Source: Coralliovum pocilloporae | GTDB taxonomy: Bacteria > Pseudomonadota > Alphaproteobacteria > Rhizobiales > Cohaesibacteraceae | Assembly: GCF_030845175.1 (NCBI RefSeq) | Contig: NZ_CP132542.1 | Span: forward strand, 372,001 to 436,000 | Length of the DNA stretch: 64,000 bases | Reading direction: 5' to 3' | Notes under the pieces: generated by a model | Seen by the model: only the letters and a program-made list of their open reading frames with translations | Database searches by the model: none | What the model was told of the DNA's origin: nothing | Program-made: the position numbers and the translations under genes | Shown here: in pieces, positions 1 through 64,000 of the stretch | Layout: every line of letters starts with the position of its first letter | How positions within the stretch are numbered: the stretch's first letter is position 1

Positions 1-1
1 T

Positions 2-103
2 GCTGAAAGACTGAAAGTTGAACAGGGATTGGAACAAATGCCAGTCAGGGTATGCTTCAAACGCTATGACCGCCGGGCCACGGGATGTGATCTCGTCGTC
101 TAG
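2..103 (+). CDS. 3' end of an unidentified gene (partial)
   Basis: A frame is open from the first bases of the window to a TAG at 101-103. It encodes about 33 C-terminal residues rich in Arg, Lys and Val and ending CDLVV. The piece is too short to assign to a family. It ends 73 bp before the proposed hyuA start and lies on the same strand, so it could be an upstream regulator or enzyme of the hyu operon. It could also be a chance open frame, because only about 100 bases are visible. Confidence 0.3.
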   Translation, partial: AERLKVEQGLEQMPVRVCFKRYDRRATGCDLVV

Positions 104-176
104 TCTGCGTTGTTTGAAAATCAGTCACCCTTAATTGCCAGTTTTATGGCAGGCAACGCCAGTCTCCGGCCTTCCC

Positions 177-2270
177 ATGCTTACATCCCAGCAATTGCGT
201 CTCGCCATCGATATAGGCGGCACATTTACAGATACTGTACTGGTTGACTCTAACCAGCAGGTTCTGGCTTCAACGAAAAACCCGACCACACCCGCCGACC
301 CGACAGAAGGAGCCCTCACGGGCATCCACCATGTCCTGGGTGTATCTGGGTACAGCCCTGCGGATATCGGGCTGTTCATTCACGGCACCACACTTGCGAC
401 CAATGCCCTGATAGAGCGGTGCGGTTCCAAGGTATCGACGATCACGACCCATGGTTTTCGGGACATTCTGGAAATCGCCTATGAACGCCGTTACAGCCAA
501 TACGATATCAACATCAGCAAGCCTGACCTGATCGTTCCACGCTCCCGGAGTTTTACGATTGGCGGTCGCGTTGATTTCATGGGCAAGGAGCTGGCTCCAC
601 TGGATGACAACGGCATCGAGAATCTGGTTGTGGAACTTGAAGCAGCCGGGACAGAAGCCGTTGCAATCTGCCTGCTGCACTCCTACGCAAACCCTGACCA
701 TGAACGCCGGTTAGCGGAAGAGCTGAGGATACGGCTGCCGGACATTGCCATTTCCCGCTCCAGCAAAGTAAGCCCTGAAGCCCGCGAATTTGACCGGCTC
801 TGCACAACAATCGCAAACGCATATGTGCAGCCGATGATGTCAGCTTATCTGTCAGACTTCGAACAGCGGATACACGCCCTCGGCATCACCTGCCCGATCC
901 TCATGATGACCGCAAGCGGCGGCATGACGACCCTCAAGACAGCGGCTGCCTATCCAATCCGACTGGTTGAGTCAGGCCCGGCAGGCGGTGCCATACTCGC
1001 AGCCCAGGTCGCAAGGGACATATCAGCCGATAAAGTCCTGTCTTTCGACATGGGGGGAACAACGGCAAAGCTGTGCCTGATCGACAATTATGAACCTCAG
1101 TCAACGCGACATTTCGAGATTTCCCGGGCCGAACGATTTGTGAAAGGCAGCGGCATGCCGGTTCGGATCCCGGTGCTGGACATGATCGAAATCGGAGCTG
1201 GCGGCGGTTCAATCGCCAGCGTTGACCGGCTCGGGAGATTGCAGGTCGGCCCCAAAAGCGCAGGAAGTGAGCCAGGGCCAGCCGCCTTTGACCGGGGAGG
1301 CACACATCCAACAGTAACAGACGCCGACCTTGTTCTTGGTTATCTTGACCCAGCCTCCTTCGCAGACGGACATATCACCCTCGATGAAACCAGAAGCCGC
1401 AACGCCATTGACAATGAGGTCGGGCACAAACTTGCCACGGACGAGATCAGAACGGCTGCCGGGATCAGCGAGATCGTTGATGACAGCATGGCCAGCGCGG
1501 CAAGAATGCACGCTGTTGAAACCGGCAAGGATCTGGGTGAACGGGTCATGATCGCCTTTGGCGGTAACGGACCCTTGCATGCCACACGGGTGGCAAAGCG
1601 CGCTGGTGTATCACGCATTCTGGTTCCCCCTGAACCTGGCGTCGGCTCGGCAGTCGGGTTTCTCTTCGCGCCAATATCTTATGAAATTGTCCGCAGCCGC
1701 TATACCTTGCTGGAGAGTTTTACGGCAGCAGATGTGAATACCTTGCTCGCTGATATGGAAGCGGACGCCAGAACCGTCGTCACAGAGGCGGCTCAGAACC
1801 AGCCGCTCATACGCAAACGCATCGCCTTCATGCGATATCACGGACAAGGTCATGAGTTGGAGATTCCACTGCCAGACCGCCCGCTGGAAAACAGAGACTC
1901 GGAAACACTGAAAACGGCCTTTGAGGAAGAATATTGCCGTCAGTTCACCCGTGCCGTGCCGGATATGGCTATCGAAATCCTCAACTGGGGACTGAAGCTC
2001 TCAACATTTCATGAATACGCTGCAGAGACCGCCAAAGACCACTCTGTAACAGAGGTCAAACCTCCGGCCACACGCAGGATATTATGCGATGTCACCGGCG
2101 AAGATGTGCATGCCAGCATCTACAAGCGCAAAGACCTTACTGCAGGAACTGTGATTTGTGGTCCTGCCCTGATCCAGGAAACACAGACCACGACTCTGGT
2201 AAGCGCTGATTTCGCCGCTTCAGTGGACAGCCTCGGCAATCTTGTTCTGTCACGAAAGGACACATCATGA
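177..2270 (+). CDS. hyuA: Hydantoinase/oxoprolinase subunit A (HyuA family)
   Basis: This is a 697-residue ATP-dependent cyclic-amide hydrolase subunit of the HyuA/5-oxoprolinase family. The N-terminal ASKHA-type phosphate-binding motif IDIGGTFTD is at residues 11-19, a second glycine-rich motif (SFDMGGTTAK) lies near residue 285, and AFGGNGPLHA lies near 460. I chose the ATG at 177 over a TTG at 135 because family members start just before the IDIGGT strand. The length is normal for HyuA. The stop overlaps hyuB by four bases (ATGA), so the two subunits should be translated together. The family opens hydantoins, 5-oxoproline, acetone-like carbonyls or N-methylhydantoin with ATP. The substrate here cannot be read from sequence. 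No clear Shine-Dalgarno sequence precedes the ATG. Confidence 0.88.
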   Translation: MLTSQQLRLAIDIGGTFTDTVLVDSNQQVLASTKNPTTPADPTEGALTGIHHVLGVSGYSPADIGLFIHGTTLATNALIERCGSKVSTITTHGFRDILEIAYERRYSQYDINISKPDLIVPRSRSFTIGGRVDFMGKELAPLDDNGIENLVVELEAAGTEAVAICLLHSYANPDHERRLAEELRIRLPDIAISRSSKVSPEAREFDRLCTTIANAYVQPMMSAYLSDFEQRIHALGITCPILMMTASGGMTTLKTAAAYPIRLVESGPAGGAILAAQVARDISADKVLSFDMGGTTAKLCLIDNYEPQSTRHFEISRAERFVKGSGMPVRIPVLDMIEIGAGGGSIASVDRLGRLQVGPKSAGSEPGPAAFDRGGTHPTVTDADLVLGYLDPASFADGHITLDETRSRNAIDNEVGHKLATDEIRTAAGISEIVDDSMASAARMHAVETGKDLGERVMIAFGGNGPLHATRVAKRAGVSRILVPPEPGVGSAVGFLFAPISYEIVRSRYTLLESFTAADVNTLLADMEADARTVVTEAAQNQPLIRKRIAFMRYHGQGHELEIPLPDRPLENRDSETLKTAFEEEYCRQFTRAVPDMAIEILNWGLKLSTFHEYAAETAKDHSVTEVKPPATRRILCDVTGEDVHASIYKRKDLTAGTVICGPALIQETQTTTLVSADFAASVDSLGNLVLSRKDTS

Positions 2271-3925
2271 CCAGCTTGTCTCCCATGCGCTTGCAAGTGC
2301 TCTGGAACAGATTGCTTGCGGTGGTCGAAGAACAGGGTCAGGCTCTTATCCGGGCAGCCTTCAGCCCGATCGTACGTGAATGCGGCGATATCTCAGCGGG
2401 TATCTTTGACTGTGACGGCCGCATGCTGGCGCAGGCGGTGACCGGCACACCCGGACACATCAACACCATGGCCGAAGCCGTAAAACTGCTGCTGCAGCAG
2501 TTTTCACTTCAGAGCATGAAACCCGGCGACATCTACATGACGAACGATCCATGGATCGCCTCCGGCCATCTCAATGATTTCCTGCTGCTTATGCCGGTTT
2601 TCAAGGACAAGCAGATTGTCGGTTTCACCTCATGCACCTCTCACCTGGTCGATCTTGGCGGTCAGGGTATGGGGCCGGAAGGATCCGATATTTATGACGA
2701 AGGCCTCTGTATTCCGCCCTGTAAGCTGGTTGATCAAGGGCAGATCAACAGCCTCCTGCTTGACATCGTCAAGGCAAACTCCCGCGAGCCTGTGGCCAAT
2801 GAGGGAGACATATACGCCCTGATCGCCTGCTGCGAAACAGGAGCCCGGCGGCTCATCGACATGATGGGTGAATTCAGGCTCGATGACCTGAAGCCTCTGG
2901 CGGATTACATCATCCAAACCTCTCTGTCCGGAACCCGAAGAGCAATTGCCGAAGTACCGAACGGCCTCTACCGATCATCCCTGCGTATTGAGGGATACGA
3001 GGAGCCAATCAGTCTTCATGCGGCCCTGACAGTCTCAGATGAAGAAATTCATCTCAGCTTTGACGGCACCGCCCCCTGCTCGGCCAAAGGCATCAATGTT
3101 CCGATAAATTATGCAACCGCCTATTCGGTATTTGCACTGCGCTGTATTATCGGGTCAGACATTCCCAACAATGCAGGATCGCTGGAGCCATTCAAAGTAA
3201 CGGCCCCCGAGAACTGTATCCTGAACGCTCAGCGCCCCGCGCCGGTGGCCATGCGGCACACAATAGGCCAACTGACGCCTGATCTGGTCTATGGCTGTCT
3301 GTCCCAGGCGCTTCCCGATCACGTTCCCGCAGAAGGGGCGTCCTGCATGTATGACCTGCCCGTCCGCAATACACCGGACGCATCTCGCGAGAGCGTCTTC
3401 GCACTAGAACTGGTTTTCAACGGTGGCACCGGTGCCCGCCCCTCAAGAGATGGTCTTTCGGCGACGGCCTTCCCCAGTGGGGTTTGGGGCAGCCAGGTGG
3501 AAACCACAGAATCCGCGGCACCTGTCATTATCTCCAGACGGGAATTGCGAACAGACAGCGGCGGTGCAGGAAAATTCCGTGGCGGTCTCGGTCAGCACAT
3601 AGAAATGCGCTCATCAAATGCAGACGATATCCTGCTCTTCCTGTCCGTGGAACGAACCCGGTTTGCAGCCCGCGGCAGACAGGGCGGCATGAGCGGAGCC
3701 ACAGGCAGCATCAGGCTGGGAGAACAGGGAAGACCATTACCGGCAAAGGGGGAAGTCCGTATTCCCGCTGGCGAAACCCTTGTTTTCGAAACCCCTGGCG
3801 GCGGCGGCTTTGGAAGCCCGAATGACCGTCCTCCTGAGGCGATCGCACACGATCTCAGAGAGGGTCTGATTTCCAAGGATCATGCCCGGGATCTCTATGG
3901 TTTTGCTCTGGAGGAGGACACATGA
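2267..3925 (+). CDS. hyuB: Hydantoinase/oxoprolinase subunit B (HyuB family)
   Basis: This 552-residue protein is the partner of HyuA in ATP-dependent hydantoinase/oxoprolinase complexes. Recognisable HyuB features are the N-terminal REC-DISAG-IFD segment, TGTPGHINTM, NDPW-ASGHLNDF (about residues 88-105), and the C-terminal glycine-rich GGGGFG followed by a short helical tail. It overlaps hyuA and the following aminotransferase by four bases each, so the operon is translationally coupled. Length and domain order are typical of the family. The reaction is ATP-driven hydrolysis of a cyclic amide or carboxylation-type chemistry, depending on subfamily, and I cannot decide between them. Confidence 0.9.
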   Translation: MTSLSPMRLQVLWNRLLAVVEEQGQALIRAAFSPIVRECGDISAGIFDCDGRMLAQAVTGTPGHINTMAEAVKLLLQQFSLQSMKPGDIYMTNDPWIASGHLNDFLLLMPVFKDKQIVGFTSCTSHLVDLGGQGMGPEGSDIYDEGLCIPPCKLVDQGQINSLLLDIVKANSREPVANEGDIYALIACCETGARRLIDMMGEFRLDDLKPLADYIIQTSLSGTRRAIAEVPNGLYRSSLRIEGYEEPISLHAALTVSDEEIHLSFDGTAPCSAKGINVPINYATAYSVFALRCIIGSDIPNNAGSLEPFKVTAPENCILNAQRPAPVAMRHTIGQLTPDLVYGCLSQALPDHVPAEGASCMYDLPVRNTPDASRESVFALELVFNGGTGARPSRDGLSATAFPSGVWGSQVETTESAAPVIISRRELRTDSGGAGKFRGGLGQHIEMRSSNADDILLFLSVERTRFAARGRQGGMSGATGSIRLGEQGRPLPAKGEVRIPAGETLVFETPGGGGFGSPNDRPPEAIAHDLREGLISKDHARDLYGFALEEDT

Positions 3926-4998
3926 CCCTACCTCAACCTCACATCGGGGCAATGGCTTCTTATCAGCTTGCAAACCTTGAAGCGCCAGAAGGTACGCGCC
4001 TGATCTCCATGGCACAGAACGAAAGTCTGCGTGCACCCTCTCCTCTCGCGCTGGATGCAGCACATATGGCTCTGTCTGCGGGCGCCACGTATCCGGACCC
4101 GGACTGGTCAGAACTGCGTGCTGCAATCTCACTGGTTCACGGCCTTCCCGAAGATCGCATCCTGTGCGGGGCGGGATCGATGGAACTCATAGCCTCCATT
4201 GCTAATGCCTATCTGGGCACCGGAGACGAGGTACTCACAAGCGACTACGCCTATGCATTCATCAAGACTGTTACACAATTCACAAATGCCCGCTTCTGCT
4301 CAGTGCCCGAGATCAATCTGGCCGTCTCAACGGACGCCTTGATCGGAGGCATCACACCAGCAACAAAAATTGTCTTTGTGGCCAACCCTGGAAACCCAAC
4401 AGGAACACGCATTTCATCAGCAAAACTGCGAGAGCTGCGACAGGCCCTTCCTGAAAATATCCTGCTGATTATTGATGAGGCCTATGGCGAGTTCAGCGAC
4501 CATCTGGATGAGCGTCTGTTCGACCTTTCTGAAACAACCAACACAATTATCCTGCGGACATTGTCCAAGAGCTATGGCCTTGCAGGCATGCGGGTCGGTT
4601 GGGGCTGCTTCCCCGAACACATATCAGAGCAGGTTCGAAAAATCCTCAACCCGAACAATGTGTCGATTGCAAGCCAGTCTGCAGCCACAGCAGCGATGCA
4701 TGATCAGGATTACATGTCTGAAACATGCAGAATAACAGCGCAGTTGCGAGACCGGTTCTCAGAACAGCTACAAGAGCTCGATATCCAGGTAAAAAGCAGC
4801 CACACCAACTTTGTACTGCTGCAATTCAGGAACAACGCTGAAGCCTCCCATGCCAATAGGCATCTCGTAAAGAACGGTATTCTGATGCGGCAAATGCAGG
4901 GATACGGGCTGGGGCATTGCCTCAGAGCCACAATCGTGGCGCAGGATGACATGATGTTCGTTACAACCAGACTGAACGAGTGGAGCAGAACACGATGA
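3922..4998 (+). CDS. HisC-like PLP-dependent aminotransferase (class I/II)
   Basis: This 358-residue fold-type I aminotransferase resembles histidinol-phosphate aminotransferase. Visible residues are NPGNPTG (155-161), the PLP-pyridine Asp in IIDEAY (Asp185), the Schiff-base Lys216 in LSKSYGLAG, and a following MRVGW with the carboxylate-binding Arg. It begins inside the hyuB stop and ends inside the start of the next gene, so it belongs to the hyu operon and not to a histidine operon. No other his genes are present. It probably transaminates an amino or keto acid related to the HyuAB product (inference). The family assignment is firm and the substrate is unknown. Confidence 0.85.
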   Translation: MTLPQPHIGAMASYQLANLEAPEGTRLISMAQNESLRAPSPLALDAAHMALSAGATYPDPDWSELRAAISLVHGLPEDRILCGAGSMELIASIANAYLGTGDEVLTSDYAYAFIKTVTQFTNARFCSVPEINLAVSTDALIGGITPATKIVFVANPGNPTGTRISSAKLRELRQALPENILLIIDEAYGEFSDHLDERLFDLSETTNTIILRTLSKSYGLAGMRVGWGCFPEHISEQVRKILNPNNVSIASQSAATAAMHDQDYMSETCRITAQLRDRFSEQLQELDIQVKSSHTNFVLLQFRNNAEASHANRHLVKNGILMRQMQGYGLGHCLRATIVAQDDMMFVTTRLNEWSRTR

Positions 4999-5753
4999 CT
5001 GAAATGAATGGACGTGCTGCGCATCGCATCGGGGTTCTGGTTCCATATACGAACACCAATCTGGAAAGCGACTGCGTCCTGATGCGACCGGAAGGTGTCA
5101 GCTTTCACTTCGCCCGCCTCGGAGGCTATGAAATAGATGCAGTTCCTGATGCCGAACAGATGTTAGGGCTCGGGCATTCCGATATTGCAGAACCCCTCAA
5201 ACTGATCGCAGGCGTGCGCCCCGACGTCGTTCTCTACGGCTGCACATCAGCAACCCTGTCCATCGGGCCTGATTTTGATCGGAAACTTGCCAGCGATATC
5301 GAAAACACGATTGGCGCCAAAACTGTAACAGCAGCCAGTGCACTGGTTCATGCCCTGAAGACGCTCGGCAAAACAAAGATCGCCTTTGCATCTCCCTATA
5401 CTGCCCCACTCAACGATGACGCCATCCGTTTCCTGGCCCGGTTCGAGATCGAAACCGTGTCACGCGCAGACTACCCCGAAGCTCTGGGCAATTTCGGCCA
5501 GGGTGCCCTGCCGCCCGAACAGGTCCTTGAGCTCGGCATGCAAGCCAACAGCGACGAAGCTGAAGTCATCGTTCTGTCCTGCACCGATATGCGATCAGTG
5601 GAAATCATCGATCACCTGGAACAGTCAACCGGCAAGCCTGTCATAACATCCAATCAGGCCATGCTGTTCCAAGCGCTACAGCTTCTGGGAGAAACCGATT
5701 TTCGCGAGGGCTTTGGCCAGCTTTTTACGGCCCTCTCTCAGCCACAGCGCTGA
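4995..5753 (+). CDS. Maleate isomerase / Asp-Glu racemase-like protein
   Basis: This 252-residue protein belongs to the Asp/Glu/hydantoin racemase superfamily and is closest in pattern to maleate isomerase and arylmalonate decarboxylase. It has the N-terminal VPYTNTNLESD motif (Asn and Glu as in maleate isomerase) and two catalytic-type cysteines, Cys83 in GCTSAT and Cys196 in SCTDMRS. A two-cysteine active site supports racemisation or cis-trans isomerisation. I prefer the ATG at 4995, which overlaps the aminotransferase stop as ATGA, over a GTG at 4980. It is the last gene of the four-gene operon. Hydantoin racemases commonly accompany hydantoinases, but the maleate-isomerase signature points to a dicarboxylate-like substrate (inference). 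Confidence 0.8.
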   Translation: MTEMNGRAAHRIGVLVPYTNTNLESDCVLMRPEGVSFHFARLGGYEIDAVPDAEQMLGLGHSDIAEPLKLIAGVRPDVVLYGCTSATLSIGPDFDRKLASDIENTIGAKTVTAASALVHALKTLGKTKIAFASPYTAPLNDDAIRFLARFEIETVSRADYPEALGNFGQGALPPEQVLELGMQANSDEAEVIVLSCTDMRSVEIIDHLEQSTGKPVITSNQAMLFQALQLLGETDFREGFGQLFTALSQPQR

Positions 5754-5832
5754 CAGAAAAAAGGAACTATTCCGGATAAATACCGTTCAAGAAGCGATCT
5801 GTTTAAGCTTATAACAAAGAGCAGAGAAATAA

Positions 5833-5917
5833 TGGTGCGGTCAGAGGGACTCGAACCCTCAAGCCCGGAGGCGACGAATTTTAAGTCCGTTGCGTATACC
5901 AATTCCGCCATGACCGC
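5833..5917 (-). tRNA. tRNA-Leu (anticodon UAA)
   Basis: On the minus strand the 85-nt sequence starts GCGGTCA and ends TGACCGC-A-CCA, which pair as a seven-base acceptor stem with an encoded CCA. The anticodon loop reads CTTAAAA (anticodon UAA), there is a long class II variable arm, and the T-loop is GGTTCGAGTCC. The large variable arm and the UAA anticodon identify a leucine tRNA. It stands alone between the hyu operon and gpt. Confidence 0.96.
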
Positions 5918-6041
5918 GATGCTGATTCTCAGCGAAGACCACATACTAATATGCGACTGGATTCGCCCACACAAGATGCAATCGTATTTGGGTGTGCTGC
6001 ATCACCTGACACACAACACACCCTCTATAGCCTGGCTTTTC

Positions 6042-6545
6042 TTAAGCGTCATCGCCTGCAATGGGAGGCTGGAAGCTGAGGCCCATATCCCACGGGAAAT
6101 AAATCCAGGTGTCCTGGCTGACTTCCGTAATGAAGGTGTCAACCAATGGCCGCCCCTTGGGCTTTGCATAAACAGTCGCAAAATGGGCCTTTGGCAACAT
6201 GTCGCGAACAACCTTGGCTGTTGTACCGGTGTCAACAAGGTCATCAATGATCAGAACACCTTCACCCTGGCCACCCTCAACGCCGATAACATTCGGATCA
6301 ATCGCCTTGATCACATCCAGTGAGCCCTGGTTCTCATAGTCATGGTAAGAGGCGATACAGACTGTCTCAATCGTGCGGATACCCAGTTCCCGGCAGACAA
6401 TCGCGGCAGGAACAAGACCTCCACGGGTAATCGCGACCATGGCCTTCCATTCGCCAATTCCGGCGAGCCGCCAGGACAGGGCCCGGGAATCCTGATGGAA
6501 CCGGTCCCAGGACACCGGAAAGACCTTACGATCAGTTGCAGTCAT
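6042..6545 (-). CDS. gpt: Xanthine phosphoribosyltransferase
   Basis: This 167-residue type I phosphoribosyltransferase has the Gpt pattern. ITRGGLVPA is near residue 40, and the PRPP-binding loop [14 protein letters not shown] is near residues 98-111. It also has the C-terminal WIYFPWD typical of bacterial xanthine-guanine PRTases. It converts xanthine, guanine or hypoxanthine plus PRPP to the nucleotide in cytosolic purine salvage. Its start overlaps the cinA stop by four bases, so it is the downstream gene of a cinA-gpt pair on the minus strand. Confidence 0.93.
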
Positions 6546-7330
6546 GTTTGTTTCTCCATTTCGATGCGGGCCCGAATAGAAGCGACCATGGTCTCTACCG
6601 CTTGTTCAGCAGTCTCCAGCGCGTCTTCATCCCGACTTCTGATAACAATCTGTGTGGCGAATTTCTCACCGTCAAAATAAGGATAGGATCCCATTGAGAC
6701 AGCCGGATGCTGCTTCTGCAAGGCACCCAGCTCACCGCCGATCCATCCTTCACCAACGCCAGCTTCAACGGAACGAGACAGCATCTTCCGCCCTGTTTCA
6801 AGGGTTGGTGCGATTTCATCCATCATGGCATGCATGACAGCAGGAACACCCGCCATCACATGCACATTGCCAATGCGGAATCCCGGAGCACCGGATACCG
6901 GGTTATGAATCAGGTCGGCCCCTTCCGGAATACGGGCCATACGCAACCGGGCCTCATTCAGGTCGCCGGGCTCATAGCGTGCTTCGAGAATGGCAACAGC
7001 GCGGGGGTCATGAGGCAGATCAACACCGAACGCGACAGCCATGGCATCGGCTGTTATGTCATCATGCGTCGGTCCAATGCCACCCGTGGTAAAGACATAG
7101 GTATAAGCGGATCGCAGAGCATTGACTGCCGAGACAATTGCATCAATTTCATCTGCAACAACCCTGACCTCTTTCAGGTCAACCCCGAGCGCTGTCAGAT
7201 ACTCTGCGATGAACCCGGTATTGGTATCCTTGGTACGGCCGGAGAGAATCTCGTCGCCAATAACCAGAACAGCCGCTGTTACCGGCGACGACAAATCCAA
7301 CTCGGCAGATTCTGATGCGGGGTTCGACAT
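6542..7330 (-). CDS. CinA N-terminal-type molybdopterin-binding-fold protein
   Basis: This 262-residue protein carries the MoaB/Mog (MoCF) fold found in the N-terminal half of CinA. It begins [19 protein letters not shown] and contains [14 protein letters not shown] near residue 80 and an AGVPAVM loop near 160. The C-terminal nicotinamide-mononucleotide deamidase domain of full CinA is absent, so this is the short alphaproteobacterial form. The family is linked to ADP-ribose pyrophosphatase or nucleotide-cleaning activity. The gene overlaps gpt by four bases. The start is supported by the usual distance to the first beta strand. Confidence 0.85.
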
Positions 7331-7425
7331 TGCAAATCTCGTTCTAACAACGCATTTATGAACCTACGTCCTAGCCGCTTTACCCGTGGCACTCAAGCCA
7401 TCACCCCTTCAAGCAGAGACAGATC

Positions 7426-8127
7426 ATGAAATTGCCCCAGAATCTTATCCAGGGAACCCTGCTCAAGCGCTACAAACGCTTCCTTGCTGATGTGGAACTG
7501 ACAGATGGCGAGATCATCACGGCCCATTGCGCCAATCCGGGCTCCATGCTTGGTCTCAAGGATCCGGGCTGTAAAGTCTGGCTGTCTCACTCGGACAATC
7601 CAAAGCGCAAGCTCAAATATTCCTGGGAGCTGACCGAGCTGGAGAATGCCATGGTCGGCATCAACACCAACCATCCCAATGCCATTGTGGCAGAAGCCAT
7701 TGAAAACGGCAGCATTCCCGCTCTCAAGACCTATGACAGCCTCAAACGCGAGGTGAAATACGGCAAGAACTCCCGGATCGATATCCTGCTGGAGGGTGCT
7801 GAAGGCGGCAAAACCTATGTGGAAGTGAAGAATGTCCATCTGTGCCGGGAAGAAGGGTTGGCTGAATTCCCGGATTCCGTCACAGCCAGAGGGGCCAAAC
7901 ACCTGGCCGAGCTGTCCGATATGGTCCGGGACGGTCATCGTGCCGTGATGGTTTTTCTGGTACAGAGAACCGATTGTGACCGCATGGCACTGGCGCACGA
8001 TATCGACCCCAAATATGGCGAAGCCTTCGATGCGGCACGGGAAGCGGGTGTGGAAATGATCGCGGTAGGCTGCGGCATTACCACTGAAGAAATCACGGTA
8101 AACCGCTCTGTCAAACTGGAAGAGTGA
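7426..8127 (+). CDS. sfsA: SfsA family protein (sugar fermentation stimulation homologue)
   Basis: This 233-residue protein matches SfsA along its whole length: an N-terminal LIQGTLLKRYKRFLADVEL OB-like segment, then HCANPGSM near residue 40, SRIDILLEG near 115, and YVEVKNVHL near 130. SfsA was named in E. coli for effects on maltose metabolism and DNA binding. The PD-(D/E)xK-like core (D..EVKN) suggests a nuclease-like fold. It is divergent from cinA with 95 bp between them. No strong ribosome binding site is visible. The biochemical role of the family is unsettled. Confidence 0.9.
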   Translation: MKLPQNLIQGTLLKRYKRFLADVELTDGEIITAHCANPGSMLGLKDPGCKVWLSHSDNPKRKLKYSWELTELENAMVGINTNHPNAIVAEAIENGSIPALKTYDSLKREVKYGKNSRIDILLEGAEGGKTYVEVKNVHLCREEGLAEFPDSVTARGAKHLAELSDMVRDGHRAVMVFLVQRTDCDRMALAHDIDPKYGEAFDAAREAGVEMIAVGCGITTEEITVNRSVKLEE

Positions 8128-8245
8128 TGACAGACGGCCAATTTACGGGTAATCGAACAGAAACACTTACTATCAAGCGCGTCTGACTGTCACTTGCTCA
8201 CAGAACCAAGACAGCGCGCCAGACAGAGGGACCTGCTGAGGGCCG

Positions 8246-9070
8246 ATGGTACGATATATTGATGCCGCAGAAGCGCCGATGGCCAATGACGGCGTAATCA
8301 AACTCTACAATAAGGATGATTTCGCGGGCCTTCAGCGAGCCGGACAACTCACGGCAACTGTTCTGGACAAGCTTGCAGATCTGATCGTTCCCGGCATCAC
8401 CACTGAAGAGATTGACCGGGCCGTCTATGCCTTCGGCCTGGAACATGATGCAGTTCCGGCGACGCTCTATTATCGCGGATATACCAAATCCAGCTGTACA
8501 TCCATCAATCATGTGGTCTGCCATGGCATTCCCAATGAAAAGCCCCTCAGGGATGGTGATATCATCAATGTGGACGTCACCTATGTGGTTGATGGCTGGC
8601 ATGGGGATTCAAGCCGCATGTATATGGTGGGTACACCCAAGCGGGCCGCAGAGCGTCTGGTGGATGTGACCTATGAATCGCTGATGCGCGGCATCGAAGC
8701 GGCCCGTCCGGGCAACACCACGGGTGATATCGGTGCTGCAATCCAGACTTTTGCTGAAGGCGAGCGCTGTTCAGTTGTCCGTGACTTCTGTGGCCACGGC
8801 ATTGGACGCCTGTTCCACGATGCACCGAACATTCTGCATTATGGTCGCCCGGGGGAAGGTGTGGAGCTGCGCCCCGGGATGGTCTTCACCATCGAGCCGA
8901 TGATCAACCTTGGCCGGGCCCACGTAAAGGTTCTGTCTGATGGCTGGACCGCCGTAACCCGCGACCGATCTCTTTCAGCCCAGTTCGAGCATATGATCGG
9001 GATCACCGAAGATGGATGTCAGATTTTCACCCAGTCACCATCTGGCCGCAACAAGCCACCCTATGTATGA
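8246..9070 (+). CDS. map: Methionine aminopeptidase, type I
   Basis: This 274-residue dinuclear metalloprotease removes the N-terminal methionine from nascent proteins. The five metal ligands are visible in order: Asp in NVDVTY, Asp in GWHGDSSR, His in CGHGIGRLFH, Glu in FTIEPMI and Glu in QFEHMIG. Length is typical of type I enzymes. A TGAGGG Shine-Dalgarno-like sequence lies just upstream of the ATG at 8246, and an internal ATG at 8279 is a weaker alternative. radC follows after nine bases, so the two are probably cotranscribed. Confidence 0.95.
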   Translation: MVRYIDAAEAPMANDGVIKLYNKDDFAGLQRAGQLTATVLDKLADLIVPGITTEEIDRAVYAFGLEHDAVPATLYYRGYTKSSCTSINHVVCHGIPNEKPLRDGDIINVDVTYVVDGWHGDSSRMYMVGTPKRAAERLVDVTYESLMRGIEAARPGNTTGDIGAAIQTFAEGERCSVVRDFCGHGIGRLFHDAPNILHYGRPGEGVELRPGMVFTIEPMINLGRAHVKVLSDGWTAVTRDRSLSAQFEHMIGITEDGCQIFTQSPSGRNKPPYV

Positions 9071-9079
9071 TCGGTCTTC

Positions 9080-9781
9080 ATGAGTGGCTTTGAAGATAAA
9101 CCGGCTCCCGCACCCCATTACATGGGGCACAGGGATCGTCTGCGGGCCCGGTTCCACGAAGCCGGAGCAGACACCCTTGCCGACTACGAGCTGCTTGAAC
9201 TGATTCTCTTCCGGGCTATCAAGCGACAGGATACAAAACCGCTCGCCAAAGAACTCATAGCCCGGTTCGGCAGCTTCTCTGAAGTCCTGTCTGCGGCTCC
9301 CAATCGCCTCAAGGAAGTCAGTGGAGTGGGTGATGCGGTTGTAACCGAACTGAAGCTGGTGGAAGCCGCAGCCAAACGCTTTACGCTGGGCGAGGTAAAA
9401 AAGCGTCCCATGCTTGGTTCGTGGTCTTCGGTGATTGAATATTGCCGCACGGCCATGGCCTTTTCCGACAAGGAACAGTTTCGCGTGCTGTTTCTGGACA
9501 AGAAAAACGCACTCATCACAGATGAGGTTCAGCAGACGGGCACTGTCGATCACACACCGGTCTACCCGCGTGAAGTGGTCAAACGCGCTCTTGAGCTGTC
9601 AGCCACGGCCATCATCCTGGTGCACAATCATCCGTCCGGTGACCCGACGCCGTCCCGGACCGATATTCAGATGACGAAAAAGATCATCGATGTCGCAGAG
9701 CCGCTTGGCATCACCGTTCACGACCACATTATTGTCGGCAAGGATGGTCACGCGAGCTTCCGTGGTCTGAAGCTGATCTAG
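9080..9781 (+). CDS. radC: RadC/JAMM-domain DNA repair-associated protein
   Basis: This 233-residue RadC family member has an N-terminal helix-hairpin-helix-like segment (about residues 15-85, including [10 protein letters not shown]) and a C-terminal JAMM metalloprotease-fold domain. The metal motif [14 protein letters not shown] is near residues 176-189 and is followed by HDHIIVG. The family carries the name of a radiation-sensitivity locus, but its activity is unproven. It lies directly downstream of map, an arrangement common in alphaproteobacteria. It converges on the MobA-fusion gene with 34 bp between stops. Confidence 0.93.
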
Positions 9782-9815
9782 GATCAAGACTCATTGCTGA
9801 CGCCCATTCTGTTTA

Positions 9816-11435
9816 TCAGGTTTCTTCGATCCTGGCCCCGGCCTCAGCCGCCTGTTCCGGCGTATCAATATCGATGACAACGCCTTCATCACCACATTCA
9901 AGCTCTATGACCGCATCCGGATAGGCCTTGAACAGTGCCCGCGCACCCTGATCTCCGGACAAGGTCTGAAGTTCAGCAAAATATCGTCTTGGCCACAAAA
10001 CCGGATTGCCCCGCTGCCCATTGAAATGCGGCACAATGATCGCAGTATCCGCAGCCGGGTCCCGTTCCAACAGAATCTTGCGGATTGTCTCCGGCGCGAT
10101 AAGCGGCATATCGGATAGCATGATCAATACGGCCCCCACATCATCAGGCACAGCCGCGATACCCGCAGCAACGGATGTTGAAAGACCATCAGCGAACCGG
10201 TCATTATGTGCAAACCGCACATCCCGGTCAGGAACCGCCGCCTTAATCCGTTCTGCATCATGACCGGTGACAACAATCAGTTCGTCTACGCCGCCTCGCC
10301 TGACCACATCAAGCGCCCGTCTGATAAACAGCTCACCGCGATAATCCGTCAGAAGCTTGTTGGCCTGCCCCATTCTGCGGGATTGCCCGGCAGCAAGGAC
10401 AACAGCCGCCACTCGAGGCAACGGCCTGTCCGCTGTCCGCTCCCGCCTCGGCTGTGGGCGTGATGTGATTTCTTTCAAGAGTCCACCAACCCCCATAGCC
10501 TGAATATCTTCCTGTCCCACTTCAAGCCCCGCCAGCATTCGCTCAAGCACCCAGTCAAAGCCGTTCTCCTTTGGAGAGCGAGCACACCCGGGCGCCCCAA
10601 TCACCGGCTTGGTTCCAAGTCGGGCCGTCAGGAGCAGGTTGCCCGGATCAACCGGCATGCCGAAATGGACGATCTCTCCCCCCGCCTGTTCGATGGATGA
10701 GGGAACCACATCGGCACGGTCGACAATGGCGGAAGCGCCAAAAACGATGATCATGTCATGGTCTGCATCCGCATCCCGGATGGCAGAAGCCACATCATGC
10801 TCCCTGTGAGAGACGCGAAACTCACGCCCCAGGCGGGCACCCAGCATTGACAGACGGGATGCCAGAACCTGTCTCGTCTTGTCCATGACCTTATCCGTCA
10901 TGCCTGGCAGAACGGTAGCAACGAGTCCAACCCGCAATGGTCTGAACGGCTGAATAGAGAACCCGCGAGAAGCCTCTGCCAGGGCCTCAGCCCTGGCAAT
11001 CAGGGCCTCGGAAACAGCAAACGGAATAATCTTGATTGTCGCGGCAATCTGACCTTCGGAAGCCCGGTCGAGCGGTTTGAGTGTTGCTACGGTAATGGCC
11101 GGGTCAAGCCTGTTGATCTCGTTGATCGTCGCCTCATCAAACTGCAGAAGGCCACTCTCGGATGCGATCAGGTTACAGCGCCCTGTAAACGGCTCTTCCT
11201 CAAGGCATCCATCTCCGCAAAGGGCATGAGCCAGACGCCGTGCTGCCTCATCTTCATGACAATCGCCAGCTTCGAGCAGCGCGACAACCACCTCATCAAT
11301 CCCAGCGCGGTCAAGACGGCCAAGCGCTTCTCTATCCAGTCTGTGCCCCTTTTTAAGCGCACCGTCTTCAAGACGCACTGAATGAGCAAGAATGCCACCC
11401 TCAGCCTCCGCCAGGCGAACCGGGCCAAACTTCAT
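9816..11435 (-). CDS. Molybdopterin-binding/MobA-like cytidylyltransferase fusion protein
   Basis: This 539-residue two-domain protein probably completes molybdenum cofactor for xanthine-oxidase-family enzymes. The N-terminal ~330 residues include a MoeA/MogA-type molybdopterin-binding region (IIVFGASAIVDRADVVPSS near 230-250; GAPGCARSPKENGFD near 285-300). The C-terminal ~200 residues form a MobA/MocA-like nucleotidyltransferase, with AVVLAAGQSRRMG at about 341-353 and an MLSDMPL metal-site motif. It is last in the minus-strand cluster and overlaps the XdhC Rossmann-domain gene by four bases. Similar fused proteins accompany aerobic CO dehydrogenase-type maturation genes. No molybdenum hydroxylase is in the window. 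Confidence 0.88.
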   Translation of the reverse strand: MKFGPVRLAEAEGGILAHSVRLEDGALKKGHRLDREALGRLDRAGIDEVVVALLEAGDCHEDEAARRLAHALCGDGCLEEEPFTGRCNLIASESGLLQFDEATINEINRLDPAITVATLKPLDRASEGQIAATIKIIPFAVSEALIARAEALAEASRGFSIQPFRPLRVGLVATVLPGMTDKVMDKTRQVLASRLSMLGARLGREFRVSHREHDVASAIRDADADHDMIIVFGASAIVDRADVVPSSIEQAGGEIVHFGMPVDPGNLLLTARLGTKPVIGAPGCARSPKENGFDWVLERMLAGLEVGQEDIQAMGVGGLLKEITSRPQPRRERTADRPLPRVAAVVLAAGQSRRMGQANKLLTDYRGELFIRRALDVVRRGGVDELIVVTGHDAERIKAAVPDRDVRFAHNDRFADGLSTSVAAGIAAVPDDVGAVLIMLSDMPLIAPETIRKILLERDPAADTAIIVPHFNGQRGNPVLWPRRYFAELQTLSGDQGARALFKAYPDAVIELECGDEGVVIDIDTPEQAAEAGARIEET

Positions 11436-12139
11436 ATGCCCTGCCCTTTCTCAGATTTCGCCCCGCGCAGACGCAGGATAACCTCTGCAAGAACAGACAC
11501 TGCAATCTCGGATGGGTTGGAGGCCCCGATATCCAGTCCGATGGGCGCATGAATACGCGAGAACGCATCTTCACTGACGCCCGCTTCCTCCATACGGATC
11601 TGCCGCTTGCCATGGGTTTTCCGACTGCCCAGCGCCCCCACATAGAAACAGTTCGCTTCAAGCGCCGCCATCAGAGGCATATCGTCAATTTTGGGGTCAT
11701 GCGTCACCGCAGCCAATGCGGTGTATGGATCAAGTCCCAGACCCGGAAGCACCTCATCAGGCCAGTCCGCATATAATGGAAAACCCTCAAAGCGGTCCTC
11801 TGTGGCAAAGGCCGTCCGCGGGTCGATAATTGTCACATCCAGTCCGGCAATCCGGGCCATCGGAGCAAGAGCCTGCGAAATATGGACCGCCCCAATCAGA
11901 ACCAGACGCGGTGCCGGGACATGCACGGCAAGAAAGACCTGTTCACCACCGGCCAGATCAGCAAGACCTGATTTCCCACTTCTGAAGAACCCGTCGAGCG
12001 CACTTTCGGCAAGGCCGATATCCTCTCCCGGGCGAACCAGAGACGCAGCACCACCGTCGGGTCTGCTGACAAGCGCGATGGGCTCCCGTCGGGCTCGGGC
12101 TTCGTTCAGTTCTCTGATGAGTTCAGCGGAAACACTCAT
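11432..12139 (-). CDS. XdhC family protein, Rossmann-domain subunit
   Basis: This 235-residue protein has the C-terminal XdhC Rossmann domain: LVLIGAVHISQALAPMAR near residues 78-95, then VTIIDPR, YTALAAVTHDPKIDD, and YVGALGSRKTH with the conserved GS-RK. The last part, PIGLDIGASNPSEIAVSVLAEVI, is the usual XdhC signature. XdhC-type chaperones bind molybdenum cofactor and help sulfurate and insert it. The normal N-terminal domain is encoded separately by the neighbouring upstream gene, with a four-base overlap on each side, so the complete XdhC unit is split in two. Confidence 0.9.
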   Translation of the reverse strand: MSVSAELIRELNEARARREPIALVSRPDGGAASLVRPGEDIGLAESALDGFFRSGKSGLADLAGGEQVFLAVHVPAPRLVLIGAVHISQALAPMARIAGLDVTIIDPRTAFATEDRFEGFPLYADWPDEVLPGLGLDPYTALAAVTHDPKIDDMPLMAALEANCFYVGALGSRKTHGKRQIRMEEAGVSEDAFSRIHAPIGLDIGASNPSEIAVSVLAEVILRLRGAKSEKGQGI

Positions 12140-12456
12140 AGCGTCACCTTTTCCACCAGAACCCGAATACGTCCACCGCAGGACAGCCCCACTTCCCAGG
12201 CGGTTTCATCGGCAACGCCAAACTCGAGCACTTTGGTTGTTCCGGTCTCGATGACGTCAATGGCTTCTGAAATCACCGCCCCCTCCACACAGCCGCCAGA
12301 GACGGAGCCTTCGAAATTACCTTCGGAATCGATTGCCAGATGGCTCCCAACGGCGCGCGGTGCCGACCCCCAGGTTTCCAGAACCGTCGCAAGAGCAACA
12401 GATCGCCCTTCCCTGCTCCAGGTTTCTGCAATCATCAGCGGATCATGCCTGTCCAT
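12136..12456 (-). CDS. XdhC/CoxI N-terminal domain protein
   Basis: This short 106-residue protein equals the N-terminal XdhC_CoxI domain. It has VALATVLETWGSAPRAVGSHLAI near residues 18-40, SVSGGCVEGAVI near 52-63, and the closing LSCGGRIRVLVEKV. The conserved SGGCVEG and CGG cysteines are candidate cofactor ligands. It overlaps the VWA gene by 14 bases and the Rossmann partner by four, so all are translated as one unit. It most likely pairs with the downstream protein to form a functional molybdenum cofactor chaperone (inference). Confidence 0.9.
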   Translation of the reverse strand: MDRHDPLMIAETWSREGRSVALATVLETWGSAPRAVGSHLAIDSEGNFEGSVSGGCVEGAVISEAIDVIETGTTKVLEFGVADETAWEVGLSCGGRIRVLVEKVTL

Positions 12457-13711
12457 GGACCTCTCCTCCAGTCTTCGCGTCAGAAGGCCTTATACCAACG
12501 GGCCTTAGCCATTGCTTTGGGTCCCTGACAGCCGTTGTCTCGCCCGACAGAGCCGCGCACAGATCTGCCATGGAATTCAGGGAATGGATCGGACGGAATT
12601 CATCCACATGAGGCAACATCATGCGAATGCCTTGCGCACGCGCCTCAAAAGCTTCGAACCGCAAAAGCGGGTTCAGCCAGATAAGCCGTCTGCAGGATCT
12701 GTGAAGTCGATCCATTTCTACAGCCAGATCCTCATCCGTGTCCCGCTCAAGACCATCTGTGAACAGGATGACCGTTGGCTTCTGGCCCAGAACACGGCGT
12801 GACCAGTCCCGGTTAAACCGATGAAGCGCTGTTGCAATCCGGGTTCCGCCCGACCAGTCCTCAACAGCAGCTGAGCAGGCATCCAGTGCCTCATCGGGAT
12901 CCTTTGCCTGCAATTGCCGGGTAATATTGGTCAACCGTGTGCCAAAGACAAAACTGTGAACCTTGCGTCCGCGCAGCTGTAACATGTGCAGAAAGTGCAG
13001 GAAAATACGGGTGTATTGCCCCACCGATCCGGAAATATCACACAAGGCGACAATCGGCGGATGCGTTTCGGTTTCCGAGCGGAAATGCGGGATGACCAGA
13101 TCACCGCCCGACCGCATCATATGTCGCACGGTCCTGCGCATATCAAAACGCCGGCCATTCGACGACGGCTGAAACCGTCGGGTGCGAACAACATCACTGG
13201 GCAAAGCCAGTTCGCTGATCGCCTGTCGCGCATCGTCCAGCTCCGCAACTGTCATCTGTTCGAAATCCTTGGACTGCAGGATTTCCTTGCCTGAGACCGT
13301 GAAGCGCGCATCAACCTCCAGATCCGGTTCCGGCAGTTCCTTTTGCTGATCCTGTGCCTTGAGCAAGGCCTCCGCCGCACGCGCCGCCCCCGCCTTCTGT
13401 TTTTCAGCCCGGGATGGATTTGCCACCGGAGACAGAATTGAGATCATCTTTTCAACAAGGCCACGGCTGCGCCAGAAGAGCTCAAACACCTCATCAAAGA
13501 CAGCCCGATGATCGCGGCGTTTGACGAAGACAGACTGCAGCACCCAGTAGAGATCATCCCGTGATCCAATCCCTGTCATTGTCAATGCGTTCACCGCGTC
13601 GACCACATGTGCCGGTCCCACAGGAAGCCCGGCCGCACGCAGGGCACGTCCGAAATAGGCGACATTTTCAGCAAGCCGCCCGCCATTGGTCGGGGCCGTC
13701 TGTTCGGTCAT
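12443..13711 (-). CDS. coxE: VWA-domain protein, CoxE family
   Basis: This 422-residue von Willebrand factor A protein is of the CoxE type. The N-terminal half is helical (about 1-200). The VWA domain has a MIDAS motif in ALCDISGSVGQYTRIF near residues 225-240, with Asp-x-Ser-x-Ser, and a further VILFTDGLERD near residue 318. CoxE works with the MoxR ATPase CoxD to mature the copper-molybdenum site of CO dehydrogenase in Oligotropha. Here it sits between coxD-like and xdhC-like genes with overlaps on both sides. The target enzyme is not encoded nearby. Confidence 0.88.
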   Translation of the reverse strand: MTEQTAPTNGGRLAENVAYFGRALRAAGLPVGPAHVVDAVNALTMTGIGSRDDLYWVLQSVFVKRRDHRAVFDEVFELFWRSRGLVEKMISILSPVANPSRAEKQKAGAARAAEALLKAQDQQKELPEPDLEVDARFTVSGKEILQSKDFEQMTVAELDDARQAISELALPSDVVRTRRFQPSSNGRRFDMRRTVRHMMRSGGDLVIPHFRSETETHPPIVALCDISGSVGQYTRIFLHFLHMLQLRGRKVHSFVFGTRLTNITRQLQAKDPDEALDACSAAVEDWSGGTRIATALHRFNRDWSRRVLGQKPTVILFTDGLERDTDEDLAVEMDRLHRSCRRLIWLNPLLRFEAFEARAQGIRMMLPHVDEFRPIHSLNSMADLCAALSGETTAVRDPKQWLRPVGIRPSDAKTGGEVHGQA

Positions 13712-14637
13712 TCCACCCCGTCCAGATCCTTCCGGATGTCGGTCAGGATTTCATTGATCCGGCTGCCTTCCATACGGGCGATATCATCCTGATACTTGAG
13801 CAGCACACCCAATGTGTCGGAAATCACATCCGGGTCCAGAGCCAGCTGATCCAGTTCCATCAGGGCTGTAATCCAGTCGAGCGTTTCAGCCACGCCCGGA
13901 TTCTTGAACAGCTCTTCATCCCGAAGCCGCTGAACAAAAGCAACCACTTCCCGGCTCAGCGTCTCTCCCGCACCCGGACACTTGGCTTCCACGATTGCCA
14001 GCTCCCGCTCGGCACTCGGGTAATCAACCCAGTGATACAGGCAGCGCCGCTTCAAGGCATCATGGATCTCACGGGTTCTGTTAGTGGTAACAATCACAAG
14101 AGGCGGCTGTTCCGCACGGATCGTCCCAAGCTCAGGAATGGTGATCTGATTATCTGACAGCACCTCAAGCAAAAATGCCTCAAATGCCTCATCGGTCCGA
14201 TCAAGTTCATCAATCAGAAGCACGGGCGCACCCTGGGTCTGATCCTGTTCCAGCGCCTGTAACAGCGGACGGCGGATCAGAAATTTCGGATCATACACAT
14301 CCCGCGACAGGCTCTCCCTGTCCTGTATACCGCTGGCTTCCGCTGCCCGGATTTCGATCATCTGGGCAGCATAGTTCCACTCATAGACAGCGGATGCGAT
14401 ATCCAGTCCCTCATAACATTGCAGGCGGATCAGACGACGCCCCAGACATTGCGAGAGAACCTTGGCAATTTCCGTTTTCCCGACACCCGCTTCCCCCTCC
14501 AGAAACAGCGGACGTTTCATGGTAAGGCTCAGAAACAGCACGGTTGCCAGTGATCTGTCGGCAATATATCCGGCTCCGGCCAGAAGCGAGAGCGTTTCAT
14601 CAATGGATTTCGGCAAATCTTGCGCCGTTGTGAGCAT
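13708..14637 (-). CDS. coxD: MoxR-family AAA+ ATPase, CoxD type
   Basis: This 309-residue AAA+ ATPase has Walker A GEAGVGKTE near residues 46-54, Walker B VLLIDELDRTD near 117-127, and sensor 1 VIVTTNRTRE. The sequence after the start (LPKSIDETLSLLAGAGYIADRSL) is the usual CoxD beginning, so the ATG at 14637 is right even though its ribosome binding site is weak. An in-frame stop lies only 16 bases further upstream. MoxR ATPases remodel client proteins together with VWA partners, here the overlapping coxE. It is the first large gene of the maturation operon and is overlapped by a short leader ORF. Confidence 0.9.
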   Translation of the reverse strand: MLTTAQDLPKSIDETLSLLAGAGYIADRSLATVLFLSLTMKRPLFLEGEAGVGKTEIAKVLSQCLGRRLIRLQCYEGLDIASAVYEWNYAAQMIEIRAAEASGIQDRESLSRDVYDPKFLIRRPLLQALEQDQTQGAPVLLIDELDRTDEAFEAFLLEVLSDNQITIPELGTIRAEQPPLVIVTTNRTREIHDALKRRCLYHWVDYPSAERELAIVEAKCPGAGETLSREVVAFVQRLRDEELFKNPGVAETLDWITALMELDQLALDPDVISDTLGVLLKYQDDIARMEGSRINEILTDIRKDLDGVE

Positions 14638-14659
14638 CAGACTGGTCCCGCCTCATCAT
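14600..14659 (-). CDS. Possible 19-codon leader ORF overlapping the coxD start
   Basis: On the minus strand a near-ideal Shine-Dalgarno sequence AGGAGGTGAT (about 14661-14672) is followed at correct spacing by ATGATG at 14659. The frame encodes MMRRDQSDAHNGARFAEIH and then stops. It runs across the coxD start in another frame and terminates about 38 bases inside coxD. No such strong binding site precedes the coxD ATG itself. Translation of this ORF could feed ribosomes to coxD or control it. It may also be chance, since such a short peptide cannot be judged by similarity. Confidence 0.35.
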   Translation of the reverse strand: MMRRDQSDAHNGARFAEIH

Positions 14660-14663
14660 TACA

Positions 14664-14682
14664 TCACCTCCTATATAGGTGA
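14664..14682. promoter_or_regulatory. Short inverted repeat upstream of coxD
   Basis: TCACCT and AGGTGA flank a seven-base spacer containing TATAT. The repeat overlaps the strong Shine-Dalgarno sequence of the leader ORF, so folding would hide that site. It could be an operator or a translation-control hairpin. The six-base arms are short enough to occur by chance. Confidence 0.2.
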
Positions 14683-14888
14683 CCCGGTTCTCTTATGGCA
14701 GAGGATTTTCCGTCCACGCCCGAACCTTCATCCATGATGTATTCAGGTAGTCCTATTTATAGTCAATAAGACCTTTCGGCCATGATCTCAGTAAGCTTTT
14801 GACAGTTAACGAATTTTCCAGAGATTGCACTTACCTTGTTTCAAGATGTTATCTAATCGGATTAACTTGAGAGACGAGAGCACGCGAA

Positions 14889-15359
14889 ATGTATCTCTTC
14901 AGACTTGTTTATTACAGCCGCAATACCGTAGCGACGACGAACAAATCCGCTTTCAAGGAAATCAAATCAATTCTGGATGCTGCCGCCAGAAACAACACGC
15001 GCGACGGCATTACGGGTGCGCTGCTGTTCAACAACATCTTCTTCGCACAGGTGCTGGAAGGAGATCGTAAGGCTGTCACAGAAACATTCTGTCGGATTTC
15101 CAGAGATCAGCGTCACAGTGATATCGTTATTATGAGCGCAACGCCTGTTGACGTCCGCATGTTTGACCAATGGTCCATGGCATTTGCCGGACGTTCTGAT
15201 ACAGCCGATAAGCTCTATGTTCGCTTTGGCCTGTCTTCTGAGTTCAACCCGGCCAAGATGACATCCGAAAGTCTTGTTGCTTTCATCCAGGAGATGGCGC
15301 AGTGCGAAGAGCATGTGGCGCATGCAGGCACGGACAAGGCAAAAGCCACCGCCGCATAA
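14889..15359 (+). CDS. BLUF-domain blue-light photoreceptor
   Basis: This 156-residue protein consists almost entirely of a BLUF (FAD-binding blue-light sensor) domain. The conserved tyrosine is Tyr8 in LVYYS, the flavin-contacting Asn is Asn35 or Asn36 in ARNNTRDGITGALL, and the switch glutamine is Gln54 in FAQVLEG. A tryptophan and methionine follow in QWSMAF near residue 97. No output domain is fused, so it must signal through a partner protein or as a short BLUF dimer. It is divergent from the cox-type operon and has its own upstream region. Partner unknown. Confidence 0.93.
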   Translation: MYLFRLVYYSRNTVATTNKSAFKEIKSILDAAARNNTRDGITGALLFNNIFFAQVLEGDRKAVTETFCRISRDQRHSDIVIMSATPVDVRMFDQWSMAFAGRSDTADKLYVRFGLSSEFNPAKMTSESLVAFIQEMAQCEEHVAHAGTDKAKATAA

Positions 15360-15513
15360 CATCAAAACGCATCAGTATTTCATTCAGCAACCGCCCGTTT
15401 TCAGAGGCATTCTGACAGCGGGTTGAATGCTGTCCAAAAAAGATTCGAAAAAACTTTGAACCTTTTTCCGTCCTCCGTCGACACATGGTCAGTTCAAGGC
15501 AATGGAGGACATC

Positions 15514-15945
15514 ATGACCAGCACATTCAAGAAAACCGCAACCGCACTCGTCGCCGCTGTAATGCTCAGCACATCCATGGCATCAACCATGACAACCACT
15601 GCAGAAGCAGGTTACCGCAGCCATCATCGTCATCACGGCCACAGCAACGCCGGTCGTGCAGCAGCAATCGGCCTGGCAGCAGGCATCGGCATCGCCATCC
15701 TCGGCTCAGCATTGGCAGCCAAGAAGGCACGCCCCAAATACGGCACCAGCGAATATGCCTGCATGCGGGCCCGTCAGTGGAAAGAGCTTGTCGACTCAGC
15801 CCGCGATATCCTGAAGCGTGACATTCGACTGCAGCGCCGCTACGGCGGAAACGAAGCAAGCGTCCGGTTCTCAAGACAGGAATTGAAGCGCCGACAGAAA
15901 GAACACAGACGTTGGGTTCGCAAGTGCCGCGCCCGTCTCTACTAA
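15514..15945 (+). CDS. Small exported basic protein of unknown function
   Basis: This 143-residue protein has no recognised family. I chose the ATG at 15514 because GGAGG sits just upstream. An in-frame ATG at 15502 would place the Shine-Dalgarno sequence inside the gene. The first ~28 residues form a signal peptide ending near AEAG. A His-rich stretch (HHRHHGHSN) and a Gly/Ala-rich hydrophobic segment (AIGLAAGIGIAILGSALAA, about 52-70) follow. The C-terminal ~65 residues are Arg/Lys-rich, with two cysteines that could pair. A strong terminator follows directly. The middle glycine-rich segment resembles outer-membrane-associated small proteins, but I assign no function. Confidence 0.75.
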   Translation: MTSTFKKTATALVAAVMLSTSMASTMTTTAEAGYRSHHRHHGHSNAGRAAAIGLAAGIGIAILGSALAAKKARPKYGTSEYACMRARQWKELVDSARDILKRDIRLQRRYGGNEASVRFSRQELKRRQKEHRRWVRKCRARLY

Positions 15946-15976
15946 GAGACAGAAAGACCTCAACCACCCCAGCAAA

Positions 15977-16008
15977 CAGCCGCTCAAACGAGCGGCTGTT
16001 TTCTTTTG
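15977..16008 (+). terminator. Rho-independent terminator
   Basis: CAGCCGCTC pairs perfectly with GAGCGGCTG around a four-base loop and is followed by TTTTCTTTT. It ends the gene for the small exported protein. Confidence 0.92.
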
Positions 16009-16086
16009 TCTTCGGAAAGGGTCATTGACCTTTCAGGTTCATCGGACAACAATCCGGCCAGCTTTCAGATTCCGGACCCATTATCC

Positions 16087-17196
16087 ATGGCCATCAGGCA
16101 TATCACACGCTCTTTCTTCGCCCTCCTAACGGTGCTCGTGAGCTTCAGTCTTCCAACGCAGGCTCAGGAAACCCTGCGCGTTGGCCTCGCAGCCCCAATG
16201 AGCGGCCCTTTCCTTGAATTCGGCAAGCAGATGGAAAACGGCATTAATCTGGCCGCGGAAACCGTCAAAGAACGCGGCGGTCCTGATATCGAGCTGGTGA
16301 TTGCCGATGACAAGTGCACCCGCGACGGAGCAAAGGCTGCAGCCAATCAGCTTGTCGGTGCCAGGGTCGATGTGGTGATTGGCCATGTGTGCTGGGGAGC
16401 GTCTGTTGAGGGTGCCCGCATTTATGCGGATGCAGATATCCCGCAGATATCACCAGCAACCCGTCACCCGAGCTTCACAGATGAGGCATTTGGTAAGCCG
16501 GGGCTGAGATTCCGCCTCACCGGTCGCGACGACCATTTCGGCCGGATTGCCGCCGACTATCTGAAAACACTCAGCATCTCTGGCCGGGTAGCTGTTCTTC
16601 ACGACAACAGCGCCTTCGGCAAGGATACGGCCACACGCCTGAAAGACGCGCTGGAAACTGCTGGCACACGCCCTGCCCGCTTTGAGGCCTTTCAATCGGG
16701 CCTCAGCGAATATGGCAGCCTTGCCATCCAGCTTGAAGCGGATGCGATTGATGTTGTCTTTCTTGGCTCCTATCACGCAGACGCCGCCTTGATCGTCAAA
16801 GCATTGAAGGAACGCGGGGTGGCTATCAGCGTTGTTGGCGGCGATGCGATCCTCGTCGATGACTTCCTGCTTCAGGCCGGAGACACGGCTGAGGGCATTC
16901 AGGCAATTGCCGCACCTGATCCGCGCCAGCTTCTGACCGATCCGGATCTTCTTGCGACTTTCAAGGAGAAAGATATCGAAGCCTTTGCCCTGACTATCCC
17001 TTCTTTCGTCGCCGTAGAACTGATTGTAAGTGCCCTATCTGCCAATCCGGCTGATCTTGCAAAGGGACTCCTAGAAACGGAGCATGGAACTATACTCGGC
17101 CCGATCCGGTTCGAGCAGAATGGTGATTCAAACCTGCCGAGTTTCGTCCCCTATGTCTGGCGGGACGGGGCGTTCCAGCATAAAGTCGGACCATGA
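16087..17196 (+). CDS. ABC transporter substrate-binding protein (branched-chain amino-acid type, orphan)
   Basis: This 369-residue periplasmic binding protein of the Leu/Ile/Val-binding (type I fold) family starts at the ATG at 16087 with a signal peptide (ITRSFFALLTVLVSFS, cleavage near TQA-Q). An upstream in-frame TTG at 16006 lies inside the preceding terminator and is rejected. Typical features are LRVGLAAPMSGPF at the mature N-terminus, VIGHVCWGA near residue 100, and VAVLHDNSAFGKD near 175. There are no permease or ATPase genes nearby. Its stop overlaps the start of the DmpA-type peptidase as ATGA, so the two are coupled. The ligand is unknown. Confidence 0.88.
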   Translation: MAIRHITRSFFALLTVLVSFSLPTQAQETLRVGLAAPMSGPFLEFGKQMENGINLAAETVKERGGPDIELVIADDKCTRDGAKAAANQLVGARVDVVIGHVCWGASVEGARIYADADIPQISPATRHPSFTDEAFGKPGLRFRLTGRDDHFGRIAADYLKTLSISGRVAVLHDNSAFGKDTATRLKDALETAGTRPARFEAFQSGLSEYGSLAIQLEADAIDVVFLGSYHADAALIVKALKERGVAISVVGGDAILVDDFLLQAGDTAEGIQAIAAPDPRQLLTDPDLLATFKEKDIEAFALTIPSFVAVELIVSALSANPADLAKGLLETEHGTILGPIRFEQNGDSNLPSFVPYVWRDGAFQHKVGP

Positions 17197-18209
17197 AAAC
17201 CGGCCCTCTCAATCTAATCACTGATGTGGACGGCCTTTTGGTCGGAAATGCCGATGATGCAGACCTGAAATCCGGCACAAGCGTTATTCTGCCAGATCAG
17301 CGATCCGTTGCAGCCGTGCATGTTATGGGTGGGGCACCTGGCACGCGGGAAACCGACCTCCTCAGCCCGGAGCAAACCGTTCAACATGTGGATGCGCTGG
17401 TGCTCTCAGGCGGCTCAGCGTTCGGTCTTGATGCCTGCAGCGGCGTACAGGCCTGGTTGCGGGAGCAGAACCGCGGTTATCCTGTGACCGATACGCTCAA
17501 CATCCCTATCGTACCAGGCGCAATCCTGTTTGACATGCTGAATGGCGGCAACAAGGGTTGGGGATTGTATCCGCCCTATCGCGATCTTGGTTACAAGGCA
17601 GCTCAGGCTGCCTCACGCCATTTCGAACTCGGCTCAACAGGTGCCGGTGCAGGCGCAACAACAGCCAATATCAAAGGCGGGCTCGGCTCTGCATCTTCTG
17701 TGTCAGAAACAGGCCATACAATTGGCGCGCTGGTTGCCGTCAATGCGCTCGGGCAGGCCACAATTGGCTCGTCAGGTCATTTCTGGGCACATCCGTTCGA
17801 AATCGACAATGAGTTCGGCGGGTTCTGCGCCCCTCACCCTTCGCCGAAGGATCAGGCACACATCAAGACCAAGCTTGATATGCAAAAGCCCGGGGCCAAC
17901 ACCACCATTGCGGTAATCGCCACAGATGCCATTCTGACAAAGTCGGAGGCCAAGCGGTTGGGCGTCATGGCGCATGACGGTTTTGCCCGCGCGCTCTGGC
18001 CCGCGCATACCGTCCTCGACGGGGATCTGATTTTCGCTCTGTCGACCGGGAAAAAGCCTCTCGACCAATCCGCCGGAGCCATGGTGGAACTGGGAGCCCT
18101 TGCAGCCAGCACAATGGCCCGCGCCGTCGCCCGCGGTGTCTATCATGCCAGCGCAGACGCAACGGACAATCTGCCAACCTGGCAAAACCGGTTCGGAACC
18201 CGGCTCTAA
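17193..18209 (+). CDS. DmpA/NylC-type N-terminal-nucleophile peptidase (P1/S58 family)
   Basis: This 338-residue protein belongs to the P1 family of self-cleaving hydrolases, which includes beta-aminopeptidase DmpA and nylon oligomer hydrolase NylC. Family blocks are NLITDVDGLLVGNA at the start, LSGGSAFGLDA near 72-82, GAGAGATTANIKGGLGS near 152-168, and the autocleavage site in ANTTIAVIATDA with Asn236-Thr237. Thr237 should become the N-terminal nucleophile. No signal peptide is seen, so it should be cytoplasmic, unlike its coupled neighbour. It may cleave peptides, beta-peptides or amides taken up by the cell (inference). Confidence 0.9.
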   Translation: MKTGPLNLITDVDGLLVGNADDADLKSGTSVILPDQRSVAAVHVMGGAPGTRETDLLSPEQTVQHVDALVLSGGSAFGLDACSGVQAWLREQNRGYPVTDTLNIPIVPGAILFDMLNGGNKGWGLYPPYRDLGYKAAQAASRHFELGSTGAGAGATTANIKGGLGSASSVSETGHTIGALVAVNALGQATIGSSGHFWAHPFEIDNEFGGFCAPHPSPKDQAHIKTKLDMQKPGANTTIAVIATDAILTKSEAKRLGVMAHDGFARALWPAHTVLDGDLIFALSTGKKPLDQSAGAMVELGALAASTMARAVARGVYHASADATDNLPTWQNRFGTRL

Positions 18210-18221
18210 GATCAAGACCCG

Positions 18222-21200
18222 CTACTCGGCAGCTTCCATCAGATGCGGCCCATCCTCATGGTTGATCCGCTCTGCTTCCAGCCTGTTCAACAGGGTCAAT
18301 CGCCGTTTTGCCGCTTTCTCCATAACCTGTTCCTTGACCGGTCCAAAGCCACGGATAGCATCCGGAACACGGGCAATCTCGGCCAGAAGGCCATAGGGCA
18401 CCGGTCCGTCCAACTCGGCCAGAATAAGCTCAACATCGGACAGATAGGTTTCAATCAGCGCCCGTTCCGCCTTGCGCTCTGCTGTATGGCCAAACGGGTC
18501 ATACCAATGCCCGCGCAAACCCTTCAGACGAGACAGCAGACGAAATGCACCGAAAACCCAGGGGCCAAATGCCCGCTTCTTCGGCCGACCACTTACAGGA
18601 TCAATCGGAGACAGAAGCGGTGGGGCCAGCATCACGCGTATCTTGCTCCGGGAGGAGAACTGAGCTGACAGCGCCTCTTCAAAGGCTGGATCAGCATAAA
18701 GTCGAGCCACCTCATACTCATCCTTATAGGCCATCAGCCGGTAGAGGTTCTCCGCCACCAGTCCTGTGATGCGCAAACCGCCATGAGGCTGAACTTCATC
18801 CATGCGGCGAACACGTTCTACAACGTCACGGAACCGCCGGGCATAAGCTTCATCCTGATAACCAGTCAGCTCTTCACCCAGGAATGCGATACGTTCATCC
18901 AGCCCCATCTCGGCAGGCTTTTCACGGACCGGGATCTCATTGAGCAAAGCCTCCGGACGGCTGAACAGCACGCGCCCTGCATGGAAAGCACGAATGTTCC
19001 GGTCAATGGCTGCCCCGTTCAGCCGAATAGCCATCTCGACTGCATCCAGGGTCAACGGCAGAACGCCGCGCTGATAGGCCATGCCTACCAGAAGCATGTT
19101 CGTATAGATGGCATCTCCCAGCACCCGCTCCGCCACTTGAGCCACATCATGCAGAACCAAGTCACGGGTTGCTTCTCTGAGGGTATGCGACAGTTTTTCC
19201 TCGTTGAAGGACAAGGTCTGCTTGATGGTAAATTCAGCTGTCGGCGTTACATGCCCATTGGCGACCGCAACGGTCTTCTCATCATTCAGAAGCATCAGCG
19301 TTTCCGCACTACCCGCAACAAGCAGGTCTGATGCAAGCAGGATATCGAGGCTCGCAACAGGAATGCGTGGTCCTTGTATGGACGCCCCCTTGCCTCCAAA
19401 CCGGATCTGCGAGGTCACCGGCCCGCCTTTCTGCGCCAGACCGGTCATATCAAGCGTTGAAACATTCACGCCATCCACATGAGCCGCCATGGCCAGAACC
19501 GCAGCGACAGTCGTCACGCCCATGCCACCGATACCGGTGATCAGCAGATTGACAGTCTCCTTGAGTTCCCGTTCCCTGATACGGGGAAGGTCAGCAGCCA
19601 GCGCAGCAATATCCAGCCCGTCACCCTTATCTGACCGTTTCAGTTCGGCATCGTCCACCCAGACGAAGGACGGACAGAAGCCCTTAACGCAGGAATAGTC
19701 CTTGTTACAGCTCGACTGATTGATAGCTCTCTTCGTGCCATGGTCAGTCTCAAGCGGTTCGAGCGACACACAGTTCGACTGGACCGTGCAATCGCCACAA
19801 CCTTCACAGACTTTCGGATTGATAAACAGACGTTTGGGCGGATCGTCATGCAGTCCCTTCTTGCGCCGACGACGTTTTTCCGCGGCACAGGTCTGGTCAT
19901 AGATGATCACCGACACACCCGGATAGGCCGCACAGTCAGCCTGGACCAGCGCCAGTTCATCACGATCATGAACAGGAACGTTCGGAGCAAGCAGAGAGGA
20001 GCCTGTGAACCGCTCCGGCTCTTCTGAGACCACACAGATTTTCTCAACACCTTCTGCGGAAACCTGGCGGGTAATCTGCTCAACACTCAACGGCCCATCA
20101 TGGGCCTGGCCGCCCGTCATGGCCACCGCATCATTGAAGAGGACCTTGTAGGTCACGGGAACCCTGGCAGCCACTGACTGGCGGATGGCGAGAATGCCGG
20201 AATGGTAATAAGTCCCATCCCCCAGATTGACAAAAGCATGTCCATCCCGCTCAAACGGGGCCTGGCCAACCCAGTGAACACCTTCACCGCCCATGGCCAC
20301 CAGTCCATCTGTGACACGACCGGACAGCTCTGCCATGGCATGGCAACCAATACCGGGCATGGCCCGGGCGCCCTCGGGCACCACGGTGGATGAGTTATGC
20401 GGGCAGCCGGAGCAGAAATACGGGGTCCGTTTGGCTGTATCCTGATGAGCATCAGCCCAGACCGCCTGCTCTTCAATCCGTTGCGCGACGGACCGGATAG
20501 CATCATCACGGGCCAGTTCAGGCATGAAGCCCAGCAGAGCCGGAACCAGTTCAGCCACAGACAGGTCACGGATTGAGGGCATAAAGGGCGCGCCATCCGG
20601 TGTTGCCTTGCCCCAGATTTGCGGACGCTCATCAGCGGACCAGTGATAGGCAATATCCTTGATCTGCGGCTCCATTAGAGCCCGTTTGTGTTCAACCACC
20701 ATCAGCCGGTCGAGGCCACGGGCGAAGTTTGAGAAGCTGACATTCTCAAGCGGCCACGGCATGGCGACCTTATAAAGTCCGATCCCAAGCTCCACCGCCC
20801 GTGCATGACCGATCCCAAGCACTTCAAGCGCCTGACGCAGATCCCGATAGGCCTTGCCGGTGGCAACGATGCCAAAGCGAGGCCTGTCTGAACCGAACCG
20901 GATCGCGTCCAACCTGTTTGCACGCACGAAAGCTCTAGCGGCAGGAAGCCGCAATTCACGAACCAGAACTTCGTTTTCAAGGCGTGTTGCTAGACGTACC
21001 GGCCTGTTCTGCTTCGCCGCAAGTCGCGGATCATGGTGCGCACGCGGCAGATTGACCGCCAACCTCTCGGGATCAACAGAAACAATACCCGATGAATCCA
21101 TCGTGTCGGCAAGCGCAATCAGGCCAACCCAGAGGCCGGAATAGCGGGAGAGCTCAAGACCAAGCAAACCATAATCAAGCACATCCTGAAGGTCAGCAGG

Positions 21201-21725
21201 ATTGAGAACCGGAATTTCCGCATCCATCAGAGCAAATTCACTCTGGCAGGTCATGGTAGAGGATTTGGCCAGATGATCATCGCCGCAAATGGCAAGGGCT
21301 CCACCCTTGGCCGATGACCCACTTACATTGGCATGCTTCAGGGCATCACTGGCACGGTCAACGCCGGGTGCCTTGCCATACCAGATACCGAACACACCAT
21401 CATAATCGCTGCCGGCTCCGGCTTCGCCAACCTTCTGGGAACCCCAGACAGCCGTCGCACCAAGCTCCTCATTCACACCCGGCTGAAAGACAATATCCAG
21501 CTCATCCAGATGAGCCTGTGCAGCCTCTAACTGTTGATCAAACCCACCGAGCGGGGACCCTCGATACCCTGAGATGAAACCACCAGTGTGGAGGCCAGCC
21601 AACCTGTCGAGACGGGCGCGATCCAGCGCGACCCGGACCAGCGCCTGAATCCCGGTGAGATAAACTGAGCCATTTTCCCGAGCATATTTGTCGTCGAGCG
21701 TGATACGCTTCGCAAACGCATTCAT
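18222..21725 (-). CDS. Indolepyruvate ferredoxin oxidoreductase, fused alpha/beta
   Basis: This 1167-residue fused enzyme oxidatively decarboxylates aryl-pyruvates (indole-, phenyl-pyruvate) to the acyl-CoA, passing electrons to ferredoxin. The N-terminal part has the pyruvate oxidoreductase fold. The TPP motif NLGDGTYYHSG ... LFNDAVAMTGGQ lies near 495-540. A cluster-binding region (KVCEGCGDCTVQSNC, then SCNKDYSCVKGFCPS) lies at about 640-690. The IorB gamma domain follows (LLITGIGGMGVTTV near 725). I chose the ATG at 21725 because GAGGAGG precedes it at proper spacing, although an in-frame ATG lies at 21743. A divergent Lrp gene is adjacent. Confidence 0.93.
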   Translation of the reverse strand: MNAFAKRITLDDKYARENGSVYLTGIQALVRVALDRARLDRLAGLHTGGFISGYRGSPLGGFDQQLEAAQAHLDELDIVFQPGVNEELGATAVWGSQKVGEAGAGSDYDGVFGIWYGKAPGVDRASDALKHANVSGSSAKGGALAICGDDHLAKSSTMTCQSEFALMDAEIPVLNPADLQDVLDYGLLGLELSRYSGLWVGLIALADTMDSSGIVSVDPERLAVNLPRAHHDPRLAAKQNRPVRLATRLENEVLVRELRLPAARAFVRANRLDAIRFGSDRPRFGIVATGKAYRDLRQALEVLGIGHARAVELGIGLYKVAMPWPLENVSFSNFARGLDRLMVVEHKRALMEPQIKDIAYHWSADERPQIWGKATPDGAPFMPSIRDLSVAELVPALLGFMPELARDDAIRSVAQRIEEQAVWADAHQDTAKRTPYFCSGCPHNSSTVVPEGARAMPGIGCHAMAELSGRVTDGLVAMGGEGVHWVGQAPFERDGHAFVNLGDGTYYHSGILAIRQSVAARVPVTYKVLFNDAVAMTGGQAHDGPLSVEQITRQVSAEGVEKICVVSEEPERFTGSSLLAPNVPVHDRDELALVQADCAAYPGVSVIIYDQTCAAEKRRRRKKGLHDDPPKRLFINPKVCEGCGDCTVQSNCVSLEPLETDHGTKRAINQSSCNKDYSCVKGFCPSFVWVDDAELKRSDKGDGLDIAALAADLPRIRERELKETVNLLITGIGGMGVTTVAAVLAMAAHVDGVNVSTLDMTGLAQKGGPVTSQIRFGGKGASIQGPRIPVASLDILLASDLLVAGSAETLMLLNDEKTVAVANGHVTPTAEFTIKQTLSFNEEKLSHTLREATRDLVLHDVAQVAERVLGDAIYTNMLLVGMAYQRGVLPLTLDAVEMAIRLNGAAIDRNIRAFHAGRVLFSRPEALLNEIPVREKPAEMGLDERIAFLGEELTGYQDEAYARRFRDVVERVRRMDEVQPHGGLRITGLVAENLYRLMAYKDEYEVARLYADPAFEEALSAQFSSRSKIRVMLAPPLLSPIDPVSGRPKKRAFGPWVFGAFRLLSRLKGLRGHWYDPFGHTAERKAERALIETYLSDVELILAELDGPVPYGLLAEIARVPDAIRGFGPVKEQVMEKAAKRRLTLLNRLEAERINHEDGPHLMEAAE

Positions 21726-21875
21726 GCTTGCCTCCTCAGTCATTCGCGGGCTGTTGTTCTGCCTCTGCGAATGTCAGCATGGTTGACCTACATAATATTT
21801 TGGTCCTTTTCCGGGGAATTTCCTGTGCTATTGTTGCTCAAGAAACCCCTTTAGGAGGAACAGCCTTCCGCTGTT

Positions 21876-22358
21876 TTGGGAAAATTGGAAAAAAACCTTC
21901 TCGACCCCTCTGATATTCGAATCCTCAGAATCCTGCAGAGAGACGCCTCTCTTTCCATCGCCGAAGTGGCCCGCCAGGCAGGAACATCCCAGACACCCTG
22001 CTGGCGACGCATCAAGAAGATGAAGGAGACAGGAATCATCCGGCAGATTACAGCCGTGGTTGATCGCGAATCTGTCGGCCTCAATTTTGTGGCCTACACC
22101 TTCGTCAAGCTGGGTCTTCCAAACCGGGAAAACATGGAAGAGTTTGACCGGCTGGTCCATCACTGGCCGGAAGTGGTCACCTGTGAACGCATTACGGGCG
22201 CGGTTGACTATCTTCTGAAAATTGTTTCGGACGACATCAAGACCTATGACGACTTCCTCCGCCTGAAACTGCTCGACAATCAACTGGTCAGCGACGTTCA
22301 GTCCCGGATCGTGGTCAACACCGTCAAGGACACGACCAACCTGCCCTTACGCGAATGA
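21876..22358 (+). CDS. Lrp/AsnC family transcriptional regulator
   Basis: This 160-residue regulator has an N-terminal winged helix ([20 protein letters not shown], with [14 protein letters not shown] as the recognition region) and a C-terminal RAM ligand-binding domain containing [17 protein letters not shown]. The most plausible start is TTG at 21876. A good AGGAGGA lies about 16 bases upstream, further than usual, and no in-frame ATG exists at the start of the domain. It is divergent from the indolepyruvate oxidoreductase gene with 150 bp between them and probably controls it in response to an aromatic or branched amino acid (inference). Confidence 0.9.
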
Positions 22359-22449
22359 AAGAGCGGGAGACCATCGGCACATCTTGTTCTCACTCGTCAG
22401 CTATGCTAGCTGCGTGGCATTCTTGTCCCATTGCCTGGAAGGATCTCCC

Positions 22450-23136
22450 ATGGCTCGCCCGCTTCAGATTGCCCCATCCATTCTCGCCTCCGACTTCGCC
22501 CGTCTCGGTGATGAGATCAAGGCTATTGATGAAGCAGGATGCGACTGGATCCATGTGGATGTGATGGATGGTCATTTTGTGCCCAACATCACCATCGGCC
22601 CTGATATTGTCAAAGCCATCCGGCCCTATACCGACAAGGTCATGGATGTCCATCTGATGATTGCCCCGTGCGACCCTTATCTGGAAGCCTTCGCAAAGGC
22701 AGGCTCGGACATCATCACGGTCCACGCCGAGGCAGGCCCTCACCTGCATCGATCCCTTCAGTCAATTCACGCACTTGGCAAGAAAGCCGGTGTCTCCTTG
22801 AACCCTGGCACCCCTGAAAGCGTTCTCGAATATGTTCTGAACGACGTGGACCTCATTCTCGTGATGAGTGTCAATCCAGGCTTTGGCGGACAAAAGTTTA
22901 TCCGGGAATCGGTCGACAAGGTCCGCCGCATCAAGCAGATGATTGGCGATCGCCCGATCGATATCGAAGTCGATGGCGGCGTTACAGTGGAAACCGCCCC
23001 GCTGGTGGCTGAAGCTGGCGCAAATGCTCTGGTCGCCGGGTCAGCCGTTTTCAAGGGCGGCACCCCGGATGACAACAGCGTCTACAAAGACAATATCGCA
23101 GCAATCCGGGCTGCAGCGGAAAACGTTCGCGGCTGA
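22450..23136 (+). CDS. rpe: Ribulose-phosphate 3-epimerase
   Basis: This 228-residue TIM-barrel epimerase interconverts ribulose-5-phosphate and xylulose-5-phosphate in the pentose phosphate pathway. It begins [13 protein letters not shown] and contains [16 protein letters not shown] near 35-50, MDVHLMI near 67 and [13 protein letters not shown] near 138-150. The closing VDGGVT ... VAGSAVF holds the phosphate site. The ATG at 22450 follows a GGAAGGA sequence. A longer frame to 22384 lacks a good ribosome binding site. It converges with the small secreted-protein gene, with only two bases between stops. Confidence 0.97.
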
Positions 23137-23138
23137 TA

Positions 23139-23414
23139 TCAGCTCGCAAGCTTCAGCGGCAGGTCTACCGGTGTGTAATTCGAGACCGGGCAAGGCCTGT
23201 CCAGCCATTCCCAGAAACTGACATTGATCTTCAGGATACAACGGGCCATGCGAGGGCCCTTGTTTGTCTTGATACAGGCTTCCTCACCCACCTTGTAGTA
23301 GTTGCCATAATTCTGGCAGCGGCATTCGGGATATGGGTGTTTCTTCTTGGCAGCAGCCTCTGCAATGGGCATGGAAAGCGCCAGAGAGAACATCATGATC
23401 AGGATGTGTTTCAT
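23139..23414 (-). CDS. Small secreted cysteine-containing protein, unknown
   Basis: This 91-residue protein has a hydrophobic signal peptide (HILIMMFSLALSMPIAEA). A short mature region contains several cysteines (PECRCQNYG, EEACI, ARCILK, RPCPVS), which probably form disulfides in the periplasm. The ATG at 23414 has GGGAGG at good spacing, whereas the ATG at 23432 does not. No family is recognised. It lies tail-to-tail with rpe. Confidence 0.75.
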   Translation of the reverse strand: MKHILIMMFSLALSMPIAEAAAKKKHPYPECRCQNYGNYYKVGEEACIKTNKGPRMARCILKINVSFWEWLDRPCPVSNYTPVDLPLKLAS

Positions 23415-23586
23415 CGCCAAACCTCCCTTCATGCGGCCATTATGTCAGATTTTGAAACAAAAAGCGCCTAATTGCTGCAGGAAGGCCCGTAAGGCTCATT
23501 GAGTCTTGCGACAAGCTTTGCTAGACGAGGCTCAAATTTATTCCAACAGTCGAACGACCTTCCCGGTCGTGGTGAAAGGAACCACG

Positions 23587-24894
23587 ATGATCCCTCGTTA
23601 TTCTCGTCCGCAAATGGCAGATATCTGGTCACCGGAATCAAAGTTCCGCATCTGGTTCGAGATTGAGGCGCATGCGCTGGATGCGCTGGCCGAACTCGGC
23701 GTCGTTCCAAAGGAAGCCGCAGAAACCGTTTGGGCCAAAGCCAGGGATGCAGAGTTTGACGTGGCCCGGATTGATGAGATTGAGCGGGAAGTCAAGCATG
23801 ACGTCATCGCCTTCCTCACCCATCTGGCCGAGATCGTTGGCCCCGAGGCCCGCTTCGTTCACCAGGGCATGACCTCATCTGATGTTCTGGATACCTGCTT
23901 TAACGTTCAGTGCGTCAAGGCGGCAGACCTGCTGCTTGAAGATCTGGACGCTCTTCTGGCTGCGCTGAAGCGTCGGGCTTTCGAACACAAGATGACCCCG
24001 ACCATTGGCCGGTCCCACGGCATCCACGCCGAACCGGTCACCTTCGGCCTCAAAATGGCCCAGGCTTATGCCGAGTTTGATCGCTGCCGCACCCGCCTTC
24101 TGGCAGCACGTGAGGAAGTCGCCACCTGCGCCATTTCCGGTGCGGTCGGCACCTTCGCCAATATCGACCCCCGCGTGGAAGAGCATGTTGCTGAAGCCAT
24201 GGGCCTGAAACCTGAACCGGTTTCAACCCAGGTCATCCCCCGTGACCGTCACGCAATGTTCTTTGCGGTTCTCGGCGTTATCGCCTCTTCTGTCGAACGC
24301 CTGGCCGTCGAGGTTCGTCATCTGCAGCGGACAGAAGTTCTGGAAGCGGAGGAATATTTCTCTCCGGGCCAGAAAGGCTCATCCGCCATGCCGCACAAGC
24401 GTAACCCGATCCTCACCGAAAACCTCACCGGTCTGGCCCGCATCGTACGCGGCATGGTCACCCCAGCCCTTGAGAATGTTGCTCTCTGGCATGAGCGGGA
24501 CATCTCCCATTCCTCAGTCGAGCGTATGATCGGCCCGGACGGAACCGTGACCCTCGACTTCGCTCTTGTCCGCCTCACCAGCGTTGTCGACAAGCTGGTC
24601 GTCTATCCTGAAAACATGCAGAAGAATATGGACAAGCTCGGCGGCCTTGCTCATTCCCAGCGCGTTCTGCTGGCTTTGACACAGGCCGGAATTTCCCGCG
24701 AGGATTCCTACCGTCTTGTTCAGCGCAATGCCATGAAGGTCTGGGAACAGGGTGCTGATTTCCGGGCTGAACTGAAGGCTGATCCGGAAGTCTCCGCTGC
24801 CCTGACCGATGCTGAGATCGACGAGAAGTTTGACCTCGGATACCACACCAAGCATGTGGACACGATCTTCCGTCGCGTCTTCGGTGAGAGCTGA
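23587..24894 (+). CDS. purB: Adenylosuccinate lyase
   Basis: This 435-residue fumarase/aspartase-superfamily lyase releases fumarate from SAICAR and from adenylosuccinate in purine synthesis. Motifs include [13 protein letters not shown] near residue 85, [12 protein letters not shown] near 138-149 with the catalytic His, and the signature [11 protein letters not shown] near 262-272. The frame is open upstream, but the ATG at 23587 follows AAAGGA at proper spacing and begins with the family's MIPRYSRP. The RBBP9-like gene follows after five bases, so the two may be cotranscribed. Confidence 0.97.
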
Positions 24895-24899
24895 TATCA

Positions 24900-25454
24900 A
24901 TGCGCACTCAGGACGCAGACATTCTCATTGTGCCCGGCCAGGCCGGGCTCATTGGTGATCACTGGCTCGAACGCTGGCATCGCCAGTTGAAGACCGCGCG
25001 TCTGGTGGAGCAGGAAAACTGGCTGGAGCCTCAGCTTGAAAGCTGGTGCTCCAACCTCATCAAAGCGGTCGATGCCGCAACACGACCGGTCGTACTCGTC
25101 GGTCATCAGTGCGGCGTGCTGACCATCGCTCATGCCGCCAGTGCATTTACGCCGGGAAAAGTCGCCGGTGCCTATCTTGTGGCCCCGGTCAACGCCGATG
25201 ACGACAAGACAACACCATTGGCCATGCAATGTTTCGGACCGGTTCCGAAAAACCGGCTTCCCTTCCCAAGCAAGGTAATCGCCAGCCGCAGCAACCCGCT
25301 CTGCAAATATGCCAAGGCCCGCAAGATGGCAGAAGCCTGGGGGTCAGAGGTGCAGGATGCAGGTGATGTGGGCACGATTGACCAGGCGAGCGGTCATGGC
25401 CCCTGGCCCGAAGGCCTGATGAGCTTCGGTGCCTTTCTCAAAAAGCTCGGGTAA
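24900..25454 (+). CDS. RBBP9/YdeN-type alpha/beta-hydrolase fold protein lacking its catalytic triad
   Basis: This 184-residue protein matches the small serine hydrolase family PF06821 end to end: ILIVPGQAGLIGDHW at the start, VEQENW near 36, APVNAD near 95, FGPVPKNRLPFPS near 112-124, and ASGHGPWPEG near 163. In family members the nucleophile lies in GHSxG, the acid in SRxDP and the base in AGHIN. Here these positions read GHQCG (Gln70), SRSNP (Asn132) and GTIDQ (Thr159). All three catalytic residues are therefore replaced, and I infer a non-catalytic binding role. It lies directly downstream of purB. Confidence 0.82.
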   Translation: MRTQDADILIVPGQAGLIGDHWLERWHRQLKTARLVEQENWLEPQLESWCSNLIKAVDAATRPVVLVGHQCGVLTIAHAASAFTPGKVAGAYLVAPVNADDDKTTPLAMQCFGPVPKNRLPFPSKVIASRSNPLCKYAKARKMAEAWGSEVQDAGDVGTIDQASGHGPWPEGLMSFGAFLKKLG

Positions 25455-25667
25455 TCACGCAGCCTGCTTTGGTTCGACCAGGTGCAAAATGCGATTGGCC
25501 ACATAAAGCGAGACGGGAACAGCAATCGCAACGCCAATGGCCGCCGCCAGAATCAACAGGCGCCCATCCATATCGCCAGTCCCGAAGATGGTCAGCGGAA
25601 CCAGCACCGAGAAGCCTGCAAGTGTCGGTGCAATCACAATGAACATGATCACGGCAAGTTTGATCAT
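25455..25667 (-). CDS. Small two-helix membrane protein, unknown
   Basis: This 70-residue protein has two membrane-spanning helices (LAVIMFIVIAPTLAGFSVLV and LILAAAIGVAIAVPVSLYVA) joined by a short loop, and it ends in a basic/acidic tail. The ATG at 25667 is preceded by GGAGG. Its stop directly abuts the stop of the convergent hydrolase-fold gene. The two-helix layout resembles CTP-synthase-associated or YqxM-like small membrane proteins only in a general way, so I assign no function. Confidence 0.7.
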   Translation of the reverse strand: MIKLAVIMFIVIAPTLAGFSVLVPLTIFGTGDMDGRLLILAAAIGVAIAVPVSLYVANRILHLVEPKQAA

Positions 25668-25772
25668 AATCGCCTCCAGAGCCTTGAAACTGCGGATATA
25701 CAGTTCCTCTTTCAGGCGAACTCTGACAAACCTCAACCGAGTTCGGATTGATCTACATCAACAAATTCGAAT

Positions 25773-26552
25773 TTAAGAATTCAACTGGGACAGAACAGCA
25801 TTCAACCCGACATCCATGTAGACCATGTCCGCGCCAACAGCGACACATTGGAAGCCAAGATCACGGAATCTGTGCGCCTCTTCAGGGTCTCTTGCATAAA
25901 TCGCCGTAACCTTGCCATGGCGCTGGCAGGCTGATGCAATATCGGCCAGAACGGTCTGCAGATCCGCGTCGGATGAGTTCACCGTTTTTCCGTTGGAAAG
26001 CGAGATGGAAAGGTCATTCGGCCCGACCAGAACACCATCCAGTCCCGGTACAGACAGGATATCTTCAAGATTATCCAGAGCCTCTCTTGTCTCAATCATG
26101 GCAAAGCCGCAGACCTCATCATTCGCCTGATGAAGGAAGTCGACGCTTTCCCGTCCGTTCTGCTGCAATTGTCGTGTTCTGAATGCCCCCCAGCTTCTCT
26201 GGCCGACAGGCGGATAGTTCATCGCATCGACAAAGGTCTCGGCCAGAGCGCGATCGTTGATCATCGGGGCAATAACACCATGCGCACCCCAATCCAGAAC
26301 GCGCCCTGCGAGATCAAATCGTCCGATTGGCACCCGGACGACAACCGGCTTTCCGGTCAGATAAATATGGCTGATCATGTCCCGCGCATCTGATTCCGCA
26401 ATCAGGCCATGCTGCATGTCAATGATCACACCATCGAAGTCGGACCGCGCACATTGCTCCGCAAGAAGTGGCAGCGGCAACACACTCCAGGCGAAGTAAA
26501 ACCGACCACCATCCTTGAGCATTTTCAAAAAAGACTGCGTCACGACCATCAT
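25773..26552 (-). CDS. HpcH/HpaI family aldolase
   Basis: This TIM-barrel class II aldolase of about 259 residues is of the HpcH/HpaI/GarL type, cleaving 2-keto-3-deoxy or 4-hydroxy-2-keto acids to pyruvate and an aldehyde. Motifs are FDGVIIDMQHG near 40-50 (Asp and His), VVVRVP near 70, IAPMIND near 95, RSWGAFR near 120, and metal Glu and Asp in CGFAMIETREALDN and DGVLVGPNDLS. The start is uncertain: AAGGGAG runs into ATGATG (26552/26549), and an in-frame GTG lies at 26567. The gene is isolated from any obvious catabolic operon. Confidence 0.88.
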   Translation of the reverse strand: MMVVTQSFLKMLKDGGRFYFAWSVLPLPLLAEQCARSDFDGVIIDMQHGLIAESDARDMISHIYLTGKPVVVRVPIGRFDLAGRVLDWGAHGVIAPMINDRALAETFVDAMNYPPVGQRSWGAFRTRQLQQNGRESVDFLHQANDEVCGFAMIETREALDNLEDILSVPGLDGVLVGPNDLSISLSNGKTVNSSDADLQTVLADIASACQRHGKVTAIYARDPEEAHRFRDLGFQCVAVGADMVYMDVGLNAVLSQLNS

Positions 26553-26600
26553 ACTCCCTTGGCTCACTGACAGATGAGACCAAGACCCTATACCGCAGAT

Positions 26601-26629
26601 ACAAAAAAGGCGACCACTGATGGGTCGCC
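26601..26629 (-). terminator. Rho-independent terminator
   Basis: On the minus strand GGCGACC pairs with GGTCGCC across a seven-base loop and is followed by a run of six T. It lies just downstream of the JmjC-like gene ending at 26653. Confidence 0.88.
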
Positions 26630-26652
26630 CTGAAATTCAATCACATTCAACC

Positions 26653-27600
26653 TTATGCCGCTTCTTGAGGCTGAATGGGTACCATACCTGTGGGCGATGC
26701 CGGGTCGACCTCAAAGTCAACCATCAGCTTGTGCTGTTTGCGCTGGGCCAGGCCGCTATATTTAACAGCAGCTGCAAGTCCGGCTTTTGCCCAGAACCCG
26801 GGACCTGACAGGGCTGTGGACTTGGCTTTTACACCAACAAAATGCCGCAGAACCGCATTGGCATAATTCACCGCATATGACCGTCTTATATCGTCGGTCC
26901 AGTATTCGACCGTCATAGAGACGTTGAGACAATCATGATTGTCTATCCGATGCGGTCCGTTCAGACGCCATGTCAGCATGTCACCGGGCTCGATATCAAA
27001 GACCTCGGCATAATTGTCAAAGGCCGGGTCGTAGGGAATCTCTTCCTCGGTTACGTTCAGCACTACATCCTCAAGGCTTTCGCGGGAGAGGAATGGCGCC
27101 TCCGGAGGATAGACATAAACACGTTTGCTGCCGCGAAGCTGGATGAGCCCCTGCCCCGGCACATCCATATGATAAAAGACACGTGTCTTCGGCGAAGACA
27201 ACAGAATCCCCAGGCGACGCTTAAAGGTCTTGAGACCTGGAACCGCGTCCTCAAGCTGGGAAAACAGTGTCTCTTCAATCTGCTTGAACCGAGGGTCCGT
27301 TTCATTGACATTCCGCGCATTGACCCAGATAGGCCCTTTACTCACGGCTTCAATGATTCCCTCTCCACGCGCGCTTCCCAAGCGACCCACGTGCCAGGAG
27401 CGAATATCATGTCCCTGATTATCCATTGTAGACACATAAAGCAGGTCATCCGGATGGTGACCGATAAGGTCTGCCAGCGCTGTATCACTGAACAGGCCCG
27501 TATCCTGCAGTGCATGAGAGAAACGAACGGTTTCGTTGCCCCAGATATCAGACAGGTTCTCAGGCAGGTCGTTCAAAACCCGGTCAAGAGACAAAGACAT
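26653..27600 (-). CDS. JmjC/cupin-8-like putative Fe(II)/2-oxoglutarate oxygenase
   Basis: This 315-residue protein appears to be a single cupin-like (JmjC superfamily) domain. The iron-ligand pattern is visible as His-x-Asp in FYHMDVPGQG near residue 158 and the distal His in NGPHRIDN near 223. Between them lies the GSKRVYVYPP segment that often carries the 2-oxoglutarate-binding Lys or Arg. The C-terminal ~70 residues are basic and helical. The ATG at 27600 fits the protein start better than an in-frame ATG at 27621. Family members hydroxylate amino-acid side chains or small molecules. The substrate is unknown and the neighbouring aldolase gives no clear hint. Confidence 0.72.
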   Translation of the reverse strand: MSLSLDRVLNDLPENLSDIWGNETVRFSHALQDTGLFSDTALADLIGHHPDDLLYVSTMDNQGHDIRSWHVGRLGSARGEGIIEAVSKGPIWVNARNVNETDPRFKQIEETLFSQLEDAVPGLKTFKRRLGILLSSPKTRVFYHMDVPGQGLIQLRGSKRVYVYPPEAPFLSRESLEDVVLNVTEEEIPYDPAFDNYAEVFDIEPGDMLTWRLNGPHRIDNHDCLNVSMTVEYWTDDIRRSYAVNYANAVLRHFVGVKAKSTALSGPGFWAKAGLAAAVKYSGLAQRKQHKLMVDFEVDPASPTGMVPIQPQEAA

Positions 27601-27656
27601 GGATAGACACCCCCAGATCAATAAAACACCAGACCTTTCACCTGACTTGGCAATGG

Positions 27657-27692
27657 TGCTTTAAGAGTTTGTTTCTGCGCGAGCTTTTGTCT
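27657..27692. repeat. Fragment related to the downstream part of the ~105-bp repeat
   Basis: TTTGTTTCTGCGCGAGCTTT near 27667 matches TTTGTTGCTGCGCGAGCTTT near 39855, apart from one base, with further similarity on both sides (GCTTTAAGAG vs GCTGTAGAA; CTG after the match). The rest of the repeat is absent here, so it is a partial or decayed copy. It lies in a 263-bp non-coding gap between the JmjC-like and DUF1476 genes. Confidence 0.5.
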
Positions 27693-27802
27693 GAAGCACG
27701 CTATAGTTCCGGCATTGCCGGTATTTAGGGGCAGCATAGCGCAGCTGTCTTAAAGACCAGTTTGAAGAAACGGACATTTGTCTCTTTGGTTAATCGGCAA
27801 TG

Positions 27803-27836
27803 AAAAAACCGCGCTCCTTCAAAGAAACGCGGTTTT
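27803..27836 (-). terminator. Rho-independent terminator
   Basis: AAAACCGCG and CGCGGTTTT form a stem whose minus-strand product ends in a T run. It closes the DUF1476 transcript 28 bases after its stop. Confidence 0.88.
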
Positions 27837-27863
27837 CAGAATCATATGCGAGGCACAGGCTGC

Positions 27864-28187
27864 CTAAGCTTCGGTGGCAATCTGCTCGCGTGCAGTGGCC
27901 ATCAGCTCGTCCATGGTCCGGCGAATCTGGTGGTCAGACTGCTCGATACCGGCACTGTCGAAATCGCCGCGAATCTTGCGGAACACATCTTCATCGCCCG
28001 GCTCGTCAAAGTCTGCACGAACCACTTCCTTGGCGTAGTCAGCGGCCTTTTCGCCGGACAGGCCAAGCTTTTCAGCCGCCCAAAGGCCAAGAAGCTTGTT
28101 CCGGCGGGCTTCCGCCTTGAAACGAAGTTCTTCGTCATGGGCAAATTTTCTTTCAAACGCATCTTCACGCTGATCAAACGTGGTCAT
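27864..28187 (-). CDS. F1-ATPase inhibitor zeta-type protein (DUF1476)
   Basis: This 107-residue protein is of the DUF1476 family, whose Paracoccus member is the zeta inhibitor of the F1Fo-ATP synthase. The N-terminal FDQREDAFERKFAHDEELRFK is the inhibitory region of the family, and the remainder (LLGLWAAEKLGLSG ... ADYAKEVV) forms the four-helix bundle. The ATG at 28187 has AGGAGG at ideal spacing. It is divergent from purC, an arrangement common in alphaproteobacteria, and has its own terminator. Confidence 0.92.
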   Translation of the reverse strand: MTTFDQREDAFERKFAHDEELRFKAEARRNKLLGLWAAEKLGLSGEKAADYAKEVVRADFDEPGDEDVFRKIRGDFDSAGIEQSDHQIRRTMDELMATAREQIATEA

Positions 28188-28490
28188 GTAAACCTCCTGG
28201 GGCCGCAATCGGTCACGAACCTGATTTGAGATGTCCTTTATGGATTTAATAGGGCTAACCAAAGGTAAAAACAATGCGACAAGAGGTGGTAATGCCCAAT
28301 TTCAGCGAAAGTTCGAAAGATCATTGTGAAACCGGGCACTTTCTTGTAGTGTCGCGCCGCAAAGGCGGTGGGGATTCTGATGTCCGCCGCCTCCATTATT
28401 TGTCACGGAGAAATCCACCCGGATAACCGCTGCAGCGGAAAATCAGCCCGGTTGAATGGATGCTCTCATAGCAGAACACGGTATACGCCA
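28188..28490. other. Divergent intergenic region between DUF1476 and purC
   Basis: These 303 bases contain no credible gene. A GC-rich inverted pair (GGCGG with CCGCC, roughly 28365-28400) could form a hairpin in the purC leader, but no known riboswitch consensus is apparent. Promoters for both neighbouring genes must lie here. I cannot place them with confidence. Confidence 0.4.
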
Positions 28491-29255
28491 ATGAACCGTC
28501 GCCGCCGCATTTACGAAGGTAAGGCCAAAATTCTATATGAAGGACCGGAACCCGGAACGCTGATCCAGCATTTCAAGGATGATGCGACTGCCTTCAACAA
28601 CAAGAAGCACGATATCATCGATGGCAAGGGTGTCCTGAACAACCGCATTTCGGAATTTGTTTTCGAGCACCTGAACCGGCTTGGCGTACCCACGCATTTT
28701 ATCCGCCGTGTCAACATGCGCGAACAGCTGGTTCGTGAAGTTGAGATTGTGCCGCTTGAGGTAATCGTGCGCAATGTGGCTGCAGGATCTCTGTGTACCC
28801 GCCTCGGCCTTGAGGAAGGCACTCAGCTCCCGCGCTCCATCATTGAGTTCTGCTACAAAAAAGATGAACTGGGCGACCCGCTGGTGGCTGAAGAGCACAT
28901 CACTGCATTCGGCTGGGCCAATCCGCAGGAACTTGATGATATCATGGCACTGACCATCCGCATCAATGACTTCCTGTCCGGCATGTTTGCTGCTGTCGGC
29001 ATTCGTCTGGTGGACTTCAAGATCGAGTTTGGCCGCCTTTGGGAAGGCGACATGATGCGCATCGTTCTGGCCGACGAGATTTCACCGGATTCCTGCCGCC
29101 TCTGGGACATGAGCACCGGCGATAAGATGGACAAGGACCGGTTCCGCAAGGATCTTGGCGGCATGATCGAAGCCTATCAGGAAGTTGCACGCCGCCTCGG
29201 CATTCTCAACGAAAGCGAACGCCCTGTTACGGACGGCCCGCGACTGGTCAAGTAA
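28491..29255 (+). CDS. purC: Phosphoribosylaminoimidazole-succinocarboxamide synthase (SAICAR synthetase)
   Basis: This 254-residue ATP-grasp-like enzyme joins CAIR and aspartate to SAICAR in purine synthesis. Visible blocks are [15 protein letters not shown] at the start, [12 protein letters not shown] near 29-40, [14 protein letters not shown] near 88-101 and [33 protein letters not shown], split by me for length, near 170-205. The ATG at 28491 gives the standard protein length. It begins a purC-purS-small membrane protein-purQ operon with short gaps. Confidence 0.97.
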
Positions 29256-29305
29256 ACCGGTTTCCCTTTCACCTGAACACTACTTGAGCGAATACAGGAC
29301 AAGCC

Positions 29306-29548
29306 ATGAAGGCACGTATCACGGTAACCCTGAAAAACGGTGTCCTTGACCCCCAGGGCAAGGCAATTCAGAACGCACTTGGCAGTCTCGGTTTCGACGA
29401 CGTCAACGGCGTTCGTCAGGGCAAGGTTATTGATCTCGACCTGGCCGATATGGACAAGGCCACCGCACAAACCCGCATCAGCGACATGTGCGAGAAGCTT
29501 CTGGCCAACACGGTCATCGAAAACTACGCAATCGAGCTGGTCGACTGA
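29306..29548 (+). CDS. purS: FGAM synthase subunit PurS
   Basis: This 80-residue PurS is the small subunit that bridges PurL and PurQ in the multi-subunit formylglycinamidine ribonucleotide synthase. It starts KARITVTLKNGVLDPQGKAI, contains SLGFDDVNGVRQGKVIDL near residues 33-50, and ends NTVIENYAIELVD. These are the hallmark PurS segments. It lies 50 bases after purC and 10 before the 41-codon membrane-protein gene. Confidence 0.97.
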   Translation: MKARITVTLKNGVLDPQGKAIQNALGSLGFDDVNGVRQGKVIDLDLADMDKATAQTRISDMCEKLLANTVIENYAIELVD

Positions 29549-29558
29549 TCGGGCAAGC

Positions 29559-29684
29559 ATGATGGACAGGCCTCCTGCACAGGATGACAGCGGACGCATT
29601 ATCCGCTTCCTTCTGATCCAGGCGGCTGTTTTCATCATCCTTCCTCTTGGTCTCACCGCTCTGGCTGTCATTCTGTATTTGTGA
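29559..29684 (+). CDS. 41-residue membrane protein between purS and purQ
   Basis: This short gene encodes an acidic/basic head ([14 protein letters not shown]) and one transmembrane helix ([20 protein letters not shown]) to the C-terminus. It starts with ATGATG, the first ATG at 29559. It lies in the purS-purQ gap on the same strand, ten bases after purS, and its end runs past a GTG that could begin purQ. Small membrane proteins in this exact place are conserved in several alphaproteobacteria (from memory), which supports a real gene. It may tether the purine synthase complex to the membrane (inference). Confidence 0.75.
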
Positions 29685-29695
29685 GGGCTCTCCGG

Positions 29696-30364
29696 ATGAA
29701 ATCTGCCGTAATCCTCTTCCCCGGCTCCAATCGCGAACGCGACATGCTTTACGCGCTTGAGCAGATCTCAGGCCACAGGCCGCAGACGGTCTGGCACACG
29801 GAAACCGAAATCCCGGATGTGGATCTGATCGTTCTCCCAGGCGGTTTCTCCTATGGGGACTATCTCCGCTCCGGCGCTATTGCAGCCCGCTCTCCGGTTA
29901 TGGATGCCCTGCGCGCCAAAGCGGATGCAGGCGTCCGCGTTCTCGGTGTCTGCAACGGGTTCCAGATGCTGACAGAAGCAGGCCTTCTGCCAGGCGCTCT
30001 GATGCGCAACAAGGATCTGAAATTTGTCTGCCGGGAAGTGAAACTGGAAGTCGCCAATGCCGACACCCTGTTCACCCGAAGCTACACGCAAGGCCAGATT
30101 CTGCGTTGCCCGGTTGCCCATCACGATGGCAACTATTTCGCTGAAGATGACATCATCAGACAGCTTGAAGATCAGAACCGCGTTGCCTTCCGTTACGCAG
30201 ACGGCACCAACCCGAATGGATCAATCAACAATATTGCCGGCATTCTCAATGAACGCGGCAATGTGCTCGGTATGATGCCGCATCCGGAAAACCTGATTGA
30301 AGACCTGCAGGGTGGCACTGATGGCCGCGGCCTGTTTGCCAGCGCTCTGGACGTGGCTGCCTGA
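29696..30364 (+). CDS. purQ: FGAM synthase glutaminase subunit PurQ
   Basis: This 222-residue class I glutamine amidotransferase supplies ammonia for FGAM synthase. It starts [15 protein letters not shown] and carries [15 protein letters not shown] near 43-57, the nucleophile Cys in [11 protein letters not shown] near 85-95, and the His-Pro-Glu of the triad in MMPHPENL near 196. I take the ATG at 29696. An in-frame GTG at 29681 overlaps the previous gene. A strong terminator follows 28 bases later, so purL is transcribed separately here. Confidence 0.97.
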
Positions 30365-30391
30365 CCAATCAAAGGCATAAGAACGTTTCGA

Positions 30392-30422
30392 GGGACAGCA
30401 TCATCTGCTGTCCCTTTTTTTT
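30392..30422 (+). terminator. Rho-independent terminator of the purC-purQ operon
   Basis: GGGACAGCA pairs with TGCTGTCCC around TCATC and is followed by at least eight T. It separates the operon from the insertion sequence. Confidence 0.95.
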
Positions 30423-30516
30423 GTTGAGCTCTAGGTTCAATCGACATTCAGTCTTCCCAAGTTGGGTACAGATGTGATTCATAGGTTTCCAGATTCGATG
30501 AACTGGAGATGCTTTG

Positions 30517-30891
30517 ATGCCCAAGCGCTATGAATTGACGGTTTCGCAATGGCGTAAGATTGAAGGGGTTTTGCCGGGCAAGCCTGGAGATCCAGGACGT
30601 AGCGGCAGAGATAACCAGCTGTTCGTAAACGGTGTTTTGTGGGTTCTACGATCCGGGGCGCACTGGCATGATCTTCCTGAACGCTACGGCAAATGGAAGA
30701 CAGTGCATAAACGCTTCACTCGCTGGGCCGAGGCGGGCGTGTGGGAACGGGTGTTCGAGCATCTGATCAAGGACCCTGATAACAGCTACGTCTCGCTCGA
30801 CAGCAGCCTTGTGCGCGCGCATCAACAGGCGGCGACAGGCAAGGGCTCAAAAGGGGGGACCAGGCTTTGGGGCATTCCCGAGGTGGTCTGA
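30517..30891 (+). CDS. IS5/IS427-type transposase, N-terminal frame (orfA)
   Basis: This 124-residue frame starts PKRYELTVSQWRKIEGVLPG and contains the family's DNQLFVNGVLWVLRSGAHWHDLP segment, split in description for length, near 32-54. The first catalytic Asp is in VSLDSSLVRAHQQAA near residue 95. It runs past the slippery sequence AAAAGGGGGG (30849-30858). After that point, frame 0 continues into the second half of the protein. The ATG at 30517 has a GGAG upstream. Confidence 0.9.
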   Translation: MPKRYELTVSQWRKIEGVLPGKPGDPGRSGRDNQLFVNGVLWVLRSGAHWHDLPERYGKWKTVHKRFTRWAEAGVWERVFEHLIKDPDNSYVSLDSSLVRAHQQAATGKGSKGGTRLWGIPEVV

Positions 30892-31274
30892 CGACAAAGA
30901 TCCACCTCGCGACGGATGCTCTTGGCCGTCCTCTGCGTATCATCCTGACGCCAGGCCAGCGTGGAGATGCACCGATTGCACCTGATCTTCTGGACGGCCT
31001 GACACCGAAGCGTGTGCTGGCGGACAAAGCCTATGATTCCAATGCGATCCGTGCTTTGATCCGCGCAATGCGGGCTGAGCCGGTGATCCCGTCTAACCCG
31101 ACACGAAAACATCGCATCCCCTACGACTTCGAAGCTTATAAAGTCCGTAATACGGTGGAGCGATGCTTCAACAAGCTCAAGCACTTCCGACGTATCGCAA
31201 CACGCTTCGACCGAAGGGCCATATACTTCCTCAGTTTCGTCCAAATCGCAGCTGCAATACTATGGATGAGATGA
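30867..31274 (+). CDS. IS5/IS427-type transposase, C-terminal frame (orfB)
   Basis: This is the second half of the DDE transposase in the -1 frame relative to orfA. The fused product would read through GDQALGHSRGGLTTKIH. The second Asp is in VLADKAYDSNAIR, and the catalytic Glu is in NTVERCFNKLKHFRR, followed by the RIATRFDR signature. The first possible initiator is a TTG at 30867, which is unlikely to be used because the domain begins upstream of it. The protein is therefore best read as orfAB made by frameshifting. Confidence 0.88.
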   Translation: MGHSRGGLTTKIHLATDALGRPLRIILTPGQRGDAPIAPDLLDGLTPKRVLADKAYDSNAIRALIRAMRAEPVIPSNPTRKHRIPYDFEAYKVRNTVERCFNKLKHFRRIATRFDRRAIYFLSFVQIAAAILWMR

Positions 31275-31288
31275 ATGTCGATTCAGCC

Positions 31289-31392
31289 TAGAGCATTTTG
31301 CGATGAACAGGATTCATACGCATGCTCTCTGTCTTTGATGACGCGAGTTGTTTGTCGCCAAACCGGTCCCCACTTAGGCGCAACACGCTCTA
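31289..31392. repeat. ~105-bp palindromic intergenic repeat, copy 1
   Basis: The repeat starts TAGAGC and ends GCTCTA, so its ends are mutually inverted. An inner hairpin ATGAA-cagga-TTCAT is followed by CATGCTCT and the block CGCCAAACCGGTCCCC. It aligns over its length with 39748-39852. Its right end supplies the stop codon of the adjacent minus-strand DMT transporter gene, and its left end abuts the IS. Confidence 0.7.
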
Positions 31393-32292
31393 AACTGCTG
31401 CGGAACGGCGTGCACGACGTTCCTGAACCAGCGGGGCCAATTGCACCAGAAGGATGGCAAAAAGGATAGCCACACAGCCAAACCAGCCCTGTAGTGGCAG
31501 TCTCTCTCCCAGAAGGATCATCGCTGACAGAGCAGCAAACAGGCTCTCGGACGACAGCAGAATGGCAGCATCTGCTGCGGGTGTATACCGCTGGGCAATC
31601 GCCTGCAGGGTAAAGGCAACCCCGCCCGAAATGACGCCGGTATAGACCAGTTCAAACCAGGTGTCAGAAATTGAAGCAAATGAAACCGGCTCGAACATCA
31701 GACCGAAGGCAGTGCCAAGAACCGCCACCACGGCAAACTGCAAAGCCGCAATGACGATCGCAGCAGAAAGTTCAGCGATGATAATCCCAAGCAGGATCAC
31801 CTGAAGAGCCCAGAACAGAGCGCTGAGGATCGTCAGAACATCTCCCCAGTTCAAGCCTGACAGCGCATGCCCCAGAAGCCAGGCACCCGCCAGAGACAGT
31901 GCGGCCGCAGGCCAGACAGCGATATGGACAGACTGACGGAAGATAAACAGCGCCACAAGCGGCGTGAACACCACATAAAGTGCTGTCAGAAAACCGGAAT
32001 TGGTCACCGTTGTGTAGAGCAGGCCGACCTGCTGCAATGCCAGGCCAAGAAAGAAACAAACACCCGTTGCCAGGATCAGCCACACATGGCGCGGTTTGAT
32101 TTCAGGGCGCAGGCGCCGGTATTCCAGATAGGCCAGAGGCGCAACAGCCAGCGTCGCCAGAACAAAGCGCAGACCAGTGAACGTCAGAGGCCCCATTGTA
32201 TCCATGGCTGTGGACTGAGCCACAAAAGCAGAACCCCAGATCAATGCTGCAAGCAACAGCAATCCGTTTGCAGAAAACCGCGTCATTGTCAT
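31390..32292 (-). CDS. EamA/DMT-family transporter
   Basis: This protein of about 300 residues has ten predicted membrane helices and two EamA repeats. The first begins NGLLLLAALIWGSAFVAQS and includes TFTGLRFVLATLA. The second includes WGDVLTILSALFWALQVILL and SLFAALSAMILLGE. Such drug/metabolite transporters export amino acids or other small molecules through the inner membrane. I use the ATG at 32292; in-frame starts lie upstream (32340) and six bases downstream. The stop codon is inside the neighbouring repeat. Substrate not predictable. Confidence 0.9.
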   Translation of the reverse strand: MTMTRFSANGLLLLAALIWGSAFVAQSTAMDTMGPLTFTGLRFVLATLAVAPLAYLEYRRLRPEIKPRHVWLILATGVCFFLGLALQQVGLLYTTVTNSGFLTALYVVFTPLVALFIFRQSVHIAVWPAAALSLAGAWLLGHALSGLNWGDVLTILSALFWALQVILLGIIIAELSAAIVIAALQFAVVAVLGTAFGLMFEPVSFASISDTWFELVYTGVISGGVAFTLQAIAQRYTPAADAAILLSSESLFAALSAMILLGERLPLQGWFGCVAILFAILLVQLAPLVQERRARRSAAV

Positions 32293-32398
32293 TCTATCCC
32301 GGCAGGAAATCAGGGGCACGACTATCGCAACCCGAAGCAACTTGCCTTATCAAGCCCCTCCAGATGTGTAAAGGCTAATCGAGGGTGAAGTAAGGCAA

Positions 32399-34741
32399 CT
32401 ACAATTCGTCTCCATCACCCGCTTTGGCCATCCCTGTGATATCATCATCCAGAAGCGGTAACACACCACCCGCAAGCGCTGCACCTGCAGCCAAACCCGC
32501 CGGTGACTGTTTCTGCGCAGGTTCATCGCCTTCTTCATCGGGGGAGGCCAGCCTGACCGTTACCTGACGGTGAGCGAACTTGATGTCTTCCTTCTCAAAC
32601 AGCTCACGGATCTTGGCGTAAACATGCTTGCGGACCATGAACTGATCGCCTGGCTTGGTCATGAATTTGACCCGGAGGATCATGGCGGACTCCTCCATTT
32701 TATACACACCCTGCGATTTGAGCGGCTGCATGAACATGTGGCCGATGGCCTCATCCTCAAGCAATTGCTGGCCGAGCTTCTTGATGAGTTTCCGAACCCG
32801 CTCCACATCCGTGTCATAGGTCACACGCAGTGGCAGTTTCATCATCACCCAGTCGCGAGAGAAATTGGTCAGCTGCTTGATCTCACCAAACGGGATTGTG
32901 TGCAGCGGTCCATTATGATGGCGAAGCTGGAAAGAGCGGATAGAGATTTTCTCAACCGTACCCTTGACGCCACCAAGATCAATATACTCGCCCTTCCGGA
33001 ATGCATCATCGAGAAGGAAGAAGAAACCGGAGAAAACGTCCCGGATCAGGGTCTGTGCCCCAAAACCGATGGCGAGGCCGACAACACCAGCACCGGCAAA
33101 GAGCGGACCGATATCAACGCCCATTTCTGACAGAACGATCATGCCAGAAATCGCAACGATGGTGACGACCAGGAAGTTCCGGAAAATCGGCAGGAGTGTC
33201 GCGAGACGGGACGCCCCCTGACCCATCATCTCTTCCATGTCCATGCCAGGCTGCACAGGGTCCTCCTCCGCTATCTGGCGGTCAATCCAGGTCTGCACCG
33301 CCCGATAGGCGAGATGAGCAAGGAACAGAACGATTGCGATATCGAATGTCCGAACAAAGATGCTGTCGCTCCGCTCCAGATCCACACCCCAGGACAGGGC
33401 CACATACCCGGCCCAGCACGCAAAAGCCACAACGCCAGCGGCATGATCGAACACTTCTTTGAACAGAGGCTCCTGTGGTTCCTGTTCGTCCTCAACAGAA
33501 AACCCGTCTTCGGTAATCATCTCCTCATCAGGCTCGCTGGAAAGCTCACGCGCCTGTGCCATCCTCGATGCATAGACACGGTCGATAATCAGCAGCAGAA
33601 CAGCATAAAGACCGAGCGCGAGGAAAATTCCGTCAACGGGCGCTGTCACCAGCCCGAACGCATTCGGCAATTCCAAAACGAGACGGACAATACTCGCAGC
33701 ACCGGCAGAGATGAAATAGACAATAGCCAGGCTCTCCCAGAAACGCCCGAGAAGGCGGACCGGAAGCCAGACCTGGCTTTCTGGCTTTCCACCATAAATC
33801 GCCTGACGAATAGGCTCGCGATGCCGCCAGGCAATCCAGCTCAGCCCAAAGGTGGTCAGAACAATAGCAATGATCAGCGTCAGCGCATGCGCCAGTTCAT
33901 CAAGCCCCAGGAAGCCCATCCAGACGCAGATCCCGATAGCCAAAGCTGAGACAGCCAGAACACGGATCTGATCTCTGTAAAGGGCGCTTGCCGAATGATC
34001 ATCCATAGCAATCATGCGATGGGATGGCGCGTCAGGTGCCAGCACATTCAGAAAGATAATCCGTCCCAGACGGAAACCAACAAACGTCAACAAGGCCACA
34101 ACCATGGTGGTTCTGGACGGCGGGTGTCCCCAGTCCGCGATCAGCATCACAAGCCCTGCAGCAAACAGGAAACCGAACGTGTTGATCCCCATCAGCACGG
34201 TTCGGCTGAGGAGATACGCAATCTTGTCAGCACGGGTCGCCGGGTTGGGATTATAGAGACCCGCAAATGTCCGCCGCCCCCATTGATCGCACTTGGCCTG
34301 GACATATCGCCCGACAACAAAGGCAATCGCGATTGCCAGAACCGCATAGAGCAGCCAATAAAGGCCACCTTCCGGGCCGAGTTTCTGCAGTGTTGTTATA
34401 ATTTCGGACGGGTAATCAGGGGTTTTGCTGAATATATGGACAAGGGCAGCCCGAGCGGGCAGCAGAATATCGGTGATGAATCCGCCAATATCAAACCCGG
34501 CCTCAGTCTCGGTCGCAGCCTTTTCTGACGGGTCAATGACAACAATCGTGGCGCCGCTCTCTCTTGCTGTATCCAGCACCGGTTCAAGCGTTTCCAGCAC
34601 AGAGGTCTGATTCGTATCTGCCCCACTCTCCTGAGCCTGCACCGGCAACGCAAACCAGAGTGCCGAAACCAGCAGCAGTGAAAGGGCTTTCCCCCAGTTC
34701 AAAACAGTAAATGCACTGAAAAACCGGAACGCGGACATCAC
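32399..34741 (-). CDS. Large MscS-family mechanosensitive channel
   Basis: This 780-residue inner-membrane protein has an N-terminal signal peptide (LSLLLVSALWFALPVQAQ), a periplasmic region of about 60 residues, and roughly ten or eleven membrane helices between 130 and 590. The MscS core follows: pore helix with GVVGLAIGFGAQTLIRDVFSG near 555-575, a beta domain with GTVEKISIRSFQLRHHNG, and a C-terminal alpha/beta domain. The tail (about 705-780) is acidic and Ala/Gly-rich. It is far longer than E. coli MscS (286 residues) and resembles YbdG/MscM-type large members. It probably protects against hypo-osmotic shock. Confidence 0.9.
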   Translation of the reverse strand: MMSAFRFFSAFTVLNWGKALSLLLVSALWFALPVQAQESGADTNQTSVLETLEPVLDTARESGATIVVIDPSEKAATETEAGFDIGGFITDILLPARAALVHIFSKTPDYPSEIITTLQKLGPEGGLYWLLYAVLAIAIAFVVGRYVQAKCDQWGRRTFAGLYNPNPATRADKIAYLLSRTVLMGINTFGFLFAAGLVMLIADWGHPPSRTTMVVALLTFVGFRLGRIIFLNVLAPDAPSHRMIAMDDHSASALYRDQIRVLAVSALAIGICVWMGFLGLDELAHALTLIIAIVLTTFGLSWIAWRHREPIRQAIYGGKPESQVWLPVRLLGRFWESLAIVYFISAGAASIVRLVLELPNAFGLVTAPVDGIFLALGLYAVLLLIIDRVYASRMAQARELSSEPDEEMITEDGFSVEDEQEPQEPLFKEVFDHAAGVVAFACWAGYVALSWGVDLERSDSIFVRTFDIAIVLFLAHLAYRAVQTWIDRQIAEEDPVQPGMDMEEMMGQGASRLATLLPIFRNFLVVTIVAISGMIVLSEMGVDIGPLFAGAGVVGLAIGFGAQTLIRDVFSGFFFLLDDAFRKGEYIDLGGVKGTVEKISIRSFQLRHHNGPLHTIPFGEIKQLTNFSRDWVMMKLPLRVTYDTDVERVRKLIKKLGQQLLEDEAIGHMFMQPLKSQGVYKMEESAMILRVKFMTKPGDQFMVRKHVYAKIRELFEKEDIKFAHRQVTVRLASPDEEGDEPAQKQSPAGLAAGAALAGGVLPLLDDDITGMAKAGDGDEL

Positions 34742-34803
34742 CTACCCCCAAAAGTGAACCAAACAGAGCGCCACTATAGCGAAACCGCGGGCAACTGCTA
34801 TCT

Positions 34804-35069
34804 TATACCAAAGGAACTTAATATTGACCCGTGTGACCGAGATTTATCCGCGTTCTGACAAGGAGCAGTTGGTGATGTGGTATGGATACCATAAGCCAAA
34901 TGCAACGCTGCTCAGAACGCGTAGAAATCCGGCCTTCGGTGTCTTTCAGTCGCCCACTGGACTGCGTTGTTCTTCTTGGCTGATGTACCAACATCACCCT
35001 TCGAAAAACGCCTTGCCAGCAGCCGCCTGAAAGGCATCACATGCGTCAATATTAAGTTCCTTTGGTATA
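34804..35069. mobile_element. 266-bp element with 25-bp perfect terminal inverted repeats (MITE-like)
   Basis: The ends are perfect 25-base inverted repeats (left starts TATACCAAAGGAACTT; right is its reverse complement), and similarity continues weakly inward. Each end carries TA, as expected for a TA target duplication. Inside are further paired segments: CGCGTTCTGA (34849) with TCAGAACGCG (34912), the hairpin TGGTAT-GG-ATACCA (34878-34891), TGATGT-acca-ACATCA (34981-34996), and CTTTCAG with CTGAAAG. The only plus-strand frame (68 codons) has no recognisable similarity. It looks like a non-autonomous, strongly folding element. Confidence 0.78.
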
Positions 35070-35160
35070 ATCATTGACGTTGAGGCTGTGGGGAACTAAT
35101 TCCATAGCACAAAGACAGGGAAAGAGCGCCTGTGCGCTCGCATTATGACAGCGGATTTCC

Positions 35161-37365
35161 ATGACCTTCGTAAACGATATCGAGATCACGCCGGAGCTCA
35201 TCGCCGAACATGGCCTGAAGCCGGATGAATATCAGCGCATTCTGGACCTGATCGGACGCGCGCCGACCCTCACCGAGCTCGGTATCTTCTCGGCGATGTG
35301 GAACGAGCACTGCTCCTACAAGTCATCCAAGAAGTGGCTCCGTACCCTGCCGACCAAAGGCCCTCGCGTCATCCAGGGACCAGGCGAGAATGCCGGTGTC
35401 GTCGATATTGGTGATGGTCAGGCAGCCGTCTTCAAGATGGAAAGCCACAACCACCCATCCTATATCGAGCCGTATCAGGGTGCCGCAACCGGTGTTGGTG
35501 GTATTCTGCGTGATGTGTTCACAATGGGTGCCCGTCCGATTGCCTCTCTCAATGCTCTGCGCTTCGGCGAGCCGGACCACCCAAAGACGCGCCATCTGGT
35601 TTCCGGCGCGGTCGCAGGCATTGGCGGCTACGGTAATTCCTTCGGCGTGCCGACCATTGGCGGTGAAGTGAACTTCCATGCCCGCTACAACGGCAACATC
35701 CTGGTCAACGCCATGGCGATTGGCCTTGCGGATGCCGACAAGATCTTCCTGTCAGAAGCCAAGGGCGTTGGCCTTCCTATCGTTTACCTCGGTGCCAAGA
35801 CCGGTCGCGACGGCATTCACGGCGCGACCATGGCATCTGCCGAATTTGACGATGACACGGACGAAAAACGGCCAACCGTTCAGGTTGGCGATCCATTCAC
35901 TGAAAAATGCCTGCTGGAAGCCTGCCTTGAGCTGATGAAAACCGGCGCGGTCATCGCCATTCAGGATATGGGCGCTGCCGGCCTCACCTGCTCTGCTGTC
36001 GAGATGGGTGCCAAGGGCAATCTGGGCGTTGAGCTCGATCTTGAAAAGGTCCCGTGCCGCGAAGATGGCATGACACCATACGAAATGATGCTGTCGGAAA
36101 GCCAGGAGCGCATGCTCATGGTTCTTCATCCTGAAAAGGAAGCAGAAGCAGAAGCCATCTTCGTCAAATGGGGTCTCGACTTCGCCATCTGCGGCAAGAC
36201 CACCGATGACCTCCGGTTCCGTATCCGGTTCCATGGTGATGAAGTTGCCAATCTGCCGATCAAGGAACTGGGCGACGAAGCGCCTGAATATGACCGTCCA
36301 TGGGTCGAAACGGCACCGGCAGACACCGTTGAAGCCAGCAATGTCGCAGAACCATCCGACATGGCACAGACCATTCTGAACATGGTTGGCTCATCAGAGC
36401 TGTGCTCACGGCGCTGGATCTGGGAACAGTATGATCACCTCATCCAGGGCAATTCCATGCAGATCCCGGGCGGCGATGCCGGTGTTGTCCGCATTGACGG
36501 AACCAGCAAGGGGCTGGCTGCTACGGTCGATGTAACCCCGCGTTATTGTGAAGCCAATCCCTATGAAGGCGGCAAGCAGGCTGTGGCTGAATGCTGGCGA
36601 AACCTGTCAGCCGTTGGTGCAGAACCATTGGCCGTGACTGATAACCTCAATTTCGGCAATCCGGAGCGTGAGGAAATCATGGGCCAGCTTGTTGGTTGCA
36701 TCAAAGGCATTGGTGATGCCTGCAACACGCTGGACTTCCCCGTCGTATCCGGCAATGTCTCTCTCTATAACGAGACAAACGGTCAGGGCATTCTGCCCAC
36801 ACCGGCTATTGGTGGCATCGGCCTTCTGCCAGATGTTACACGCATGGCCCGCGTGGCCTTTGCCAATGAAGGTGAGCGTGTTTTGCTTGTTGGCGGTCAT
36901 GGATCTCATCTGGGCCAGTCCTCCTATCTGCGGATTGCGGAAGGGCGGGAAGAAGGCGACGCCCCTCATATCGATCTGGCTCTTGAGAAAAAGAACGGCG
37001 ACTTCGTGCGCAGCCAGATCCGGGATGGCAAAGTTGCTGTCTGTCATGATGTGTCAGATGGTGGTCTCGCCATTGCATTGGCGGAAATGGCTCTGTCCGG
37101 TTCCATGGGAGCGGACATTTCAATCGACGCCGCTCAGCCGCATGTGGCACTCTTTGCTGAAGATCAGGCCCGTTATGTCATTGCAGTCTCTGAAGACAGT
37201 GTTGATGCGGTCCTTGAAGCCGCCAGCACCGCTGGTGTTGTGATCGTCAAACTGGGCAAAACGGGCGGTGCGGAATTGAAACTGGGGTCAACCTGTTCCA
37301 TATCCGTAAAAGACCTTGTCAACGCCCATGAGAACTGGTTGCCTGATTACATGGCAGTTGCCTGA
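35161..37365 (+). CDS. purL: FGAM synthase large subunit PurL
   Basis: This 734-residue small-type PurL works with PurS and PurQ to convert FGAR to FGAM using ATP and ammonia. It starts with [12 protein letters not shown] and carries [12 protein letters not shown] near 43-54, the ATP-site [21 protein letters not shown] (given as positions ~95-115), and the second-half [10 protein letters not shown] and [10 protein letters not shown]. The start follows the MITE-like element by 91 bases. In many alphaproteobacteria purL follows purQ directly. Here about 4.8 kb (IS, exporter, channel, repeat element) lies between them. The bolA gene follows after 58 bases. Confidence 0.97.
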
Positions 37366-37423
37366 GATTACGAGACACAGCCATTTTAACAGATGGCAGG
37401 CCCTGAGCCGGGAGACTTGACGA

Positions 37424-37657
37424 ATGCCAATGGATGCGCGCGAAATTGAGACTATGATCCGGGATGCTCTTCCCGACGCCACTGTCGAGATCAAGGATCT
37501 TGCCGGTGACGGAGACCATTATGCTGCGATCGTGGTATCGGAGCAGTTTCGTGGCAAAACCCGCGTGCAGCAGCACCAGATGGTCTATGAGGCACTCAAA
37601 GGTAATATGGGTGGAGCCCTTCATGCACTTGCCCTTCAGACAAGTGCACCCAGTTAG
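37424..37657 (+). CDS. BolA family protein
   Basis: This 77-residue BolA/IbaG-type protein usually partners with monothiol glutaredoxin in iron-sulfur cluster trafficking. The class pattern is visible: REIETMIRDALPDATVEIKDL, then DGDHYAAIVVSEQFRGK with the His used as cluster ligand, and a closing VQQHQMVYEALKGNM helix. It lies between purL and grxD, the usual alphaproteobacterial order, which supports joint function with GrxD. An in-frame ATG six bases downstream is also possible as start. Confidence 0.93.
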   Translation: MPMDAREIETMIRDALPDATVEIKDLAGDGDHYAAIVVSEQFRGKTRVQQHQMVYEALKGNMGGALHALALQTSAPS

Positions 37658-37728
37658 CATCACCTGACTGGCACGACATTATTCGAACCCCGCCGCCTTG
37701 AACGGTCGGTTTCACAAGGAGATAGACT

Positions 37729-38058
37729 ATGAGCGAAGTCCAGAGCTGGATCGACAACGCTGTCAAGAATCACGATGTGGTGCTCTTCATGAAAGGCACA
37801 CCGAGCTTCCCGCAATGCGGTTTCTCAGGACAGGTTGTCCAGATTCTTGATTATATCGGCGTTGAATATCAGGGCGTCAATGTTCTGGAATCCGATGATC
37901 TGCGCCAGGGCATCAAGGACTATTCCAACTGGCCGACCGTGCCTCAGCTCTACGTAAAGGGTGAGTTTGTTGGCGGCTGCGACATTGTCCGCGAAATGTT
38001 CCAGGCTGAAGAGCTGCAGAGTTACATGGCCGAGAAAGGCATTTCTGCGGCATCCTGA
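37729..38058 (+). CDS. grxD: Monothiol glutaredoxin, Grx4/GrxD type
   Basis: This 109-residue monothiol glutaredoxin has the CGFS active site in KGTPSFPQCGFSGQ near residues 23-36 and the glutathione-binding WPTVPQLYVKGEFVGGCDI near 65-83. Such proteins carry a glutathione-bound [2Fe-2S] cluster and, with BolA, deliver it or sense iron. AAGGAG precedes the ATG. A strong terminator follows 28 bases after the stop. Confidence 0.97.
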   Translation: MSEVQSWIDNAVKNHDVVLFMKGTPSFPQCGFSGQVVQILDYIGVEYQGVNVLESDDLRQGIKDYSNWPTVPQLYVKGEFVGGCDIVREMFQAEELQSYMAEKGISAAS

Positions 38059-38086
38059 CAGCAAGCGGCAGAGTGACACTTTTGTG

Positions 38087-38120
38087 ACGGCAAGCATTCC
38101 AATGCTTGCCGTTTTCTTTT
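38087..38120 (+). terminator. Rho-independent terminator after grxD
   Basis: ACGGCAAGCATT pairs with AATGCTTGCCGT almost completely (the last bases form the loop) and is followed by TTTTCTTTT. Confidence 0.95.
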
Positions 38121-38192
38121 ATAGCAGAGCCGTACGATCAGAACGCTTTTAGCGGTTCATGCCTACAATCAATAACTTGGACTGAAGATCTG

Positions 38193-38828
38193 ATGCTCAA
38201 TCATTCAGAACCTTTGCGGCTTTCATCTCACAAGCCGCTCTCTCATGGTTCAGAGAGCACTGTTTATTATTACCCGGAAAACCCGGACTGGCTTGTCAAG
38301 GTGATGGTGCCCAGTCGGCAGAATGCCGGCAAAGACAAAGCCAAGAAATGGTACAAACGCTTTCGAAGAGATCAGACTCACCGCTATGCACTCAGGCAGG
38401 TCAATGAGTATCTGTCTTACCAGTACAGGGGCAAATCTCACCTGAGGATATTCGCGGACTTCGTTGGGTTTGTGGAAACCGATCTCGGGTTTGGGCTGGT
38501 CGTTCAAAGAGTTCAGAACTTCAATGGAGAAACCTCGGAAACCCTTGAAGAGGTTGTCCGCCGTGAAGGTATCACTCCGGATATCCTTGAGATCATAGAT
38601 ACATATTGCGCAATTCTGTCTGAGCATCAGATTGTCATGGTGGACATCCGCGCCCGCAATCTCATGGTCGTCGTAGCAGAAAACGGCCAGCGCCGCCTCG
38701 TTGCCATTGACAGCTTCGGTGAACGCAATCTGATCCCGATGGCCACCAATATCAAATGGTGGAACACGCGCCATATCCAGCGACACAGGCAGCAACTGAT
38801 GGACGAGCTGGCCCGACTTGCCCTTTAG
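38193..38828 (+). CDS. YrbL-like (PhoP-regulated) kinase-fold protein
   Basis: This 211-residue protein resembles YrbL (PF10707) of enterobacteria, a PhoP- or MprA-controlled protein with a degenerate kinase-like fold. Visible parts are [22 protein letters not shown] near 18-39 (nucleotide-binding strand-like, with Lys), a central basic segment, and [16 protein letters not shown] near 146-161, which is placed like a kinase catalytic loop (D..N). The ATG at 38193 is the likely start. Its stop overlaps the stop of ttcA by four bases (convergent). The biochemical role in the family is unknown. Confidence 0.72.
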
Positions 38829-39724
38829 GGCACCCGGAACGCGTCCAGCATCGCGTCCACCGCATTACAGCCGTCAGCTTCATCGAGCTCTTTTGACGGA
38901 GTGAGATTCATAAAGTCAAACAGAGACCTGTCCAGGAGATGGGCAGGCCTTGTATTCGTCAGTGCCCTGAAAATCACCTGAGAGCGCCCCGGAGCCTGCC
39001 TCTCCCACTCCTGAAGCATGGCCTTGACCTGTTGACGCTGCAGGCCGTCCTGAGAGCCACAGAGATCACATGGAATAATCGGGAATTCCATGGCTTGGGA
39101 AAATTTCTCCAGATCCTGCTCCGCGCAATAGGCAAGCGGCCGCAGGACCAGAAGATCCCCCTCCTCATTCAACAGTTTCGGAGGCATCGCAGCCAGTCGC
39201 CCGCCATGGAAAAGGTTGAGGAAAAACGTCTCAACAATATCATCCCGATGGTGGCCAAGAACAATTGCATCGCAGCCCATTTCCCGGGCAACCCTGTAAA
39301 GGTGCCCTCTCCTGAGCCTCGAACACAGGGAGCAGTATGTCTGACTTTCCGGGATCTTCGAGGTGACAACCGAATATGTATCACGGCGTTCGATATGATA
39401 CGGGATCCTGTAACGCTCAAAAAACTCAGGCAGTACATGAGACGGGAAACCGGGCTGGCCCTGATCCAGATTAGCGGCCACCAGATCGACCGGCAGGAGT
39501 CCCCGCCATTTCAGGTCGAGCAGTACAGACAAAAGGCCAAAGGAGTCCTTCCCTCCCGACATGCAGACCAGCCACTTTGAACCTGGCTTGACCATGCCAT
39601 AATCATCGAGAGCCTGGCGCGTCTGCCGAACCAGCCGTTTGCGGAGTTTCTTGAAGCCAACACTGTCGGGCGTTTCGACAAACAGCGGATGACAATCATC
39701 CTGCGTTACGACTGCATCGGCCAT
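38825..39724 (-). CDS. ttcA: tRNA 2-thiocytidine biosynthesis protein TtcA
   Basis: This 299-residue ATP pyrophosphatase makes 2-thiocytidine at position 32 of tRNAs. The PP-loop SGGKDS is near residues 56-61, the first cysteine pair is in [14 protein letters not shown] near 128-141, the GHHRDD motif is near 158, and the second pair is in [11 protein letters not shown] near 218. The cysteines hold a [4Fe-4S] cluster in the family. It converges with the YrbL-like gene. A 105-bp repeat and the rpsD gene lie upstream. Confidence 0.95.
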
Positions 39725-39747
39725 TGTGAGCTCCTAGGACCAGGACC

Positions 39748-39852
39748 TAAAGTATGTTGTGCTGAAAGGGCATCACACAACATGCTCTGTATTTTTGCTG
39801 AAGCGCGCTGTTCTCGCCAAACCGGTTCCCGCTTTGACGCAACGCGCTGTAG
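39748..39852. repeat. ~105-bp palindromic intergenic repeat, copy 2
   Basis: This copy aligns with 31289-31392 over its full length. It has a left-arm hairpin TATGTTGTG with CACAACATG, then CATGCTCTGTAT, and the shared block CGCCAAACCGGTTCCCGCTT followed by CGCAACGCGCTGTAG. In copy 1 the inner hairpin has different bases but also pairs, so the structure is conserved. The sequence just downstream (TTTGTTGCTGCGCGAGCTTT) is also found near 27667. Confidence 0.65.
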
Positions 39853-39900
39853 AATTTGTTGCTGCGCGAGCTTTTACCTGCAACAGGACAGATAACAGAA

Positions 39901-39930
39901 AAGGCCGCCGGCAAAAAGCGCGGCGGCCTT
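39901..39930 (-). terminator. Rho-independent terminator of rpsD
   Basis: AAGGCCGCCG and CGGCGGCCTT pair around GCAAAAAGCG. On the minus strand the hairpin is followed by a CTTTTCTG tract, 22 bases after the rpsD stop. Confidence 0.9.
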
Positions 39931-39951
39931 CTCAAAAATCGAAAGAGAACC

Positions 39952-40569
39952 TTAGCGGGAGTAGAATTCGACCACCAGGTTTGGTTCCATCACAACCGGA
40001 TAAGGAACGTCGTTCAGCTGCGGTACACGGCTGAAGGTTGCGACCATTTTGTTGTGGTCTGCATCAACGTAATCCGGAACGTCACGCTCGGCACTGGCAA
40101 CAGATTCCAGAACGATAACGAGCTGCTTGGATTTTTCGCGCACTTCGATGACATCACCAACGCGGCAACGGTAGCTGGCAATGTTGACCTTGCGGCCATT
40201 GACCATGACGTGACCGTGGTTGATGAACTGACGGGCAGCAAACATTGTCGGAACGAATTTCGCACGATAAACGATCGAATCCAGACGGCTCTCCAGCAGA
40301 CCAATCAGGTTTGCAGGTGTATCGCCTTTAAGACGGACAGCTTCATCATAGATCTTGCGGAAAGATTTCTCGAGGATGTTGCCGTAATAGCCTTTCAGCT
40401 TCTGCTTGGCACGCAGCTGGATACCGAAGTCCGACAGCTTGCCGCGGCGACGCTGACCATGCTGGCCCGGGCCGTATTCACGACGGTTGGCTGGGCTCTT
40501 CGGACGACCCCAGATATTTTCGCCCATGCGGCGATCAAGTTTATACTTAGCACTATGGCGCTTTGACAT
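39952..40569 (-). CDS. rpsD: 30S ribosomal protein S4
   Basis: This 205-residue S4 primary 16S rRNA-binding protein starts [20 protein letters not shown]. It contains [12 protein letters not shown] near 36-47, the [16 protein letters not shown] helix, and the S4 RNA-binding domain with [15 protein letters not shown] near 98-112 and [14 protein letters not shown]. The ATG at 40569 gives the normal start (MSKR...); an in-frame codon at 40587 is less likely. It stands alone with its own terminator. Confidence 0.98.
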
Positions 40570-41160
40570 CGCGTATGATCCTATCAATCAAGAAGGTTAC
40601 ACGCCCTCCTAGGCCCCGAGGAGCCGACAGAAACAGAGCGAGGCGCCCGCCTGTTTCACGGGTGTGCGAAAAAACATACGGGCCCGAAAGCCCGCATGGC
40701 GCGTTGCTATAACCTCATGCTTTGAATGTCAACTATTGACGCCTCAAAATCACGCATAACTGCGGCATTTTCCGGGAAAACTGTCAATCAGTCCAAACCG
40801 GCATCGATGAGATGGCTTTCTCTAACAAAACATCCAGCTTCACCAGACGCCAGAAACAGTCACAGTCACAGTCACAGTCACAGTCACAGTCACAGTCACA
40901 GGCTGTATATCACCAAGCAAACCACGTAAACAGTTCAGGAAATCTGCCCAACCGCCTAGATAATAATCATAATTATCCAAAAACACCCTAAGGCACCACA
41001 CCCTAAAATCTATATTAACTGTATTACAAACAAAACCCGCGCTCTTCATCTATTAAGCTGCTGATATTCCAACCATTAACCTGTTACCGGGATACTACCT
41101 CCTGCGTCACGCGAGTAAGCAATTACTCAGACGCAGTGCGGGCAATGGGGCGGCGTTAAC
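40570..41160. other. 590-bp non-coding gap between rpsD and the EAL-GGDEF gene
   Basis: The gap contains the rpsD leader, a hexanucleotide microsatellite (40856-40901) and a notably AT-rich stretch from about 40940 to 41090. A 67-codon plus-strand frame covers the microsatellite and would encode a His-Ser run. It has no supporting start signal or similarity, and I do not call it a gene. The AT-rich part probably holds the promoter of the EAL-CBS-GGDEF gene. Confidence 0.5.
40856..40901. repeat. Hexanucleotide microsatellite (ACAGTC)7.7
   Basis: Seven perfect copies of ACAGTC plus ACAG in direct tandem, with no interruptions. The unit is six bases, so length changes would not shift any reading frame. 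It lies between rpsD and the cyclic-di-GMP gene. Confidence 0.97.
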
Positions 41161-43026
41161 ATGCAGAAGTGGGTAAAACGGCAGCCAGGTGGTGGCGCTG
41201 CGGCGAACAGCGTTCTTGAGCTGACTTTCGATATTGAGGAACCGGTTGCCTTCAGCAGGCTGTTTCTCGAAGAAATTCTGTCCGCTACAAATTATGCATT
41301 ACAGCCAATCGTGGATGTCAATACAGGCGCAGTATACGCCTATGAAGCTTTGCTGCGCGGCCACCAGGCACTCGGTTTCAACCAGATTTCCGAAATCTTC
41401 GACACCGCCTATGAACATGACTGTCTTGTGGAGCTGGAAATCGGTCTGCGGAAGAAGGCCGTCAGCAAATATGCTGACCTTCCTAACGCGAAAGACCTCA
41501 AACTCTTTGTCAATCTGGACGGGCGGGTACTCAATGCGCCCAACCGGCTGCATATAGAAACAACGCGCATGCTGGCGGCACATAACCTCCCGAAGTCCGC
41601 TTTATGTGTCGAGTTGTCGGAACAGCACAAGAACTCAGAAGCCAACAATGCACAGGATCAGATGGACCTGATGCGGGAAAACGGCTTCCGTTTGGCACTT
41701 GATGATTTTGGACAGGGCTTTTCAGAACTGAAGCTCCTCTATGACATTGAGCCGGATTATGTGAAAATCGACCGGTTTTTCATAAAGGATATCCATACCA
41801 CATCACGCAAGAAGCTGTTTGTGGCAACTGTTACCAATCTCGCACATGTTCTGGGTGCCAGCGTGGTGGCAGAAGGTGTTGAAACAGCCGAAGAGTTTCT
41901 CGCCTGCCGACAGATCGGCTGCGATCTCATCCAGGGTTATTTCGTTGAGCGGCCATTCCTCGATACAGACCTGGCCATGAAGAGCTATCATCATGTACGC
42001 CTTGCCACCCGGTCCGAACGACGGGGCAAGGAAAGTGATTCCCAGCTTATCCGCGAGGAAATGAGTTGGGTAAAACCGATCACAGATACTGCTGAAATCG
42101 CTGATGTCTTTGACCAGTTCAGGGAGAGCAAAGCAGAGCCCTGTGTCCCGATTGTCGACCAGCATGGCGAGCCGCGGGCCATCATCCGTGAAGCCGACAT
42201 GAAGCACTATATCTATTCCGAGTTCGGTCGCGATCTTCTGATGAACAAGGGTTTGGGGAAACCTCTGCAGCGTTTCCAGTCCCGCTGTCCCGTGGCCGAT
42301 ATCAACAGCGATGTGGATACAATGCTGGAGATCTTCGCGAACAACGCAATCGAGACAGACGGCATCATCCTGACGGATCATGGGCAATATGCAGGCTTGC
42401 TGTCTGCCCAGTCGCTGCTCAAAATCATTAACGAGAAGCGCTTCAAGCAAGCGCAGGACCAGAACCCGCTGACCAAGCTGCCGGGCAACCAGTCCATTCA
42501 TGATTTTGTAGCCTCCTCTTCGGAGCAGGCCGATACAGATCGGGCCTATTGCTATTTCGATTTCAACAATTTCAAACCATTCAACGATCGCTACGGATTC
42601 CGTCAGGGTGACCGGGCGATCATCCTCTTTGCTGACCTGCTCAAGAAGGCCTTTGGCCAGGGTGCGTTCCTGGGTCATGTGGGTGGAGATGACTTCTTTG
42701 CTGGCTTCAAGAATGCCGATCAAGCCCTGATCCGCCAGCAGGTTGAGACGCTCCTGACCACTTTTGAGCAGGACATCAAGTCCTTCTACGATCCGGAGGA
42801 TCGGAAAGCGGAATATCTGGAAGGCCAGGACAGATCAGGACGCCCTGCCCGTTTCCCGCTGATGCGGTGCTGTGGTGCTATCCTGACCATTTCAAAAGGG
42901 GTACCGGTTCATGCCACCAACCACCTGTCACAGGCGATTGCAGAACTGAAGTCTATCTCGAAGCTGTCCGAGAACGGTCTTGCGATCAGGGACTACAGTC
43001 CTGCCCCGAACGCGGATGACAACTGA
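41161..43026 (+). CDS. EAL-CBS-GGDEF cyclic-di-GMP signalling protein
   Basis: This 621-residue soluble protein has an N-terminal EAL phosphodiesterase domain (about 35-280), a central CBS pair (about 295-430) and a C-terminal GGDEF domain (about 440-605). The EAL residues look intact: YEALLRG (61-67), NLD, the ELSEQ Glu, LDDFGQGFS, KIDRFFI and AEGVETAEE. The GGDEF signature reads GGDDF (508-512), so cyclase activity is doubtful and it may act as a GTP or regulatory module. The CBS pair probably binds an adenine nucleotide. No membrane segment is seen. It overlaps murI at the 3' ends by 34 bases. Confidence 0.9.
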   Translation: MQKWVKRQPGGGAAANSVLELTFDIEEPVAFSRLFLEEILSATNYALQPIVDVNTGAVYAYEALLRGHQALGFNQISEIFDTAYEHDCLVELEIGLRKKAVSKYADLPNAKDLKLFVNLDGRVLNAPNRLHIETTRMLAAHNLPKSALCVELSEQHKNSEANNAQDQMDLMRENGFRLALDDFGQGFSELKLLYDIEPDYVKIDRFFIKDIHTTSRKKLFVATVTNLAHVLGASVVAEGVETAEEFLACRQIGCDLIQGYFVERPFLDTDLAMKSYHHVRLATRSERRGKESDSQLIREEMSWVKPITDTAEIADVFDQFRESKAEPCVPIVDQHGEPRAIIREADMKHYIYSEFGRDLLMNKGLGKPLQRFQSRCPVADINSDVDTMLEIFANNAIETDGIILTDHGQYAGLLSAQSLLKIINEKRFKQAQDQNPLTKLPGNQSIHDFVASSSEQADTDRAYCYFDFNNFKPFNDRYGFRQGDRAIILFADLLKKAFGQGAFLGHVGGDDFFAGFKNADQALIRQQVETLLTTFEQDIKSFYDPEDRKAEYLEGQDRSGRPARFPLMRCCGAILTISKGVPVHATNHLSQAIAELKSISKLSENGLAIRDYSPAPNADDN

Positions 43027-43841
43027 CGGAAATTACGCACCTGCAACCGCATCGAGCCAATCAGGTCCATCACCTGAGCAGGTGGCTGCCTTCCGCTTGT
43101 GGCAGTAAACAGGCTCTCATCCTCACTCTTCCAGTCAGACAGGCCATGATAGATGATCAGATCCTTGACCCGCCTTGCTATGGCATCTGACGGATCGATC
43201 CAGATCACAGGCCAGGGCGCCATATCGGCCATAGGTTTCAGCAGAAACGGATAATGGGTGCAGCCAAGAACCACTGTATCGGTTCTTTTGCCATCCAGTT
43301 CGACAAAGCAGGGCCTGATTTCCTCAAGCAGGGCTTCTGTCTGAACCTCACCGCCTGTGACATAGTTTTCAGCCAGACGCGCGAGACCTGATGCCCCCAC
43401 AAGACTTATCCTGATATCAGACGCAAAGTCCCGGATAAGATCGAATGTATAGTCCCGTTTGACGGTTCCCGGGGTTGCCAGAACACTGACCATACCTGTC
43501 CTGGTCTGCTCTGCCGCAGGCTTAATCGCAGGGACGGTTCCAACAAAAGGAACATCAAACCGCGACCGCAGGGCGGGCAGAACCAGCGTAGACGCGGTAT
43601 TGCAGGCGATCACCACGCAATGGGGCATGAACAGCGCGATGGCTTTTTCCATGATCCGCACAATGCGGTTGGTCAAAGCAAGTTCGCCCCAGTCCCCATA
43701 GGGAAAACCGGCATCATCCGCCAGATAGGTCACAACAGCTTCCGGCATTTCAGCTCGAATAGACCGCAGCACGGACAGGCCGCCAATACCAGAATCGAAG
43801 ACAAGGAGGCGGGGATTCGCCATCCCAGGGTCAAAACTCAT
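42993..43841 (-). CDS. murI: Glutamate racemase
   Basis: This 282-residue enzyme makes D-glutamate for peptidoglycan. It has LLVFDSGIGGLSVLRS near 12-27, the first catalytic Cys in VIACNTAST near 78, and the second in VLGCTHYPFLL near 198. The ATG at 43841 begins inside an inverted-repeat arm. A second ATG at 43823 (MANPRLLVFDSG) lies immediately beyond the arm and would give 276 residues, so the true start may be either. Its 3' end overlaps the EAL gene. Confidence 0.93.
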   Translation of the reverse strand: MSFDPGMANPRLLVFDSGIGGLSVLRSIRAEMPEAVVTYLADDAGFPYGDWGELALTNRIVRIMEKAIALFMPHCVVIACNTASTLVLPALRSRFDVPFVGTVPAIKPAAEQTRTGMVSVLATPGTVKRDYTFDLIRDFASDIRISLVGASGLARLAENYVTGGEVQTEALLEEIRPCFVELDGKRTDTVVLGCTHYPFLLKPMADMAPWPVIWIDPSDAIARRVKDLIIYHGLSDWKSEDESLFTATSGRQPPAQVMDLIGSMRLQVRNFRQLSSAFGAGL

Positions 43842-44093
43842 TGCTCACGTCCATTCTGCGATAGTCATTTTTTCGTCCGGTGCGGCGGGGGTCCACAGGA
43901 AACCTTCCGGTTTTCAAGAATCTCCAACAAAGCCGGGCGGAAAAATGACCCCGCCTTTCGGGTTCATCCGGGAAGCTCAGCCTAACCACAAAGAACAGCT
44001 TGAATAGGTCCACCTGCCCGGCGCTCTTGTTTCTGCCCATTCTGAACTTCCCTGATGAACAGAATGGCCGTGAGCAATGAGACTTGACCCTAG
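43825..44093. repeat. ~269-bp non-coding segment bounded by 34-bp inverted repeats
   Basis: The arms at 43825-43858 and 44060-44093 match in inverted orientation at 30 of 34 positions (core CGTGAGCAATGAG is identical). One arm ends one or two bases before murI ATG 43823 and covers its upstream start, and the other covers the trmJ stop codon. Between them are smaller paired segments (for example TCATTTTTTCGTCCG with CGGGCGGAAAAATGA) and no gene. It behaves like a MITE or a duplicated palindromic element inserted between the two genes. Confidence 0.65.
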
Positions 44094-44887
44094 TCAGCGC
44101 TCTCGTCGGATTTCTGCGCAGACGGTCTGGTTTCCCGTTTCTCAAGAGCCGCAATCACACCGCGCAGGGTCCGGATTTCCTGCTCGGAGAACTGCGCGCG
44201 TTGCAGCATGGTTCTGAGGTTCCGAACGATAGATGGTTTCTTTTCAGGTGGTCTGAAGAAATTCACCGCATCCAGTGCACGTTCCAGATGTTCGAACATC
44301 CGGATCAGATCAGCTTTCGGTGCCGCCTGGATAGCATCCGGCGTGGAGAACGGCGTCACCTCCTCCTCACCCAGAACCACCTTGCGCCATTCATAGGACA
44401 TGACGAGCACAGCCTGTGCAATATTCAGTGACGCAAATTTCGGATCGACCGGCAGCGTGACGATTTCATCAGCCAGCGCCACTTCCTCATTGGTCAGCCC
44501 CCACCGTTCACGACCAAACAAAAGCCCCGTTCGCGATCCGGCCTGCTCATAACCGGCCAGGATGGATGTCGCCTCAACCGGTCCACGAACCACTTTCAAC
44601 ATATCCCGCTCCCGACGGGTGGTGGCCATGACAAATGAGAGATCCGCTACCGCCTCTTCCGTGGTGTCATAGACACGCGTACGGTCAGTGATATGCGTTG
44701 CACCACTTGCAGACGCTATGGCGCGCTCATTCGGCCATCCATCGCGCGGGTTGACCAGACGCAGGTCCACCAGACCAAAATTCGCCATGGCACGGGCTGC
44801 CGCACCAATATTCTCGCCCATTTGTGGTTCAACAAGAATAATTGCAGGAGACTTGGTCAATCCGGAGGGTGATACAGGTTGGGCCAT
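44090..44887 (-). CDS. tRNA/rRNA methyltransferase of the TrmJ/SpoU family
   Basis: This 265-residue SPOUT methyltransferase is of the TrmJ type (2'-O-methylation at position 32 of tRNA in E. coli). Motifs: IILVEPQMGENIGAAARAMANFG near 17-39, LVNPRDGWPN near 44-53, GLLFGRERWGLTNEEVALAD near 120-139, and LNIAQAVLVMSYEW near 152-165 (knot region). A C-terminal helical extension (~100 residues) follows. The ATG at 44887 is preferred over an upstream TTG. The stop lies in an inverted-repeat arm. Confidence 0.9.
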   Translation of the reverse strand: MAQPVSPSGLTKSPAIILVEPQMGENIGAAARAMANFGLVDLRLVNPRDGWPNERAIASASGATHITDRTRVYDTTEEAVADLSFVMATTRRERDMLKVVRGPVEATSILAGYEQAGSRTGLLFGRERWGLTNEEVALADEIVTLPVDPKFASLNIAQAVLVMSYEWRKVVLGEEEVTPFSTPDAIQAAPKADLIRMFEHLERALDAVNFFRPPEKKPSIVRNLRTMLQRAQFSEQEIRTLRGVIAALEKRETRPSAQKSDESAD

Positions 44888-45081
44888 GACAGATCCGATA
44901 GTCGATGTTTCAGCCAACTTGTGCCGGGTTCATCACCGGAAAGCAAGCCCGCAAGCACGATCAGATCTGGGGACAAGTCGCAAAACATTCCCCTCTCTTG
45001 TCTCCATACGACGTTCACGTCGTTTTCCGCGGCTTAAGGCAGGCTGTTTCAGATAGCATCACCCGGACAGGAGAAAAGGCG

Positions 45082-46368
45082 ATGTGGCAGGCTATCAGGT
45101 CCTCGTGGACTCTTTTTATCGGCATGATCTTTCTGATGGTCAGTAACGGGCTTCTTGCCACACTACTGACTTTGCGCGCGGGCGAGCTTGGCTTCTCAGA
45201 TACAATGATTGGCCTGATGCAGTCAGCATATCCCGTGGGAGCGTTTGCGGGCTGTGTTATTGCGCCGCGTCTGGTTATCAATGTGGGCCATATCCGTGCC
45301 TTCGCAGCTCTTGCCTCACTCGCCAGTATCGCGGCTCTGATCCACCTCGTGACCAGCGACATAGCGAGCTGGACCCTTATGCGCATTCTGGCAGGTTTCT
45401 GCTATTCCGGCCTTTATATTGTTGCCGAAAGCTGGCTGAACGGTCGCGCCACCAATGAAAACAGAGCCAGCCTTCTCTCAATCTACTTTCTGATCCAGAC
45501 CGGAGGGGCAGCGCTCGGACAGGTTTTCCTGAACCTGTCCACGCCAGATGGAATCTTCCTCTTCGTTCTGGTCTCTATTTTTGTATCCCTCTCACTTATC
45601 CCTATTTTGACCTCATCCAGTGCCTCACCGCCGTTTGAGCTGCCAGAGCGCATCTCGATCAGAGAGCTGTTCAAACTGACGCCAATGGGGCTGACCGGGA
45701 GCTTTCTGAATGGCATCTCCCAGAGCGCGCTTTACATATCCCTCGCGCTTTACGGAAAGGGTATCGGCCTTGCTCCTGGAGAAATCGGCGGCCTGATCGG
45801 TGTCGCGACCCTGGGCGGCATGGTCTTCCAGTTTCCCATCGGGCGACTCTCAGACAGAATTGACCGTCGTCTTGTGATTACGGGGGTTGCGTTGCTGTCA
45901 GTGCCAATCTCACTGTTCATTTTCATGCTTGGCAGCCAGCCCGGAAACCTGCTCTGGGTCTATGCTGGCGTATTCCTGATCGGCGGCACGGCTTTCCCGA
46001 TCTATTCTGTCTGCGTGGCTCATATGAACGATCATCTGCGCCCAAGCCAAATTGTGGCTGCCAGCGGCACCCTGACACTGGTCCTTTATACAGGCGTCAT
46101 CATCGGCCCCAGCCTCAGTGCCATTGCCATAGATCAGCTCGGACACACGGCCCTGTTCATGTTTGTTGCGATCACTCAGGCACTCACAGTAACAACCGCC
46201 CTCTTCCGGTTCTGGAAAGGCAAGAGTGCCCCTGATGAACGGGGAACAGCCATGGCAGTGGCACAGTCGGCAACCCAGATGGCAGCGCACCTGAATCCGG
46301 AAGCAGAACGACCATATGCGGATGATAAATTATACGATTCTGCCGAAAAACAGGATCTGAGGCAATAA
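45082..46368 (+). CDS. MFS transporter (YcaD-like)
   Basis: This 428-residue inner-membrane transporter has twelve helices. The MFS signature between helices 2 and 3 is weak, but QFPIGRLSDRIDRR near 255-268 (between helices 8 and 9) is a clear MFS loop. It starts WTLFIGMIFLMVSNGLLATLLTLR and ends in a cytoplasmic tail of about 45 residues. AGGAGAAAAGG precedes the ATG at 45082. The frame is open further upstream without a better start. Substrate unknown. It is divergent from trmJ. Confidence 0.88.
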   Translation: MWQAIRSSWTLFIGMIFLMVSNGLLATLLTLRAGELGFSDTMIGLMQSAYPVGAFAGCVIAPRLVINVGHIRAFAALASLASIAALIHLVTSDIASWTLMRILAGFCYSGLYIVAESWLNGRATNENRASLLSIYFLIQTGGAALGQVFLNLSTPDGIFLFVLVSIFVSLSLIPILTSSSASPPFELPERISIRELFKLTPMGLTGSFLNGISQSALYISLALYGKGIGLAPGEIGGLIGVATLGGMVFQFPIGRLSDRIDRRLVITGVALLSVPISLFIFMLGSQPGNLLWVYAGVFLIGGTAFPIYSVCVAHMNDHLRPSQIVAASGTLTLVLYTGVIIGPSLSAIAIDQLGHTALFMFVAITQALTVTTALFRFWKGKSAPDERGTAMAVAQSATQMAAHLNPEAERPYADDKLYDSAEKQDLRQ

Positions 46369-46509
46369 GGCACCTGTTAAACCTTCGGCCCCTATGCGAA
46401 GGCTTCCGGCAATGCTATACCGGCGCCGAACTTTCATGAAACACGCATGTGTGCGGCACAATCAGCCCTGTACCAAAGCCCCCATGCGAGCGAACGAGGT
46501 CAATACCCA

Positions 46510-47721
46510 ATGGCAAAAATCAAAGTGGCCAACCCTGTTGTGGAGCTTGACGGCGACGAGATGACCCGGATCATCTGGCAGTTCATCAAGGACAAGCTCA
46601 TCCATCCCTATCTCGATATTGATCTGAAATATTACGACCTCGGTATTGAAAGCCGCGACGCAACCGATGACCAGATCACCATTGATGCAGCACATGCAAT
46701 CAAGGAACATGGCGTCGGCGTCAAATGCGCGACCATCACTCCGGATGAAGCCCGCGTTGAGGAATTTGGCCTCAAGAAGATGTGGCGCTCACCGAACGGT
46801 ACCATCCGTAACATTCTTGGTGGTGTGATCTTCCGCGAGCCGATTATCTGTGAAAACGTTCCACGTCTGGTACCGGGTTGGACCCAGCCGATCATCGTTG
46901 GCCGTCATGCCTTCGGCGACCAGTACCGTGCGACTGATTTCAAATTCCCCGGCGCTGGTACCCTGACCATCAAATTCACCGGCGAAGATGGCGAGACTAT
47001 CGAACATGAAGTCTTCCAGGCTCCGGGCTCCGGTGTTGCCATGGCCATGTATAACCTTGACGAATCCATTCGTGATTTCGCCCGCGCATCCATGAACTAC
47101 GCTCTGCAGCGCAAGGTTCCCTGCTATCTGTCCACCAAGAACACCATCCTGAAAGCCTATGACGGCCGTTTCAAGGATGTGTTCCAGGAAGTCTATGAAG
47201 CCGAGTTCCAGGAAAGATTTGAAGCCGCTAAGATCTGGTACGAGCACCGTCTGATCGACGACATGGTCGCCTCTGCCCTGAAATGGTCCGGTGGTTATGT
47301 CTGGGCCTGTAAGAACTATGACGGTGACGTTCAGTCCGACACCGTTGCCCAGGGCTTTGGCTCCCTTGGTCTGATGACCTCGGTTCTGATGACACCGGAC
47401 GGCAACACGGTTGAAGCCGAAGCCGCCCACGGCACAGTGACCCGTCACTATCGCCTGCATCAGGAAGGCAAAGAAACCTCCACCAACTCCATCGCCTCGA
47501 TCTTCGCTTGGACACGTGGCCTCAACCATCGCGCCAAGCTGGACGACAATGCAGAGCTGGCCCGCTTCGCCGCGACGCTTGAAAAAGTCTGCGTTGATAC
47601 CGTTGAAGACGGTCACATGACCAAGGATCTGGCCTTGCTGGTCGGCCCGGACCAGCCTTGGCTGTCCACCACAGGTTTCCTCGACAAGATCGACGAAAAC
47701 CTGCAGAAAGCCATGGGCTGA
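46510..47721 (+). CDS. icd: Isocitrate dehydrogenase (NADP-dependent, eukaryotic-like type)
   Basis: This 403-residue homodimeric-type isocitrate dehydrogenase converts isocitrate to 2-oxoglutarate in the TCA cycle. It starts [19 protein letters not shown] and has [12 protein letters not shown] near 95-106, the substrate-binding [18 protein letters not shown] with Arg, and [11 protein letters not shown] near 308-318. The length and N-terminus match the group common in alphaproteobacteria and eukaryotes and not the E. coli Icd. The ATG at 46510 fits the protein start. A bidirectional-looking terminator follows. Confidence 0.97.
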
Positions 47722-47755
47722 CCGCATTACACAGCGGATAAAATCAGGAAAACCG

Positions 47756-47787
47756 ACGGCGCAGTTTTACTGCGCCGTTTTGTTTTT
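47756..47787 (+). terminator. Rho-independent terminator after icd
   Basis: ACGGCGCAG pairs with CTGCGCCGT around TTTTA and is followed by TTTGTTTTT. The stop codon of the convergent K+ channel gene lies in the loop, so the same hairpin may also end that transcript. Confidence 0.92.
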
Positions 47788-48993
47788 CCCATCTGCCATC
47801 ATCAGTTCATCAAGGGTCATATCACCATCTTCAATGGCCTTGAAAACACGCTGACGATGCTCAGCAACAGATCTGATCCGCTGTCCGACTTCCTTCTTCT
47901 CATCCATCAGGTGATGAAGATCTTCAGAATCAAGAACAAGAAGCTGACTGTCACGCAAGGCCCGCACTGTTGCGGAGCGCGCAGTGCGCCTGAGAACGGC
48001 CACTTCGCCAAAGAATGCCCCCTCTTCAAGCGCCACCGTCTGATTGGCCAGTTCAATCTGAACCTCACCAGCCGCAACAAAATACATGCTGTGGGCAGGG
48101 TCGCCCCGTTTCACGATAACATCACCGCTGCGGACATTCCGGGCCTGAAGCAACTGCATGATTTCAGAGATTTCAGAAGCAGACAGATCACCAAATAGCG
48201 GCACACGCGCCACCATGGTCCAGGTCACAACAAAATCGCGCCGATGGATTTCTCGGGCAAAGGCCGTTGCTACAAGACCAATGGGCAAAGCAAACATGGC
48301 AAGACCGAAGATCATCACAACCCCGCCAACAATCTTGCCTGCCATGGTCACCGGCACAATATCGCCATAGCCAACGGTCGTCAGTGTCGCGAGGGCCCAC
48401 CACATGGCTGCAGGAATGGAGGAAAAGACCTCCGGCTGAGCCTTGTGTTCCACCAGATAAATCAGCGTCGACGCAGTGAGAACCAGCCCGATCATAACGA
48501 TCAGACAGGCATGCAGGGCATGCCGCTCGCTGCGTATTGCATTGGCGATTGACTGAAGGCCCGGCGAATAACGGGTGAGCTTGAGGAATCGCACCAGCCG
48601 GAAGAGACGCAAAACACGCAAGTCGAGGCCAGGAAATAGAACAGAGATATAAAAGGGCGCAATCGCCAGAAGATCAATTATCGCAAACGGCTGAAGCAGA
48701 TAGGACAGACGGGCACGCCAGGGTCCGCGATCTCTGTGATGCCGGTGAAGATCCGAGACCCAGAACCGCGCCAGAAATTCCATCGTGAAAATCAGGATTG
48801 AGCCGACTTCAAACCAGAAGAACCAGGCCTGAAACCGGGCCTCGAAACGCGGCACAGTTTCAAGAATGATCGCCAGAACATTCAGGACGATCAGAATAAC
48901 AAGACCACGGTTCAGCCAGAGCGACGCCTGATCATCTGCCGCATTACGCTCAAGCAGATCGAACACGCGCCGTCTGATGCTATCTCCGCTCAT
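47767..48993 (-). CDS. Six-helix potassium channel with cyclic-nucleotide-binding domain
   Basis: This 408-residue protein resembles MlotiK1-type channels. Six membrane helices occupy about 25-245, and S4 has spaced arginines (LRVLRLFRLVRFLKLTRYSP). The selectivity filter TVGYGDIVPV is near 195-204 in LATLTTVGYGD. A C-terminal cyclic-nucleotide-binding beta barrel (about 270-390) contains FFGEVAVLRRTARSATVRA, the phosphate-binding cassette. It lies 17 bases downstream of alaS and is probably cotranscribed with it. The ligand is expected to be cAMP (inference). Confidence 0.9.
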   Translation of the reverse strand: MSGDSIRRRVFDLLERNAADDQASLWLNRGLVILIVLNVLAIILETVPRFEARFQAWFFWFEVGSILIFTMEFLARFWVSDLHRHHRDRGPWRARLSYLLQPFAIIDLLAIAPFYISVLFPGLDLRVLRLFRLVRFLKLTRYSPGLQSIANAIRSERHALHACLIVMIGLVLTASTLIYLVEHKAQPEVFSSIPAAMWWALATLTTVGYGDIVPVTMAGKIVGGVVMIFGLAMFALPIGLVATAFAREIHRRDFVVTWTMVARVPLFGDLSASEISEIMQLLQARNVRSGDVIVKRGDPAHSMYFVAAGEVQIELANQTVALEEGAFFGEVAVLRRTARSATVRALRDSQLLVLDSEDLHHLMDEKKEVGQRIRSVAEHRQRVFKAIEDGDMTLDELMMADGKNKTAQ

Positions 48994-49010
48994 GCCCCGC
49001 CTTGCTTATC

Positions 49011-51683
49011 CTATGCGACTGCCTCAACTGCTACTGCAATCGCCTCAATAGCATCAGTTGCCTTTGCCCCATCCGGGCCGCCTGCCTGAGCCATATCCGG
49101 ACGGCCGCCGCCACCCTTGCCGCCAAGGGCTGCAGCACCTGCCCGAACCAGATCAACAGCACTGAACCGCTCTGTCAGGTCGGAGGTTACCCCGACCACC
49201 AGACCAGCCTTGCCGTCATCTGTTACACCAACAATGACCACGATGCCGGATTCAACGCTGGCCTTACCGTCGTCAACAAGACCACGGAGATCTTTCGGCT
49301 GAATACCCTCAACGGACCGGGCCAGAAGTTTTGTGCCATTGATGTCCCTGATCGGATTATCGCCTGCACCGGCCCCGGAACCGCCGCCCAGAGCAAGCTG
49401 CTTCTTGGCCTCGGCAAGTTGGCGCTCAAGCTTGCGCCGCTCATCAACCAGCACAGCAACGCGGTCTGCGGCGTCTGCCAGGCTGACTTTCAGCACGTCG
49501 GCAACCGCCTTCAGTCGACGGTCCTGCTCTTCGAAATACTGCCGGGCTGCGTCGCCGGTCAGAGCTTCCACACGCCGGACACCGGCTGCAACAGCACCCT
49601 CGGACACAACGGTCACAAGGCCGATATCACCAGTCCGCTGCACATGTGTGCCGCCACACAGTTCGAGTGAGTAGGTTTTGCCCGCCTTCTCGCCTCGCAG
49701 GGCCGTCCCCATGGAAACAACACGAACCTCTTCACCATACTTCTCACCGAAGAGTGCCATAGCACCGGCTTCAATCGCATCATCAACGGCCATCAAGCGG
49801 GTTTCAACCGCACCGTTCTGCAAGATTATTTCATTGGCGATCTGCTCGACTTCCTCCAGTTCACCAGAAGCGATCGGCTTTGGATGGGAGAAGTCAAACC
49901 GCAAACGTTCAGGAGACACCAGCGACCCTTTCTGAGCCACATGATCACCCAGAACTTCCCGAAGAGCTTCATGAAGAAGATGGGTTGCGGAATGGTTGGC
50001 ACGCAAAGACGACCGCAGACCATGGTTCACTTCCATTTCAAGTGATGTCCCGATCTCCAGGGTACCTTCTGAAACCTCGGTCAGATGAACGAAAACACCA
50101 TCAGCCTTCTTGAGCGTGTCGGTAATAACAAGGCGCACGCCTTCACCGACCATCACGCCCTTGTCGCCGACCTGACCACCGGACTCTCCATAGAAAGGCG
50201 TCTGGTTGACGATGACAGCGCAGCTCTCGCCAGCTGCCACGGTTTCAACCGATGCACCATCTTTCACAAGAGCCGTAATCACACCTTCAGCGCGTTCCGT
50301 ATCATAGCCGAGGAACTCGGTCGCCCCCACCTTGTCGGCAATCTCGAACCAGATGGTCTCTGTGGCCGCTTCACCGGATCCTGACCAGTTGGCGCGCGCT
50401 TCCGCCCGTTGCCGTTCCATGGCGACACCAAAGGCGTCTGTGTCCACTGCAATGCCGCGCGGGCGCAGGGCATCCTGGGTCAGGTCAAGCGGGAAGCCGT
50501 AGGTGTCATAAAGCTTGAAGGCCGTATCACCATCCAGCGTGTCACCCTCCTGCATGGCTTCAGTCGCCGTATCAAGCAGGCTCAGACCACGATCAAGGGT
50601 TTTCTTGAACCTGTTTTCCTCAAGCGCCAGCGTCTCCGTAATCAGAGCTTCGGCGCGCTGCAGTTCAGGGAAAGCCTGTCCCATTTCGCGCACAAGAACC
50701 GGGACCAGACGACACAGAAGCGGATCAGATGTACCCAACAGATGTGCCTGACGCATGGCGCGGCGCATGATCCGGCGCAGCACGTATCCCCGCCCTTCAT
50801 TGGATGGCAAGACGCCATCTGCAATCAGGAAGCTGGATGACCGCAGGTGGTCCGCAATGACACGATGGCCGGCCAGCGCGTCACCCTCGGCAGCAACATT
50901 GGTCGCTTCCTCTGACGCCCGGATAATGGTCTGGAACAGATCGGTGTCATAATTGTTGTGTTTGCCCTGAAGCACCGCAGCGATACGCTCAAGACCCATT
51001 CCAGTGTCGATTGAAGGTCTTGGCAGATTGACCCGCTCTTCCAGTGTCAGCTGCTCATACTGCATGAAGACGAGGTTCCAGATCTCCACGAAACGGTCGC
51101 CATCCTCTTCAGGGCTGCCCGGAGGACCGCCCCAGATATGATCTCCGTGATCATAGAAGATTTCAGAACATGGACCACAGGGGCCCGTATCGCCCATGGC
51201 CCAGAAATTGTCTGATGTGGGAATACGGATAATCCGGTCTTCACTGAGACCCGCAATCGATTTCCAGAGACCGAACGCCTCATCATCTTCAGAATAGACC
51301 GTCACCAGAAGCTTGTCTTTCGGCAGACCATATTCACGGGTCACCAGGTTCCAGGCCAGCTCGATCGCCACATCCTTGAAGTAGTCGCCGAAGGAGAAGT
51401 TCCCCAGCATCTCAAAGAAAGTATGATGACGCGCGGTATAACCGACATTATCCAGATCGTTGTGCTTGCCCCCGGCCCGAACGCATTTCTGTGATGTCAC
51501 AGCACGGGAATATGGACGCTGCTCAAGGCCCGTAAAAACGTTCTTGAACTGCACCATACCGGCATTGGTGAACATCAAAGTCGGATCATTACGGGGAACC
51601 AGCGGGCTGGATGACACCACCTCGTGACCGTTCTTGGCAAAATAGTCGAGGAAAGTGGAACGGATCTCTTTGACGCCTGACAT
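49011..51683 (-). CDS. alaS: Alanine--tRNA ligase
   Basis: This 890-residue class II synthetase of full length starts [21 protein letters not shown]. Class II motif 1 and 2 regions include [19 protein letters not shown] near 85-103. The editing-domain zinc ligands are [19 protein letters not shown] near 560-578 and [13 protein letters not shown] near 665-677. A C-terminal Ala/Gly-rich C-Ala domain ends the protein. It charges tRNA-Ala and edits mischarged Ser or Gly. It lies between recA and a K+ channel gene. Confidence 0.97.
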
Positions 51684-51823
51684 GCGGGATATGATCTCTC
51701 GGTCTTACAGGATGCGCAAAGGCACGGGCCAGCGCATCGGCATTAGGTCTGGTTTGCCATCGGTTTTAGCGATGAGAAGGTCCAGTGTCCACACTCTCGA
51801 TTAAGCCCAAGCAGAAAAGACAA

Positions 51824-51845
51824 CAGGCGACCACATGGCCGCCTG
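51824..51845 (-). terminator. Rho-independent terminator of recA
   Basis: On the minus strand CAGGCGGCC pairs with GGTCGCCTG (one G-T pair) and is followed by TTGTCTTTT. It begins 33 bases after the recA stop and separates recA from alaS. Confidence 0.85.
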
Positions 51846-51878
51846 CAAAGTCGTGTCTGATGCACAGGAGTACTGGCT

Positions 51879-52955
51879 TTATTCGTCGTCGCCATCATCT
51901 TCAAGGCCCGGACCCTCTTCAAGGATCTTTTCAGCGATAAGACCCGCATTCTGACGGATAGCCAGTTCAATCTTACCCGCTACATCCGGGTTCTCCCGAA
52001 GGAAGGTCTTGGAATTTTCCCGCCCCTGCCCCAGACGCTGACTGTCATAGGAGAACCAGGCACCGGATTTCTCGACAATCCCAGCCTTCACACCAAGATC
52101 AAGAAGTTCGCCGGTCTTCGACACCCCTTCTCCATACATGATGTCAAATTCCACCTGCTTGAACGGAGGAGCAACCTTGTTCTTGACCACCTTCACTCGG
52201 GTCTGGTTGCCAATCACCTCATCCCGATCCTTGATCGCGCCAATACGGCGGATATCAAGACGGACAGATGCATAGAACTTCAGCGCATTACCACCTGTTG
52301 TGGTTTCAGGGCTGCCGAACATCACGCCGATTTTCATACGGATCTGGTTGATGAAGATCACCATGCAGTTCGATCGGCTGATCGAGCCGGTCAACTTACG
52401 CATGGCCTGGCTCATCAGGCGTGCCTGAAGGCCTGGCTGATTATCACCCATCTCCCCTTCAAGCTCTGCCCGGGGCGTCAGGGCCGCAACAGAATCCACC
52501 ACCAGAACATCAACAGCGCCGGAACGCACCAGCGTATCAGCAATCTCAAGCGCCTGCTCACCCGTGTCCGGCTGTGAGATCAGCAGCTCATCCAGATCAA
52601 CTCCAAGCTTTCGGGCATAGATCGGGTCAAGCGCGTGCTCGGCGTCCACAAAGGCGCAGATGCCACCGGTCTTCTGCGCTTCGGCAACCGTGTGCAATGC
52701 AAGGGTGGTTTTACCGGATGATTCCGGACCATAGATCTCGACGATACGCCCTTTTGGCAGACCACCGATCCCCAGAGCAATATCAAGACCGATAGAGCCC
52801 GTGGAAATGGCCTCAATATCCATGGTCTGCTTCTGGCCCAACCGCATGATGGACCCCTTGCCAAAGGCCCGATCAATCTGACTTAAAGCCGCATCAAGCG
52901 CCTTCTGCTTATCCATACCATTCCCCTCGACGAGCCGAAGCGTATTCTGAGACAT
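51879..52955 (-). CDS. recA: RecA recombinase
   Basis: This 358-residue DNA strand-exchange protein is the SOS co-protease. Walker [12 protein letters not shown] is near residues 78-88, Walker [16 protein letters not shown] is near 152-166, loop L2 is in [21 protein letters not shown] near 215-235, and the acidic C-terminal tail ends GLEDDGDDE. The N-terminal [20 protein letters not shown] is typical. Its own terminator follows and a LexA-type box lies about 50 bases upstream. Confidence 0.99.
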
Positions 52956-53004
52956 ATCGCACCTCTATTTCACAGGGCATCGAACCTTTCAATTGAAACT
53001 ATTT

Positions 53005-53019
53005 GTACCACTTTTGTTC
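53005..53019 (-). promoter_or_regulatory. Putative LexA (SOS) box upstream of recA
   Basis: The plus strand reads GTAC-N7-GTTC, one base off the alphaproteobacterial LexA consensus GTTC-N7-GTTC. It lies 50 bases upstream of the recA start codon, where such boxes usually occur. Position and spacing fit, but a single mismatch leaves some doubt. Confidence 0.65.
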
Positions 53020-53174
53020 TCTTTTGAAAAGAGGGTATTAAGATACTGATATAAAATGAAATTTCTATACATGTTCTATTTTTGTCTCACGCAGGTTGCA
53101 GAATTGATGAGCCAGATACACGGGCACGGTATGATAACGTTGATTCGCTTATCTGAACCTGATTGGGGGAGCAT

Positions 53175-54056
53175 ATGACACGCATCATCTGCATTGGTGG
53201 CGCACATCTTGATCAGATTGGCAGAACGCATGGCAAGGCAAAACTCCATACGTCCAACCCCGGCACCATGACCGTCCATGCAGGGGGTGTCGCGCGGAAT
53301 GTGGCGAGCCTGCTTGTCCGTTCGGGTCATGCTATCGGCCTGCTCTCCGTGATTGGTGATGATCAGGACGGACAAACCCTGCTGTCCAGATGCCGGTCCG
53401 ACGGTCTGTCAACAGAACTGCTGCATCAGGTTCCTGGCAGAGAGACAGCCCGGTATCTGGCCATTGAGGATGAAGCCGGAGATCTGGTGACAGCCATTGC
53501 CGCCATGGACATCTATTCCGCTCTGTCTGCAGACCTGATTTCAACGCATGCGGACATCATCCAGCAGGCGTCGTTGGTGTTTGCCGATACGAACTGCTCG
53601 GCAGACGCGCTCGACTGGCTCGCCTCTCTTGCACCACGTCCGTTCCTCGCAGTCGATGCGGTCTCAATTGCAAAAGCCAGGCGGTTAGAGAACAGCCTGA
53701 CCGCCTTCGACCTTGTCTTTTGCAATCGGTCCGAAGCTCTGTCCCTGTTGTCTTGTGACGCCACCAGTACAGAAGAGCTGGCCAGTCAGATACAGGCGAT
53801 CGGCTGCAAACGGGCCCTGATCACCGATGGTCCAAACCCAATTGCCTGTCTGGAGGGTGACACAATCGAGATGATACCCGTAACCGCAATCGCCCAGGTA
53901 TCGGCAACAGGTGCGGGAGATGCGCTGATAGCCGGGGTTTTGAGCGGCCATGTGAATGGGCAGTCCCTTGCGAACAGCGTCCGGTCCGCCCTCTCAACTG
54001 CCAGACTTGCCTTGCAACAGCTAGGCAGTTTAACTACCGATCACATCTCATCCTGA
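53175..54056 (+). CDS. PfkB-family kinase, probable pseudouridine kinase
   Basis: This 293-residue ribokinase-like sugar kinase has GGVARNVASLLVRSGHAIGL near 37-56, the first PfkB signature, and SATGAGDALIAGVLSG near 248-263, the second signature with catalytic Asp. The ATG at 53175 follows GGGGGA. The psuG gene follows after 22 bases, so the kinase most likely phosphorylates pseudouridine to pseudouridine-5'-phosphate. It lies divergently from recA. Confidence 0.85.
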   Translation: MTRIICIGGAHLDQIGRTHGKAKLHTSNPGTMTVHAGGVARNVASLLVRSGHAIGLLSVIGDDQDGQTLLSRCRSDGLSTELLHQVPGRETARYLAIEDEAGDLVTAIAAMDIYSALSADLISTHADIIQQASLVFADTNCSADALDWLASLAPRPFLAVDAVSIAKARRLENSLTAFDLVFCNRSEALSLLSCDATSTEELASQIQAIGCKRALITDGPNPIACLEGDTIEMIPVTAIAQVSATGAGDALIAGVLSGHVNGQSLANSVRSALSTARLALQQLGSLTTDHISS

Positions 54057-54078
54057 AACCAAACCGGACAGCCGCGCC

Positions 54079-55008
54079 ATGAGTGAAACACCCTTCAGAA
54101 TAATCGAAAGTCAGGCTGTCCAGCAGGCCAAGGCACAAAAGCAGCCTATAGTGGCTCTGGAAAGCACCATTATCACCCATGGCATGCCCTACCCGCAGAA
54201 TCTGGAAACCGCCCGAGAGGTCGAGCAGACAGTACGCGACAATGGCGCAATCCCGGCAACCATTGCTGTTCTGGACGGTCACCTTCATATCGGCCTTGAA
54301 GACGACGAACTTGAGCGACTGGCCCAGGCTAGAAAAGCAATGAAGCTCTCGCGGGCCGATCTGGCCTATGCAGTCGCCCTGAAGAAAACCGGATCAACCA
54401 CAGTCGCAGCCACCATGATGGCCGCACATCAGGCAGGTATCGAGGTTTTCGCCACCGGCGGCATTGGCGGCGTTCACAGAGGGGCCGAAGAAAGCTTCGA
54501 TATTTCCGCGGATCTGGATGAGTTCACCAAAACACCGGTCATTGTCGTCTCAGCAGGCGCAAAAGCTCTGCTTGATCTGCCCAAGACTCTTGAGGTTCTC
54601 GAGACCAGGGGCATACCGGTCATTTCTTATGGGACAGACAGTTTTCCAGCCTTCTGGTCAGCCAGTTCTCCCCTTCCCGCACCGCTCCGCTGCGACAGTC
54701 CTGAGGAGATCAGTGCGTTTCATGAAACCCGCAGGATACTCAATGCCGGCGAAGGCATGCTGGTGGCAAACCCTATCCCTGCGGATCACGAGATTCCCAG
54801 AGAAGAGATGGAGAACCATATCGCTGTCGCTCTCGGAAATGCCGAAGACGCAGGGATATCGGGCAAAGGTGTGACCCCTTACCTTCTACAGCGCATCTAT
54901 GAACTGACAGAAGGCAGAAGCCTCGTTGCCAATATCGCGCTTGTGAAGAACAACGCAAAGCTCGCAGCAGAGATCGCTGCCAGACTAACCCGGGTCCACA
55001 ACACATAA
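54079..55008 (+). CDS. psuG: Pseudouridine-5'-phosphate glycosidase
   Basis: This 309-residue PsuG splits pseudouridine-5'-phosphate to uracil and ribose-5-phosphate. Signatures are VALESTIITHGMPYPQNLE near 25-43 with the catalytic Glu, GSTTVAATMMAAHQAGI near 117-133, ATGGIGGVHRGAEESFDIS near 137-155, and PVISYGTDSFPAFW near 193-206. It is the second gene of a two-gene pseudouridine catabolism operon with the PfkB kinase upstream. It converges with cckA, 18 bases apart. Confidence 0.96.
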   Translation: MSETPFRIIESQAVQQAKAQKQPIVALESTIITHGMPYPQNLETAREVEQTVRDNGAIPATIAVLDGHLHIGLEDDELERLAQARKAMKLSRADLAYAVALKKTGSTTVAATMMAAHQAGIEVFATGGIGGVHRGAEESFDISADLDEFTKTPVIVVSAGAKALLDLPKTLEVLETRGIPVISYGTDSFPAFWSASSPLPAPLRCDSPEEISAFHETRRILNAGEGMLVANPIPADHEIPREEMENHIAVALGNAEDAGISGKGVTPYLLQRIYELTEGRSLVANIALVKNNAKLAAEIAARLTRVHNT

Positions 55009-55026
55009 ATGCCGACAGTCAGGCTG

Positions 55027-57603
55027 TTATCCTGCATTCGTCTCTGACAGAACTTCCTTCACCTTGGTCGCCAATTGCTTGAGCGAGAACGGTTTCGGCA
55101 GGAAATGGAATGTCTCATTCTCAGGCAGATTGCGCCGGAAGGCATCCTCCGCATAGCCTGACACAAAAATCACCTGCAGATCAGGGCGTTGCTTGCGCAG
55201 CTCGCCCAGAAGGGTCGGGCCATCCATTTCAGGCATGACCACATCTGAGACAACCAGATCGATCTGACCATCGGTCTCTTCCATGATCTCGAGCGCTTCT
55301 GTTCCCGTGCCCGCTTCATGAACCTTGTAACCACGAGAGGAAAGCGCACGGGCACCAAAGGCGCGGACAGCTTCTTCATCTTCCACCAGCAGAATGGTGG
55401 CATTGCCTGTCAGATCTGCCACCTGCGGCGGAGCCTCTGACAACTCCACAGGAGCTTTCTCGTCAGCCTTCTTCTCTTCCACATGGCGCGGCAGCAGAAT
55501 ACGGAAGGTCGTCCCTTCACCGACCGTACTAAGCGCGAAGATATAACCACCGGTCTGCTTCACGATGCCATAGACTGTGGACAGCCCAAGCCCGGTTCCC
55601 TTGCCAACATCCTTGGTGGAAAAGAACGGTTCGAAAATCTTGTTGAGAATGTCAGGTTCAATCCCGGTTCCGGTATCCTCCACCTCAATCATGGTGAAGT
55701 CCTGATCACTTTCCACCACTTCCTTGTGGCCAAGCGCAGAAACATCCTCTGCCGTGAGATTACTTGTCCGGATACGGACGCTACCGCCATCAGGCATGGC
55801 ATCCCGGGCATTGACAGCCAGGTTAATCACCACCTGCTCAAGCTGGTTCAGGTCAGCCTTAATCGGCCAGACATCCCGTCCATGGGAAACATCCAGCTCA
55901 ACCTTCTCTCCCAGAAGCCTGTCGAGCAGAATGGACAGGTCCGCCATCACATCCGGTAGAGCAAGCACCTGCGGGCGCAATGTCTGCCGTCTGGAGAACG
56001 CCAGAAGCTGCCGCACAAGTCCCGCCGCCCGGTTGGCGTTCTGCTTGATGTTCATAATGTCCTGGAAGGCTGCATCCGTTGGCCGGTGATTGGCCAGCAG
56101 CAGATCCGAGAACCCGATGATCGCTGTCAGAACATTGTTGAAGTCATGGGCAACGCCACCGGCCAGCTGCCCCACCGCCTGCATTTTCTGGCTCTGGGCA
56201 AACTGACTTTCCAGAGCCCTCTGCTCGGTGACGTCAAGGGCATAGACAATAACAGCTTCCCGCCCGTCATCCGTATCAGCATCTTCAACCGGATTGACAA
56301 AGAAACGGACGCTCTGGTCATCACCACCTTCAAAGGCCGCATCCACCGGGCTGACCGGACTTGATCCGGACAAAGCCGCCTCAATAGCAGCAGACAGGGC
56401 ATCCCTGTCGCGCTCTGCAATACAGTCCACAATGGGAACACTGGCGCTGTTCTCACCTGTCTTGACCTTGTCGCCAAACAGCTTGAGGAATGGTGCATTC
56501 GATGAACAGATCACCCCGTTGCGATCCAGTCCGGCAATAGCAATCGGTGTGTTGTTGAAGAAACGGGCAAAACGCACTTCAGCCACGCGCAGGCTTTCAG
56601 AAACATCTTCACCGGGGCTGCGGTTCAGAACAAACGAGCGGGTGCTCATCGTCGCCCCTTCAGGAGAGGCCGCAACCCGGTGCAACACGCGGACCGGCAG
56701 GCTTTGACCATTTCGTTTCAGCAAATCGAGGTCAACGGTTTCCGTCCTTACGGACCCGGGCGCAGCCGAGATAGATGACAGAAGTGCAATCCCGTCACCG
56801 CTCACCAGATCGCTCATGGACAGAGATCCCGGCTCAAACTGGGCCAGATCATACCCAAGCCAGTCAGAAAGCGTTGCATTCACATAGATAACACTGCCAT
56901 CGGCCTCTGTTGCCAGAAAGCCGGCCGGCGCGTGATCCAGATAATCAATGGCCAGCTGCAGTTCCTGAAAAATGTTTTCCTGCCGCTCACGGTCACGGGT
57001 GATATCGGCCACCTGCCACACCGTGTGGTTCTTCCTGCCATCTTCAAATGCCAGTGGCCTGACACGAATGCGATACCACCGTGCTCCGGTTCCATCGCCA
57101 TTGACCGCACCGGGCAGTCTGATCTCCTCAAGTGCCCGCCGATCATTCTCGGCGGCCTGAGCAAGGCGATAAAGCGACTCGGCCGCATCAGTAAACCCGG
57201 CAAACACGCGTTCCACCGAGCGGACCGCTTGTGATTCGGAAAGGCCGGTAAGCTCGGCATAGGCTGCATTAGCATAGATGATATGACCATCAGGCGCGGT
57301 CACCAGAACCCCTTCGACCGAACTGTCGAGAAAGGCCTTAGACAGACTGTCATCCTGCTCCTTGGCCCCAAAACGCAAGAGACCGATCGACAATGCAAAA
57401 ATACAGAGGATACCGAGCGCAGCCAAAATCCCCATAAAAATCAGGACGTAGAGATCTGATGTCTGGTTCTGGAGAAACACGATGGCAAGGATCGATACGA
57501 TGACAACGACCAATGCAGGGATCAACCACTTCATCTTGAGTGAGCGCCCAGAATGTTCAACAACCGGCTTGGGATGTTCGATAAATTCCTGGTTGTCGGA
57601 CAT
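55027..57603 (-). CDS. cckA: CckA-type hybrid sensor histidine kinase
   Basis: This 858-residue inner-membrane kinase has two N-terminal membrane helices (about 26-70), three PAS domains (about 85-440) and a HisKA helix with phospho-His in [19 protein letters not shown] near 483-501. The HATPase domain (about 600-720) carries N-box [14 protein letters not shown] and [14 protein letters not shown]-terminal receiver domain (about 735-855) has phospho-Asp in [13 protein letters not shown]. CckA controls CtrA through ChpT in alphaproteobacteria. The ATG at 57603 is used. It lies 139 bases downstream of flhB on the same strand. Confidence 0.92.
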
Positions 57604-57742
57604 GCCTGACAATCCCCCGTCCTTTCAAACGCCGCCCCTACGGCATTATCTTACACTTCACCCGTCATTGGGTTGGTTTAACGCAGGTTGAGGTTCTTCA
57701 AAACCTTTTTTACCTGCGGGCAGAACTTTCATGCCTGTCCGT

Positions 57743-58822
57743 TCAGGACGCGGCCCATCCCCGCCTCTTTTTCAACCGCATAACGTAACTGATAACTTCA
57801 GCGACAGCCCTGTAATGTTCCTCAGGAATCGGCTCTTCCACGTCCACCGTGGCATGCAGGGCACGCGCCAGCGGCGGGTTCTCGATAATCGGAACTTCGG
57901 CTTCGCGACCCACCTGACGAATTTTCAGCGCCATCGTATCAACTCCTTTGGCCACACAGACCGGCGCAGGCATGCCAGCTTCATATTTCAGCGCCACAGC
58001 ATAATGCGTCGGGTTGGTCACGATGACAGAAGCATCCGGCACGGCAGCCATCATGCGGTTCCGGCTGCGTTCCTGACGAAGCTGTCTGATGCGGGCCTTG
58101 ATCGCCGGATCCCCTTCGGTGTCTTTGTATTCGTCTTTCAGTTCCTTGAGGGACATTTTCTGCTTCTCAAACCACTGATGACGCTGCCAGAGAAAATCCG
58201 CTATCGCGACCACAGCAAGAATCGCAATCACGCCGCCAATCAGCTTGAGTGCCTCAAACTGGATGAAGCCCATCAACGCTGCCAGATCCATTGTGATCAG
58301 GCCTTCAAGGCGTTCCCGTTCCGGCCACATCAGAACGACCATGACAGCAGCCACGATGCCGATCTTTGCCAGCCCTTTGACGAAATTCATCAGGCTGTCT
58401 TTGGAAAACAGACGTTTAAAGCCAGCCAGCGGGGAAACTTTATTGAACTTGGGCTTGACCTTTTCAATGGTCAGGACCGGCTTGTGCTGCACCACATTGC
58501 CCGCGACAGACAGGAGCGCAAGCAGCGTCAAAGGCAGGAGGATCACACCAAACAGGTTCGCCCCGACATTATCGATCAGGGACAGGAGGCCACCCTGATC
58601 AATCGGGAACTGATGCGCATGTTCCAGGAAGCCCCGCATGGATACAGCCATACCGGAACTCATGCTGGAGCCGAAAATCATCAGAGCCAGAGCAATGCCA
58701 AAAACACTGAACCAGGTCGTTACCTCCTGGCTTTTCGGAACATCGCCCTTCTTGTGAGCCTCCTCAAGCTTTCGTTGGGAGGGGTCCTCAGTTTTCTCCG
58801 ACTGGTCGGTCTCGTCAGCCAT
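57743..58822 (-). CDS. flhB: Flagellar type III export protein FlhB
   Basis: This 359-residue FlhB starts DQSEKTEDPSQRKLEEAHKKG. It has four membrane helices (about 35-215) and a cytoplasmic domain with the autocleavage site NPTH (Asn270-Pro271) in VIVTNPTHYAVALKY. It switches export specificity from rod/hook to filament substrates. It is the last flagellar gene of the minus-strand block, 39 bases after fliR. Confidence 0.96.
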   Translation of the reverse strand: MADETDQSEKTEDPSQRKLEEAHKKGDVPKSQEVTTWFSVFGIALALMIFGSSMSSGMAVSMRGFLEHAHQFPIDQGGLLSLIDNVGANLFGVILLPLTLLALLSVAGNVVQHKPVLTIEKVKPKFNKVSPLAGFKRLFSKDSLMNFVKGLAKIGIVAAVMVVLMWPERERLEGLITMDLAALMGFIQFEALKLIGGVIAILAVVAIADFLWQRHQWFEKQKMSLKELKDEYKDTEGDPAIKARIRQLRQERSRNRMMAAVPDASVIVTNPTHYAVALKYEAGMPAPVCVAKGVDTMALKIRQVGREAEVPIIENPPLARALHATVDVEEPIPEEHYRAVAEVISYVMRLKKRRGWAAS

Positions 58823-58861
58823 AAGGCCTCATCTCCAAAACGCACAATCGAGCCTGTCTCG

Positions 58862-59620
58862 TCAGACCAGAAAGCGCCCGAACATCTCTTTCACATATTC
58901 GAGGTACCACATCATCATGCCTGCAAGCAGGAAGATGAAGAGCATCAAGCCGAAGCCGATATTGGCAGGCATTGCCACAAAGAAGATCTGTGCCTGTGGC
59001 ATCAGCTTCTGCAACAGGCCAACACCGAGATAAAACAGCAGACCGAAAACAATAAACGGAGCTGATATCTGGGTACCAATACGGAAGGATTCAGAAATCG
59101 CCTGGATTGCCATCATCAGCAGATCTCCGCTTGGCAGACCCTGCCCTGGCGGGAACAGCATGAAGGAATCATGGAAGCCCGCAATCAACAGGTGGTGCAG
59201 GTCGACCTTGAAAATCATCACGATAGCCAGAAGGGTCATGAATCCATCAAGCACAGTGCCCTGAATACCAAGCGTGGCGTTGAAGCTCTGGGCAAAGCTG
59301 ATTCCAATCTGGAATGCGATAATTGTGCCTGCCAACTGTACCGCGGCCAGAACAAGCCGGATGGACAATCCGATAAACAGACCAATCACAACCTCACCAA
59401 CAAGAATCGGCAGAATACCGACCACCGACGATGGAAAGGCCGTGTAATAGGGTCCAACAAGAGGATACAAAACCAGCACGGTGACAATTGCAAAAGCCAG
59501 GCGAATGTTAATCGAAACGGTCTGCTCGCCCACTCCGGGCATCAACATCACCATTGTACCGACCCGCGCAAAGATCAGCATAAAGACAAAGGCAATCTGG
59601 GGCAGAACCGAAAAGGTCAT
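58862..59620 (-). CDS. fliR: Flagellar export apparatus protein FliR
   Basis: This 252-residue membrane protein with about six helices starts FSVLPQIAFVFMLIFARVGTMVMLMPG. It contains LAFAIVTVLVLYPLVGP and IAFQIGISFAQSFNATLGIQG near 98-118, which are FliR hallmarks. It forms the export gate with FliP and FliQ. It starts eight bases after the fliQ stop. Confidence 0.95.
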   Translation of the reverse strand: MTFSVLPQIAFVFMLIFARVGTMVMLMPGVGEQTVSINIRLAFAIVTVLVLYPLVGPYYTAFPSSVVGILPILVGEVVIGLFIGLSIRLVLAAVQLAGTIIAFQIGISFAQSFNATLGIQGTVLDGFMTLLAIVMIFKVDLHHLLIAGFHDSFMLFPPGQGLPSGDLLMMAIQAISESFRIGTQISAPFIVFGLLFYLGVGLLQKLMPQAQIFFVAMPANIGFGLMLFIFLLAGMMMWYLEYVKEMFGRFLV

Positions 59621-59628
59621 TCTGGTCC

Positions 59629-59892
59629 CTACCCTGAGATAATGCGTTCCATGATACGAGTCATAAACCCGCCCATGGTTTGTCCCATGAAGGGAAGCGA
59701 CAACATCAATATGAAGAAAACAGCAAGAATCTTGGGAACAAAGACAAGCGTCATTTCCTGGATTTGCGTCAGAGCCTGGAAGAGGGCAATCACCACGCCG
59801 ACAACCAGACCAACGATCAGTACAGGCCCCCCGACTTTAATAACGGTCCAGATCGCGTCTCGCGACACATCAATGACTTCGGCGCCTTCCAT
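59629..59892 (-). CDS. fliQ: Flagellar export apparatus protein FliQ
   Basis: This 87-residue protein has two membrane helices (VIKVGGPVLIVGLVVGVVIAL and LAVFFILMLSLPFMGQTMGG) joined by the conserved FQALTQIQEMTLVFVPK. Length and pattern are standard for FliQ, a gate subunit. It lies between fliE and fliR. Confidence 0.96.
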   Translation of the reverse strand: MEGAEVIDVSRDAIWTVIKVGGPVLIVGLVVGVVIALFQALTQIQEMTLVFVPKILAVFFILMLSLPFMGQTMGGFMTRIMERIISG

Positions 59893-59936
59893 CGGTTTTG
59901 CTCCCGGCCAGAGGCACCCTGCAGCCTCATTCCCTA

Positions 59937-60254
59937 CTAGATCGGCATCCGCATAACGGTCTCATAAGCAGAGATCATCCGATCCCGCATCGATACCATT
60001 GATTCAAGCGCAACCTCGGTCTCAGCCACTGCAGTCACAACATCAACCACATTGGCTTTTCCCTGAAGCATGTCAGCCGCCTTCTGGTCAGATACCTTAC
60101 CCGATTCGATGACACTGCCTGCGGCTTCTTTGATAATCTGCCCGAAATCCATACCGCCTGTAGCGGCAGAAGAAAGTCCCTGGCTTGTTTCCGTCGGGTT
60201 AGAGAGCTGACTGATAGCTGAATAAGCATTAGCGGCGGACAATGGGCTGGTCAT
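59937..60254 (-). CDS. fliE: Flagellar hook-basal body protein FliE
   Basis: This 105-residue junction protein links the MS-ring to the rod. Its C-terminal part is diagnostic: ADMLQGKANVVDVVTAVAETEVALESMVSMRDRMISAYETVMRMPI in the usual FliE arrangement, described here by its ends QGKA and MRMPI. The N-terminal 45 residues are Ser/Ala-rich and flexible. It follows flgC by 44 bases. Confidence 0.95.
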   Translation of the reverse strand: MTSPLSAANAYSAISQLSNPTETSQGLSSAATGGMDFGQIIKEAAGSVIESGKVSDQKAADMLQGKANVVDVVTAVAETEVALESMVSMRDRMISAYETVMRMPI

Positions 60255-60298
60255 GGCTGGGTCTCTTCAGTGATCTTGTGGAAATATGACTGTGAGGT

Positions 60299-60709
60299 TC
60301 AGGCGCGAAGGATTTCAATGGTTCGGCTCAACATCCGCCGCGTTGCGGAGATGACGTTGAGGTTAGCCTGATAACTCCGCTGGGCCTCCTGCATGTCCAC
60401 GGTCTCAATCAGCGAGTTGACGTTGGGAAGCTTGACATATCCATTTGCGTCTGCGGCCGGATGACCTGGCTCGAACCGACTGCGGAACTCGGACTTATCT
60501 TCATCAATACGACCCAGCTGAACAGTCTGCGCCTGCAGTTCCCGGTCGAATTTTGATTCAAATGTCGGGATCTTACGCCGGTAAGGATCCGCATCCGGTG
60601 TCGACGCGGTCGATGAGGAATTGGCGAGGTTTTCGGCAATAACGCGCATGCGACCGCCCTGGGCCTTAAGCCCTGACGCCGCAATGGCCATGGATTTCAT
60701 AAAGTCCAT
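60299..60709 (-). CDS. flgC: Flagellar basal-body rod protein FlgC
   Basis: This 136-residue proximal rod protein starts MDFMKSMAIAASGLKAQGGR, with the conserved ENLANSSSTAS near 26-36, and ends with ETVDMQEAQRSYQANLNV and an SRTIEILRA tail. The ATG at 60709 follows GGGTGA. It lies 56 bases after flgB. Confidence 0.96.
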   Translation of the reverse strand: MDFMKSMAIAASGLKAQGGRMRVIAENLANSSSTASTPDADPYRRKIPTFESKFDRELQAQTVQLGRIDEDKSEFRSRFEPGHPAADANGYVKLPNVNSLIETVDMQEAQRSYQANLNVISATRRMLSRTIEILRA

Positions 60710-60765
60710 ATCATTCACCCTTGAGTTATCCAGCCACATTGGAGGCAGGCCGGATCATGAATTCG

Positions 60766-61173
60766 CTATCGGCGCGTAACAGCCGTTTTCAACATTTTCA
60801 GCCCGCGCTCATACAAAGAGGCAGCGGCCTGGAAATCCATCTGGTTGGCGGTGACTTTCATCATCTCTTCTTCAAGAACCACACGGTTGCCTTCCGGCGT
60901 AATCTCGAAGGTCCCGGTTTTCTGCGACTTGAACGCCCCCGTCCCACCAAGACCTGCAACCTTGATATGCTGCCTGTCTGTAACTGCCGTTGAAAAGCCG
61001 GACGGTGCGGCCTCTGCCATAACCTTGGAAAAGTCGAGAGCCTTCAGGTCACGGGCGCGGTAACCAGGCGTATCGGCATTAGCAACGTTTTCGGAAAGAA
61101 CACGCTGGCGGCTCTGGTGCCATTGCATCTTTGCCTTCATCTTGGCAAAAAACGGCATGTCTGTGAGTGCCAT
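60766..61173 (-). CDS. flgB: Flagellar basal-body rod protein FlgB
   Basis: This 135-residue rod protein has RQRVLSENVANADTPGYRARDL near 22-43, the common rod-protein motif, and a C-terminal heptad region ending YERGLKMLKTAVTRR. It has a good GGAGGGG ribosome site. It is the first gene of the minus-strand block flgB-flgC-fliE-fliQ-fliR-flhB and faces fliO across a 311-bp control region. Confidence 0.96.
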   Translation of the reverse strand: MALTDMPFFAKMKAKMQWHQSRQRVLSENVANADTPGYRARDLKALDFSKVMAEAAPSGFSTAVTDRQHIKVAGLGGTGAFKSQKTGTFEITPEGNRVVLEEEMMKVTANQMDFQAAASLYERGLKMLKTAVTRR

Positions 61174-61265
61174 AAGCCCCTCCGGAAGAAATCACTGCTT
61201 CAAAGCCCCGGCCACTGAACCGTCGCAATCCGCGTCACTTAGGGAAAATTTTGCCTACAACTTGG

Positions 61266-61280
61266 TTAACAAAAGATTAA
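61266..61280. promoter_or_regulatory. CtrA binding box 1 (TTAA-N7-TTAA)
   Basis: This is a perfect full-site match, TTAA-CAAAAGA-TTAA, to the alphaproteobacterial CtrA consensus. It lies 92 bases upstream of the flgB ATG in the divergent flgB/fliO region. Confidence 0.82.
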
Positions 61281-61355
61281 TACGGCACGACAACCATGTT
61301 TGGACATTTTGTCTTTTTATAGTATTTTCATGGAGTTATGATGTTTTTCAACTTT

Positions 61356-61370
61356 TTAACGGTTCATTAA
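61356..61370. promoter_or_regulatory. CtrA binding box 2 (TTAA-N7-TTAA)
   Basis: A second perfect full site, TTAA-CGGTTCA-TTAA, lies 90 bases from box 1 and 114 bases upstream of the fliO ATG. Such motifs are rare by chance, so two in one 311-bp region support direct CtrA control of both transcription units. Confidence 0.82.
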
Positions 61371-61425
61371 TTCGGCAAATTCTGCCGAACCTGTTAAATA
61401 GTTTGAAGAAAATTGCTCGAATCGT

Positions 61426-61446
61426 CATTTTCAGAACCTGAAAATG
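61426..61446. other. Perfect hairpin in the fliO leader
   Basis: CATTTTCAG and CTGAAAATG pair around AAC. It ends 38 bases before the fliO start. There is no downstream T run, so it is not a terminator. It could affect leader RNA stability or mark a small regulator site. Confidence 0.4.
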
Positions 61447-61484
61447 ACTTTCGGTACCGCATTTATGAATCAGGAGTCACGAGT

Positions 61485-63332
61485 ATGCGGGAAGCACTGG
61501 CAAATCTGTTTGGCGAAGAAGGCGGCCTTGCGGCTTATGTTCTGATCGCCCTGATCCTTGTCGTTCTGGCCATTCTGTTGTTCGGTTGGGTCTTGCGCCG
61601 AATTAAAGGCATCAAGGTTACAGGCCACACACGGAACAGGCAGCCTCGCCTGGCTGTGATGGACAGCGCTCCGGTAGATGGGCGCCGTCGCCTGATTCTC
61701 ATTCGCAGAGACAATGTGGAACATCTGGTAATGGTCGGCGGCCCTACCGATATTGTGGTCGAACCAGGGATTATCAGAGGTGCACCGGCAGCCATGCGGC
61801 CACCACGGCAGCAACAGGCTCCGATGGCTCATCCATCCCAGATGCAGCCCCCTCCAATGCAGGCCCCTCAAACGCCGCCGGTGCAAACACCTCCGACAAC
61901 TGCGGCACCTGTGCCACCTGCTCAGCCCGCACGGTCACCTGGCGCATCAGCACAAGCCGCTTCGGCTGCCTTGTCGGGCATGACAGCAGCCAACCAGACA
62001 ACCAGTCAGGCGGCCAATCCGACAGAACGTCGGGAACAGGATCCTTCCGCTCCCAAGCAATCAGGTTCTCCTGCGATTGCGACAGATCCGCTGGCAGCCT
62101 CTGCGGTCAGGACTGATCCCCGGGTTCAGACAACGCCACCACAGGCAGCTCCATCCGTGGTGTCCCCTGCGGCCGCACCGCGATCTGGTACGCAGCCGTC
62201 AACAGCACCGTCAGCGACCAGTCCGTCTGCGCAACGCGCATCACAACCGGTAACAGAAGCATCCAGAAGAGTTGCGGCAGCGGCAAAACCTGCAGCAACC
62301 AAAACACTCGATGACACTAAGACGGAAGCCAAACCGGCTTCAGCTCCCGTCGCGGCCCCGACGCCGACCCCAACATCGACAAAGTCAACTGCTCAGGCCT
62401 CTTCTCAGGCGCCTAAACCTGTCAGCCAGACACTTGACCCTGCACCAGCGCCGGCCATGCCGGAACCGGAAGCAAAGACAGCAAGACGTCCAATCTTTGG
62501 TGCTGGCCTGCAAACAGAACGCCGAACATCAGAGCAGAAGACAACAGAGCAACCCGATCAGAACAGCAAGGCAAAAGACAAGGGTGCACCGGAAGTCAAG
62601 TCAGATGGAGACGCAAAGAAAGGGAACCAGCCTCCCAAAGCTGCAGCTTCTGGCAAGCCGGAAGAGGCAAAGGCACCTGCTCCACAAGAACAGACACAAG
62701 GCGTAGCCAAAGAGACTGCTTCAAAAGCGGAAACCAGCGCAAAGGCAGAGAAAGACGCTCAGAAACCCAAGTCCCCTGCCCAAGAGGCGAAGAAGACGGT
62801 TTCCGAGGAAAAAACAGACAATTCAAAAGCGCCTGACCCGGCTCCAAAAGTAGCGGGCGCAAAGACACCGGCTGCCGAGGACAAGCAGACCGACACACCT
62901 TCCAGTGAGCCCGACAACCGCCAGAAAAACAAGGCGGAACCTGCTGCAGCAACGTCAGGAAAGGCACCAGCGAAGAGCAAGCCATCCGCTGACGCCTCGT
63001 CCAAGACAAAGGACGCCCCGGAACCCGCTGCTGAAGCCGGACAACAGGAAGAAGACGAAGGTATTATCTCCGCTGAATCCGTTGCACGGATGGAAGAAGA
63101 TCTGGCTAATCTGCTGAATGTGGTTGCAAACCGCGACCCGGCTCTGGATCAAGGCAATAAAGCACCATCTGTACGTCCGGAAGGGCAACCGAAGCAGGAC
63201 GCTGCTGAAGCCAGCGCTGACGATAATAAAGGCGGTTCATCCGAGACCGGTGCACAGAAGAAAAAGACCGATCCCATTGAAGACGAAATGGCCAAGCTTC
63301 TTGGCGAACTGAGTGCGAGTATCAAATCCTGA
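61485..63332 (+). CDS. fliO: FliO-like flagellar protein with a very long disordered tail
   Basis: This 615-residue protein has one membrane helix (YVLIALILVVLAILLFGWVL, about 16-35). A FliO-like SH3-like region follows, with RLAVMDSAPVDGRRRLILIRR near 52-72 and VEHLVMVGGPTDIVVEP near 75-91. Residues ~100-540 are a low-complexity Pro/Ala/Gln/Ser/Lys/Glu tail, Pro/Gln/Ala-rich first and Lys/Glu-rich later. A short more regular C-terminus (IEDEMAKLLGELSASIK) follows. Usual FliO proteins are about 100-150 residues. CAGGAG precedes the ATG at 61485. fliP follows after 61 bases, supporting the assignment. Confidence 0.85.
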   Translation: MREALANLFGEEGGLAAYVLIALILVVLAILLFGWVLRRIKGIKVTGHTRNRQPRLAVMDSAPVDGRRRLILIRRDNVEHLVMVGGPTDIVVEPGIIRGAPAAMRPPRQQQAPMAHPSQMQPPPMQAPQTPPVQTPPTTAAPVPPAQPARSPGASAQAASAALSGMTAANQTTSQAANPTERREQDPSAPKQSGSPAIATDPLAASAVRTDPRVQTTPPQAAPSVVSPAAAPRSGTQPSTAPSATSPSAQRASQPVTEASRRVAAAAKPAATKTLDDTKTEAKPASAPVAAPTPTPTSTKSTAQASSQAPKPVSQTLDPAPAPAMPEPEAKTARRPIFGAGLQTERRTSEQKTTEQPDQNSKAKDKGAPEVKSDGDAKKGNQPPKAAASGKPEEAKAPAPQEQTQGVAKETASKAETSAKAEKDAQKPKSPAQEAKKTVSEEKTDNSKAPDPAPKVAGAKTPAAEDKQTDTPSSEPDNRQKNKAEPAAATSGKAPAKSKPSADASSKTKDAPEPAAEAGQQEEDEGIISAESVARMEEDLANLLNVVANRDPALDQGNKAPSVRPEGQPKQDAAEASADDNKGGSSETGAQKKKTDPIEDEMAKLLGELSASIKS

Positions 63333-63342
63333 ACTGGTCACA

Positions 63343-63366
63343 CCGGGCTCTCATAGGAGAGCCCGG
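63343..63366. other. Strong hairpin between fliO and fliP
   Basis: CCGGGCTCTC pairs perfectly with GAGAGCCCGG around ATAG. No T run follows on either strand, so it is not a normal terminator. It may shape mRNA processing or partial read-through between fliO and fliP. Confidence 0.6.
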
Positions 63367-63393
63367 CACGGAACCCGAAGAGGCTTCGAATAT

Positions 63394-64000
63394 ATGACTG
63401 CTCGCATGCTGCTCCTCGGGTCTGCATTCCTGACAGGATTGCTGTTACTGGTCCCGATTGCCTCTGCCCAGGACATCACCATAGGCCTTGGAGACGAAGC
63501 AACGGTCACAGAACGTGCCGTTCAGCTCATCGCACTGGTCACAGTCCTCAGTCTGGCACCATCCATCCTCGTTATGGTCACCAGCTTCACCCGTATTGTT
63601 GTTGTACTGTCACTGTTACGATCGGCTATCGGCCTGCAGTCTGCGCCACCCAATACGGTGATGATCAGTCTGGCACTGTTTCTGACGGCCTTCATCATGG
63701 AACCCGTTCTGTCCAAGGCCTATGAGGATGGTGTTCAGCCGCTCATCAACAATGAGATCGAGCTATCTGAAGCGTTTGAGCGCGCAACGGTTCCCGTCCA
63801 TGAGTTCATGCGCAAACACGTTCGGGAAAAGGATCTGGGCCTCTTTATGGATCTGGCAAAAGTTGATCCACCGGAAACCCCGGAGGCCATCCCTTTGCGT
63901 GTTCTGGTCCCGTCTTTCATGATCAGTGAATTGAGGCGGGCCTTTGAAATCGGCTTCCTGCTCTATCTGCCCTTTGTGATTATCGATCTGGTGATCGCGT
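63394..64000 (+). CDS. fliP: Flagellar export apparatus protein FliP (5' part, runs off the window)
   Basis: The first 202 codons are visible. A signal-like N-terminus (LLLGSAFLTGLLLLVPIASAQ) is followed by LVTVLSLAPSILVMVTSFTRIVVVLSLLR, the classic FliP block, and QSAPPNTVMISLALFLTAFIM. The large periplasmic segment and RVLVPSFMISELRRAFEIGFLLYLPF follow. FliP forms the core of the export gate with FliQ and FliR. The end is outside the window. It starts 61 bases after fliO on the same strand. Confidence 0.96.
   Translation, partial: MTARMLLLGSAFLTGLLLLVPIASAQDITIGLGDEATVTERAVQLIALVTVLSLAPSILVMVTSFTRIVVVLSLLRSAIGLQSAPPNTVMISLALFLTAFIMEPVLSKAYEDGVQPLINNEIELSEAFERATVPVHEFMRKHVREKDLGLFMDLAKVDPPETPEAIPLRVLVPSFMISELRRAFEIGFLLYLPFVIIDLVIA

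Follow-up and report, generated by a model that had tools for sequence, protein, structure and literature searches.

Conserved predicted CtrA sites and adjoining candidate FlbD operators in the divergent flgB/fliO region of Coralliovum pocilloporae

Introduction

CtrA control of the flgB/fliO region is known in Caulobacter (cited in PMC6180460). As cited in PMC6180460, one CtrA site serves both genes in Caulobacter crescentus, flgB is reported to be repressed by CtrA, and the rod genes need RpoN/FlbD. FlbD represses the fliF promoter in Caulobacter (PMC3930126). At the CtrA promoters of Rhodobacter sphaeroides, the start site lies 23-24 nt after the CtrA box (PMC6180460).

Here we analysed the flgB/fliO region of Coralliovum pocilloporae. 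A preliminary description of this DNA had read the region as a target of CckA-ChpT-CtrA. Its CtrA part held, but it missed the GGCA-N5-TGCC palindromes beside both CtrA boxes and the FlbD input that they imply. Judging from the sequence and its conservation, we propose that the gap is probably a divergent class II promoter pair activated by CtrA and repressed by FlbD.

Results

Genes of the locus and the regulators

The window is a stretch of 64,000 nucleotides from a genome of 3.92 Mb in one contig, whose family, within Hyphomicrobiales, has Cohaesibacter-like members; positions are those of the window unless marked as genome positions. It contains the following genes.

60766-61173, minus strand, flgB (PF00460), first gene of the run flgB-flgC-fliE-fliQ-fliR-flhB-cckA
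60299-60739, minus strand, flgC (PF06429)
59937-60254, minus strand, fliE (PF02049)
59629-59892, minus strand, fliQ (PF01313)
58862-59620, minus strand, fliR (PF01311)
57743-58822, minus strand, flhB (PF01312)
55027-57612, minus strand, cckA, a hybrid kinase (NCBIfam NF046020, 1263 bits, cut-off 1000)
61485-63332, plus strand, fliO (PF04347), with a long Ala/Pro-rich tail

The cckA gene lies directly downstream of flhB on the same strand and starts 130 bp after it, as the preliminary description had placed it; its listed start is TTG, with an ATG 9 bases inside. The kinase and its target genes do share one locus, as had been suggested. This adjacency is ordinary and not special to this genome, because cckA was found within 400 bp after flhB in 90 of 111 loci, including those of the Ponticaulis type. 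The further suggestion of feedback is not supported in its direct form. The flhB-cckA gap contains no CtrA box in this genome, and among relatives a box was present there in only 5 of 82. The same gap was scanned for a promoter or terminator and none was found. All five cckA-proximal boxes stand at -96 to -101 and come from Pelagibacterium-like loci, where CtrA may act on cckA in a lineage-specific feedback.

The genome encodes CtrA, ChpT and CckA, each above its NCBIfam cut-off (NF045991, NF046018 and NF046020), and the CtrA gene that the preliminary reading depended on is found at genome position 779603, its product being 83% identical to Caulobacter CtrA. FlbD is encoded as well (NF050807, 810 bits against a cut-off of 750), between genes that by eye resemble fliG/fliH and flhA. 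A second flagellar/chemotaxis locus, at 772-787 kb, contains ctrA and chpT; there ctrA is divergent from fliI and near che genes. Overlapping TTAA-N9-TTAA repeats and a TTAACCAT half site were observed upstream of ctrA in the fliI-ctrA gap (genome 779368-779397), and autoregulation of ctrA through these repeats is possible. At genome 450433-455787, three flagellin-like genes were also observed in tandem; their products have 502-503 residues and closely resemble each other at the N-terminus.

CtrA boxes in the flgB/fliO gap

Two exact TTAA-N7-TTAA sites, 90 bp apart, were confirmed at the positions given in the preliminary description. They lie in the 311-bp gap that extends from the end of flgB at 61173 to the fliO ATG at 61485.

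61266-61280, minus strand, CtrA box of the flgB promoter, TTAACAAAAGATTAA (minus-strand reading TTAATCTTTTGTTAACC), kept in the gaps of 91 of 94 relatives
61356-61370, plus strand, second CtrA box, on the fliO side, TTAACGGTTCATTAA, an exact pattern match

No other full site had been noticed in the intergenic regions checked by eye, and an exact pattern search extended this to the whole 64-kb window. Shuffled windows contained 0.20 exact sites on average, and two sites were reached in 2 of 100 shuffles.

Such boxes could in principle be chance matches in AT-rich DNA, and a whole-genome count, which had been proposed as a check, showed no excess: 36 TTAA-N7-TTAA sites against 39 for the reversed control AATT-N7-AATT. 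This comparison is uninformative because AATT and TTAA differ in frequency and base context, and a control on the spacer is the better test. Among the first 100 matches listed with spacers of 4-10, 31 had the N7 spacer, whereas the remaining six spacers averaged 11.5 (binomial p about 2e-5). The flgB-fliO gaps of relatives gave the same preference, with an N7 site in 91 of 94 distinct gaps, at most 7 for each spacer of 3-6 and 8-12, and 0.57 for shuffled sequences. In a subset drawn across families of Hyphomicrobiales, 26 of 29 gaps carried the N7 site, and the position of the box is conserved across this order. At least two boxes were present in 9 other flgB-fliO gaps. Because 91 of 94 relatives keep the site in the same gap, and N7 exceeds the other spacers, a chance origin of the two boxes is extremely improbable, and for the flgB-side box it is already refuted. 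Hence the gap holds real, conserved predicted CtrA sites.

Some Cohaesibacter-like genomes have two CtrA boxes 21 bp, or two helical turns, apart before flgB. Other CtrA boxes in this genome adjoin rpoD, pal/tolB and genes for a prepilin peptidase, GGDEF/EAL proteins and an ABC ATPase resembling FtsE by eye, and these neighbours fit known CtrA roles. Two full boxes lie upstream of the class II (B12-dependent) ribonucleotide reductase gene (genome 2505299-2505337). Another full box (genome 1492100-1492114) is in the AT-rich gap between hemE and a kinase-pyrophosphorylase gene, with DnaA-box-like words beside hemE. The hemE gene marks the neighbourhood of the Caulobacter replication origin, and the hemE gap is a candidate CtrA-controlled oriC.

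Palindromes beside the CtrA boxes

Each of the two boxes has a palindrome beside it, and the two palindromes are 131 bp apart.

61243-61255, minus strand, candidate FlbD operator at flgB, GGCAAAATTTTCC, one arm base off GGCA-N5-TGCC
61371-61389 (core 61374-61386), plus strand, candidate FlbD operator at fliO, perfect inverted repeat TTCGGCA-AATTC-TGCCGAA

Counted from the start of the second CtrA half site, the flgB palindrome has an offset of 14 nt, and it would cover -13 to about -1 of the promoter, if the flgB start site is placed by the R. sphaeroides spacing (PMC6180460). An exact GGCA-N5-TGCC was found in 78 of 94 flgB-fliO gaps, compared with at most 2 gaps for each spacer of 2-4 and 6-8 and 0.8 for shuffled sequences, and the gaps of 41 of the 94 relatives contained two exact copies. 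In the site alignment of the relatives, a conserved TTAACCAT end comes downstream of the flgB-side box, with GGCA-N5-TGCC after a loosely conserved stretch of 6-8 bases. The offset of the palindrome from the second TTAA of the box was 13 or 14 in 78 of the 79 close pairs.

On the fliO side, the palindrome is present in many relatives, and its offset is 14 in 13 of them, whose boxes are mostly TTAAC-N6-TTAG. Here the corresponding offset is just 7 nt and not 14, and for this reason the fliO side of the two-input model is weaker, whereas the flgB side has good support. In Devosia-type loci the palindrome on the fliO side is retained, with a different, CTCGCATTTTGCACATTTG-like conserved stretch replacing the CtrA box.

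Since the palindrome arms overlap the predicted -10 region, conservation at flgB could partly reflect the core promoter. The palindrome might even be nothing but the -10 region of CtrA-dependent promoters, in which case CtrA alone would control the pair. The fixed offset of 13-14 would agree with this. So would an A and, seven bases from it, a G, which correspond to the conserved A(-11) and G(-4) at the CtrA promoters of R. sphaeroides, where there is no FlbD (PMC6180460). However, both arms of the 13-bp dyad are kept, the same dyad occurs upstream of sigma-54 promoters that have no CtrA box, and the offsets of 7 at fliO and 11 at flgI in this genome misfit a single promoter geometry. We consider this explanation rather unlikely and favor a protein-binding site at the palindrome.

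Palindromes at other flagellar promoters

The palindrome is common to sigma-54 class III flagellar promoters and class II promoters. Upstream of flgF, it was found exactly or with one mismatch in 30 of 30 relatives, some 65-105 bp before the sigma-54 site; with a strict pattern, a -24/-12 site was detected downstream of it in 27 of 30 (0.23 in shuffled sequences), and no CtrA box was found upstream of flgF in 29 of the 30. In this genome, flgF, flgE and fliK have palindromes with sigma-54-like sites downstream, and at fliF a CtrA box with one mismatch precedes the palindrome at an offset of 14 nt. Several of the copies at flagellar promoters of this genome carry one mismatch. Upstream of flgI (genome 447780-447814), a single promoter combines the three elements: a CtrA box was observed 11 nt before a palindrome, and a sigma-54-like site follows after about 110 bp. 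The idea that the palindrome is itself a sigma-54 site was rejected, as its GG-to-GC spacing is 8 and not 10. Twelve further genomic copies, a sample rather than a full census, were examined, and all 12 were inside reading frames.

GGCA-N5-TGCC is most likely the FlbD operator. FlbD is the NtrC-type activator of the flagellar system known to repress early genes and to turn on late ones (PMC3930126). A different regulator, such as SciP or another NtrC-type protein, might bind instead, as NtrC-type activators number about a dozen in this genome and SciP is known beside CtrA sites (PMC4287350). The reported SciP palindrome is GCGNC-N5-GNCGC, which differs from GGCA-N5-TGCC, and SciP was rejected as the binder on this ground. 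Moreover, most intergenic near-matches in the two flagellar regions scanned directly precede flagellar operons, which points to a flagellar activator and makes a regulator other than FlbD very unlikely. The distribution of FlbD does not separate these readings, because almost every relative that shares this gene order encodes FlbD, whether or not it has the flgB palindrome; in a few genomes FlbD is present and the flgB palindrome is absent. In seven relatives of the order without a FlbD match, no box/palindrome pair was found at flgB beyond one fuzzy match, but their flagellar gene set and arrangement differ, which confounds this comparison.

Discussion

If FlbD is the protein at the palindromes, the cell cycle probably turns the early flgB/fliO operons on, and the progress of assembly probably turns them off. 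The CckA-ChpT relay would yield phosphorylated CtrA, which would bind TTAA-N7-TTAA near -35 and activate flgB, and probably fliO too. Once the early basal-body parts were assembled, FlbD at the palindrome over the -10 region would shut off the flgB and fliO promoters, whereas at palindromes about 65-120 bp upstream of the sigma-54 promoters of flgF, flgE, flgI and fliK it would activate the later genes. In this model we infer the protein bound at the palindrome, the start sites and the direction of each effect. It is also conceivable, though unlikely, that an FlbD oligomer bridges both palindromes, so that looping lets a single assembly signal shut the two early operons together while CtrA stays on its boxes. 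If true, looping would be a two-operon switch that couples the cell cycle to flagellar assembly.

One of the closest described systems is the flgB/fliO region of C. crescentus (cited in PMC6180460), which has the same divergent pair with CtrA binding in the gap. Unlike that region, the gap described here has a pair of boxes, of which the one on the flgB side is placed for activation, and a palindrome lies beside each. The Caulobacter fliF promoter with ftr4 (PMC3930126) is likewise an early flagellar promoter that combines CtrA activation with FlbD repression, whereas here the layout reaches flgB (and fliO), and its 13-14-nt spacing is kept across the order. The fla2 genes flgB2/fliI2 of R. 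sphaeroides (PMC6180460) also have an independent CtrA site for each of their two divergent flagellar promoters, but they operate without FlbD, have 6-bp half-site spacers and form a different gene pair.

CtrA at the Caulobacter flgB/fliO promoters and FlbD repression of fliF were thus already known. As far as could be checked, the primary ftr literature aside, the composite flgB layout and its fixed spacing across Hyphomicrobiales are new. They suggest two sequence rules for this order: a CtrA box, 13-14 nt and GGCA-N5-TGCC at early promoters, and GGCA-N5-TGCC followed by a sigma-54 site at later ones. If the rules are true, the flagellar hierarchy could be read from sequence throughout this order, on whose FlbD there is little work in the accessible literature. 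They would predict FlbD repression at flgB, which in Caulobacter does not serve as a CtrA-activated gene.
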